From Bacteroidota bacterium (GTDB lineage: Bacteria; Bacteroidota; Ignavibacteria; SZUA-365), in assembly GCA_003246455.1 (NCBI GenBank), contig QKAF01000142.1, positions 1-43,085 of the forward strand: 43,085 nucleotides of DNA, given 5' to 3'. The notes under the pieces are model-generated. The model worked only from the letters and a program-made list of their open reading frames with translations, did no database searches and was not told where the DNA came from. Positions within the stretch are counted from its first letter, which is position 1, and every line of letters starts with the position of its first letter. Shown here one piece after another: positions 1 through 43,085 of this stretch. The position numbers were made by a program, and so were the translations under genes.

Positions 1-2246
1 GCGCGGAAGGAGAGGTCGGTGCCCCAGTACCCGATGTCGCCGTAGTTGATCGGGATCATCAGGATATCGGTGCGATCGGCCGCCTGCTCCGGCGTGACGG
101 TGCCCAGCGGGGCCTGCGCCATCAATGGTGCGATCCCGTCCGCGAAGTCTTTCGCGGCCTCGGGACCGACCATGGCCTCTGCCTGTTCATAGAGATATGC
201 CCAGGTATCGTTTCCGTTCAGGAATACGTTCGGCGTTGCGACGCGCGCCGGCGTGACGAAGTTTTCGTACTGCGAGTGATAGACGTCGACGCCGAACTGC
301 AGGCGGTCGGTGACCATGCTTTTGTACCCGATTTCCCAGGACTGCAGGGAGGTCGGCTTGAGGCGCGCGATGTCGTTGACCGACGAAGCGGCGACCGGAT
401 CGAACCCTTCCGTCTCGAGGTTCAGCTGCGCGAGGACGCCGCCGACCTGCGTGGGTTCAGGCGCTGAAATCATGGCGAGAAGCTGCTTTGCTTCGTCCGG
501 TACTTCATCGGATTCCATTATCACACCAACGGGACCGTCCCAGTACGCGGAGGCCATGCTCACCGGCAGCCCCACCGTCGGGTCGGGATTCAGCTTCGAA
601 TAGAAGTACAGCTCTCCGTCACGGCGCGTGAAGGTGTAGCCGGACTCCGGCACGCCGACGTTGCGCAGACCGTAGGCAAATGGATCGTATTCAAAACCGA
701 ATACGTCGCCGGTAATGAGCATGTCGAGGAAGAGGTCGCTGATCGCCGGCGTCAGGTAGGCCTGGTTGTAGGTGACACGCATGCTGTGGTTCTCGGCGGG
801 CGAGAATCGCAGCCCCGCGCGCGGCGAAAACACGGGGTCCTCGAGCGCGCTGTGGTAGTCGATGCGCCCGGCGAGCAGCAGGCTGAGCATGTCGCCGGAG
901 AGCTTCGTCTCCGACTGGACGTAGGCGCCGAATTCGTTGACGTTGTCCTTGTCCTCGTTCCGACCCATGATCGTACCTTCGGTTTCCGGACGCGTCAGGA
1001 ACATGTCCGCACCGTAGGTGAGGCGCTCCCACTCGGTCGGCTGCGCGGCGTGCTGCACCTCGGCGACGATTTTTTTCGAATTGTCCACGACGGGCATGCC
1101 GCTGCTGAGCAGATACGTTCCACCGGCGTCATTCATGTTCACATACGCCTGCGCGAAGAAGTCCTCGCTGGCGAAACGCGTCTGCACGTGGGAGAAACTG
1201 AAGTGCTGCGCCATCACGGCGCCGTTGTCGGTAAGATCGAGCCCGCGAATCGCGGTGCTTCTTCCCGCGTTGACGATGAGCGTGCTGCTCTCGCCAAGGT
1301 TGTAATCGAAGCGCCCGTCAAGGGACCAGCGTTCGACGTTGCGGTTGACCGGGTAGGCTTCCCGCACGAATTCCCAGTCCTCCACCGTGGTGTAGCCGCC
1401 GGAGACACGGTATCCGAAATCACTGCCGACGGTTCCCGCATGGCGTCCGGAGAAGGCACCGAGCGAGCGCTCGCCCGTCGTCACCGCGATGTCGGTTCCG
1501 CGGGACGCGAACGGCGATTTGGTGATGATGTTGACCACCCCGTTCGTGACGTTCGGTCCATAGAGTGCGGATCCGGGCCCGAGCACGACTTCGACCCGGT
1601 CGATGTCCGCATCGCTGGGGCTCTGCAGGTAGGAAATGTTCGCGCGCAGCGACGGCAGATTGGTCAGGCGATTGTCGACCAGCGTGCGCATGGTGCCGTT
1701 GAACACGTTGTTGAGTCCGCGCGCCACGTACTCGTGCTGCACGGCGCCTTTCTGCGCGATATCGACTCCGGGCACGTTTTCGAGATGCTCCATCGTTGAC
1801 AGCGCGTTCCGGGTCTGAATATCCTGTGCAGAGATGATCGCGACCGAAGCAGGGGCGTCGAGCGCCTTCTCCTTGCGGCGCGACGCGGTGACGATGACTT
1901 CACCCATGTCGAGCATTTCCTCCTCGAGGGCGATGCCGAGGTCGGCCGTTTCGGCGTCGCCGAGAATGAGCTGCCGTGAATCGGTTTTACAGCCGAGGAA
2001 AGACGATACCAGCTGGTAGGATCCGGCGGCGAGTCCGTTGATGCGGAAGTCTCCGCGGATGTCGGTAAATGCGCCCGTGACGAAGCTGTTGTCATTCGCC
2101 GTCATGACGCGTATATGAACACCGGGAAGGGGTTCGCCAGTTATCGCATGAGTCACGTTGCCGCTCACCACCGTTTTCTGCGCGTGCAGGGGTGTCAGAA
2201 GGACGGCGAAGAGCAGCACGGTCCAGAGAAGAGTGTGTTGTCGCAT
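1..2246 (-). CDS. TonB-dependent outer-membrane receptor, C-terminus cut by window edge
   Basis: Reading from ATG 2246 gives an open frame of about 748 residues that runs off the window, so the last barrel strands are missing. Order of parts: signal peptide (LLWTVLLFAVLLTPLHAQ, about residues 5-22); a carboxypeptidase-regulatory-like domain (about 25-105, with PLPGVHIRV and the GDFRINGLAAGSYQL turn); a TonB-box-like stretch (GEVIVTASRRKEKAL); then the plug domain with VPGVDIA, VEVVLGPGSALYGPN and NGVVNIITK. The end visible at position 1 (NYGDIGYWGTDLSF) fits barrel repeats. A strong Shine-Dalgarno site (GGAGG) precedes the ATG. The family takes up siderophores, cobalamin, glycans or peptides across the outer membrane using TonB energy. 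The substrate cannot be told from the sequence. The gene lies 61 bp downstream of the GNAT-like gene on the same strand. Confidence 0.93.
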   Translation of the reverse strand, partial: MRQHTLLWTVLLFAVLLTPLHAQKTVVSGNVTHAITGEPLPGVHIRVMTANDNSFVTGAFTDIRGDFRINGLAAGSYQLVSSFLGCKTDSRQLILGDAETADLGIALEEEMLDMGEVIVTASRRKEKALDAPASVAIISAQDIQTRNALSTMEHLENVPGVDIAQKGAVQHEYVARGLNNVFNGTMRTLVDNRLTNLPSLRANISYLQSPSDADIDRVEVVLGPGSALYGPNVTNGVVNIITKSPFASRGTDIAVTTGERSLGAFSGRHAGTVGSDFGYRVSGGYTTVEDWEFVREAYPVNRNVERWSLDGRFDYNLGESSTLIVNAGRSTAIRGLDLTDNGAVMAQHFSFSHVQTRFASEDFFAQAYVNMNDAGGTYLLSSGMPVVDNSKKIVAEVQHAAQPTEWERLTYGADMFLTRPETEGTIMGRNEDKDNVNEFGAYVQSETKLSGDMLSLLLAGRIDYHSALEDPVFSPRAGLRFSPAENHSMRVTYNQAYLTPAISDLFLDMLITGDVFGFEYDPFAYGLRNVGVPESGYTFTRRDGELYFYSKLNPDPTVGLPVSMASAYWDGPVGVIMESDEVPDEAKQLLAMISAPEPTQVGGVLAQLNLETEGFDPVAASSVNDIARLKPTSLQSWEIGYKSMVTDRLQFGVDVYHSQYENFVTPARVATPNVFLNGNDTWAYLYEQAEAMVGPEAAKDFADGIAPLMAQAPLGTVTPEQAADRTDILMIPINYGDIGYWGTDLSFR

Positions 2247-2307
2247 GGCTACCTCCGTGGAATTGTGGATGGGTCTGTCGGATCGAATCGTGTATGGTGA
2301 CGTCTGT

Positions 2308-3396
2308 TCAGAAATTCTTGCGATAGACCGCGAAATTGCGCCAGGGGGCCAGGCCGAAACGCTGCGCAAGCCGTTCCGATCCGGTGTTGCCTTCCGTGAT
2401 CCATGTGGAGTACATCCGGTCGTACTGCCGGGCGATGGTTGCCATGTGCCGCGCGAGGGCGAAGCCGGCGGGGGAATTCTGATGCTCGGGACGCATGCCG
2501 ATCGCGAACATCAGCAGGGCTCGGGAACGGCGTGCCAGCATCCTCGCTCGCAGGATGGCGAGCGCCCGCGCAGACCACGCGCTGCGCCGGAAGGCTGCAT
2601 TCACATCCGGGAAACACAGCGCTACGCCGGCAGGGCGGCTTTCATCGTAGACCAGCGACAGGCTGCTGCCGCGCCAGGCGGGGAGCAGAAAACGCGCGAC
2701 GAAGAAATACTCGTCGAGCTGCATCTCCTCGCGGCTCCAGTTGTCGCGGAAGGCCGCGTCGATCACCGAGGCCAGGTCTTCCACGCCCCGGTGCAGGTTC
2801 GAGAGACGCATCGCGCGAATGCGGAAACGGGAAGACCGGGGAGGAAGCCGCTGCAGGAGGGATTCCATATCCGCACGCAGGGTGAGGCTTCTCCACGTTC
2901 TGCCGCGCTGCTCGACGCGGCAGCCTGACGCTTCCAGGAGCTGTGCGTAGTAAGGCGGCGTGCATGCTTCATACAGCACGTTCGCCTCGTCGAAGTGATC
3001 GAGCTGAATGCCGGTGACGCCGGATGTGGTCGGGCTGAAGGGACCCCGGACGCCGTGAGCGCCGTGGGACAAACAGAGTTCTTCAACGCGCGCCAGCAGC
3101 GTGCGTGCGGCGTGGACATCGTTGATGCATTCGAAGAAACCGAGCACCGCAGGATCCGTGCTTCCGGACCGGGGCATGACAAGGGAACACCGTCCGACGG
3201 GGTCGCCGTCGCGACGAAGAAGCAGCATGTACCGCACGCGGCCGCGCAGCGCGGGATTCGCAGTCGTATCGAGCAGGCGCCGCACCTCCCATTCCGGCAG
3301 GGGAATGGCGGGGGAGCGGCGGCCGTAGACCGCACGCGGTATCGAGAGGAATTGCTTCCACTCGTGCGTTTCCGAGACCGTGATGACATCGTACAT
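2308..3396 (-). CDS. GNAT-like acyltransferase family protein
   Basis: This 362-residue protein has a two-lobed GNAT-like layout. The N-terminal lobe contains RGPFSPTTSGVTG followed by YEACTPPYYAQLLEASG. That arrangement is typical of an uncharacterised bacterial family of about 370 residues annotated as N-acetyltransferase-like (YghO-like). The C-terminal lobe ends in a GNAT-style segment with ITEGNTGSERLAQRFGLAPW. I chose ATG 3396 because GGAGAAGG lies just upstream; other in-frame starts exist at 3408 and at a GTG at 3489. The substrate is unknown. The TonB-dependent receptor gene follows on the same strand, but no functional link is obvious. The family assignment is from memory of motif patterns and moderately sure. 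Confidence 0.75.
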   Translation of the reverse strand: MYDVITVSETHEWKQFLSIPRAVYGRRSPAIPLPEWEVRRLLDTTANPALRGRVRYMLLLRRDGDPVGRCSLVMPRSGSTDPAVLGFFECINDVHAARTLLARVEELCLSHGAHGVRGPFSPTTSGVTGIQLDHFDEANVLYEACTPPYYAQLLEASGCRVEQRGRTWRSLTLRADMESLLQRLPPRSSRFRIRAMRLSNLHRGVEDLASVIDAAFRDNWSREEMQLDEYFFVARFLLPAWRGSSLSLVYDESRPAGVALCFPDVNAAFRRSAWSARALAILRARMLARRSRALLMFAIGMRPEHQNSPAGFALARHMATIARQYDRMYSTWITEGNTGSERLAQRFGLAPWRNFAVYRKNF

Positions 3397-3664
3397 GACC
3401 TTCTCCATGTTCGGGGATATCCGCAGCCGCTCGATATGCGGCTGCTTCGAAGGCAAGGTACCGTGCACACCGCCTCGCGGTGTCACCACCGTATCGGGGT
3501 TTTGTCATGAAATTGTCCGCGGAAAATCGGGCGGAAAGTGAAGTGAAGGGCGGATGGTGGGGGGGGCAAACGCGCGCGAGGATACGTGTCCGGACGTATC
3601 CTCGCGATGGACGGAGCCGGCGCCGGCGGATGGCGGCCGGGAGCCGCTCACCGCCGGGGGAACA
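3397..3664. other. Intergenic region, 268 bp, with one long hairpin
   Basis: This gap lies between two minus-strand genes. It holds a perfect 13-bp inverted repeat (listed separately) and otherwise GC-rich sequence with a G-run near 3557-3566. No supported coding frame or clear promoter was seen. Confidence 0.5.
3575..3606 (-). terminator. Perfect 13-bp hairpin downstream of the transglutaminase gene
   Basis: CGCGAGGATACGT (3575-3587) is exactly complementary to 3594-3606, with loop GTCCGG. It lies 59 bp after the stop codon of the transglutaminase-like gene. On the minus strand the stem is followed by only three Ts and then a C-run, so it is not a textbook intrinsic terminator. It may be an RNA 3'-end stabiliser or a protein-binding palindrome. 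Confidence 0.45.
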
Positions 3665-5713
3665 TCAGCGGCGTTCGAGCCGGGTGATATGCGTGCCGGT
3701 GAAGGCGACGACCGCACCCGTGCCGTCCGTTTCGAAGACGATGCGGCGGGTGCCGCTTGCATCGCGCCAGTATCCGGCATTCTCGTCAAAGGTCAGCGGA
3801 TACTCTGCGCCGCGCGGTTCGCGAAGACAGAGCGTGCCGTTGCTGTAGATGACTGCGAAGACGACGTTGGCGCCCTGCAGCACATAGCTGCCGAGAAACG
3901 CGATGAATTCCTCGGGAGCGTCTTCCGCATTCTCGGCAGGCGCGGCCTTTCGCGGCATGCGGTTTTTTTCCATGAGGGAGAGTGCTGTAATTGCACCGCT
4001 CCCGTCGGATTCGAAGCGGATGCGCAGCTTGGGCGCGAGCTGGCAGACCCAGTCACCCGCGTCGTCGGGGTCGTTGAACAGCAGCACCATCTGGCCGGGG
4101 ATGTCGAGTCCCAGCTTCCCGCCCTGATCGAGCACCGTGAACTCTCTGTCGCCGACGTCCTTGCTGCTGTAGATGCCGAGATAGGGGAGGAGACGGGCTG
4201 CATCCGGACGGTCTTCGCCTGAACCGATTTCATACTCAAGGATCTCGAACTCGGTCGCGTTCAGGGCGATGGTCGTGCCTTCCAGCTCGCCCACGCGCAG
4301 ATGTCCGGAATCGACGAAGTCCGTTTCCTGGGCGGTTGCGTCGACGGGAATCCAGCCGGCGTCGCCCATGTAGATTTCATTCCAGCCGTGCTGTCCGAAA
4401 GCGCCGCCCTGGTTCGGGACGTACATGCAGCCCCAGACGACGCGTGCCGGGATGCCGACCGAACGGCAGAATGCCGCCAGCAGCAGGGAATGCGCACCGC
4501 ATTCGCCCGCCCGCGTGTCGAAAGTTTTCCGCGCGGTCCCGCCGCCGGGGATCGCGTAGTCGATGTTCTCTGCCACCCAGGCGCTCATCCGCTGGACGGC
4601 ATTCCAGGAATCCGCTGCGCCTGCGGTGATCTCCCGCGCCTTGCCGGCGAGGACGGCGTCGTCGGATTCGCAGTAGCGGTCAGCCTCGAGGTACTTTACC
4701 AGCTCCGTCTGATTCGAATAATCATGGGGGAACGACGGGGCGTTGTCCCCGGTGTAGGGGACATGCCGGATTTCAAAAATGCCGTCGACCGCGTTGTCCG
4801 TCACCGTGCCGGTGAAAGTCTGACCCGGGACAGTCAACCCTTCCTCGTCTAGCGGGAGTCCGACCGGGGTAAGCCTGGCGCGCACTTTCATGTAGCGGAT
4901 CCCCTGGATGTCGGTGATGTTTTCATTCGTCGGCACCATGATGGTGGAGTTCATGTCCGCGACCTTGATCTTCTTGATCACGGAAGCGTCGGTACGGAAG
5001 ATCCTGCGGTTGAGAACGTTGGCCTGAACGAGCTGTCCGCTTTCGCGGTCGATCCAGACCCGGATGTTGAGCGCCGCCTCTTCATCGAGCTGGTCGAAAA
5101 CCATCGTGTGCCACAGGCGTCCGGCGAGTTCGAGGTCTTCGTCTGGCAGGCGCGTCGTGGTGATGTCCAGCACCTTCCCGTCGCGGACCTGCAGCGTTTT
5201 GTGCACCCGCGAGGTCGTCACGGGGTCGGCAAAGTCCCTCAGCAGGTAATCATAGATCATCGGATTCGGCAGTACGGTCCCTTCGGGGAGGTCGATGCGG
5301 GTTTCCTCTTCCTCACCGAGCGGCGTCAGGTACACGGCGCCGTCGCGCACCACGTACGCGGCGCCCAGATGCGTATCTCCCTGCTCCACTTCGTTGGTAT
5401 GCCAGACGAAGTTGCCGCTCTCCCTGTCGATCTGATACTGCAGGGTCTGCCGGGTGTTGAATTCACTGCCAAGCGCGGTGAGCATCATGAGGACGTTTTC
5501 GTCTAGCTGGATGACGGGGACGCCGTCGCGTTCGGCAGCGGTGAGCGTGATTTCGGCATAGCCGCAGAGGACGTCGCCGAGTTCGATGCCGTAATGGATC
5601 GTCTGCGGCAGCTCCTGCGTCTGTGTGCGGGCAGTGCCTGGTACGCCGAGCGAGCCGAGGAGCAGAACAGCCGTGATGATGGCCGGAAGAAAATGCATAC
5701 GTGTGGGCTTCAT
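3665..5713 (-). CDS. Periplasmic transglutaminase-fold protein
   Basis: This 682-residue exported protein has a signal peptide in the first ~30 residues (FLPAIITAVLLLGSLGVPG). The middle carries a transglutaminase/protease-like domain with a complete predicted triad: Cys405 in GECGAHS, His442 in GQHGWNEIY and Asp458 in PVDAT. The N-terminal ~330 residues are beta-rich and unassigned. The C-terminal ~200 residues contain two similar beta-rich blocks (LDIPGQMVLLF...RIRFESDGSGAI and YWRDASGTRRIVFETDGTGAV), like those repeated at the ends of some bacterial hydrolases. The start at 5713 has a near-perfect AGGAGG site. Such bacterial proteins may be peptidases, amidases or crosslinking enzymes; the substrate is unknown. 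It is divergent from the XRE regulator gene at 5980. Confidence 0.85.
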   Translation of the reverse strand: MKPTRMHFLPAIITAVLLLGSLGVPGTARTQTQELPQTIHYGIELGDVLCGYAEITLTAAERDGVPVIQLDENVLMMLTALGSEFNTRQTLQYQIDRESGNFVWHTNEVEQGDTHLGAAYVVRDGAVYLTPLGEEEETRIDLPEGTVLPNPMIYDYLLRDFADPVTTSRVHKTLQVRDGKVLDITTTRLPDEDLELAGRLWHTMVFDQLDEEAALNIRVWIDRESGQLVQANVLNRRIFRTDASVIKKIKVADMNSTIMVPTNENITDIQGIRYMKVRARLTPVGLPLDEEGLTVPGQTFTGTVTDNAVDGIFEIRHVPYTGDNAPSFPHDYSNQTELVKYLEADRYCESDDAVLAGKAREITAGAADSWNAVQRMSAWVAENIDYAIPGGGTARKTFDTRAGECGAHSLLLAAFCRSVGIPARVVWGCMYVPNQGGAFGQHGWNEIYMGDAGWIPVDATAQETDFVDSGHLRVGELEGTTIALNATEFEILEYEIGSGEDRPDAARLLPYLGIYSSKDVGDREFTVLDQGGKLGLDIPGQMVLLFNDPDDAGDWVCQLAPKLRIRFESDGSGAITALSLMEKNRMPRKAAPAENAEDAPEEFIAFLGSYVLQGANVVFAVIYSNGTLCLREPRGAEYPLTFDENAGYWRDASGTRRIVFETDGTGAVVAFTGTHITRLERR

Positions 5714-5912
5714 GGAATCCTCCTGCCGTCTGCCCGGCACGGACAGCACGGTAACTGTTTACGAATGTCATGCGTGAGTGTTACACCGAAGGTTCCGCGC
5801 TATTCATCCTCCGGGAAAAATCATGCGGCCCAGGCTGCGCACCGTGAAGCGAATCCGGTCGCACCACTCTCCCGGGCATTCCGCTTCCCTCGCTTCCTGT
5901 AGTAAATAATCC

Positions 5913-5941
5913 TTGACAAATAGTAAAGGAAACTTTACATT
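5913..5941 (+). promoter_or_regulatory. Sigma70-type promoter with internal palindrome, XRE operon
   Basis: TTGACA (5913-5918) and TACATT (5936-5941) are separated by exactly 17 bp. The spacer and the edge of the -10 box form an inverted repeat, GTAAAG-gaaa-CTTTAC (5923-5938). This is where an autorepressor would bind. The XRE gene starts about 40 bp downstream, so self-regulation by that protein is the simplest inference. Confidence 0.65.
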
Positions 5942-5979
5942 GCGCATGTATTGTTTGTAGGTCTCATGAACAGAGTTTT

Positions 5980-6189
5980 GTGAAAACCCATCTCCGCAAA
6001 TATCGATTCGAACGGGGAGAAATCAGTCAGCAGCGCCTGGCGGACATGGTGCAGGTGTCGCGGCAGACGATCATCTCGATCGAGCGAGGCGATTACAGTC
6101 CGTCGGTGAAGCTCGCACTGCAGCTGGCCGAGGCGCTCAAGACGACCGTGGAGGAACTATTCGAACTGGAGGATGAAGATCATGTTTGA
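5980..6189 (+). CDS. Small XRE-family transcriptional regulator
   Basis: This 69-residue protein is almost entirely one helix-turn-helix of the Cro/C1 type. Helix 2 and the recognition helix are visible in QQRLADMVQVSRQTIISIERG, followed by the family's DYSPSVKLALQLAEAL. The length is that of the minimal YozG-like stand-alone regulators. The start is a GTG at 5980; the ATG at 5966 is in another frame and soon stops. The gene overlaps the following membrane-protein gene by 8 bp, a pairing common for small XRE regulators and multi-spanning membrane proteins in many bacteria. The upstream promoter carries a palindrome that could be its operator. Confidence 0.9.
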   Translation: MKTHLRKYRFERGEISQQRLADMVQVSRQTIISIERGDYSPSVKLALQLAEALKTTVEELFELEDEDHV

Positions 6190-6865
6190 CTGGGATCGCT
6201 ATTCGTGGATTGCTGCGGGAATGTTTACGGCGGGAATCGTCCTGGGGGCGACCGTTGACGGAGGATTTCTGTTTCTGCTGGTCGGGGCGTACCTGTTTCG
6301 TCCCGCGCTGCTCGCAGCCGGGGTCCGCAGGCCGTATGCCGATGAGCGGCAGCTGCATATCCAGTACCGCTCGGGGAACATCGCACTGATCGTCACCGTG
6401 ATTGCGATCATCGCCATGGCGATCAATGAGACGGCGCAGGGTCGGACTGCGGAAAATTACTATCTCATCCTATTCATCGGGCTGCTTGCAAAGGCGCTCG
6501 TCGGAATCGTGATGAGCCGGGACTTCCGCCGGGCCGGACTGCGCATCACACTATTCATCGGCCTGCTGTATCTGACCTTCGTCGGACTCGAGCACGGTCC
6601 ATCCCTGGGCATGCTGATTGAAGGTGCACCGGGGATCGCGATCCTCGCGGTCGGCCTTCTCGGTCTGCGCTGGCCCTGGGTAAGCGCCGTGCTGCTCGCC
6701 CTTCTCGGTGTGGCGACACTGGTCGTCTTCGGGGTGTTCGGGGGAATGAACATCATGCGCGTCAGTGTCAGCATCGTCCTCTCGATTCCCATCCTCGTGG
6801 CGTCATACTGTTACCTGCAGGCGGCACGGGAGCCGCAGGATGAGGAAGCGGAACCCGCTACCTGA
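6182..6865 (+). CDS. Multi-pass membrane protein paired with XRE regulator
   Basis: This 227-residue protein has about six or seven predicted membrane helices. A short acidic-basic motif follows the second helix (PYADERQLHIQYRSG). That layout resembles the DUF2178-like membrane proteins that are encoded directly after small XRE regulators. The start is taken as ATG 6182 because GGAGG (6168-6172) is 9 bp upstream; the ATG at 6173 would sit directly on that site. The gene overlaps the regulator by 8 bp, so the two are translationally coupled. Function is unknown; a membrane-associated sensor or a stress-related protein regulated with its partner is possible. The C-terminal tail is acidic. Confidence 0.82.
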   Translation: MFDWDRYSWIAAGMFTAGIVLGATVDGGFLFLLVGAYLFRPALLAAGVRRPYADERQLHIQYRSGNIALIVTVIAIIAMAINETAQGRTAENYYLILFIGLLAKALVGIVMSRDFRRAGLRITLFIGLLYLTFVGLEHGPSLGMLIEGAPGIAILAVGLLGLRWPWVSAVLLALLGVATLVVFGVFGGMNIMRVSVSIVLSIPILVASYCYLQAAREPQDEEAEPAT

Positions 6866-6945
6866 AACCGCCAATTATCAGCCGCGCCTCTGTGCGATTC
6901 CCTGCAGGGGACCGCGGACCCACTTTCATGTCCACTGGAGAAATC

Positions 6946-7473
6946 ATGAACACAGAAATAAGCTGTCGTTTCCTTACCGCACTCGGAATCCTGCTTCTCG
7001 TCATCACCTCCGCGGGTTCGCCGAACGCGTCCGCGCAGACACGCGTCGGCGTCTTCGACTCGCGGGCGGTCGCACTGGCGCGCGTTCGTTCCGCGGACTT
7101 CGAGAATCCCGTGACCGAACTCATGGATCAGATGAACGCCGCAAAAGAAGAAGGCAACGATGCGGAAATCCTCCGACTGAAGAAGCTCGGCTCGCTGCAT
7201 CAGGCGCATCTTCACGACCTGGTGTTCGGCCGCGGCACGGTGAACGACTTTTTTGCGGAACTGCAGCCGCGGCTCGCTGCGATCGCGGAGGCGGAATCGC
7301 TGGACATCATCGTGTCAAAATGGGAGACGGCGTTTCTCGGTCCGCGCGTCACCGTCGTCGATATCACGGAGAAACTGGTTGAGCAGTACCATCCGGATGA
7401 CGCCGTCCGGAAGATGATCGATGAAATGAAGAAGGTCGAACCGGTGAAGGACGCGCTCTTTCTCGAGGATTGA
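6946..7473 (+). CDS. Small exported protein, possibly Skp/OmpH-like
   Basis: This 175-residue protein has a signal peptide (FLTALGILLLVITSAGSPNASAQ) and a helical mature region beginning RVGVFDSRAVALARVRS. The start at 6946 has GGAG about 7 bp upstream. The opening beta strand (VGVFDSR) followed by long charged helices faintly resembles the periplasmic chaperone Skp/OmpH, whose mature part begins with a similar I-x-x-V/F-D pattern. I am not certain of the family. It lies 80 bp after the membrane-protein gene and may share its transcript. No catalytic motif was seen. Confidence 0.7.
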   Translation: MNTEISCRFLTALGILLLVITSAGSPNASAQTRVGVFDSRAVALARVRSADFENPVTELMDQMNAAKEEGNDAEILRLKKLGSLHQAHLHDLVFGRGTVNDFFAELQPRLAAIAEAESLDIIVSKWETAFLGPRVTVVDITEKLVEQYHPDDAVRKMIDEMKKVEPVKDALFLED

Positions 7474-7480
7474 ACGCGCA

Positions 7481-7510
7481 GCCGGGGAAGCGGATCGTCG
7501 CTTCCCCGGC
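7481..7510. terminator. Perfect 12-bp hairpin between convergent genes
   Basis: GCCGGGGAAGCG (7481-7492) pairs exactly with 7499-7510 across loop GATCGT. It lies between the ends of two converging genes, 8 bp after one stop codon. There is no T-tract on either side. Its position and symmetry suit a bidirectional 3'-end structure. Confidence 0.55.
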
Positions 7511-7548
7511 GTCGGCACGGGTGTAAGGCTGGCGTTGCCGCGCCGCGC

Positions 7549-8604
7549 CTAGGCGAGAGGACCGGGGCGGCGATGCGCGCGGAGACGGCGGAACAATCCG
7601 GCTGCGAGCAGGATGACAATGAGCAGCAGGAGCGCGGCCGGGACCAGCACCATCCACCAGTTGACGGCGCGAGACACCGCGGTCATCTCCAGATCGCTGA
7701 AGTAGCACATGCCGATGAAGTCTGACCATTGTGCCGTGTTTCCCTCGATCGTGCGCGCGTTCGTTTCCACCAGGATGCCGGGCATGCGCACCTTACTGTG
7801 ATACCCCGGACCCCATACCCGCGCTTCGAATTCCTGCTTCTTCCTGAAGGACTCGAATTCCGCGCTGCCGGCGCTGAACGCTGCGCGCGTTTCCTCAGCC
7901 GGCAGCACCCGGACGAAACACTTCGGAATGCTGTCGAGGTTGTTCTGATCAAGATGCTTCGCCGCGAGTGCGAACAGCGTATCCCTCCGGCTTTCGACCG
8001 TCTCGACAGTCAGAACCGGACTGTCTATCGACCGTACTGCCGAAAGGAAGGCTTCGAAGTAGCTTTCGAACATGTTGCGATGACGCCACTGTTCGAAGCG
8101 CGCCTCCGCGTCTTCCATGGCGAGACTGTCGCCGCGAACGGTGAAGGGGCGGTCGCTCAGTTTGTGCATCCTGAAAAGATCGATCTCCGCAGGGGAAAGG
8201 AAGTCGGTGATTGGAACCGCCATATAGGGATCGTAGCGTTTCCAGGTTTCCGTGTAGACATAGCGCGTGTAGAACCAGTCGAATTCGGTTTCGAGCGTGG
8301 CTTCGATGCTGAGCGATCGCCCCGGAATGCCTTTCAGCGCCCGCGTCATCTCCGCTGCATCGGCGAACTCCCTGCTCGCGGTGAGACGGTGTTTCCCCTC
8401 CGCCGTCGTATCCTGTGTCCGCCTCCACCGCGCATCCAGTGTCAGGGGGAAATCCCCGCGCGCGATCTCCGCGGAGTCCCCCGTGATCACCACGGTGCGC
8501 AGAAGAGTGCCGTTCTGCCGGACTTCCGTCGTGTTTTCTATCTCGAGGCAGCCGGTGAACAGTATCGCGACGGCAATGATGCAGAGGAAATGTGTGCTGC
8601 GCAT
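7549..8604 (-). CDS. Lipoprotein with additional C-terminal membrane helix
   Basis: This 351-residue protein starts at ATG 8604 with AGGAG 6-7 bp upstream. A lipobox is seen at ILFTGC, with Cys about residue 19. The body is soluble, with no recognised domain. A strong hydrophobic helix (WWMVLVPAALLLLIVILLAAG) near residues 316-336 is followed by a basic tail (RRLRAHRRPG). The layout, lipobox plus C-terminal helix plus basic tail, resembles DUF3153/LppM-like proteins, though I cannot confirm that family. The gene follows the anti-sigma gene by 2 bp and so shares its operon. A role as an envelope sensor or as a sigma-factor target is inference. Confidence 0.78.
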   Translation of the reverse strand: MRSTHFLCIIAVAILFTGCLEIENTTEVRQNGTLLRTVVITGDSAEIARGDFPLTLDARWRRTQDTTAEGKHRLTASREFADAAEMTRALKGIPGRSLSIEATLETEFDWFYTRYVYTETWKRYDPYMAVPITDFLSPAEIDLFRMHKLSDRPFTVRGDSLAMEDAEARFEQWRHRNMFESYFEAFLSAVRSIDSPVLTVETVESRRDTLFALAAKHLDQNNLDSIPKCFVRVLPAEETRAAFSAGSAEFESFRKKQEFEARVWGPGYHSKVRMPGILVETNARTIEGNTAQWSDFIGMCYFSDLEMTAVSRAVNWWMVLVPAALLLLIVILLAAGLFRRLRAHRRPGPLA

Positions 8605-8606
8605 GA

Positions 8607-9293
8607 TCAAACTCCTGTGAAAATAAGGCGAAGCGAGAGGACCGAAACGGAATCCATCGCCACGCGTGGATGCGGAAGGGGAAGTCCGCCGGACAAAGCG
8701 GTCGGAAGAGGAGCGCTGCCTGCGGCCTTGCGCAGCAGTGCACTCGCATTTCTGCGCGGAAGGAAAACGGGCTGATCGGATTCCACCCCGTGCGGAGCGA
8801 TCTCCGCCGCGGAAGGGCCGATATCCTGAAGTCGCCCGGGGTCGATAAGAAAGCCCACTGCAATGGTGCCCGCCGACGCCGCAGGGGCCGCGATGCTTTG
8901 TTCGAGCGCCGCCACTTCACGCTGCAGCTCCCATGTCTGGAGCAGAAAGCCGCCCACCATCAGGACGACCACGGCGGCGGCCGCGTAGCGCACCAGGGCT
9001 GCGCCGGCCGGACGTCCCCCAACGGTGACGGAAGGAGCGTCGCGCCGCGCGGGCGCTGCCTGTGGCGTGGCGGAAACGGCGGAGAGGATGCGCGAGAGGC
9101 TGCGCTCCGGATCCTGCAGTTCGGGAGTGAATTCGGCGGCGGACCGAAGGGCGGACACGGCCTCGATGCGCCGGGCAGCGCCGCGGCATGTCTCGCAGGT
9201 CCGGAGATGCTGATCCAGCAGGCGCTGTTCTTTCTCCGTCCGCTCTCCGGGATGGTTGAGATGGAGCAGGCGCTGTGCGTGTGAGCAGTTCAT
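8607..9293 (-). CDS. Anti-sigma factor with zinc-finger (HC2) domain
   Basis: This 228-residue protein has an N-terminal zinc-binding anti-sigma motif, His29-x3-Cys33-x2-Cys36 (HLRTCETC). A single membrane helix follows at about 98-120 (ALVRYAAAAVVVLMVGGFLL). The ~110-residue C-terminal part is predicted periplasmic, begins as a short coiled coil (ELQREVAALEQSI) and is then low in secondary structure. Its start overlaps the sigma-factor stop as ATGA (9290-9293), the usual arrangement of a sigma factor and its inhibitor. It would hold the sigma factor at the inner membrane until an envelope signal releases it. The periplasmic part has no recognised sensor fold. Confidence 0.88.
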   Translation of the reverse strand: MNCSHAQRLLHLNHPGERTEKEQRLLDQHLRTCETCRGAARRIEAVSALRSAAEFTPELQDPERSLSRILSAVSATPQAAPARRDAPSVTVGGRPAGAALVRYAAAAVVVLMVGGFLLQTWELQREVAALEQSIAAPAASAGTIAVGFLIDPGRLQDIGPSAAEIAPHGVESDQPVFLPRRNASALLRKAAGSAPLPTALSGGLPLPHPRVAMDSVSVLSLRLIFTGV

Positions 9294-9898
9294 GCGAGAT
9301 CCTCCACATCGTACTGTCGCTGGATGAATTCGCGCAGCCGCCGACGCGCTGCGGACAGGTGCGTTTTGACGCTCGCGGGGCTCATTCCCGTCACGAGCAC
9401 GGTTTCGCTGATACTGAGTTCCTGAAGATCGCGGAGAGTGAATACGAGGCGCTGATTGATGGTCAGCCGCTGCGTCAGCAGGCGGACCTTCTCGACGAGG
9501 TCGCGGTTGCTGTGGAATTGAAACGTATCGGGGCCGAAACTCCGGCACTCCTCCGCATCCCCGGTGCTTTCGATGGGTGAGAAAAAACGCTGCCGGCGCC
9601 GGCGGGCGCGCAGGCGATCGAGACAGAGGTTGGTGACAATGGTGTAGAGCCAGGTGGTGAACGCCACGCCTTCGTCGTAGCGGGGCAGATGCGTCCACAC
9701 GCGCACGAAACTCTCCTGGACGACATCTTCCGCTTCGTGTTCGTCGTACAGAAGGCGGATCGCGAGTGCGAACGCGTAGGACTGGTACGCGCGGACGATC
9801 ACCGCAAAGGCCGAAGTGTCTCCGGACCTGCTTTTCCGGATTGCATCTCGATGCAGCGCGAGATCCTCAGGAGTTTCCGTCATTGCGTCTTTTCTCAT
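9290..9898 (-). CDS. ECF-type RNA polymerase sigma factor
   Basis: This 202-residue protein has the two conserved sigma-70 regions. Region 2 includes EHEAEDVVQESFVRVW and TWLYTIVTNLCLDRLR; region 4 includes LTINQRLVFTLRDLQ and SPASVKTHLSAARRRL. It directs RNA polymerase to a specific set of promoters and is most likely held inactive by the overlapping downstream gene. It begins 49 bp after the end of the fibronectin-III gene on the same strand, so it could be read from that operon as well as from a promoter I could not locate. ATG 9898 is preferred; ATG 9883 is possible. Confidence 0.95.
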   Translation of the reverse strand: MRKDAMTETPEDLALHRDAIRKSRSGDTSAFAVIVRAYQSYAFALAIRLLYDEHEAEDVVQESFVRVWTHLPRYDEGVAFTTWLYTIVTNLCLDRLRARRRRQRFFSPIESTGDAEECRSFGPDTFQFHSNRDLVEKVRLLTQRLTINQRLVFTLRDLQELSISETVLVTGMSPASVKTHLSAARRRLREFIQRQYDVEDLA

Positions 9899-9947
9899 AT
9901 CACCACATGATACGTGCGCGCGGAGAAAAGGTAAAGACGCCGGACGG

Positions 9948-11978
9948 TTATTTCACCATGACCGCGACCTCCTTGCCCGGTCGGCTTTCCTGTCCGTGGG
10001 TCCCCACGGTGGTGAGGTAATAGAATACCGGTGATTCGCGGCCCTTGAGCTCGTCGGTGTACCCGATGATGTCGAGGTCGAGGGTTTTTACCAGCCGTGG
10101 TTTCGTGCCGCGTGTATAGCGATAGAGGCGAAACTCCTTCGCACCGGGCTGTGCAATGCCGTCCCAGCGCAGGGTGACGACGCGGCCCTGCGGCTGAGCA
10201 GTGAGATTTGCAGGGGGAAAGACCCCGGGCAGCGCGATGGCGGCGCGTGCAATCAGGCTGGGGGCGCTGCTGTCGCTGGACATGCCGAAGGCGCGCACCG
10301 TGTACTCGTACGATCCCCCGGGGACGACGTCGGAATCCGTGAAATAGTTTTCCCATGGCGCTGTAAGTTCGCCGTTGAGAGGACGCCACCGATCGGTGCT
10401 CCCCTCCCTGCGGTAGATGCGATACCCGATACAGCCGGGTTGATCGGTGTAGTGCTCATTCCAGAACAGCGCGACATTCCCGCTGATCACTTTGGTGTTC
10501 AGGTCACGCGGTGTTTCCAGCGGAACATCGATCTGTGCAACGGCAGTCACCGTATCAGATAACAGACTTTGCACATGGGAGGAGTTTTCGCTTCGCACCG
10601 CGTACATGTATGCGGTCATTCCCTGGAGTCCCAGCGTATCGACGAAACTTGTCTCACGCATCGGAATGCGGTCGGAAATCTGCTGCATGGGCTGATCCCC
10701 GCCGGGTGTGCGGAACACGAAATACCCGTCGAGCTGCTGCATCGTATCGAGTTTCCAGCTTATGCGCACGCCTCCGGGGATGCCTTCGGCCTGCACGCCC
10801 AGGGGAGGCGTCGGCGCCTCGCTCGTCTTCCATATGCCGATCAGCACAGCACTTGGCTGGGAGCGGAGGCCGTCAGGGCCGACGATCCGCAGGCGGTAGT
10901 AATAGCGGGTCATCGGCATGACCGTCATGTCGAGAAAACTCGTATCCTTCGCTCCGGCGGTGAACAGTTCCACGAAGCCGGAATCGATTTTCGGGCCGCG
11001 CTCGATGAGGATGCCATGCACCGCGGAAGGTTCACGAATCTTCCAGGTCAGCATGAGACCCGCCGTATCGATGGAGCGGACCTTCATATGTTCCGGCAGC
11101 GGGACCTGCGTCATGCGGAAGGACATGACCGTCGCGGTATCGCTCGGAAGGCCTTCGTTCCGGAAATAATCCATCGGGACGGCATAGTACTGGTACACCG
11201 TCCCCGGGCCCACCGACTTGTCACTGACCACGCAGAAAATGGTGTCGCCGCGAGCGACGAGTCCCTTGTTGACGATACAGCAGCTGTCGGTGACATTGCT
11301 GGCCAGTTCGGCAAACGGACCGATGAGCCCTTCGCGCCGGAAGACACGGAACGCGGAAGGCGGAAGGCCGTTGCCGACGCGAAACGTGACGCTTGCCGAT
11401 GACGGTTCGCCATGGGTCCCATCGACGGAGAGCGTGGAAACCTCGCCGACGCCCGGCCAGGTCACTGCCGGAGTGGTGAAAACCTCCCGGACGCTGCCGT
11501 CTGCAAGCACGTGGGAGATCCGGTACTCGGTGAGCTGAGCGCGTTCGGCTCCGTCGTCGAGGTAGCGCACGCCGATTGCGAGCTGCACCGACAGCAGCCG
11601 AGTCGCCACACCGACGCTCTTGAGGTCGCGTCCCTGTTCGATTCGCTGCCACAGTCCGGCTGCATCGATTGTGACGTCCCGCAGCTCCGGGTAGCGCGCT
11701 GCGAGTGCGGAGAGATTTGCGGAAAGCTCGGCCGCGGACTGCGGACCGGTGATGTCATGTACCGCGGTCCACTGGCGTGATCCCGCAATCCTTCGTTCCA
11801 CGCGATAAGCTGTCACGGTGCTTCCGCCGATGGTGGCCGGCAGGATCCAGTTCCCGAGATCGACGTAGATGCCGTCGGACCCACCGTGTGCGAGACCTGA
11901 CTGGGCAAGAACCGTTTCCCCGGTAATGGAGGGAAGCAGGGCAGCGCAAAGGGTCAGAAAAAGAATGCAACGACGCAT
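9948..11978 (-). CDS. Secreted protein with fibronectin type III domains
   Basis: This 676-residue protein has a signal peptide (CILFLTLCAALLPSITGETVLAQ). The N-terminal ~290 residues are not assigned. Four consecutive FN3-like domains can be followed by their opening and Trp/Tyr patterns: one with GLMLTWKIREPSAVHGILIE, one with GGVRISWKLDTMQQLDGYFV, one with GNVALFWNEHYTD and YRIYRR, and a last one with VVTLRWDG and FRLYRY. The start at 11978 has GGAGG upstream. It begins 13 bp after the giant gene's stop, so the two are in one operon. It probably acts at the cell surface as an adhesive or structural partner; there is no enzymatic motif. Confidence 0.85.
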   Translation of the reverse strand: MRRCILFLTLCAALLPSITGETVLAQSGLAHGGSDGIYVDLGNWILPATIGGSTVTAYRVERRIAGSRQWTAVHDITGPQSAAELSANLSALAARYPELRDVTIDAAGLWQRIEQGRDLKSVGVATRLLSVQLAIGVRYLDDGAERAQLTEYRISHVLADGSVREVFTTPAVTWPGVGEVSTLSVDGTHGEPSSASVTFRVGNGLPPSAFRVFRREGLIGPFAELASNVTDSCCIVNKGLVARGDTIFCVVSDKSVGPGTVYQYYAVPMDYFRNEGLPSDTATVMSFRMTQVPLPEHMKVRSIDTAGLMLTWKIREPSAVHGILIERGPKIDSGFVELFTAGAKDTSFLDMTVMPMTRYYYRLRIVGPDGLRSQPSAVLIGIWKTSEAPTPPLGVQAEGIPGGVRISWKLDTMQQLDGYFVFRTPGGDQPMQQISDRIPMRETSFVDTLGLQGMTAYMYAVRSENSSHVQSLLSDTVTAVAQIDVPLETPRDLNTKVISGNVALFWNEHYTDQPGCIGYRIYRREGSTDRWRPLNGELTAPWENYFTDSDVVPGGSYEYTVRAFGMSSDSSAPSLIARAAIALPGVFPPANLTAQPQGRVVTLRWDGIAQPGAKEFRLYRYTRGTKPRLVKTLDLDIIGYTDELKGRESPVFYYLTTVGTHGQESRPGKEVAVMVK

Positions 11979-11991
11979 GGCTGTTCCTCCA

Positions 11992-14900
11992 TTACTTGAA
12001 GTAGATTTCAAAGTCTGAGCCGTCCTGTGTCATCGTACCGCGGACGCCGAGCTTGATGCTGGCGCTGACCTGTTCTTTACTGCACAAGTCGCCCTCGCAT
12101 TTCGAGTCGCATATGCCCCAGCCGGCATACGCGCTGCCGAACAGGGTGATGCCGAAGTCTCCCATGACGGACCAGTTCCCGTTCGACTGGAATATGCCTT
12201 CGAAGCCGGCCTCGACTTCAACCCCGGCCGAAACTCCCGAGCATGCGATGACGACGGACAGGCCGACGCCTGCTTCAATATGTCCGAGCGCCCTTATTCC
12301 GATGAGATAGGTATCGACCGGACCGAAGTTCATGCCGAAACGGCAGTTCGCACCGATGGTGCACTCCATGTAGGCACTTACGATCCCGAAATCGAAATCG
12401 AAGTTGGGACATGGGAAGGGCGGCGGGAATTTTACCGACCCTTCGAAGAAGAAGCCCTTGAGGTTGTGGAATTGCGCCGGAAGCCCGACGTTGTTGAACG
12501 AGTACGCGGCGAACTGGTCGAGCTGCGTCTGCGTCAGATTGAAATTGCCGACGGCGAACGCGCAGGTCCCGTCGATTTTCGGGGCAGGCAGTTCGAAGGA
12601 CGCGCCGAGGAAGAAATACCAGCCCTTGCCGGCGCCGCTGATGATAAGTGTTGCATCGCCGACGATGGAGACCCCGCTGAGGTCCTGCTCGATATGCATC
12701 GAGCCTTCGATCTGCTGTTCCTGGAAGTTGTAGAGCAGAGCGATGTCTCCGAAGGGGGTCTCGATCTTGTCCACGCCGATGGATTGCCCGTCAGCGACGA
12801 TGTCGCCCATCACGGTGAACTTCAGGCGTCCGCCCTGGTCCTTGTTCTGCAGGTCACCCTCGAACCAGAACAGCTCCCAGGCATTGTCGGCGACATGCAT
12901 CTCGCCGACTACATCAGTCATGGAGACCTCCGTCCCCACCTGCACGATCTCGCCTTCGTTGACGGGGACCTCCGTCTTACCCGGCGTGTGATGCAGTATG
13001 GCGTTGAGGCTGAACGCCCCTTCCTCAGAGACCGTCACTCCCGCGTGCAGGCCGCCTTCCTGCCAGTCCGTCTCGCCGGAGGCGGTCTTGAACGCGATTT
13101 CGACGCCGTTGACGGCGATGGTCTGCTGGATGGGATCAGGTCTGAACTGTACTTCGTCGTCCTTCTCTCTGATGCTCGCGGTCAGGGTGAACATCGGCAG
13201 GTTCGGAATTCCGAGATCGAGAGAACCGCCGATCTGCACGAACGTCGATTTCGGGATGAACTGATTGATGACGTAGCGGCCGACCTTCGAAAGGGTCACC
13301 TCGGCGCCGGGTTTCATTGCAAACCCTTTGTCGCCGTCCGCGCTGACGTAGAAGCGTTCGAAGCGGATGCGGTCGTTCGGATCCATCGGGAAGATGGGAT
13401 TCATCCAACCGCATTCCAGATCCTGCTGATTCGACGGAATGACCCCGAGCATCCAGTGCATTACGGCGGCGTCATACCCGAACTGCACCTTGCCGGTGAT
13501 GTTGACTTCGGCGACACCGGAAAGCAGGAGCTTGTTGAGCTCGAACGACCCGTATGCGATATGGTCCGGGTAGATTTGCAGTCCGACGAAGGGGACGCCG
13601 ATGTAGTCGGCACGTATGGATCCGCTGTCCAGCGAGAGGCCGTTCTGGTCGAGCGTCCAGGAACGGGACGCGATCTTCCAGTCTCCTTCGAGGCTGATCA
13701 TCATGTCATTGCCGTTCCTGATGTCTTCGAGATCGTTGTGGTGCACGCGCACCGCCCCGATGTCGATCGCAAGGTCGGGCGTGGTAATGTTCTCGATATT
13801 GGTATGCAGGATCGTCGCCAGCGACAGGGTGTCGTCGTTGAAATACGAGCGCATCGAATCGCAGCTGGTCTGGAAATCATAGAGTTCGAATCGCAGTGCT
13901 GTCCCGTCGCCGTTGAGGGGATGGAATCCCTGCGGCAGCGTCGACGCCGGGGACGCGTCCGATGTGATGGCGGGAATGATCATGCCTTCAGGGGTTCCGG
14001 GCGCGGTGGAAAGCGCGATCTGCGTCGTTCCGAGATCGAGCGACCCGCCGGGGAAGCTGAAGCTCGAGGGATTGATCGTAATCCTGCCGATGATTTCACC
14101 GCGGCCATCGACCTGGCGGACGCGGACACCGTTGGTCGGATCCTGCTGCCGGCCTTTATACAGGGCGCCGAAAGCCCGGATGTCCCAGCTGTTGACCGGT
14201 GTAACGAGTGGAAGGGTCGTGGGTTCGGCATACGGGATGCCGTTTTCGTTCTTCTCCGCGGAGGGTGCGATGATGACATCCGTGAAGGGGAGTCCTGATG
14301 TGCTGTCCTCGGGTCCGAACTGGCTGTTCGTCGGGAGCTCGACAAAGGTGCCCGAGATTTTCACCGCTCCCTCGGTCGAGTCGAGAGATCCGACTTCGAT
14401 GGGGAAGCCCAGCAGGGTGGTGATATCCATGTCGTTGTAAGCCGTCAGCTCGAAATCGAGGATGCTCTCCTGTCCTTTCATGATCGGGATGGCGGCAGTG
14501 TCTCCGATAAACTGGCTTTTCGATTTCGCGGCGAGGAAGACGTGCATGTTCGCCGGGATTCCGCGCAGAAGGTACTTACCGTTGGAATCCGTGTAAGTCT
14601 GCTGCGGTTCCGCTTCCGCGGGATTGTCGTACAGCGCCACGCGGGCCCCGGCGATAGGTACCTCTCCCACCATGACGGTGCCGGTCAGTCGTCCGCCGAG
14701 TTCCATCGGAACGTTCATCTCATGCCAGTCCGGAGTCTGGTCGCTGACGGCAGTAGATATGACCCGAGGAACGTAGTCCTTGTCCGGCGGTCCCTTCACG
14801 ATCACTTCAGTGGAGTCGCCAGGGGAGAACCAGACGAAATACTGGACACCGGAGGCATCGATGGAGTCCGGCTCCTGTTCCTGGACGGTGATCGTACAGC

Positions 14901-17883
14901 CCTGGATGACGATCGTGTTCGTCAGCAGGGGCAGGAGGAACTGGTTGATACCGATCTGCGGCATCATTCCCACGGTCTGTGTCTGGGAGATCGTCGTGCC
15001 CGCCGCGGGAGGCCCTGACGACGACGATGTCGTCGTCACCTGACTTTTGCTTTTCGAACTTTTCCGTTTCACCGGTGCGGTCGAAGGGGGAGGCGGAGGT
15101 GGCGCGGCCACCGCCCGCACAGCGAGCCGGTGCGCTTTCACGTACACCACGAATTCTCCCAGATCCTCCGTATCGTCGTTCAGCGTCATCCAGAGCGTGT
15201 CGGCATGATACAGCTCGATGTTATCCGGAACGATAAAGACCTGCTGTGGCGGGCCACTCGCTGCCGGGGTCTCGAACACTTCATCATAGTTGACGGCTTT
15301 GATTTTCATTTTCGCCGCAGCTTTCGACGCGGTGAATTTCACTTTCTTCGCGACCGCGGACTGGGTGATCGCGGGATTGACCTGCATGGCGGCACCCTTG
15401 ACCGCCGGGATTTTGGGGATCTGCAGCGTATGCTTCAGCTTTTTGGTTGTATGGACCTCCGCCCCGATCCCCACACGGATCTTGGCTGCGACAGGCCGGC
15501 CGAACTCGTCGATGACCTTCCCGTGCACCAGCAGCTTCGGTTCGAGCGACGCAGGATCGACTCCCTGCTGCTGGCCCCTTTCCAGCGCGAATACTTCTTT
15601 GGACAGATCGAGAGGATACTGACGGGGCTTGTATCCCCATTTGGACAATTTCAAGTAGTAGTAGGACCCTGAGCCCAGCTGTTTCACGGGGAGCAGATTA
15701 TCGAATACGAAATAGCCTTTCTCATTCGAATAGATGTTCTTCAGGCACTCCACCTTGCTTGTCTTTCTGTACAGGGAAACTGTCGCACCGGTCAGCTTCT
15801 GGCTGATGAGATCCGAACGGGTCACATACCCCCAGATGCGCGGAGGCAGCGGCACCATTCCCACATCCACCATGGCGTGCATGGCCTCAGGGTCATAGGT
15901 CTCATTGTTGATGGCCTGGTCCCAGAGCAGGCCGTTGCCCACTTCGTCGGTTTCATCCATGAGGAAGCTGAAGCGGAATTTCCGCCAGACCATGGAGTAC
16001 CAGTGGGTGCTTTTCTCCGGATTGGTCGCCACGACGTAATAGTAGTCGGCGGGGCCGATGCTCTTGACGACATGTTTGAACGTGACAAGCCCGTCCGCGT
16101 CGCTTTCTCCTTCAGCAATGGTTTCGGTGCCCGGAATGATTCCTTCGACCTTATGAGGCATGAGGGTCCCCTCGTTCGGCGGTACATCGAAGGGGAGGGT
16201 GCGCCGCAGGATACGGACGTTCATCGCGTCCAGGGAGACATTGCTGTCGAGCTGGTCGCGGATACGCATGGTAACGCTGTAGCTGCGAACGAGCGAATAA
16301 AGCGTTCCCACGTCCACGGTCTCGCTCGGCTGCACCTTGAACTCGTCGCTCGGCGAACACAGGTGCTGATCGGTCACGCGGATGCTGTAATAGCGGTAGA
16401 GGTCTCCCGTGAAGTCGCAGATGCCGACGTCTCCGCTGCCGCCGGAATGGATTGCCGCGTCTTTGTACAGCCGTCCGGTGGAATCCTTCGAGAAGAAGCG
16501 GAATTCGAAACTGCCGTCCGGCTGGGTGGTGGCGGTTGCCACGATTTCTTCGCTGTAGAAATTCTTGCCGTCGACCAGGAAGGGGTAGATGCCGCACACG
16601 GGATCGGTGCGCACGTTCCGGTACAGCGTCAGATGGATGCCGCCGAGCGCTTCATCCGGTTTCATGCTGGCGGCGATAACGTTCCCCAGCTTCATCACGA
16701 CGCTGGACTTGGTGGCCTGCATGCCCGACTGCGCCTGTGCGGCCCCCTTGCTGGATTTCCCGCCCTTGCTCGACGTGGAGGACTTCGTGGACGTCGTGGC
16801 CTGCTGCTGCGTCTGCTGCGACTGCGACTGCTGGCTCTGCTGGGCCTTGCCCGTTCCCGGCTTCGGATCGTGGATCGTAATCGACTGCGCTTTGGGAACC
16901 CGGCTGGGATAGAACGTCGTCAGAAGAGTCCCGCGGATCGTGGTCAGACCCGCGTACGTGAAATTCGGATTCGTGTTGACCTGCGACATCGAAGACTTGG
17001 TCGATTTCGGAGGCTGCTTCACGCCGGCGGCAGTCTTCGTATCCTTGAACCCGGGCGGCACGACGGGATCGTAGCGGAATGTCCAGATTTCGCTGAACCC
17101 GTCGTTGGCGAAGGTGTAGCTGTCGTTCTGGTCGAAGGCGCGGACCTGCCACGCATACGAACTGCCTTTCTCCAGCTGCGGATCGGAGGGCAGAATCTGG
17201 TACATGGCGAGATTCGTTTCCCGCTGAATGAGCGGGAGATTGCTCTTGATCGCCTGCGCGTAATTCGTCTGCCCCGGTTCGAGTTCCACGATCGTCACCT
17301 CGTAGCGAGCGAACGTGCCGGTGCCGAGCGGCACGACGGACCACTGGAACCCCGGAGAGGTTTTCACTGCGCTCTGATTCAGCGGTGCGATCAGCGTCGG
17401 CGGCATGATCAGGCGGATGGCGAAGCGGGAGCACGACTCCGGTGTCAGCATGTTGTACGGGGGACCGTAGGCCATGAGACGAACGCAGATGCGGAAATTA
17501 TCCTCGGGCAGACGGCCGCTGCGCTTGGTCTCTTCGCTGGTCGGTCCGGTGTACGTCACGGACCCCTCCTCGAGAATCCCGATATCCACCGCGCTGTATA
17601 TACTGGTGCCGGGAGGAACGACAACGGGCGGGATCGGCGAATCGTCCAGGGTTTCGGCGACCCTGCCGCGGGCGTCGCCTTCGATGTACCCGACGAAGCG
17701 GACTTCGACATCCGCGCCGGTGGGATTCGTGACGATGAAACGCAGGATATTCGGATTGGAGCGCCAGTCGGAGATGTACGGCGAAGGATTCGGATCCATC
17801 TGGACGGCAACGTTCAGCTGCGCGGCTGCCTCGAAAGTGAGCGCGAGCAGGAGAGCGCAGAGCAAGGCTGTGTGTTTAAACAT
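11992..17883 (-). CDS. Giant secreted surface protein, 1963 residues
   Basis: The start has AGGAG upstream and is followed by a signal peptide (LLCALLLALTFEAAAQ). Residues ~23-275 form a conserved-looking block (MDPNPSPYISDW, then FQWSVVPLGTGTFARYEV). I associate it tentatively with the TANFOR-type surface proteins of Bacteroidota. A Gln/Ser/Lys-rich linker follows near 345-390. Carboxypeptidase-regulatory-like domains are seen near 682 (WGYVTRSDLISQKLTGATV) and 1061 (GRLTGTVMVGEVPIAGARV), with a Pro- and Ser-rich linker near 925-965. The last ~700 residues are beta-rich with repeated glycine turns. The C-terminal ~160 residues contain cysteines (IGANCRF, WGICDSKCEGDLCSK). No sorting signal is obvious. 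The gene lies 13 and 68 bp from its operon partners. Confidence 0.88.
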   Translation of the reverse strand: MFKHTALLCALLLALTFEAAAQLNVAVQMDPNPSPYISDWRSNPNILRFIVTNPTGADVEVRFVGYIEGDARGRVAETLDDSPIPPVVVPPGTSIYSAVDIGILEEGSVTYTGPTSEETKRSGRLPEDNFRICVRLMAYGPPYNMLTPESCSRFAIRLIMPPTLIAPLNQSAVKTSPGFQWSVVPLGTGTFARYEVTIVELEPGQTNYAQAIKSNLPLIQRETNLAMYQILPSDPQLEKGSSYAWQVRAFDQNDSYTFANDGFSEIWTFRYDPVVPPGFKDTKTAAGVKQPPKSTKSSMSQVNTNPNFTYAGLTTIRGTLLTTFYPSRVPKAQSITIHDPKPGTGKAQQSQQSQSQQTQQQATTSTKSSTSSKGGKSSKGAAQAQSGMQATKSSVVMKLGNVIAASMKPDEALGGIHLTLYRNVRTDPVCGIYPFLVDGKNFYSEEIVATATTQPDGSFEFRFFSKDSTGRLYKDAAIHSGGSGDVGICDFTGDLYRYYSIRVTDQHLCSPSDEFKVQPSETVDVGTLYSLVRSYSVTMRIRDQLDSNVSLDAMNVRILRRTLPFDVPPNEGTLMPHKVEGIIPGTETIAEGESDADGLVTFKHVVKSIGPADYYYVVATNPEKSTHWYSMVWRKFRFSFLMDETDEVGNGLLWDQAINNETYDPEAMHAMVDVGMVPLPPRIWGYVTRSDLISQKLTGATVSLYRKTSKVECLKNIYSNEKGYFVFDNLLPVKQLGSGSYYYLKLSKWGYKPRQYPLDLSKEVFALERGQQQGVDPASLEPKLLVHGKVIDEFGRPVAAKIRVGIGAEVHTTKKLKHTLQIPKIPAVKGAAMQVNPAITQSAVAKKVKFTASKAAAKMKIKAVNYDEVFETPAASGPPQQVFIVPDNIELYHADTLWMTLNDDTEDLGEFVVYVKAHRLAVRAVAAPPPPPPSTAPVKRKSSKSKSQVTTTSSSSGPPAAGTTISQTQTVGMMPQIGINQFLLPLLTNTIVIQGCTITVQEQEPDSIDASGVQYFVWFSPGDSTEVIVKGPPDKDYVPRVISTAVSDQTPDWHEMNVPMELGGRLTGTVMVGEVPIAGARVALYDNPAEAEPQQTYTDSNGKYLLRGIPANMHVFLAAKSKSQFIGDTAAIPIMKGQESILDFELTAYNDMDITTLLGFPIEVGSLDSTEGAVKISGTFVELPTNSQFGPEDSTSGLPFTDVIIAPSAEKNENGIPYAEPTTLPLVTPVNSWDIRAFGALYKGRQQDPTNGVRVRQVDGRGEIIGRITINPSSFSFPGGSLDLGTTQIALSTAPGTPEGMIIPAITSDASPASTLPQGFHPLNGDGTALRFELYDFQTSCDSMRSYFNDDTLSLATILHTNIENITTPDLAIDIGAVRVHHNDLEDIRNGNDMMISLEGDWKIASRSWTLDQNGLSLDSGSIRADYIGVPFVGLQIYPDHIAYGSFELNKLLLSGVAEVNITGKVQFGYDAAVMHWMLGVIPSNQQDLECGWMNPIFPMDPNDRIRFERFYVSADGDKGFAMKPGAEVTLSKVGRYVINQFIPKSTFVQIGGSLDLGIPNLPMFTLTASIREKDDEVQFRPDPIQQTIAVNGVEIAFKTASGETDWQEGGLHAGVTVSEEGAFSLNAILHHTPGKTEVPVNEGEIVQVGTEVSMTDVVGEMHVADNAWELFWFEGDLQNKDQGGRLKFTVMGDIVADGQSIGVDKIETPFGDIALLYNFQEQQIEGSMHIEQDLSGVSIVGDATLIISGAGKGWYFFLGASFELPAPKIDGTCAFAVGNFNLTQTQLDQFAAYSFNNVGLPAQFHNLKGFFFEGSVKFPPPFPCPNFDFDFGIVSAYMECTIGANCRFGMNFGPVDTYLIGIRALGHIEAGVGLSVVIACSGVSAGVEVEAGFEGIFQSNGNWSVMGDFGITLFGSAYAGWGICDSKCEGDLCSKEQVSASIKLGVRGTMTQDGSDFEIYFK

Positions 17884-17951
17884 GATCCGCTCCTGGCAAG
17901 AGACTGTATGACAGAAAATATTTGACGAGATACGGCATGCCCGCCGGGACG

Positions 17952-19679
17952 TCAGTCCGTCCCGAACGCGAATGCCCGGCTGTACTGTACACGCACGATG
18001 CTGCCTTCATACGACCGGCGCATCGGGTTTACGGCGTCGTAGTTGTTGTATTGATAACGGAACTCCATGACATCGGCCCGGCTGAGGCGGTAGCGCGCGT
18101 TCAGCGTCACGAGGTGCTGCGTGTCGGTTGCGCTCTCGCTCGAGGCGCGGGTGAAATTGATGCCGTAGGAAAGACTGGTGTTGAGCGCGTTGTCGAAGAA
18201 GCCGCGGCTGACCTCGAGCGTGATGCCGCGGACGATGTTCGTCAGGAACACCGTCTGCACCTCGTTGAAGAACAGTGCGCTGGATATTCCATAACCCGAG
18301 GAAAAGCCGAGCGTATAGCTGAGCACGGCGGTGAAAACGTCGTTGTCGGATGCCGTGCCGGTCAGCAGATTCTCGTCTGAGAAAATCTGCTTCGTGAGGA
18401 GCAGCATGAGGAAATGCTGTGTGCTTTCGCCGGTGATCGCCAGCCGCGGGGCAAGCGACCAGGATTCCGAGACGTTGTCGATGCGCGTGCTGTCGTTGAC
18501 GGGGATGGACCCTGCGGCGCTCGACATGCTGTAGTTGCTGTAGTTGCCGTCCACCGTGAACAGGGGATCGGGCATCCAGTTGACGTTGGCGGAACCGATC
18601 ACCCGGTTCGTCGTGAACTGGCGGTCGTCGAAGAGGTTGTCATGCCGCCATCCCACCGATCCCCCGAAACGAAACGATCCGTCGGCGAGGTGGAACTGCG
18701 GCTTGAACGTGATATCCTCGTAATCATTCTGCGTGTATATCGCCCCCATCGTTTCGTATTCCGGTTCGACACGCGCGTACTCCAGCCGCAGCGACCACAG
18801 ATCTTCGTTGTAGGAGACGCCGCTGCGCCAGGCGTAGTTGAGACGGGAGGAGTACCGTGTTTCCGCCACGATGGCGGAGGGGATGTCCTTGTCCTCCACG
18901 ACCGGCTGATCGGTGTCGCGTGTGAACATGCTGGCGGCAAACTCCGCGTCGACGACGATGCGCCCGTTGTCGAGCGGAAGCCGTCCGTTCAGTCCGCCGA
19001 CGACGTTTTCGGCGGGACGAACGTTCGCCATGGTCTGCGGGGCGCTGAGCGAGGTGGAATCGTCCCACGCGTGCAGAATATTCAGGTCGATGAATCGTTC
19101 CTTGTCACCGAAGCCGGCACCGACGGCCCAGCCCATTCGTTTGTATACCGCCCGGATGCCGTTCGTTGTGTCTTCGTCGACCGCGCGCCGGAGACGTCCG
19201 TACATGCTCCGGAAACGGAACAGGTCTCCCTGCACCTCAGCGCCGCCGCCGAGGAATACCGCATCGCTCAGCGTGAAGTCCGAAAACCGGAGCGAGCGGT
19301 ATCCGCCGTGCAGGGTCAGCCAGCGATATGTCGGGCTGACGCCGAACTGGTTGAACGGCTGGTTGTAGCTGCGCTCCTGCGTCGACAGCAGGAAGCTGAA
19401 GGGGAGGTGGAGACCGTAAATCGAGAGGGTCGGATTGAAATAGAGACGGGCGGAATTCTCCGGACGCTGCGTGTCGAGTCCGGGAATCTTATAATGTTCC
19501 CCGGCGGTGACCAGTGTTCCCGTGAGAGTGAATGGACGAACGTTCTCGGAGGATAAATCCTGCGCTTCCGCGAGCGGCCCCGAAAGAAAAAGCAGAAGGG
19601 GCATTGCCGCGGTGATCAGGCGTATTACAGCCGCGGCAAATCCTGTTGGTCGCTTGAAGCGGTCGATCTGCATACGCAT
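17952..19679 (-). CDS. Predicted outer-membrane beta-barrel protein
   Basis: This 575-residue protein has a long N-region and signal peptide ending near FLSGPLAEAQ. The mature part is a series of amphipathic strands with aromatic ends (YNQPFNQFGVSPTYRWL, FTLSDAVFLGGGAEVQGDLF, FRFGGSVGWRHDNLF). I chose ATG 19679 because GAGG lies 6 bp upstream. It is the first gene of the minus-strand operon with the giant surface protein (68 bp gap) and the FN3 protein. I recall homologues in Bacteroidota sitting beside large secreted proteins, but have no family name. It could be a porin-like anchor or secretion channel for the giant protein; this is inference. Confidence 0.82.
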   Translation of the reverse strand: MRMQIDRFKRPTGFAAAVIRLITAAMPLLLFLSGPLAEAQDLSSENVRPFTLTGTLVTAGEHYKIPGLDTQRPENSARLYFNPTLSIYGLHLPFSFLLSTQERSYNQPFNQFGVSPTYRWLTLHGGYRSLRFSDFTLSDAVFLGGGAEVQGDLFRFRSMYGRLRRAVDEDTTNGIRAVYKRMGWAVGAGFGDKERFIDLNILHAWDDSTSLSAPQTMANVRPAENVVGGLNGRLPLDNGRIVVDAEFAASMFTRDTDQPVVEDKDIPSAIVAETRYSSRLNYAWRSGVSYNEDLWSLRLEYARVEPEYETMGAIYTQNDYEDITFKPQFHLADGSFRFGGSVGWRHDNLFDDRQFTTNRVIGSANVNWMPDPLFTVDGNYSNYSMSSAAGSIPVNDSTRIDNVSESWSLAPRLAITGESTQHFLMLLLTKQIFSDENLLTGTASDNDVFTAVLSYTLGFSSGYGISSALFFNEVQTVFLTNIVRGITLEVSRGFFDNALNTSLSYGINFTRASSESATDTQHLVTLNARYRLSRADVMEFRYQYNNYDAVNPMRRSYEGSIVRVQYSRAFAFGTD

Positions 19680-19983
19680 AATCGCCTCGACAGGCTGGAT
19701 TTGGAAAACGGTATTAAGGTAACATTGTCCAGTGTGCGCTAACATAGTAAAACGGGAGGGCAATGTCCAGCACTGTTTCCGCGGTGCGCCATTTTTTTTC
19801 TCCGGGAAGCTGTTTTTTCTGTCCTTTTTTCTGCAAAACGGCGTGTGCGTACGTAATAGTTAATAAATCAGACACGGCCGCAGTAAATCGTGTCTGCATT
19901 CCGCAGCAATTCCACGTGCGACCCGTATCCGCGGTCGCCGGCAACATGAGCATCCGCCCGTTGGCGGTTGGGACGAGGCAGTC
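19680..19983. promoter_or_regulatory. Divergent intergenic region, 304 bp
   Basis: This region separates the surface-protein operon (minus) from the helicase cassette (plus). It must hold promoters for both. It contains three T-runs on the plus strand between 19793 and 19830, an AT-rich stretch at 19855-19870, and an inverted repeat, CAGACACG (19869-19876) with CGTGTCTG (19889-19896), 87 bp before the first cassette gene. No clean -35/-10 pair was found in either direction. Confidence 0.5.
19869..19896. repeat. 8-bp inverted repeat upstream of helicase cassette
   Basis: CAGACACG at 19869-19876 and its exact complement CGTGTCTG at 19889-19896 are separated by 12 bp. It could be an operator or an RNA hairpin in the leader of the first cassette gene. 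Confidence 0.4.
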
Positions 19984-20604
19984 ATGAAGCTTGCTCTATT
20001 CAGTCAGATGTCGGTTCGGGATTATTACGACGCACACGTCATCAGGACGGCGGAGCGCCGCGTATTCGGCATTCCTGACGACGAACTGTGTTCCGCGGCG
20101 CCGCGACAGATCATCGATGGTCTCCTCTCCGAACTGGATCCGGGATGGCTGTCCGTGGAGCCAGTCATACACGAAGAAGCGCATCCGGAACCGGGCGGGC
20201 GCACCCGCATTCGTCGATGGATGGAGTATTCGGGTCTGGAAGCCCTGCTCACGCTGCGTCCGCGGCAGTACTACGCATCGCCTCCCCACGTGAGCATGCT
20301 GCAGCCGCCGAACGGCAGGCAGTCTGGTCGCGTTGTCATCGAGCATACGGTCAGCAGTATCGCCGACGAGGCGCGGTTCAATGAGTTCTGCGCCACGGAA
20401 TTCAGGAAGATCACCGACTATGCGGGGTGGATCAACACGGATCTCGAATATCACGGGAAGTCGGCGCGCGCCTGGCTGCTTTCGCTCGTGGAAACGAAGA
20501 AGAAGCGTCTGTGCGCGGAAGCCGAAGAACAGGCGGCTTCCAGAAAGGGCGGAGTGGTTCTGACGGTATCCTCCTCCGGGATCCCAAACCTTTCAATGAA
20601 TTAA
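19984..20604 (+). CDS. Unrecognised 206-residue protein, first gene of helicase cassette
   Basis: I do not recognise this protein. It is soluble, with no signal peptide or membrane segment. The N-terminal ~65 residues are charged and helical (YYDAHVIRTAERRVFGIPDDEL, then RQIIDGLLSELDP). The middle has several Trp/Tyr residues (IRRWMEYSGLEALL, RPRQYYASPP). The C-terminal part is a charged helix (LVETKKKRLCAEAEEQAAS). It has no zinc ligands, P-loop or nuclease motif. A GAGG-type site lies about 10 bp before ATG 19984. It is followed after 119 bp by the large helicase gene on the same strand. A role as a specificity or adaptor subunit for that helicase is inference from position only. Confidence 0.8.
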   Translation: MKLALFSQMSVRDYYDAHVIRTAERRVFGIPDDELCSAAPRQIIDGLLSELDPGWLSVEPVIHEEAHPEPGGRTRIRRWMEYSGLEALLTLRPRQYYASPPHVSMLQPPNGRQSGRVVIEHTVSSIADEARFNEFCATEFRKITDYAGWINTDLEYHGKSARAWLLSLVETKKKRLCAEAEEQAASRKGGVVLTVSSSGIPNLSMN

Positions 20605-20615
20605 TACGTGTTTCA

Positions 20616-20644
20616 TTGCTTCTTAGGGAGTGATCCTGTATCAT
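20616..20644 (+). promoter_or_regulatory. Candidate internal promoter for the helicase gene
   Basis: TTGCTT (20616-20621) and TATCAT (20639-20644) are 17 bp apart. The -10 box matches the consensus at five of six positions; the -35 box keeps only TTG. It lies in the 119-bp gap before the helicase gene and would give a leader of about 75 nt. It suggests the helicase and coiled-coil genes can be expressed apart from the first gene. Confidence 0.4.
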
Positions 20645-20723
20645 CATTTCATTCCCGTGCGCACCTCGCGCATTGCGGAATGCCGTTGCTACAGAGAGCG
20701 GAGCCCGGAAGGAGTACGTTGGA

Positions 20724-23700
20724 ATGATTTCTGCCTGCCACGCGGGATATGTTCTTCCCGGATTCTACCATGCCCTGGCGGAATCCGGACAGATCGAGAA
20801 CGACACGCTGCGCCATCTGCTTCGCAGCGTGAGTGCGGGCGATTGCGACACTTCCTTCGACGTATCCGATCGCAAACTTGCTGAAGATCCCCTCCTCCGT
20901 GCCGCCGCCAATTTCATCAGCCGGGGACTGCCGACTCTCCCTTCACTTTCCTTCGAACAGTTTTTCGCCGCCGCATTTTCCCGGAGCACCGTCGAGGAAG
21001 ACACCCTCGGACGTTTTCGCTCCCGCAGCCTCACCCGCGATCCGGATTTTCTGAAGCGACTGCGGCAGGCGTTGTATGCCCTGCACCCGCCGACGGATGA
21101 CGCGCTGCGCCAGCGTTTCGGGAAATCGAAAGCGGCGCCGCTTCTCAAGACGGCTGTCCCGATGCTGCGGCAGCTCTTCGGCCCCGCCGCGCTCGCGCTG
21201 CTCGAAAGCGATGAGCGGCGCGCGTGCCTGCAACTGCCGTTTCGCCATCCCATCTGCGGCGTCCGCGGGCTGCGCATCTCCGGAACTGCAGCGGAAGGCG
21301 CGGCGGAGCAGAGCGGCCTGCAGTCTGACGGATGGTATCAGCTCGGCATCGTCCCGGGAGGAACAAAGCAGCTTCAGGCGGACATCGCGGCGCTGCGAAA
21401 AATCCTCTCGCCGGATTTTCCGTCCGAGGGGATCGCCGTCGACGCGTCATCCCTGCTCGCTGCGGCGGAAGGGCGGGAAGCTCTGCAGCTCATGCTTTCG
21501 CCGATCGCGGCAGCCCGAACGCAGCGTGCGCTCGTGCAGGCACTTCTCGCCGGCGCGCTCGATCTCGCCGCTGCGGCGTGGACGATTTCGGTCTCGGAAC
21601 GCGACATTCCGGGTGCGGCGCTGGGGATCGATGAGTTCGGCCGTCTCCTGCGGACGTTTTTCGCGATCGAGGGAAAGGGCCGGAAGGTGCCGCCGATCAC
21701 CGCCGTCGTGTCCGCGCGCGATCTGTTCGCTGATTCGCCGCTCCATGCCCCCGCCGGAATCCGCCTGCTGCGGAAGGGCGAGGCGCTGCCCCCGGCGGAT
21801 GTGCATGTCGACCTCTCGATGCTGCATCCGACAGGCGACGTCCTGACGAAAATCGCCGCGGAAGCGCGGCATCATATCGTGCTGCGTCCCGCGCGCACGC
21901 CCGTCGAGCCCCGGCGTTTTCTCCTCGGTGAGACGGAGCGCTGGAAGACCGGCGCGGAAAAGGGCGGAGCGGCGCTGGGCGCGGAGACGCGCGCGGCGGT
22001 CGTGACGCTTCTCGCGGACGCTTTCCGTATCGGACGGACCTCGCCTCCGCAGGACGACCTGTTCGCCTTCGCGGTGGAGAACAGGTCCTTCCTTGCGGCG
22101 CTTCCGCCGATGACCGGGAAATCAGTGGCCTATCAGTTTGCCGCACTCCTTCAGCCGGCGCTGTCGTTCGTGGTGGAACCGACGGCGGCGCTTGTCGCCG
22201 ATCAGCGCGACCAGCTTGCGGATGTGTTCATCGACGGCGTCGAGTGCCAGCACGAAGCAATGGGGAGCGAACTGCGGCAGTCCGCCCGTGCACGGTTCGG
22301 TGATCGCCAGGCGCTGTTCTTCCTGGCCTCCGGTGCGTTGTTCCGCACCGAGGAAGTCGACGAAATGCTGCAGACGCTGCGGCGGGAGAAGGGATATTTC
22401 TCGCAATGCGTGATTGACGAAGCGGATGGGATGTCGGACTGGAGCCACCACACGCGACCGGAACTGCAGTGTGCGCCGGCATTCGCCGCGGATCGGCTCG
22501 ATGCCGGCAAGAAAAAGACGGTTGCCCTCCGGCTGCTCACCGGCAGCATTTCCCGCGACGTCGTGGCGGATCTCCGCTTTCAGGTTGCCGCGCTCGGTGG
22601 AGCGTGGGCGCTGGGGGATAACCAGTGCCTGATCGGCGATACGGTCCTTCAGCCGCAGCAGCAATTTGAGCTGCAGTATGCGCCCGCACAGGCATCTGAC
22701 CCGTTCTCCGTCCTGTCTGCGCGCCAGGATCGCGCTGCAGCTGCGGTCAAGGCGCAGTGGAAATCCTTCGCGCAGCTTCATGATCAGGCCGCGGCGGCAC
22801 AGAAGATTCCGGGGTGGGACGTTTCTTCGCCGCTCCCGACCGTGCTGTACTGCCCGTATACCTCCGGCACCCTCGGCGTGAGCAACCGGTTTGCCGCGGG
22901 TGCGACCGAAGCGGCAGTGGACGAGGTGCTCGCACTGCCCGGACAGGCGGTGGGCATATTTATCGGGAAGGACGATGACCGCAGCCGAATCGGGCGCCAG
23001 TGTCAGACCGAGTCCATCGAAGCGCGCGGCCGGTTCCGCCGTGGCGACCTCACCCTGCTGATCGCCACGCGGGCCTACGGCGTCGGCATGCATAAACCGG
23101 ATATCCGCTGCACGACCCACCTGATGCCGCCGCCCGGCGTCGAGCGTCTGGTCCAGGAATGCGGCCGCGGCGGTCATGACGGCCGGATGTCCCTGCATAC
23201 CGTACTCTTCGGAGGCAGCGCGGACAGCAGCGGCGGGCCCGATCTGCAGTTCGGCCTGGATATCCTTGCCGCCTCCGCGACAGATGCGGCACGGGAGAAG
23301 CAGCTGCTGCACGACCTGCTGCGCGAAATCACCTATCCGGAGGATTCGAACACCGGGCGCGTCGCGAATCTGGTGACCGATGAATTCGGGATCCACGTAC
23401 GCATCAGCTACTGGCAGCGCGGGCTCGAGGAACGTATGTACGCGCAGCACGGAACGGGCACGTTCGGTTATATCGACCTCGTGACGCAGGAGATCGTCCC
23501 GGATACGAAATACCCGGATGCCCGGCTTGCGAGGGATATCCTTGAATATGCCTACGAGATCAGTCTCGAATCCGCGGGCTCCGGTCCGAGTCTGTCATCG
23601 TGGGTGGCGGCAACATTTCCGGCGGACATCGATGACGGGATCATCCGGCAGATGGCCGATTTCGAACCCGGAGCCGCGTTTACACTCCGCATCGGGTATG

Positions 23701-25280
23701 AAAACGACCGCGAACCGCTGCTGAACCGCATCCACCACATCCTGTGGCGGGAAGCGGAGATCGAGCTGCAGCGAAAAATCCTCTCTGAAGTGCAGGGGCA
23801 GAACTGGAAGGAATTTCGTGACGCTCTTCTGCTGCGCGTGGGGCAGCCGGACCTTTTCGCGTCCTTGAACCCGGAAATCGAGAGTCGTCTCGTTCAGCTC
23901 TACAACAAGATCCGTACCCGCGGCGACACCGAGCGCATCATCTTCCGTCTCGCCACGCTCGGCGTCGTGCAGGATTATCTCGTACATCCGGCATCCCGCA
24001 GGTTCGCCCTTCGCATCGCGGTCCGCAGCGACGGGGAGATTCGTTCCGCGCTCGAGGAGTATTTGCGACTCTTTCATACAGAGCGGCAGGCGGAGCGTGC
24101 CATGGCCCCGCTGAATACCTACCCGGGCGAATCTCAGCTCGAGCGCTGCCTGCTCTTCCTGATCGATTATTCGCACACGCATTGCAGGCAGAAGAACATC
24201 GAAAGCGCACGGCTCATGGATGCCCTCTGCCGTTTCGGAATGAAGGAGGAGGGCGGACGGTTTCGCGAGGCGATCGAAACCGCGCTTACCGCGAAGTACG
24301 CTCTCCCGTGGCGCCTCCCGGCCGCGCTGCCGCGCACGACCGATCGCCTCAGACTCCTCGCGGAGTACATGAAGCTGCTCGATGAAGATCGGAGCGGCAG
24401 CGTACGGGAAAACGCGTGGCATCTCGCGGCCGCATGCAGCGCGCTGACGCCGTCGTTCCCGGACGAGCCGATGCTCCCGATGCTGCGGGTGCTGTCGGAC
24501 CTGATTCTCACCAGGAAGGCGGCGGAGCAGAAAACCGTTCTCGAAGCCTTCGCCGCCGCGTTCGCATCCTGCGCAGGCGCGACGGGAATCGAAGGAGAGC
24601 GGTACCTCTCCGCGGTTGCCGAATTCGAAGCGCGGTTCCGCGTTTATCTCGACGATCAATCCGTCGCGATGCTCCTTTCCCTCCTCCACGATGAAGTCAA
24701 GCGCGTAAAGGCGCGCCCGCTTCCCGCTGCGATCTCGCTCGAGACCGTTGAAGCGCGGAAACAGGCAGCAGCGAGGAAAGCCGCCGAGCAGAAAGCCGCC
24801 GAGCAGAAAGCCGCGGAGCAGAAAGCCGCCGAGCAGAAAGCCGCCGAGCAGAAAGCCGCCGAGCAGAAAGCTGCCGAGCAGAAAGCTGCCGAGCAGAAAG
24901 CCGCCGAGCAGAAAGCTGCCGAGCAGAAAGCTCGGCAGGCGGAAGGGGACCACACCGAAAAACCCGGCGCAGCATCCGCCAGCGCTGTATCCGCAGGCGC
25001 TGCTGCCGCTGATGCGGAACGGTCAGCATCGACACCGGTGAAGTCCGATGCAGTCGGTGACGAACTCGATCGCATGCTCGCCGAGCTCGAAGGGACGCTC
25101 GCCGCGGACGCGACGCCGGACGATGCGCGACGGCAGTCCGAAGATGTTTCGCCGTCTCCGGCCGCAGGAGCGGCTCCGGCGACAACGGGCGATCAGGAGC
25201 CGGCAGACCCGGATTTCGTCCGGCATCTCAAATGGATACAATCTTTCAACCACAGTTTCCTGAAGCACTATGAATCCTGA
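20724..25280 (+). CDS. Large RecQ-like superfamily 2 helicase, 1518 residues
   Basis: The ATP-binding core lies at about 440-870. Motif I is PPMTGKSVAYQ (Lys466), matching the RecQ form PTGGGKSLCYQ. Motif II is DEADGMSDWSHHTRPE (565-), as in RecQ's DEAHCISQWGHDFRPEY. Motif III is LTGSIS in place of SAT. Motifs V-VI are ATRAYGVGMHKPDIR and QECGRGGHDGR (811-821). The ~440 residues before the core and ~480 after it are unassigned; no RQC zinc cysteines or HRDC domain were seen. Residues 1353-1402 are ten AAEQK repeats, then an acidic tail. ATG 20724 has AAGGAG 9 bp upstream and is preferred over a TTG at 20673. Its stop overlaps the next gene by 11 bp. RecQ-type enzymes unwind DNA 3'-5'. The cellular role here is unknown; a defence or DNA-maintenance role is inference. 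Confidence 0.9.
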   Translation: MISACHAGYVLPGFYHALAESGQIENDTLRHLLRSVSAGDCDTSFDVSDRKLAEDPLLRAAANFISRGLPTLPSLSFEQFFAAAFSRSTVEEDTLGRFRSRSLTRDPDFLKRLRQALYALHPPTDDALRQRFGKSKAAPLLKTAVPMLRQLFGPAALALLESDERRACLQLPFRHPICGVRGLRISGTAAEGAAEQSGLQSDGWYQLGIVPGGTKQLQADIAALRKILSPDFPSEGIAVDASSLLAAAEGREALQLMLSPIAAARTQRALVQALLAGALDLAAAAWTISVSERDIPGAALGIDEFGRLLRTFFAIEGKGRKVPPITAVVSARDLFADSPLHAPAGIRLLRKGEALPPADVHVDLSMLHPTGDVLTKIAAEARHHIVLRPARTPVEPRRFLLGETERWKTGAEKGGAALGAETRAAVVTLLADAFRIGRTSPPQDDLFAFAVENRSFLAALPPMTGKSVAYQFAALLQPALSFVVEPTAALVADQRDQLADVFIDGVECQHEAMGSELRQSARARFGDRQALFFLASGALFRTEEVDEMLQTLRREKGYFSQCVIDEADGMSDWSHHTRPELQCAPAFAADRLDAGKKKTVALRLLTGSISRDVVADLRFQVAALGGAWALGDNQCLIGDTVLQPQQQFELQYAPAQASDPFSVLSARQDRAAAAVKAQWKSFAQLHDQAAAAQKIPGWDVSSPLPTVLYCPYTSGTLGVSNRFAAGATEAAVDEVLALPGQAVGIFIGKDDDRSRIGRQCQTESIEARGRFRRGDLTLLIATRAYGVGMHKPDIRCTTHLMPPPGVERLVQECGRGGHDGRMSLHTVLFGGSADSSGGPDLQFGLDILAASATDAAREKQLLHDLLREITYPEDSNTGRVANLVTDEFGIHVRISYWQRGLEERMYAQHGTGTFGYIDLVTQEIVPDTKYPDARLARDILEYAYEISLESAGSGPSLSSWVAATFPADIDDGIIRQMADFEPGAAFTLRIGYENDREPLLNRIHHILWREAEIELQRKILSEVQGQNWKEFRDALLLRVGQPDLFASLNPEIESRLVQLYNKIRTRGDTERIIFRLATLGVVQDYLVHPASRRFALRIAVRSDGEIRSALEEYLRLFHTERQAERAMAPLNTYPGESQLERCLLFLIDYSHTHCRQKNIESARLMDALCRFGMKEEGGRFREAIETALTAKYALPWRLPAALPRTTDRLRLLAEYMKLLDEDRSGSVRENAWHLAAACSALTPSFPDEPMLPMLRVLSDLILTRKAAEQKTVLEAFAAAFASCAGATGIEGERYLSAVAEFEARFRVYLDDQSVAMLLSLLHDEVKRVKARPLPAAISLETVEARKQAAARKAAEQKAAEQKAAEQKAAEQKAAEQKAAEQKAAEQKAAEQKAAEQKAAEQKARQAEGDHTEKPGAASASAVSAGAAAADAERSASTPVKSDAVGDELDRMLAELEGTLAADATPDDARRQSEDVSPSPAAGAAPATTGDQEPADPDFVRHLKWIQSFNHSFLKHYES
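24780..24929 (+). repeat. Ten tandem 15-bp repeats coding AAEQK
   Basis: Ten units of GCCGCCGAGCAGAAA run head to tail without interruption. Only a few synonymous changes occur (GCT for GCC, GCG for GCC). All units keep frame, so copy-number change would alter linker length without breaking the helicase gene. The near-identity of codons, beyond what protein selection requires, points to recent expansion by slippage or unequal recombination. Confidence 0.95.
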
Positions 25281-26637
25281 TACGAAGACATCGCTGCTGG
25301 CGCTCGAAAAAGAACTGGAGCGGCTGCGATCCGCCGTCGAACATATCGAACAGGCCAAAGCTGTTGCGCAAAAGGTCATCGGTGCGGTGGGGTTGATCCA
25401 GAAGAAATATGCGGAACATCTCGACGCGCTGCTCGAAGTACAGAAGGATGCGGTTCGAGAAGCCGGTTCGGTGCAGCAGGAACGATTCGACGAACTCGGA
25501 GCCGGGGCGAAGCGGCACATTCTTGAATCCGCGGCCCGCGCGAAAAAGTACCTCGAGGAGTACAATGCGGAGGTCGTGAAGGCGATCGAAGCCGCGGGCG
25601 AAACCGCCGGCGGCTCGGTGCGCGACATGGCGCAGAAAGCGGGGAGTCTCATCCAGACCGCGGGCACGCGCATGGATGAAATCGCGGTGCGCGCGGACAG
25701 GATCGTAAGCGATTCGGGAGAACGCATCGGAAAAATGCTCGAGGATGCGGGGCAGCAGGTTGAGAGCCGGATTTCCGGCGCGGGGTCGGAGGTCCAGTCG
25801 CAGATCGCGAATGCAGGCGCACAGCTGCAGGGCCAGCTGCAGGAGCTGCTGATGCGCGTGCGCGATCAGCTGAATACGCTCAACGATACCGCGGCAAAGG
25901 TCATCCAGGAAAGCGGCAGCAACGCCGCGCACCGCATACAGGAAATCACCTCGAAAGCCGCGTCGGTGCTGGAAACCCTGGATTCACGGGCGAAGCATCA
26001 TGTGGAGGAAATCGGCACGCTCGCGAAGACCAACCTCCGCGAGGTGATGCTGATCGCGAAGAACAGTGTCGAGGATGCAGGCAGTCAGTCGAAGAGAATT
26101 TTCGCCGCGATAAAGAAAACGCAGGACCAGCAGACGAACGAGTTCGAAAAGGTGACGGTCTCGGCGGATGCGCTTATCGCCGCTTCGGGGAGGCTCGTGC
26201 GCACGATCGAATCCATCGACTTTCCCAGCCGGCTTCATTCCATCGAAAGCGACATTCGAAACCTCCACGGGAATCTCAACACCGCGATGTCGCGGCTCGA
26301 TGCGCTCGCCAAATCCAACGAGCAGGCGATGGCACTCTTCAGCAACGACGTGGTCGCGAAGCTCGGAAGGCTGGAGATGTTCACCGACAAAGCCATTCGC
26401 ACGCAGGGGGATGAACTGGAAAAGCGCCTGAAGGATCAGGAGCGTCAGATCGGTGGGATGCGTACCCTGCTCATCATCGTGCTCGTCCTCAATCTCCTCA
26501 TCGCGGCCGGGACCTACCTGGTCTGGAGCGGGAAGAACCATACTGTCGCGCCCACCGAGCAGATCACCGTCGATACCACAGACACGCTGCAGGCGCCTGC
26601 GGAGGAACCGGCGGCGAAGAATGGGAAAAAACGCTGA
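25270..26637 (+). CDS. Membrane-anchored long coiled-coil protein, third cassette gene
   Basis: This 455-residue protein is almost wholly helical. Heptad-like Ala/Leu/Ile patterns run from residue 5 to about 385. They include a stretch of amphipathic repeats similar in feel to methyl-accepting or apolipoprotein-like helices (AGSLIQTAGTRMDEIAVRADRIVSDSGERI). One membrane helix follows at about 398-420 (LLIIVLVLNLLIAAGTYLVW), then a ~35-residue tail. There is no signal peptide, so the coiled coil is expected in the cytoplasm with the tail outside, unless the topology is reversed. ATG 25270 overlaps the helicase stop by 11 bp, so translation is coupled. No named family is recognised. It could anchor the helicase at the membrane or act as the cassette's effector; both are inference. 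Confidence 0.87.
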   Translation: MNPDTKTSLLALEKELERLRSAVEHIEQAKAVAQKVIGAVGLIQKKYAEHLDALLEVQKDAVREAGSVQQERFDELGAGAKRHILESAARAKKYLEEYNAEVVKAIEAAGETAGGSVRDMAQKAGSLIQTAGTRMDEIAVRADRIVSDSGERIGKMLEDAGQQVESRISGAGSEVQSQIANAGAQLQGQLQELLMRVRDQLNTLNDTAAKVIQESGSNAAHRIQEITSKAASVLETLDSRAKHHVEEIGTLAKTNLREVMLIAKNSVEDAGSQSKRIFAAIKKTQDQQTNEFEKVTVSADALIAASGRLVRTIESIDFPSRLHSIESDIRNLHGNLNTAMSRLDALAKSNEQAMALFSNDVVAKLGRLEMFTDKAIRTQGDELEKRLKDQERQIGGMRTLLIIVLVLNLLIAAGTYLVWSGKNHTVAPTEQITVDTTDTLQAPAEEPAAKNGKKR

Positions 26638-26809
26638 GGGATGCTACATTCCGTCATCATGAAACATCGGTTTGTTCTCCCTCCGGCACTTCGGCAGCGG
26701 AAGGGGAAGGAAACCTGCTTTGCCATCCCATCCTGCGCAGGCGGCAGCCGCGCTGATTACCAGTACCGCGGCAGGCGGCGTCCGGCAGGTTGGTCAGAAC
26801 GGGAATTGC

Positions 26810-28786
26810 ATGAACGAGAGCTTTGATTTCGGAGGCGACATCGTATGGCGTCCTTCGCAGGACGATATCCAGCGCAGTAATCTGTACGCCTTCATGCGGG
26901 AGCATGGCATCGATTCGTACGCGGAGCTGATGCGCCGCTCGACCGGGGATGTCCCCTGGTTCACCGATGCCGTGATGCGTTTCCTCGATATCCGCTTCGC
27001 GCGTCCCTATGAATCGGTGGTGGAATTCCCCGAAGGGATTCAGTTTCCCCGCTGGTGCGTGGGCGGCGAAATGAACATCGTCACCAACTGTGTCGACAAG
27101 TGGGCGGCCGACCCGGCGCACCACGAGCGTGTCGCCCTGGTCTGGGAGGGAGAGGACGGGAGCACGAGGGAGATGAGCTACGGGGCGCTCGCGGCCGAGG
27201 TGAACCGGTGTGCGAACGCACTGCGGGAACTCGGTCTCGGTGCCGGAGATGCCGTCGGCATATACATGCCGATGACACCGGAAATCGTCGTCGCGCTGTT
27301 TGCCATCGCGAAAATCGGCGGGGTGATTCTGCCGCTGTTCTCGGGTTACGGCGCGCAGGCCGTGGCTTCGCGTCTTGCGGACGCGGATGCAAAGGCGCTG
27401 TTCACCGCGGACGGATTTTTCCGCCGCGGGGGCATCGTCGATCTGAAATCCGTTGCTGACGAAGCGCTTTCCGAAGTGCCGACGCTGCGCAGCGTCGTCG
27501 TGCTCCGGCGTTCCGGGCAGGAGATCCCGATGCAGGAGGGACGCGATCACTGGTGGCATGATCTCATTCCGTCGCAGCCCGCCGAGTCGCCGACCGAACC
27601 CACGGCAGCGGAAGACGTTCTGATGATCATCTACACATCCGGAACCACCGGACGCCCGAAAGGCGCCGTGCACACACATTGCGGCTTCCCCGTCAAGGCC
27701 GCGCAGGATATGGCGTTCGGCACCGACATCCATCAGGATGATCTCATCTACTGGATGACCGACATGGGATGGATGATGGGGCCCTGGCTGATTTTCGGCG
27801 CGACGCTGCTCGGTGCCCGTTTCTTCCTTTCCGACGGCGCTCCGGATTATCCCGGGGTGGATCGCCTCTGGCAGCAGGTGGCGCGGCACCGCATCACGGT
27901 GCTCGGCATTTCCCCCACATTGGTGCGATCGCTGATGAAGCACGGGGAGGAGCCGGTGCGCGCGCACGACATCTCTTCGCTGCGGTTTTTCGCGTCTACC
28001 AGCGAACCCTGGAATCCCGAACCGTGGATGTGGCTGTTCCGTGACGTGGGCGAATCCCGCTGCCCGATCATCAATTATTCCGGCGGCACGGAAATCAGCG
28101 GCGGCATCGTCATGGGAAATCCGCTCCTGCCGCTCAAACCCGCGGCCTTCTCCGCGGCCTGCCCGGGAATCGCCGCGGATGTCTACGACGAAGACGGACA
28201 TCCTGTTCGCGGTGCGGTAGGCGAACTCGTCATCACCGCCCCGTGGATCGGAATGACCCGCGGGTTCTGGCGGGATCGGCAGCGGTATCTCGATACCTAC
28301 TGGTCGCGGTGGGAAAACGTCTGGGTCCATGGCGACTTCGCCGCGATCGACGAGGACGGGCTCTGGTACATCCTCGGGCGATCCGACGACACTATCAAGG
28401 TGGCGGGCAAACGGATAGGTCCGGCCGAGATCGAGAGCATTCTCGTCGAGCACCCCGGCGTCAACGAGGCGGCCGCCATCGCGGTGCCGCATGAGGTGAA
28501 GGGGAACGCCGTGGTCTGCTTCTGCGTCCTCAATCCCGGCTATCACCCCAGCGACGCGTTGGTCGATGCGCTTCGAACCGCGGTCATTCACGCGATGGGA
28601 AAACCGCTGGCGCCGCGATCCGTGCTTTTCGTTTCGGATATTCCGAAAACGCGGAACGGGAAAATCATGCGGCGGATCGTGCGCAGCGCCTGGCTCGGCC
28701 TCGATCCCGGCGACACCTCGAGCCTCGTCAATCCCGATTCCGTCGAAGAAATCCGCGTGATGGGGGAAGGGCCGCGGAGCCGCTGA
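26810..28786 (+). CDS. Acyl-CoA synthetase, acetyl-CoA synthetase-like (ANL superfamily)
   Basis: This 658-residue enzyme has the ANL phosphate-binding motif YTSGTTGRPKG (275-285), a second core motif YSGGTEISGG, the hinge region ILGRSDDTIKVAGKRIGPAEIE and the C-terminal catalytic lysine in NGKIMRR (Lys618). The length and the presence of WMTDMGWMMGPW match the acetyl/propionyl/acetoacetyl-CoA synthetase branch. It would activate a short-chain acid with ATP to the acyl-adenylate and then the CoA thioester. ATG 26810 is chosen because the domain begins there, although upstream frame stays open and no strong ribosome site is visible. Substrate is uncertain. It sits 172 bp after the helicase cassette and before the sulfur genes, with no clear link to either. 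Confidence 0.9.
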   Translation: MNESFDFGGDIVWRPSQDDIQRSNLYAFMREHGIDSYAELMRRSTGDVPWFTDAVMRFLDIRFARPYESVVEFPEGIQFPRWCVGGEMNIVTNCVDKWAADPAHHERVALVWEGEDGSTREMSYGALAAEVNRCANALRELGLGAGDAVGIYMPMTPEIVVALFAIAKIGGVILPLFSGYGAQAVASRLADADAKALFTADGFFRRGGIVDLKSVADEALSEVPTLRSVVVLRRSGQEIPMQEGRDHWWHDLIPSQPAESPTEPTAAEDVLMIIYTSGTTGRPKGAVHTHCGFPVKAAQDMAFGTDIHQDDLIYWMTDMGWMMGPWLIFGATLLGARFFLSDGAPDYPGVDRLWQQVARHRITVLGISPTLVRSLMKHGEEPVRAHDISSLRFFASTSEPWNPEPWMWLFRDVGESRCPIINYSGGTEISGGIVMGNPLLPLKPAAFSAACPGIAADVYDEDGHPVRGAVGELVITAPWIGMTRGFWRDRQRYLDTYWSRWENVWVHGDFAAIDEDGLWYILGRSDDTIKVAGKRIGPAEIESILVEHPGVNEAAAIAVPHEVKGNAVVCFCVLNPGYHPSDALVDALRTAVIHAMGKPLAPRSVLFVSDIPKTRNGKIMRRIVRSAWLGLDPGDTSSLVNPDSVEEIRVMGEGPRSR

Positions 28787-28790
28787 AAAA

Positions 28791-28812
28791 CGGAAAAAAG
28801 AGATTTTTTCCG
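28791..28812 (+). terminator. Hairpin terminator after acyl-CoA synthetase gene
   Basis: CGGAAAAAA (28791-28799) pairs exactly with TTTTTTCCG (28804-28812) around loop GAGA, 5 bp after the stop codon. The stem's right arm is T-rich, so it could act in either direction, but the stem is A/T-rich and weak. Confidence 0.5.
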
Positions 28813-28877
28813 AAATAGGGAATCCTGCGCTGATTGCACGCATCACATGGTTATAACAACGCAGTGTGCATCAGCCC

Positions 28878-29678
28878 ATGACACAGTTTTTCGGTTTCGT
28901 TTCCGCGATATTCATCGGAGTGACCCTCGGCCTCATCGGCGGAGGAGGATCGATCCTCACCGTGCCTTCGATGGTGTATCTCGTCGGCGTCGATCCGGTG
29001 CCCGCGACCGCGTATTCGCTGTTCGTCGTGGGACTGACCGCGCTGGTCGGGTCGGCGATGTACATGCGGAAAGGGCTGGTCAGCTATCGTACGGCCCTCG
29101 TCTTCGGTATCCCTTCGCTGCTGGCGGTGTTTGCCACCCGCCGCTTCCTGGTTCCCGCGATACCCCTCCAGATCGGCTCCGTCGGCGGATTCGACATCAG
29201 CCGCGATCTCGCGATCATGCTGCTGTTCGCGACGCTCATGGTCGCGGCCTCGGCATCGATGATCCGGGGCGGACGACGCGAGTCCGGCGCAGAAGAAATC
29301 CGGTACAATTATCCCGCGATCGTCGCACAGGGCGTGGTTGTGGGGACGCTGTCGGGTCTTGTCGGAGCCGGCGGCGGTTTCCTCATCATTCCGGCACTCG
29401 CGCTGCTCGCACGTCTGCCGATGAAACTTGCAGTCGGGACTTCCCTGCTCATCATCGCGACTCAGTCGCTGATCGGATTCACGGGCGACATGATGCAGAT
29501 GGAGGTCAACTGGGGATTCCTCGCGCTGTTCTCCGCGTTCGCCGTCGGCGGTATTCTGCTCGGCAGCTGGCTGACGCGCTTCATCCCCGGCGCGAAGCTC
29601 AAACCGGCCTTCGGATGGTTCACCCTTGCAATGGGTGTTTACATCATCGGCAAAGAACTGACACAACTCAGCATGTAA
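28878..29678 (+). CDS. TauE/SafE-family sulfite/sulfonate exporter
   Basis: This ~266-residue membrane protein has about eight hydrophobic segments and the family's paired glycine-rich motifs: IGVTLGLIGGGGSILTVP in the first half and LSGLVGAGGGFLIIPALALL in the second. The family moves small sulfur oxyanions or sulfonates, usually outward. It heads a run with a rhodanese gene (21 bp on) and a CstB-like dioxygenase gene, as TauE does in the staphylococcal cst operon. Export of sulfite or thiosulfate made from persulfides is the likely job. Start choice is unsure: ATG 28878 is used, and a GTG at 28866 is possible. Neither has a clear ribosome site. Confidence 0.88.
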   Translation: MTQFFGFVSAIFIGVTLGLIGGGGSILTVPSMVYLVGVDPVPATAYSLFVVGLTALVGSAMYMRKGLVSYRTALVFGIPSLLAVFATRRFLVPAIPLQIGSVGGFDISRDLAIMLLFATLMVAASASMIRGGRRESGAEEIRYNYPAIVAQGVVVGTLSGLVGAGGGFLIIPALALLARLPMKLAVGTSLLIIATQSLIGFTGDMMQMEVNWGFLALFSAFAVGGILLGSWLTRFIPGAKLKPAFGWFTLAMGVYIIGKELTQLSM

Positions 29679-29699
29679 ATCAATTATCGGATATACCCC

Positions 29700-30053
29700 A
29701 TGTTCAACGATCTGTTTTCTTCCATCCGTGGTGCGCGCACCACAGTTCCGAACATCAGCGGCGATGAATTTCACCGCCTCATGCAGGAGCACGCCGATGC
29801 CGTCGTTCTCGACGTCCGCACCGCCGGCGAATTCCATGCCGGTCACATACCCGGTGCGGTCAACCTCGACATGATGGACGCCCGGTTTGCCGAGAAAGTA
29901 CAGTCCTACGACCGGAACGTGCCGGTGCTCCTGTACTGCCGCAGCGGCAACCGCAGCTATCACGCCGGAAATGTCATGATGAAGCTCGGTTTCGAGCAGG
30001 TCTACAACCTCGCCTCGGGGCTTTTCGACTGGAACCATCCCCTCGACCGATGA
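29700..30053 (+). CDS. Single-domain rhodanese sulfurtransferase
   Basis: This 117-residue protein is one rhodanese domain. The substrate-side motif VLDVRTAGEFHAGHIPGAVN is followed by the active-site loop CRSGNRS, with catalytic Cys80. It transfers sulfane sulfur, for example from thiosulfate or glutathione persulfide, via a cysteine persulfide. It is cytoplasmic, with no signal peptide. It lies between the TauE gene and the CstB-like gene with gaps of 21 and 41 bp, so the three form an operon. It probably supplies or accepts sulfur for the dioxygenase next door, as CstA-type proteins do. Confidence 0.93.
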   Translation: MFNDLFSSIRGARTTVPNISGDEFHRLMQEHADAVVLDVRTAGEFHAGHIPGAVNLDMMDARFAEKVQSYDRNVPVLLYCRSGNRSYHAGNVMMKLGFEQVYNLASGLFDWNHPLDR

Positions 30054-30094
30054 ACGAAACAGAACTGAACAGCAACTAGGCCAGGATAATACAC

Positions 30095-31519
30095 ATGTAT
30101 TTTCAGCATATATACGAAAAGGGCCTTGCGCAGGCGAGCTATCTGGTCGGCTGCCAGGCAACGGGCGAGGCGATCGTCATCGATCCCCGCCGCGACATCG
30201 ACGTGTATCTCGAGGCAGCGGAAAAGAACCGCCTGCGCATCACGCATGTGGCGGAGACGCATATCCATGCCGACTTCCTCAGCGGTGCCCGGGAACTCGC
30301 CGCGGCGACAGGAGCCGCGCTGTATCTCTCCGACGAAGGCGGTGCGGACTGGGAATACCAGTTCGAGCACAACGGTGTCCGTGACGGTGACCGGTTCATG
30401 GTCGGAAACCTGCGCTTCGAGGTCATGCACACGCCGGGACACACGCCGGAACATATTTCCTTTCTCCTCACCGATACCCCGGCCAGTGATCAGCCGGTGA
30501 TGATTTTTACCGGGGATTTCGTCTTCGTCGGAGACGTCGGTCGCCCCGATCTGCTCGAGAAAGCCGCGGGAATCGAAGGGACGCGTATCCAGGGCGCACG
30601 CGACATGTTCGCGTCGCTGAAGAAATTCCGCGCGCTGCCCGACCACGTCCAGCTATGGCCCGGGCATGGCGCAGGGTCGGCCTGCGGAAAAGCGCTCGGT
30701 GCCGTGCCCAGTTCGACGGTCGGATACGAAAAAATCTCCAACTGGGCGCTGCGCATCGAGGACGAGGAAGCGTTCGTGGCGGAACTGCTCGAAGGACAGC
30801 CCGAGCCGCCGCGGTACTTCGCGATGATGAAAACCATGAACAAGGTGGGACCGGAAGTCCTGGGCGGTGTTCCGCATCCCGCGCGACTTACGATGGCGCA
30901 GTTCAGCGACGCCATGCGGCAGGGGACGACCCTGGTCGACACTCGCGACAAACTGGCATTCGCCGGCGGCCACTTCCCCGGCAGCCTCAACATCCAGGAC
31001 AACAATGCCTTCAGCACGTGGGCAGGGTGGATGCTCGAGTATGACGCACCCTTCATTCTTGTCGCCTCCGACAGCCGTATCGAGGAACTCACCCGGGCGC
31101 TGATCCGCATCGGCCTCGACAATGTCGCCGGGTACGTCCAGGATATGGACCGCATCGGGGACGCGGGACAGACCATGCAGGTCATGGACCAGATCGCCGT
31201 GGAGGAACTGCACGCCCATCGCGAGCATTACTATGTTCTCGATGTCCGCGGTTATACCGAACATGAGGCGGCGCATATTCCCGGCGCGCGAAACGTCCAC
31301 GCCGGTCTCCTCGGCAGTGAAATTGAAAGCCTGCCGCGAGACCGTACCATCGTGGTGCACTGCGTGTCCGGCGACCGGTCCAGCATCGCAACCAGCTACC
31401 TGATGTCGAAAGGCGTCCGCAACGTGAAGAATCTCACCTGCGGCTTCAACGGGTGGATGCAGAACAGGTATCCCGTCGAACGCGGATCTGCGCAAGACGG
31501 AAACGCAATCGCAGCATAG
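30095..31519 (+). CDS. CstB-like persulfide dioxygenase-rhodanese fusion
   Basis: This 474-residue protein has a metallo-beta-lactamase-fold domain (1-~240). Its metal motifs are THIHAD (His56, His58, Asp60), His116 in HTPGH, Asp141 in TGD and His191 in PGHGAG. A cysteine follows in GSACGKAL (Cys197). A rhodanese-like domain (~260-350) lacks a catalytic cysteine (VASDSR at that place). A second rhodanese (~370-465) has HCVSGDRS with Cys423. This order matches Staphylococcus CstB, which oxidises persulfides with Fe(II) and O2 to sulfite and thiosulfate. The gene follows TauE and rhodanese, supporting that role. A strong hairpin ends the operon at 31551-31582. Confidence 0.92.
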   Translation: MYFQHIYEKGLAQASYLVGCQATGEAIVIDPRRDIDVYLEAAEKNRLRITHVAETHIHADFLSGARELAAATGAALYLSDEGGADWEYQFEHNGVRDGDRFMVGNLRFEVMHTPGHTPEHISFLLTDTPASDQPVMIFTGDFVFVGDVGRPDLLEKAAGIEGTRIQGARDMFASLKKFRALPDHVQLWPGHGAGSACGKALGAVPSSTVGYEKISNWALRIEDEEAFVAELLEGQPEPPRYFAMMKTMNKVGPEVLGGVPHPARLTMAQFSDAMRQGTTLVDTRDKLAFAGGHFPGSLNIQDNNAFSTWAGWMLEYDAPFILVASDSRIEELTRALIRIGLDNVAGYVQDMDRIGDAGQTMQVMDQIAVEELHAHREHYYVLDVRGYTEHEAAHIPGARNVHAGLLGSEIESLPRDRTIVVHCVSGDRSSIATSYLMSKGVRNVKNLTCGFNGWMQNRYPVERGSAQDGNAIAA

Positions 31520-31550
31520 AACACGACATCGCCGTCGTCCCTGCAGCGAA

Positions 31551-31582
31551 AGAAGCCGGAGCGGTCAAACGCTTCGGCTTCT
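31551..31582 (+). terminator. Terminator hairpin after CstB-like gene
   Basis: AGAAGCCGGAGCG (31551-31563) pairs with CGCTTCGGCTTCT (31570-31582) with one G-T wobble and loop GTCAAA. It lies 32 bp after the stop codon and is followed by TCTATATT, a weak T-rich tail. Confidence 0.65.
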
Positions 31583-31588
31583 TCTATA

Positions 31589-31618
31589 TTGCCTATTACG
31601 GGGAAAATATCGTATTCT
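31589..31618 (+). promoter_or_regulatory. Candidate promoter for the NagZ-like gene
   Basis: TTGCCT (31589-31594) and TATTCT (31613-31618) are 18 bp apart and lie directly after the preceding terminator, about 43 bp before the start codon. The boxes are moderate matches to the sigma-70 consensus. Confidence 0.35.
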
Positions 31619-31660
31619 ATGGCAATCTTTCCATAATCACCCGACGCCGAGGAAGCCAGC

Positions 31661-32827
31661 ATGGCCACGCACGCCCCTGCGCGACTGAATTTCCGAGACC
31701 CCTCCATCCGCATTCATCTCTGTACGGCAATCGTCTTCCTGCTTATTCTTCCCGCGGGCGCGAGAAGCGCTTCGGCCGACAGTCTTGACATCAAGATCGG
31801 TCAGATGCTGATGGTGGGCTTCCGCGGGACGCAGGTCACCGATCAAAGTCCGGTGGCGAAGATGCTGCGCGAATACCATATCGGTGGTGTCGTTCTTTTC
31901 GATTTCGATGTCGCCAGGAAGGCATACGGGCGCAATATCACCGCGCCGATGCAGCTTCTCGAGCTGACCAACAGCCTGCGGCGTCGGACGGAAATCCCGC
32001 TGCTGATCGCGGTGGACCAGGAGGGCGGCACGGTACGCCGTCTCAAGGAGAAAGACGGATTTCCCCCGACCGTCTCCGCCGCGCACCTGGGCGCTGTCGA
32101 TAATCCGGACAGCACCACGTATTACAGCGATATTCTCGCCCGATCGGTGGCTGTCGAGGGATTCAACGTGAATTTCGCCCCGGTGCTCGATCTGAACGTC
32201 AATCCGCGGAATCCCGTCATCGGCGGGATTGACCGGAGCTTCTCCGCGGATCCCGGCGTGGTGGAAAGGAACGCCGCCCTGCTCATCGAGGCGCATCACG
32301 CGCGCGGCGTGCTCTGCGCGATCAAGCATTTCCCGGGACACGGCAGTTCGCGGGACGATTCGCACGAAGGTTTCGTCGATGTTTCGGACACCTGGAGCAA
32401 AAAGGAACTCGAGCCGTTTGCCGCGATCGTGCGGAAGGGCATGGCGGACATGGTCATGACCGCCCACATCTTCAACCGGCATCTCGATCCGGAGTACCCG
32501 GCCACGCTTTCGAAAGCGACCCTCGACGGTGTGCTGCGGAAGCAGCTGGGCTACGACGGGGTCGTGATCACCGACGACATGATGATGAAAGCGATCAGCG
32601 ACGGCTACGGACTGGAAACCGCCATCGAAAAAGCGGTGAACGCCGGTGCGGATATCCTGCTTTTCGCCAACAATACGTATACGTTTGAACCCGACATCGC
32701 GGAAAAAGCGTTCAAGACGCTGAAATCCCTCGTCGCTGCCGGGCGCATCACTCCCGCGCGCATCGATACGTCGTGGCGGCGCATCATGGCGCTCAAATCA
32801 CGGCTGGCGAAGACTTGGGACAAATAG
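31661..32827 (+). CDS. Glycoside hydrolase family 3 enzyme, NagZ-like
   Basis: This 388-residue protein has the family 3 (beta-N-acetylhexosaminidase) signature KHFPGHG (222-228), the His-Asp dyad that serves as acid-base in NagZ enzymes (DSH at 233-235) and the nucleophile region VVITDDMMMK (Asp305 likely). LIAVDQEGGTVRRL matches the family's conserved loop. A hydrophobic N-terminal stretch (IHLCTAIVFLLILPAGARSASA) suggests export to the periplasm. The start has GAGGAA 7 bp upstream. It would release N-acetylglucosamine from peptidoglycan fragments or other beta-linked glycans. Export differs from the cytoplasmic NagZ of enteric bacteria but is common elsewhere. It is preceded by its own candidate promoter. 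Confidence 0.9.
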   Translation: MATHAPARLNFRDPSIRIHLCTAIVFLLILPAGARSASADSLDIKIGQMLMVGFRGTQVTDQSPVAKMLREYHIGGVVLFDFDVARKAYGRNITAPMQLLELTNSLRRRTEIPLLIAVDQEGGTVRRLKEKDGFPPTVSAAHLGAVDNPDSTTYYSDILARSVAVEGFNVNFAPVLDLNVNPRNPVIGGIDRSFSADPGVVERNAALLIEAHHARGVLCAIKHFPGHGSSRDDSHEGFVDVSDTWSKKELEPFAAIVRKGMADMVMTAHIFNRHLDPEYPATLSKATLDGVLRKQLGYDGVVITDDMMMKAISDGYGLETAIEKAVNAGADILLFANNTYTFEPDIAEKAFKTLKSLVAAGRITPARIDTSWRRIMALKSRLAKTWDK

Positions 32828-32896
32828 GGTCGTCCGGAGCGGGCGGACACCCGCGAAAATAAACGTGCGTCTGAGCGCGTCCGGGGCCATTCCGAC

Positions 32897-32925
32897 TTGG
32901 AATTGAACGGCGATGCTGTTATATT
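32897..32925 (+). promoter_or_regulatory. Sigma70-type promoter for secG
   Basis: TTGGAA (32897-32902) and TATATT (32920-32925) are 17 bp apart, 33 bp before the secG start codon. GGAG at 32945-32948 serves as ribosome site. Confidence 0.6.
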
Positions 32926-32958
32926 TCGCTTTCGTAATGAAATTGGAGAAATACTGAT

Positions 32959-33339
32959 ATGTTCACGTTCCTGTTGCTTCTTATCGTTCTGATCGGTGTC
33001 GTCATGACCATCTCGATTCTGATGCAGAATCCCAAAGGCGGCGGTCTTTCGAGCGCATTCGGCGGTGCCGGCGGCGGTGTCGGCTCCATGCTCGGCGTGC
33101 GTCACGCTTCCGATATTCTGGCGAAAACCACGTGGGGGCTCGCCATTGCCTTCACGATCCTGATCTTCGCCGTAAACATGTTCTTCCTTCCGACCGAAGG
33201 GACGCAGGACAGCATCATTCAGCGTCAGGCTTCCGATGCGCCGATCTCCCCGATGCAGAAGCAGGAACAGATGCAGCAGCAGGCACAGCCGGCTGATCAG
33301 CAGCAGACTCCTCCGCCCGCGGACGCTCCGGCAAACTGA
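32959..33339 (+). CDS. secG: SecG, preprotein translocase subunit
   Basis: This 126-residue protein has two membrane helices (FTFLLLLIVLIGVVMTISILM and WGLAIAFTILIFAVNMFFL). Between them is the SecG signature MQNPKGGGLSSAFGGAGG. It is part of the SecYEG channel in the inner membrane and assists SecA-driven export. The C-terminal ~45 residues form a Gln/Pro-rich tail (MQKQEQMQQQAQPADQQQ), common but variable in SecG. Its promoter is clear and a strong terminator follows, so it is a single-gene unit. Confidence 0.96.
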   Translation: MFTFLLLLIVLIGVVMTISILMQNPKGGGLSSAFGGAGGGVGSMLGVRHASDILAKTTWGLAIAFTILIFAVNMFFLPTEGTQDSIIQRQASDAPISPMQKQEQMQQQAQPADQQQTPPPADAPAN

Positions 33340-33364
33340 CCGCCGCGGCCAGGACATGAAATTA

Positions 33365-33392
33365 CGGGACCCGATCGGGTCCCGTTTTTTTT
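33365..33392. terminator. Intrinsic terminator between secG and lipA
   Basis: The 20-bp perfect palindrome CGGGACCCGATCGGGTCCCG (33365-33384) is followed by eight Ts (33385-33392) on the plus strand. It is a textbook terminator for secG. The T-run ends within the lipA stop codon of the converging gene, so the stem may also mark the end of the lipA transcript. Confidence 0.92.
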
Positions 33393-34275
33393 ATACCACT
33401 GTCTGTTCGTCCGCGTGATAGCTCGAGCGCACGAGAGGTCCCGACTCCACGTGGGCGAAGCCGAGCTCCAGTCCCGTTTCCTTCCACTGCGCGAATTCTT
33501 CCGGGGAGACGTAGCGATCCACCGGAAGATGCTGTTTCGTCGGCTGCAGGTACTGACCGAGCGTCATGATATCGACGTCGATCGCACGGAGGTCTGTCAT
33601 CACCTGGCGAATTTCCTCCGCTTCCTCCCCAAGACCCAGCATGATGCCGGTTTTCGTAATCAGCCCCTGCTGCTTGCACATCTGCAGCACATCGAGGGAA
33701 CGCTGGTACTTCGCCTGCGGCCGCACCCGGCGATAGAGGCGGGGGACCGTTTCCATGTTGTGGTTGAAAATGTCGGGTCGCGCGTCGATGACCATCTGAA
33801 CCGCTTCCCTTTTCCCCTGGAAGTCCGGCGTCAGGACCTCGATCTTGCAATGAGGGACGCGGTCGCGGATGGCCCGGATCGTCGCTGCAAAAATGGCAGC
33901 GCCGCCGTCGCGGAGTTCGTCGCGATTCACGGAGGTGATGACGGCATGCCGCAGTCCCATCGTTTCGACGGCTTCGGCTACGCGCCGCGGTTCGTCGGTG
34001 TCGAGGAAAAGCGGGCGGCCGGTCTTCACCGAGCAGAATCCGCAGCTCCTGGTGCAGACATCGCCAAGGATCATGAACGTGGCCGTGCCGCGATTCCAGC
34101 ACTCCGCCATGTTGGGGCAGCGGGCATCCTCGCAGACCGTGTTCAGCTTCTGCTGATCGACGAGCTTGCGAACCTCGGAAAACTTCGTCCCGAGCGGGAC
34201 CTTTATTTTCAGCCAGTCCGGCCTGCGTTCGCGTTCCGCTTTCTTCCCCGGAATCTCTATTTCTATCGGCTGCAT
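33391..34275 (-). CDS. lipA: Lipoyl synthase
   Basis: This 294-residue radical-SAM enzyme inserts two sulfurs into the octanoyl group carried by lipoyl-dependent proteins. Both iron-sulfur motifs are complete: auxiliary cluster Cys48, Cys53, Cys59 (CX4CX5C), and radical-SAM cluster Cys74, Cys78, Cys81 (CX3CX2C). The C-terminal RSSY motif that binds the auxiliary cluster is present in GPLVRSSYHADE. ATG 34275 is preferred because homology begins there; ATG 34302 in frame would add nine residues. The neighbouring E2 gene encodes a lipoyl domain that needs this product. No lipB was seen in the window. Confidence 0.96.
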   Translation of the reverse strand: MQPIEIEIPGKKAERERRPDWLKIKVPLGTKFSEVRKLVDQQKLNTVCEDARCPNMAECWNRGTATFMILGDVCTRSCGFCSVKTGRPLFLDTDEPRRVAEAVETMGLRHAVITSVNRDELRDGGAAIFAATIRAIRDRVPHCKIEVLTPDFQGKREAVQMVIDARPDIFNHNMETVPRLYRRVRPQAKYQRSLDVLQMCKQQGLITKTGIMLGLGEEAEEIRQVMTDLRAIDVDIMTLGQYLQPTKQHLPVDRYVSPEEFAQWKETGLELGFAHVESGPLVRSSYHADEQTVV

Positions 34276-34362
34276 TCTCACGCTTTCAAAAAAATGAGAC
34301 ATCAAAGAAAAATACGATAATGCAGTTTCCGGAAAAAGGCAGTGCGCCGCGACCGCCGGTCC

Positions 34363-34435
34363 GGCAGGGCACAGGCAGGGCACCGGCAGGGCACAGGCAG
34401 GGCACCGTCGGGCGCCGTCGGGCATCGGCGGGCAT
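34363..34435. repeat. GC-rich short tandem repeat upstream of lipA
   Basis: Four 11-bp units of GGCAGGGCAC(A/C) alternate A and C at the last base (34363-34406), giving two copies of a 22-bp dimer. Three diverged units of about 10 bp follow (GTCGGGCGCC, GTCGGGCATC, GGCGGGCAT). There are no unique spacers, so it is not CRISPR. It sits 60-135 bp upstream of the lipA start. Confidence 0.85.
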
Positions 34436-34481
34436 GGAGGCAGGTCTCGCAAACGGGACGGGAAAGGGATGCCGGAGCGCG

Positions 34482-34826
34482 TCAGAAGACGGCAAAGACA
34501 ATGACGAAGGCACCGCAGGTAAGGACCACCGCGGCGATCGTCATCGTCGCGAGCAACATCGAACGCCCAGGGGCGTCGGGGAGCCCGTAGCGGTTCATTC
34601 CGCGCAGAAAGCTCTTTTTGGCCTTGTAGAAAAGCATGCCCGAGGCGGGAAGCCCGAGAAATCCGACTGCGAGGAGCATCTGTTCGAAAGGCTGGGTGTC
34701 CGGCGCCCCCGGATTGACATACGCGTTTATTCCGGAGAGAAAGAGGATGATGCCGATCAGGGAGCAGACAATCCCGAACATCGAGGCCAGCCCATGAAGC
34801 AGCTTCCGGAAGGGGGAGTGGGGCAT
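34482..34826 (-). CDS. Small three-helix membrane protein, unknown function
   Basis: This 114-residue protein has three hydrophobic segments: SMFGIVCSLIGIILFLSGI near the start, MLLAVGFLGLPASGMLFY in the middle and MLLATMTIAAVVLTCGAFVIVFAVF at the end. A short basic loop (KAKKSFLRGMNRYG) lies between the last two. ATG 34826 has AAAGG a few bases upstream and is preferred; the open frame continues upstream but without protein-like composition. It lies between the 2-oxoacid dehydrogenase E2 gene and lipA on the same strand. I recognise no family. Confidence 0.7.
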   Translation of the reverse strand: MPHSPFRKLLHGLASMFGIVCSLIGIILFLSGINAYVNPGAPDTQPFEQMLLAVGFLGLPASGMLFYKAKKSFLRGMNRYGLPDAPGRSMLLATMTIAAVVLTCGAFVIVFAVF

Positions 34827-34926
34827 CGGAAACCTTTCACGACGGTGCGGGAAACGGTGATAAGAATATCGCGGCGAGCCGCGCGAACGATAACGGTGAG
34901 TACGTTTGTCTGAATATAGATACTGG

Positions 34927-34967
34927 AGAAAAAAAAATCTCCCCCGGGGCGATCCCGGAGGAGATTT
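34927..34967 (-). terminator. Intrinsic terminator after E2 gene
   Basis: On the minus strand a 14-bp stem with one mismatch (arms 34954-34967 and 34935-34948, loop ATCGC) is followed by a run of Ts, ending near 34927. It lies about 50 bp after the E2 stop codon. Confidence 0.88.
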
Positions 34968-35016
34968 ATTATTCTGTCCGAAATAACGGCGAAATGCCGT
35001 TCGTCGGTGAACCTGA

Positions 35017-36411
35017 TCAGATCGTCTCGAGGCTGAATTCTTCGAGATACTGGCGGACACGCTCGAGGAACCGTCCGCCGAGCGCACCGTCGACGATGCG
35101 GTGATCGAAGGAAAGCGAAAGGTACATCATCGAACGAATGGCGATAGTGTCTTCGCCGTCGGATTCGACGACCACGGGCTGTTTTTTCACCGCACCGACG
35201 CCGAGGATTGCGACCTGCGGCTGGTTGATGATCGGCGTACCGAAGATATTGCCGAAGATGCCGAAATTCGTGATCGTGAACGTGCCATCCTGGATCTCCT
35301 CCGGCTGCAGCTTGCGATGGCGGGCGCGCGAGGCGACGTCCGCGATCGACCTGCCGAGCCCGATCACGTTGAGCGTGTCGGCGTTTTTCACCACGGGGAC
35401 GATCAATCCGCCATCTTCCATTGCGACGGCGATTCCAAGGTTTATCATCCGCTTGTAATGAACATTCGCTCCTTCGATGGAACTGTTGACCAGCGGGAAG
35501 TCCTTGAGGGCGCGGACGGCGGCTTCCGCGATGAAGGGCATGTACGTGAGCGAGAAACCTTCACGCTGCTTGAACGCGGCGGCATGCCGGTCACGGAAGC
35601 GCACGATGCGCGTCATGTCGACCTCCGATACGACGGCCACATGCGGCGAGGTCTGCACGCTCGCGACCATGTGTTCGGCCATCAGGCGCTGCATGTTGCT
35701 CATGGGAACGATCTCGGCACCCTGCCCCGGCATTGCGGAGGGGGCGGGCATCGCGGCGAGCGAAGGAGCCGGCGAGAAGGATGCGGCTGCAGGGGCGATC
35801 GGCGCCGGTGCGGCGGGGGGAAGCGCGACGCCGCCGGCCTTCCGCTGGGCCACGTAGGCCAGGATATCGTTTTTGCTGACACGGCCTCCGGCGCCGCTGC
35901 CGGGAATCCGCTCGAGTTCCTGCATGCTGACGCCTTCCGTCGAGGCGATACGCATGACAACCGGGGAGTAGAAGCGCGGCTCGCCGGTGGACGGCAGCGC
36001 GGGAGCCGGTGCGGAAACCGCTGCAGGCGTGGAAACCGCGGCGGGCGCGGGCGCGGCAGCCGGCGCGGCAGGTGCCGCCTGGACTGCAGGTGCCTGCGGG
36101 GCGGGAGGAGCCGCTTCGGCAGGCGCTGCGGCGGGCGCCGAAGCAGTGCCTTCTTCCACGACTGCGCTGCTCGCGTCGGTTTCAATCAGCGCGATCGGGG
36201 TGCCTACCTCGACCGTGTCACCTTCTTCCGCCATGACTTTGACGAGGATGCCGGCGTTGGGAGCGGGGACCTCGGTGTCGACCTTGTCGGTCGCAATTTC
36301 GAGGATGGTTTCATCGCGGTCGACGGCATCGCCCGGTTTTTTCAACCATTTGAGAATCCGTCCTTCCGTGATGCTCTCGCCCATTTTGGGCATCTGCACT
36401 TCGACTTTCAT
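35017..36411 (-). CDS. 2-oxoacid dehydrogenase E2, dihydrolipoamide acyltransferase
   Basis: This 464-residue protein has one lipoyl domain (1-78) with lipoyl-lysine Lys43 in ATDKVDTE. An Ala/Pro-rich linker follows (~85-140), then a peripheral-subunit-binding domain (~147-190, RIPGSGAGGRVSKNDILAY) and the catalytic acyltransferase domain, whose active site is DHRIVDG near the end (His437, Asp441). It passes the acyl group from E1 to CoA. The fused E1 gene is 55 bp upstream. The single lipoyl domain and the partner E1 favour the branched-chain 2-oxoacid or pyruvate type; substrate cannot be fixed. No E3 gene is in the window. A GAGG site lies 10 bp before the start. Confidence 0.94.
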   Translation of the reverse strand: MKVEVQMPKMGESITEGRILKWLKKPGDAVDRDETILEIATDKVDTEVPAPNAGILVKVMAEEGDTVEVGTPIALIETDASSAVVEEGTASAPAAAPAEAAPPAPQAPAVQAAPAAPAAAPAPAAVSTPAAVSAPAPALPSTGEPRFYSPVVMRIASTEGVSMQELERIPGSGAGGRVSKNDILAYVAQRKAGGVALPPAAPAPIAPAAASFSPAPSLAAMPAPSAMPGQGAEIVPMSNMQRLMAEHMVASVQTSPHVAVVSEVDMTRIVRFRDRHAAAFKQREGFSLTYMPFIAEAAVRALKDFPLVNSSIEGANVHYKRMINLGIAVAMEDGGLIVPVVKNADTLNVIGLGRSIADVASRARHRKLQPEEIQDGTFTITNFGIFGNIFGTPIINQPQVAILGVGAVKKQPVVVESDGEDTIAIRSMMYLSLSFDHRIVDGALGGRFLERVRQYLEEFSLETI

Positions 36412-36466
36412 TTCGGTGTAACCTCGTTATAGAAAAAACTGTGTTTTTCGAATTCCAGTGTGTCAA

Positions 36467-38542
36467 TCAATACGCCACCAGGTCGCGCGCCGCGCGAATG
36501 ATATCCTTGTCCTGAGGCAGAATCTCGCTTTCCAGTGTCCAGGCGTAGGGAATGTGGCAGTCCCGGGCCGCGATGCGCTGAATGGGCGCGTCCAGAAGCT
36601 CGAAGCCTTCCGCCGCGATGCGGGCGGCAACCTCTCCGCCGAATCCGCCGGTGAGATTGTCTTCGTGGGCGATGAGGAGTTTGCTCGTCTTCGCAATCGA
36701 CTGCAGGACGGTCTCGGTATCGAGGGGCACCAGCGTTCGCAGGTCGATAACCTCGATGGAAATCCCTTCCTTGTCGAGCACGCGCGCGGTTTCGAGGGAC
36801 TTCTGCACCATCGCGCCCCAGGCGACGATGGTCAGATCGCTGCCCTCGCGGCGGATTGACGCTTTTCCAAAGGGGATCAGGTACTCTTCGTCGGATTCGA
36901 GCGAGGCGGCGTATCCCTGTCGGTACATGCCTTTGTGTTCGAGGAACATCACCGGGTCGTCCATGCGGCAGGCGGTTTTCAGCAGGCCCTTCGCGTCCCC
37001 GGCGGTGGAGGGATAGACGACGTACAGTCCTGGGACATGCGTGAAGTAGCCTTCGATGTTCTGGCTGTGGCAGAGCGCGCCATGGATATAGCCGCCGACC
37101 GGAACGCGCAGCACGATCGGTGCGGAAAAATCGTTGTTCGAGCGGTAGCGCATCGACGACACTTCGTTGCGAATGTGCATCATCGCGGTCCAGATATAGT
37201 CGCCGAACTGGATTTCCACCACCGGCTTGAAACCGCGGACGGCCAGGCCCACCGCCGTTCCGACGATGCTCGATTCCGCGAGCGGGGAGTTGAAGCAGCG
37301 GTTGAGGCCGAACTTCGTGGAGAGTCCCTTGGTCGCGGTGAAAACCCCGCCCTTGCCGTCCTGCACGTCCTGCCCGTACACGATGATTTTCTCGTTGCGC
37401 TCCATCTCCTCGTGCAGGGCGTGGTTGATCGCGTCGACGATGACGGTTTTGTTTCCCGAGGGCGTGTTGTGCTCGTACCGCAGTCCCAATTCCTTCGGGG
37501 AGTAGAGATACTGCAGCGCGGTTGACGGATCGGGAAGAGGTTTCGCCTCTGCGATGTCGGTCACGTCATTGACCTCGTCGAGCACGTCTTTTTCCATCTG
37601 CTCGAATTCTTCCTGCGTGAGCATCCCGGCGTCGATGAGGGCGTCCTTCATGCGGATGATCGGATCGCGCTGGCGGTCGCGCTCCAGCTCTTCCTTGCTG
37701 CGGTATTTCGTCTGGTCGTCGGAGGATGAGTGCGCGAGCAGGCGCACCACGTCCGTGACGATCACCGTGGGACCGTCGCCGCGGCGCGCGCGGGCGACAG
37801 CCTTGCGGAAGGCTTCGTGGGTTTCGAAGAAGTTGGTGCCGTCGACCTCGATGCGGTCGAGGTTGACGTAGCCCGCGACCATGTCATACACCGATCCGCC
37901 TGTTTGCTGCGAGAGGTGCACCGAGATCGCATACTTGTTGTCCTGAACACAGAAGATCACCGGCAGCTTGGCCCTGCTGGCCCAGTTCACTGCTTCGTGA
38001 AAATCGCCCTGGCTCGTGGTTCCCTCGCCGGAGGAAACGTACACCACCTCGTCGGTTCCCTCCAGCTTCGCACCCTTGGCCGTCCCGACGGCGTGGAGGT
38101 ACTGCGTGCCGGTGGGAGAACTCTGCGATACGACTCGGGCGGATTTCATCCCGTAATGCTGGGGCATCTGGCGTCCGCCGGAATTGACGTCATCCGCACG
38201 CGCGAGGAAATTGGTCATGATGCCTTCGGCGTCCATTCCCATGCCCATCATGTACGAAAGATCACGATAGTAGGGGAAAGACCAGTCCTTGCCCGGAACG
38301 ACGGCCTTCGCCGCGGCGATCTGGGCCGCCTCATGGCCGGAGCCGCCGATATGAAAGAAGCTCTTCCCCTGTTTGAGCAGAGTGAGCATTTTCTGATCGA
38401 GGCGCCGGGCCGTCATCATCGTGCGCAGGATGGAACGCAGTTCCTCCGGTGAGAAGGGGTTGTTTTTCGGGATGGTCATCGCGAAGGGATTCTTCGCCTC
38501 CGAAGGCGGATTGATCGCCGTGCTCGGGGTCGATTTGGGCAT
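36467..38542 (-). CDS. 2-oxoacid dehydrogenase E1, fused alpha and beta subunits
   Basis: This 691-residue protein joins two chains that are usually separate. The alpha part (~35-345) has the thiamine-diphosphate motif beginning GEGTTSQGD (172-) and ending at Asn202 in QDNKYAIS, plus the loop RLLAHSSSDDQTKYRS. The beta part (~365-691) has NKTVIVDAINHALHEEM, GTAVGLAVRGFKPVVEIQF and the transketolase C-terminal region (LIAHEDNLTGGFGGEVAARI). The fusion is known in Bacteroidota and relatives, annotated as branched-chain or pyruvate dehydrogenase E1. It decarboxylates the 2-oxoacid and loads the acyl group onto E2. The start has GGAGTACATCC directly before ATG. Substrate is not resolved. Confidence 0.95.
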   Translation of the reverse strand: MPKSTPSTAINPPSEAKNPFAMTIPKNNPFSPEELRSILRTMMTARRLDQKMLTLLKQGKSFFHIGGSGHEAAQIAAAKAVVPGKDWSFPYYRDLSYMMGMGMDAEGIMTNFLARADDVNSGGRQMPQHYGMKSARVVSQSSPTGTQYLHAVGTAKGAKLEGTDEVVYVSSGEGTTSQGDFHEAVNWASRAKLPVIFCVQDNKYAISVHLSQQTGGSVYDMVAGYVNLDRIEVDGTNFFETHEAFRKAVARARRGDGPTVIVTDVVRLLAHSSSDDQTKYRSKEELERDRQRDPIIRMKDALIDAGMLTQEEFEQMEKDVLDEVNDVTDIAEAKPLPDPSTALQYLYSPKELGLRYEHNTPSGNKTVIVDAINHALHEEMERNEKIIVYGQDVQDGKGGVFTATKGLSTKFGLNRCFNSPLAESSIVGTAVGLAVRGFKPVVEIQFGDYIWTAMMHIRNEVSSMRYRSNNDFSAPIVLRVPVGGYIHGALCHSQNIEGYFTHVPGLYVVYPSTAGDAKGLLKTACRMDDPVMFLEHKGMYRQGYAASLESDEEYLIPFGKASIRREGSDLTIVAWGAMVQKSLETARVLDKEGISIEVIDLRTLVPLDTETVLQSIAKTSKLLIAHEDNLTGGFGGEVAARIAAEGFELLDAPIQRIAARDCHIPYAWTLESEILPQDKDIIRAARDLVAY

Positions 38543-38867
38543 GGATGTACTCCGGGTTCAGGAAACGGTCAGACTCAGTATACGACAACCCCGCGACGGC
38601 GAAAAAAATTCCCTCCATGGGAGCGGCGAAATAGACCGATACGGCAGCGGAGGCTCGCGGGCAGATTGTACAGAATGGGCTGAAACACCAAAAAAATAGA
38701 GCAATCCCGCTGGAAATGCAACGGCGCGGGATCGGCGCGCGGGGAGGGCTTGCGTCGGAGCGTTCTGCGTGCTATCATTGACGGTCGTTGAGTCTTTATC
38801 AGAATCCGCCACCTGTTCTCCGGTTTCGGACCGGGGGCAGATCATCATTCCATCAGACGGAGGAAGC
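38543..38867. promoter_or_regulatory. Divergent intergenic region, 325 bp
   Basis: This region separates the E1 gene (minus) from the small membrane-protein gene (plus). On the minus strand TATACT (complement of 38577-38582) is a good -10 box for E1, about 35 bp before its start, though the -35 is poor. On the plus strand GGAGGAAGC precedes the start at 38868. No RNA gene, repeat or further coding frame was supported. Confidence 0.45.
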
Positions 38868-39239
38868 ATGTACGAATACGAGTACAGTGACCCTGGGGCA
38901 TTCGCCGCGCTTGGCATCGGCTACATCATTGTCATGCTGCTGATCGCGGCATTCATTGTTGCATGCTACTGGAAGCTGTTCACCAAGGCAGGACAGCCCG
39001 GTTGGGCCGCACTCATCCCGATTTACAACCTCTACGTGCTCCTCACCATCGTCGGGAGACCGGCGTGGTGGATCATTCTCTTCCTGATCCCCTGCGTGAA
39101 TATCGTGGTGGCGATTCTCGTGTATCTCGATCTGGCGCGCGTGTTCGGAAAGAGCACGGGTTTCGGTGTGGGACTCATCCTCCTGGGAATAATCTTCTTA
39201 CCCATCCTCGCATTCGGAGATGCCGAATACGTCGGATAG
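38868..39239 (+). CDS. DUF5684-like small membrane protein
   Basis: This 123-residue protein begins with an acidic, Tyr-rich stretch (MYEYEYSDPG), followed by about three membrane helices. The motif KAGQPGWAALIPIYNLYVLL and the later GRPAWWIILFLIPCVNIVV match the DUF5684 family, found next to signal-peptidase or secreted-protein genes in some bacteria. A strong GGAGG site supports ATG 38868 over the upstream open frame. It ends 20 bp inside the following gene. Function is unknown. Confidence 0.85.
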   Translation: MYEYEYSDPGAFAALGIGYIIVMLLIAAFIVACYWKLFTKAGQPGWAALIPIYNLYVLLTIVGRPAWWIILFLIPCVNIVVAILVYLDLARVFGKSTGFGVGLILLGIIFLPILAFGDAEYVG

Positions 39240-39762
39240 CTCGACCGCAGTGCAGCGGAACGCCGAATGCCCGGGCGTTCCGCGCGCTGCCTCGACCGAC
39301 GCACCGCAAGGATCTTCCATTTCCGCCTCCCGTCGTTCGCGTCCGGCTCCCTTTGCCGCAGCCGGGGCCCGGCTGGGCAGGCGCGGCGTCGTTCTGCTTC
39401 TCACGCTCGGAATGGCCGCCGCGGGATTCCTCTGGCTGAAAGTGATCGTTCCGTTCACGCCGCTCGAACCCATCCCATGTCCCTTCGAGTACGTCACGGG
39501 CTACGAATGTCCCGGATGCGGGCTTCAGAGTTCGCTGTCCAACCTCTTTGCCCTCCGCTGGAAATACGTGCTCATGGCGAACGTGCTGAGTCCCGTCCTG
39601 CTTCCCCTGTTCTTCATCGTCATGATATCGGGTTTCGCCGAGATTCTGTTCGGCGTCACGGTATGGCGCTTCGAGCTTCCGCGCTGGTTGATCGTGACTG
39701 GAGTAATCGTCGTCATCGTATACGGGGTGCTGCGGAATATTCCGTCTCTCGGAATCTGGTAA
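39220..39762 (+). CDS. DUF2752 family membrane protein
   Basis: The recognisable core is the DUF2752 motif CPFEYVTGYECPGCGLQSSL, with three closely placed cysteines. Before it is a membrane helix (VVLLLTLGMAAAGFLWLKVIV), and two more follow (VLSPVLLPLFFIVMISGFAEILF and WLIVTGVIVVIVYGVL). The family has unknown function; the Cys pattern suggests metal or redox binding. ATG 39220 gives 180 residues and overlaps the previous gene by 20 bp. The first ~55 residues are low-complexity and no good ribosome site is seen, so the true start may be internal. Confidence 0.8.
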   Translation: MPNTSDSSTAVQRNAECPGVPRAASTDAPQGSSISASRRSRPAPFAAAGARLGRRGVVLLLTLGMAAAGFLWLKVIVPFTPLEPIPCPFEYVTGYECPGCGLQSSLSNLFALRWKYVLMANVLSPVLLPLFFIVMISGFAEILFGVTVWRFELPRWLIVTGVIVVIVYGVLRNIPSLGIW

Positions 39763-39763
39763 T

Positions 39764-39781
39764 GGCTGATCGCGATCAGCC
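39764..39781. terminator. Perfect 18-bp palindrome between converging genes
   Basis: GGCTGATCGCGATCAGCC covers the mutS stop codon and starts 2 bp after the DUF2752 stop. It lacks a T-run on either side. It could form a shared 3'-end hairpin for both transcripts. Confidence 0.45.
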
Positions 39782-42385
39782 TTCAGCCATTTTCTTCAGT
39801 TCATCCAGCAGCTTCCAGGCGTCGACGGGAGAAAGCACATTGATGTCGATTGCGCGGAGCCGATCCTTGAGTTCCATGTCGCTGGCCTCGAACAGACTGA
39901 TCTGAAACTGCCGCGCGCGAGATGAGAGCTTCGCGCGCGCTTCTTCTTCGCTGCGCGCGGCGAGCACCGTGAGGTCCTGCCCTTCAAGCGAATGCAGCAC
40001 CTGCCGGGCGCGTTCGATAACCGCGTCAGGGAGGCCCGCCATCTGCGCGACCTGGATGCCGTAGCTGTGGTCGGCGGTTCCCCGGGAAACGTTCCGCAGA
40101 AATATCACCTTGTCCTGATATTCCCGCACCTCGACCTTGTAGTTGCGGATGCGGGGGAAAATGTCCGCCATCTCGTTGAGTTCGTGGTAATGCGTGGCGA
40201 ACATGGTTTTTGCGCGGCTCTCGGGGTTGTCGTGCAGAAACTCGGTGATGGCCCATGCGATGGAAATGCCGTCGAAGGTCGAAGTGCCGCGTCCGATTTC
40301 GTCGAGCAGGACGAGGCTTCTGGGGGTCGCGTTGTTGAGGATGTTCGCCGCTTCGTGCATCTCCACGAGGAACGTGCTTTCTCCCGCCGCGATGTTGTCG
40401 GAGGCGCCGACCCGCGTGAAGATGCGGTCGACGACGCCGATCCTTGCCTCCCTGGCGGGCACGAAGCTGCCGATCTGCGCCAGGAGCACGATCAGTCCCG
40501 TCTGCCGGAGATAGGTGCTCTTTCCGCTCATGTTCGGGCCGGTAATGATCATGATCTGCTCGTCCTCGCTGAGCAGCACGTCGTTGGCCACGAAGCGTTC
40601 ACCCGGGGGGAGCAGACGTTCGACGACGGGATGGCGTCCCTCATTGATCACGATTTCCGTCCCGTCGTTCATCACGGGACAGGCGTACCCATACTCGATC
40701 GCGGCGAGGGCCAGGGCGTTGATGCAGTCGAGGACGGCGATCGCGCGCGACAGCTGCTGAAGCCGGTCGGCGGTCGCCGCGACCGCCATGCGCAGTTCGT
40801 TGAACAGTTCCGTCTCGAGTACGACGATCTGTTCCCGCGCGTTGAGCACCTTGTCTTCGTATTCCTTCAGTTCCGGTGTGACGTAGCGTTCCGCGTTCGT
40901 GAGCGTCTGCCGACGGATGAACGTCTCGGGCACCTTGTCGAGATTCGCATTCGAAACGTTGATGAAATAGCCGAAAGCCTTGTTGTACTCGAGACGCAGG
41001 GAACTGATGCCGGTTTCACCGCGGAGCCGTTCCTGGTAATTGCGGATCCATTCCTTTCCGTGCGTCGCGATGTCGCGGATTTCGTCGAGCTCGGCATGGT
41101 AGCCCGGACGGATCGCACCGCCGTCATTGAGATTCATCGGCGGATCGTCCACCAGCGTTTCGTCGATCAGTCGCGCGACGTCATCGAGCGGTTCGATCTG
41201 CGTGTGCAGCGACCGCAGGTAGGGGGCGTCGCAGTCCTGCATGGCGTCCCGCAGCAGAGGCACGCGGCGCAGGGATGCGCGCAGCGCCGTCAGTTCGCGC
41301 GGTGTCGCGCGGCCGGTGCATATGCGTCCGGTGAGGCGATCGAAATCCACCATCTCGCCCAGCATGTCATGGATACGCTCGCGGCGGTCATGCGCGGTGG
41401 TGAGTTCCTTGACCGCGGCGAGCCGCTGCTGGATCGCGTCGAGTTTTTTCAGCGGGTGCGTCACCCAGTACTTGAAAAGACGTCCGCCCATCGACGTGGC
41501 AGTCCTGTCGAGAATCGAGATGAGCGTGCCGTCCTTCCCGCCTTCTCCGATGGATGCGACGATCTCCAGGTTTCGGCGCGTGGATGCGTCCAGCGTAATG
41601 TAGTCGTCGGCCAGGTAGTGCCGGATGTTCTGCAGATGCGGCAGGTTGGCCTTCTGCGTTTCCTTCAGGTAATGCAGCGCCGCGCCCGCGGCGATGACAC
41701 CGGCGGTCAGGGATTCGATCCCGAATCCCTTCAGCGACTGCGTCTTGAAATGCGTGACGAGAATCTCATAGCTCGTGTCGCGCGCATACACCCAGTCGTC
41801 GAGCTTCGTGATCGGCACGTGCAGCGGATTACGGCCGAAAAGGTCGTGGAAATGGTCGATGTCCTTTTTCGCCAGCAGCACCTCCGACGGACCGATGGTG
41901 TCGAGCTGGTCGCGAAGCTGGTGTTCCGCGATCTCGCTGGTGAAGAAATCCCCCGTCGACGCATCGACGAAGGCGACGCCCGCGGTCGAGCCGTGGAAGG
42001 CGACGGATGCCAGGAAGTTGTAGTGCTTGTGGTCGAGCAGCTTGTCGGTGAACACCACGCCGGGCGTGACGATTTCCACCACATCGCGCTTGACGATGCC
42101 CTTCGCCTTTTTCGGATCCTCCATCTGCTCGCACACCGCCACCCGCATCCCCGCCCGGATGAGTTTCGGCAGGTAGGTGTCGAGCGCATGATGGGGGAAG
42201 CCCGCGAGCGGCACCTCGTTCGCCGCACCGTTGGAGCGCTTCGTCAGCGTGATCCCCAGCACCTTCGCCGCCGTAATCGCATCCTGCTCGAAAGTCTCGT
42301 AAAAATCGCCCATGCGGAACAGCAGTATCGCATCCGGATACTCGGATTTTATCTGCTGGTACTGCCGCATGAGAGGAGTGGACAT
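39776..42385 (-). CDS. mutS: DNA mismatch repair protein MutS
   Basis: This 869-residue protein has the full MutS plan. The N-terminal mismatch-binding domain contains the FYE motif (28-30, GDFYETF) that wedges into mismatches. The connector, lever and clamp regions follow. The ATPase domain has Walker A GPNMSGKST (616-624) and Walker B LVLLDEIGRG (Asp695, Glu696), with the signature STFLVEMHEAANIL. It recognises mismatches and small loops as a dimer and recruits MutL. ATG 42385 matches the family start; the open frame runs further upstream but into unrelated, AT-rich sequence. No ribosome site is visible before this ATG: the inverted repeat that flanks the GxxExxY gene ends 7 bp upstream. 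Confidence 0.97.
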   Translation of the reverse strand: MSTPLMRQYQQIKSEYPDAILLFRMGDFYETFEQDAITAAKVLGITLTKRSNGAANEVPLAGFPHHALDTYLPKLIRAGMRVAVCEQMEDPKKAKGIVKRDVVEIVTPGVVFTDKLLDHKHYNFLASVAFHGSTAGVAFVDASTGDFFTSEIAEHQLRDQLDTIGPSEVLLAKKDIDHFHDLFGRNPLHVPITKLDDWVYARDTSYEILVTHFKTQSLKGFGIESLTAGVIAAGAALHYLKETQKANLPHLQNIRHYLADDYITLDASTRRNLEIVASIGEGGKDGTLISILDRTATSMGGRLFKYWVTHPLKKLDAIQQRLAAVKELTTAHDRRERIHDMLGEMVDFDRLTGRICTGRATPRELTALRASLRRVPLLRDAMQDCDAPYLRSLHTQIEPLDDVARLIDETLVDDPPMNLNDGGAIRPGYHAELDEIRDIATHGKEWIRNYQERLRGETGISSLRLEYNKAFGYFINVSNANLDKVPETFIRRQTLTNAERYVTPELKEYEDKVLNAREQIVVLETELFNELRMAVAATADRLQQLSRAIAVLDCINALALAAIEYGYACPVMNDGTEIVINEGRHPVVERLLPPGERFVANDVLLSEDEQIMIITGPNMSGKSTYLRQTGLIVLLAQIGSFVPAREARIGVVDRIFTRVGASDNIAAGESTFLVEMHEAANILNNATPRSLVLLDEIGRGTSTFDGISIAWAITEFLHDNPESRAKTMFATHYHELNEMADIFPRIRNYKVEVREYQDKVIFLRNVSRGTADHSYGIQVAQMAGLPDAVIERARQVLHSLEGQDLTVLAARSEEEARAKLSSRARQFQISLFEASDMELKDRLRAIDINVLSPVDAWKLLDELKKMAEG

Positions 42386-42392
42386 AAGAACT

Positions 42393-42429
42393 ACCACGAA
42401 AACGCTAAAACACGAAAAAGAGACGCGAA
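42393..42429 (+). repeat. Left inverted-repeat arm beside mutS
   Basis: This purine- and CACGAAAA-rich arm contains ACCACGAAAACGC, ACACGAAAAA and GAGACGCGAA. It is the inverted copy of 42891-42928. Its outer end is 7 bp from the mutS start codon. Confidence 0.85.
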
Positions 42430-42435
42430 GGATTG

Positions 42436-42867
42436 TTAGATAGCATCGGATTCCGTTGCGAGCGTATTGCTCATCACATACCTGCGGATTCCATGCTTGA
42501 TGTTCACAACATGGAAGTTTAGTAAAAATCCGAGTGGTTTGGAAGTCAACCGCAGATAGGATAACAGCTGTGCGGTGTGAATTGGTTCGAACGTCCTTAC
42601 GCACTTGAGTTCAAGGACAATCGAATCAGCGACAACGATATCGAGGCGTAGTTTCGCCGCTAAATCGACGCTCTTGTACGTTAATGTGATCGGCACCTGT
42701 CGCTTAAGTGGGATACTTCGAATCTCCAGTTCCCTGCACAGGCAAGCTTCGTAAACCGATTCGAGTAGGCCCGGACCCATCTCGCAATGTACTGTATAAC
42801 ATGCGTCAACAATTTCCGCCGCAAGCCGCTCTAACTCGGCGGGAAGCGGCGAATAGAATTTCTTCAT
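42436..42867 (-). CDS. GxxExxY protein, PD-(D/E)xK nuclease-like
   Basis: This 143-residue protein has the family motif GLLESVY (Gly33, Glu36, Tyr39). The nuclease-like core is Asp76 (LRLDIVV), Glu86-x-Lys88 (LELKCV) and a following glutamine in HTAQLLSYL (Gln100), as in PD-(D/E)xK folds. The family is widespread in environmental bacteria, with no established function. Its codons are more A/T-rich than those of its neighbours. The start has GGGAG 8 bp upstream. It lies alone between two inverted-repeat arms, between mutS and adenine deaminase. Nuclease activity is inferred from the motif only. Confidence 0.92.
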   Translation of the reverse strand: MKKFYSPLPAELERLAAEIVDACYTVHCEMGPGLLESVYEACLCRELEIRSIPLKRQVPITLTYKSVDLAAKLRLDIVVADSIVLELKCVRTFEPIHTAQLLSYLRLTSKPLGFLLNFHVVNIKHGIRRYVMSNTLATESDAI

Positions 42868-42890
42868 CTTTGTTCTCCCTAATTAATATT

Positions 42891-42928
42891 TTCGTGTCTC
42901 CTTTTTCGTGTCTTTGCGTTTTCGTGGT
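42891..42928 (-). repeat. Right inverted-repeat arm beside adenine deaminase gene
   Basis: Read on the minus strand this 38-bp arm begins ACCACGAAAACGC and continues with ACACGAAAAAGGAGAC, matching the left arm apart from a few changes. Its outer end is 13 bp from the adenine deaminase stop codon. Confidence 0.85.
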
Positions 42929-42940
42929 TTTTTCTTCCAC

Positions 42941-43085
42941 CTATACAAACATCGAGGTCAGCTCGAATTTCTCCGCGTCGACCAGGCCCATGTCGGTGAC
43001 TTTCAGGGCCGGGATGGGAGAGAGGGCGAGGAAGGACAGGGTCATGAAGGGATCGGGAAGCTGGCAGCCGAGGGATGAGGCGGCC
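42941..43085 (-). CDS. ade: Adenine deaminase, C-terminal end only
   Basis: The last 48 codons of a minus-strand gene enter from the window's right edge and stop at TAG 42941-42943. The sequence (GCQLPDPFMTLSFLALSPI, then PALKVTDMGLVDAEKF) is the highly conserved C-terminus of adenine deaminase, which converts adenine to hypoxanthine in purine salvage. The rest of the gene is outside the window, so catalytic residues cannot be checked. Confidence 0.88.
   Translation of the reverse strand, partial: AASSLGCQLPDPFMTLSFLALSPIPALKVTDMGLVDAEKFELTSMFV

Follow-up and report, generated by a model that had tools for sequence, protein, structure and literature searches.

A GxxExxY gene between inverted arrays of short repeats behaves like a small mobile element of a previously undescribed kind

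What is a small nuclease-like gene framed by two inverted repeats doing between ade and mutS? The question is raised by a locus on a contig from a Bacteroidota bacterium (QKAF01000142.1), of which a stretch of 43,085 nt, called the window here, was analysed. GxxExxY proteins form a common family without an assigned role; two open papers name them, and neither gives a function. A preliminary description of the sequence proposed that an A/T-rich minimal insertion unit, consisting of one GxxExxY gene and its inverted repeats, had entered a GC-rich background between ade and mutS.

The arrangement itself is confirmed. The GxxExxY gene (42436..42867, minus strand, 143 aa) is the sole ORF of a 536-bp unit (42393..42928), and no recognised transposase is encoded there. 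The left arm (42393..42431, plus strand) reads ACCACGAAAACGCTAAAACACGAAAAAGAGACGCGAAGG and contains CACGAAA, CGCTAAA, CACGAAA and CGCGAAG at spacings of 8, 8 and 13 nt. The right arm (42890..42928) is its inverted copy and reads ACCACGAAAACGCAAAGACACGAAAAAGGAGACACGAAA on the minus strand. Aligned without gaps, the arms share a core of 28 nt with 93% identity (42393-42420 and 42901-42928), and with small gaps allowed they reach about 39 nt each. The arm pair scores 27.5; when the identical geometry was applied to 4000 random positions of the window, no score exceeded 14. Of the inverted pairs in the window separated by no more than 2 kb, the 22 others show 71-82% identity, and none comes near the arm pair. 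Three-unit arrays occur in the whole window only as these two arms, both of which carry CACGAAA units. The low GC content was rightly noted (0.47 for the unit, 0.61 for the window), and so were the neighbours, which lie outside the element. On one flank, mutS (39776..42385, minus strand) has its start codon at 42385, 7 nt from the arm end. On the other, the 3' end of the adenine deaminase gene ade (42941..43085, minus strand) has its stop codon at 42941-42943 by direct reading, 12 nt from the arm end; its identity was assigned through the ade fragment of a relative (L080).

The encoded protein clearly belongs to the family, with a whole-profile score of 132.4 bits against TIGR04256 (GxxExxY, cut-off 35) and 128.9 bits against PF13366 (PDDEXK_3, cut-off 22). 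The candidate catalytic residues are E36, D76, E86-x-K88 and Q100-xxx-Y104. All of 75 family members keep H27, G33, L35, E36, Y39, D76, K88, G113 and an NF motif, and at least 90% keep E86 and Q100; Y104 is invariant in a set of 12 sequences. The resulting pattern, D...E-x-K...Q-xxx-Y, is characteristic of RecB/Cas4/lambda-exonuclease nucleases. The AF2 model is confident (pLDDT 90.7) and has a restriction-endonuclease-like fold. Among solved structures, the model comes nearest to SSO0001 (Z 9.4), to lambda exonuclease, which provides the top Foldseek matches (E about 0.01), and to Hjc resolvases (Z about 6-7, in one case 6.7), a Z below 8 being weak when taken alone. The fold match to I-Bth0305I is weak, and no significant match was found when PDB sequences were searched with the family profile. 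On the basis of the model and these residues, the GxxExxY protein is predicted to be an intact RecB/Cas4-type PD-(D/E)XK nuclease. As a lead only, the model (m7fdd2621e3bf, 42436-42867) also weakly resembles the fdxN-element excision controlling factor (2okf, Z 5.5).

The insertion-unit proposal would have fallen without arms at other GxxExxY genes, and such arms are indeed widespread. Matched inverted flanks, defined by a score of at least 15, were found at 127 of 169 loci and at none of 154 controls, in 12 named phyla including Archaea. In the class of the window genome, 71 of 91 loci had a matched pair, compared with 0/85 for distal controls taken from flanks 550-950 bp away. Among the usable loci of named genomes, which cover 12 named phyla including Methanobacteriota as well as KSB1, Dojkabacteria and SAR324, the counts were 56/78 and 0/69. 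GxxExxY genes were present in 43 of the 61 genomes searched (the window genome's own and relatives), with up to 12 copies per genome, several of them broken by stops or reduced to fragments. Arms were undetectable at about a quarter of the loci, including the second copy of the window genome (L001). This armless second gene recurs in relatives (L001 in G000:C46; L058 and L059) with 80-92% identity among congeners. L001 looks vertically inherited, judging from its 92% identity to the G003 counterpart, and the armless gene is possibly a domesticated copy. On viral contigs, only six GxxExxY relatives were found; some of them (L263, L265-L267) also have inverted flanks, but these are long, AT-rich and quite unlike the arms described here (TTCGGTCGCTTCGCC...). 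A plasmid search for near-identical filled and empty pairs returned 8 records only. The best-annotated one, from Bacteroides finegoldii (L378, NZ_OY725952.1), is labelled a plasmid and looks like a chromosomal fragment. Its genes include thrA, radA and others that are apparently chromosomal; its GxxExxY gene lies behind radA and has clear CACAGAG arms.

The arms follow a common grammar. Each consists of three to four units of the form C-R-C-N-R-A-(G/T), mostly spaced 8-10 nt apart. In a strict search, inward-pointing unit arrays were present on both sides of 95 of the 169 loci, and arrays of the opposite orientation at 15. A census of type-1 arrays was discarded because its backward-pattern control also matched often. 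The unit sequence varies from locus to locus, but the left and right arms of one locus agree. Left-right identity at the variable unit positions is 0.81 within a locus and 0.47 between loci, and unit spacing is equal in 77% and 12% of the comparisons, respectively; none of 1000 permutations reached the observed within-locus agreement. The unit type (AR- or ATT-ending) changes six times on the protein tree. Free shuffling of the labels never gave fewer than 14 changes, and shuffling confined to single genomes never fewer than 8. Arm-end signatures are limited to the genus whose GxxExxY unit bears them. Arm type thus tracks the protein clade even within genomes, and arms and gene are therefore inherited together as one unit. 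The protein may also recognise its arms, a step that goes beyond these alignments since joint inheritance alone could yield the same correlation.

Evidence of movement comes from orthologous sites. The preliminary description suggested looking for empty sites at the ade-mutS junction, and these exist: only a short intergenic gap is found there in G009, G012 and G013. In G007 the junction holds a gene-less palindrome, and in G002, G003, G005 and G008 it holds GxxExxY units whose genes form one clade. The window gene (L002) lies outside this clade and is more closely related to genes from other families (55% identity to G038, 44% to G003), and its arms are spaced differently from those of the clade. 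Between the window genome and G003, MutS is 95% identical and the other GxxExxY pair 92%, as opposed to 44% for the ade-mutS pair. The simplest reading of these sequences is that the window's unit replaced another GxxExxY unit, and an old syntenic locus is not what the relatives present. Gene-less sites of the window genome hold palindromes with other arms in G003 and G001, both arms having changed together, and one such site is empty in G002. In another genus, g20 (G029, G038, G047, G056), filled sites have different counterparts at orthologous positions. The counterpart of the L178 site is cleanly empty, a gene-less palindrome stands where the L075 unit would be, a remnant of an arm marks the L162 site, and the L167 unit is matched by a pseudogene. 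At the L141 unit site, G047 carries tandem duplications of an arm-containing segment of about 110 bp (L475, G047:C85:45180-46010). No target-site duplication is visible at the filled and empty pairs (L178 site, ade-mutS), which are merely about 75-90% identical, and no excision product was seen among these sites. Both neighbours could be read for 76 units. Of these, 53 have a gene of the unit's own direction on either side, and the neighbouring stop codon is a median of 8.5 nt away. In Flavobacterium sp. 7A, a unit lies between leuC and leuD (gene names assigned by eye from translated sequence). Because many units lie between same-direction genes, within about 10 nt of a stop codon, interruption or rearrangement of operons comes into consideration.

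The arm sequence also recurs elsewhere in the window genome, in the form of gene-less elements. In pattern searches, on which all genome-wide counts rest, an arm 13-mer with at most one mismatch had 36 matches, compared with 3 for the reversed control. Several of these matches pair up in inverted orientation at a distance of about 107-119 nt and enclose no gene, forming MITE-like palindromes of 130-150 bp. Their arms score 17-29 against the window arms, as opposed to at most 12.5 for the GxxExxY arms of other genomes, with one exception at 19. Like MITEs, they are short, non-coding and multi-copy, and have their ends in common with a gene-bearing element. Each palindrome that was inspected follows immediately after a stop codon, and a GC-rich hairpin occupies the centre of several. 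In G007, near-identical arms CGCAAAGACGCCAAGGCGCAAAGACGC recur about 110-120 bp apart, both clustered and dispersed (L363, L365, L366), which looks like a recent expansion.

The proposed explanation is that the GxxExxY gene and its two arms form a compact, self-contained selfish mobile element, and that the nuclease works on the arms of the element encoding it, a reading to which we assign a probability of about 0.6. Its parts differ in strength. That gene and arms make up a mobile unit is well supported by the sequence comparisons, and the arms found in general and the junction varying among relatives support the minimal insertion unit first proposed. The predicted nuclease would catalyse the movement, and its mode of cutting can be outlined conditionally. 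The protein would bind the units of both arms and pair the element ends, or act on a hairpin or cruciform formed by the arms, and cut there. Host repair would then copy or move the element into short intergenic gaps. Gene-less copies could be mobilised in trans or act as targets for insertion, comparable to the cognate sites that a homing nuclease converts. Recurrent repair between the arms might preserve their match even as the unit sequence drifts. One prediction is that the protein binds the arms of its own element but not arms from a different clade. If the explanation is true, a mobile element exists that measures only about 500 bp, has no transposase and has a RecB/Cas4-type nuclease as its sole gene product. 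It would join a family without an assigned role to short intergenic repeats of the CACAGAG/CACGAAG type, which have been seen in unrelated genomes and look like ends of the GxxExxY element.

Alternatively, the arms could be the ends of an element moved by an unrelated transposase (HUH/RAYT or IS) or by host repair, with GxxExxY as cargo. Gene-less copies do occur without GxxExxY in cis, and Y1 transposases are present in most of these genomes. Nevertheless, arm type follows the GxxExxY clade inside single genomes, and GxxExxY genes are found between such arms in at least 12 phyla. At Y1_Tnp loci, another kind of inverted repeat was found in 11 of 19 cases and CRCNRA units in none of 19. RAYT was rejected as the mover for this difference in repeats, and a passenger gene seems unlikely. 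There is a likeness to REP/BIME sequences and their RAYT (TnpA-REP): both comprise short inverted repeats, many gene-less copies and a small gene with related arms, in intergenic positions near stop codons. However, RAYT belongs to the HUH Y1 transposases and each REP forms a single hairpin, whereas the GxxExxY element has a PD-(D/E)XK nuclease and arrayed units 8-10 nt apart. RAYT flanks in the same genomes lack GxxExxY-type units, and the window unit contains no Y1_Tnp. MITEs and IS with terminal inverted repeats likewise share inverted ends, autonomous and non-autonomous copies, and empty sites, but the GxxExxY element lacks a transposase gene and has drifting unit arrays as ends, and no target-site duplication was seen. 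PD-(D/E)XK homing endonucleases of the I-Ssp6803I and I-Bth0305I type are similar as lone small selfish nuclease genes, with conversion of cognate sites as a possible parallel. In contrast to them, the GxxExxY gene here lies outside any intron or intein and has its own inverted arms.

A regulatory role was considered as well. The arms of an ordinary chromosomal gene could be operators or an RNA stem (a terminator or an RNase III site), and gene-less pairs would then be regulator sites or terminators. The position near stop codons, often between same-direction genes, and the GC-rich hairpin frequent in gene-less cores are in keeping with this. So is a description of Geobacter metallireducens, where pairs of tandem repeats on opposite strands, among them class 2 (TCTCCGTS = SACGGAGA) and the class 3 heptamers, were interpreted as putative sites of global regulators of the IHF/HU type (PMC2700814). 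An RNA stem would favour G-U-compatible left-right changes in the sense transcript, but there is no excess of them (172 vs 205), so a stem is not supported as the constraint on the arms. An operator, in turn, leaves unexplained the matching downstream arm, unit replacement, the empty sites in congeners and inheritance with the protein clade. Regulation is thus a distinctly improbable account. The class 2 repeats fit the unit grammar of GxxExxY arms and are paired on opposite strands; they appear to be gene-less arms and would be the earliest description found. The text consulted makes no link to GxxExxY or to a mobile element (PMC2700814). In the mainly open-access literature on the arm sequences, GxxExxY, PF13366 and TIGR02436, the element was not found described, and the Geobacter metallireducens article provided the only close match.

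RecB/Cas4-type nucleases are common in defence. GxxExxY might accordingly act against invading DNA or as an anti-loss device, with arms that mark self or serve in control. The fold match to SSO0001 and a weak similarity to Cas4 (E 0.023) point in this direction, but PADLOC gave no significant match for GxxExxY, and a lone, multi-copy, decaying gene with gene-less arm copies makes such a function very unlikely. An ancestral origin of the ade-mutS copy, with nothing more than fast evolution behind its divergence, is scarcely credible: the junction genes of four relatives do form one clade, but the tree contradicts this account by placing the window gene, with its differently spaced arms, elsewhere.

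A parallel arrangement exists around four-helix-bundle genes. 23S rRNA intervening sequences and S23 (TIGR02436) genes resemble the GxxExxY element in being short selfish units with one small ORF between inverted arms, but the protein is unrelated to GxxExxY and the units are strictly 7 nt long. In the same genomes, TIGR02436 genes have matched inverted arrays in 75% of cases, compared with 1.7% for mismatched loci. CRCNRA units on both sides were found at 0/28 of these loci, as against 99/171 GxxExxY loci; thus, each of the two unrelated proteins has its own repeat grammar. Units such as GATTACA, AGTCCTG and GTGGATA, differing locus by locus, were noted at L092-L121. Heptamer arrays of TAACTGA have been reported from Beggiatoaceae, Cyanobacteria and Bacteroidetes with no mechanism evident (PMC4679880). 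Tentatively, and at slightly less than even odds, GxxExxY and S23/IVS-type genes could belong independently to one widespread class of minimal selfish elements that has so far gone undescribed, each consisting of one small protein and two recognised inverted arrays of short units that drift in concert. Several unexplained heptamer or octamer intergenic repeats in the literature would then be gene-less copies. Where G038 has the L162 GxxExxY unit, G029 and G056 carry a gene-less heptamer-like palindrome with ATTTGGA-like units (L477, L476), so both element types may use the same sites.
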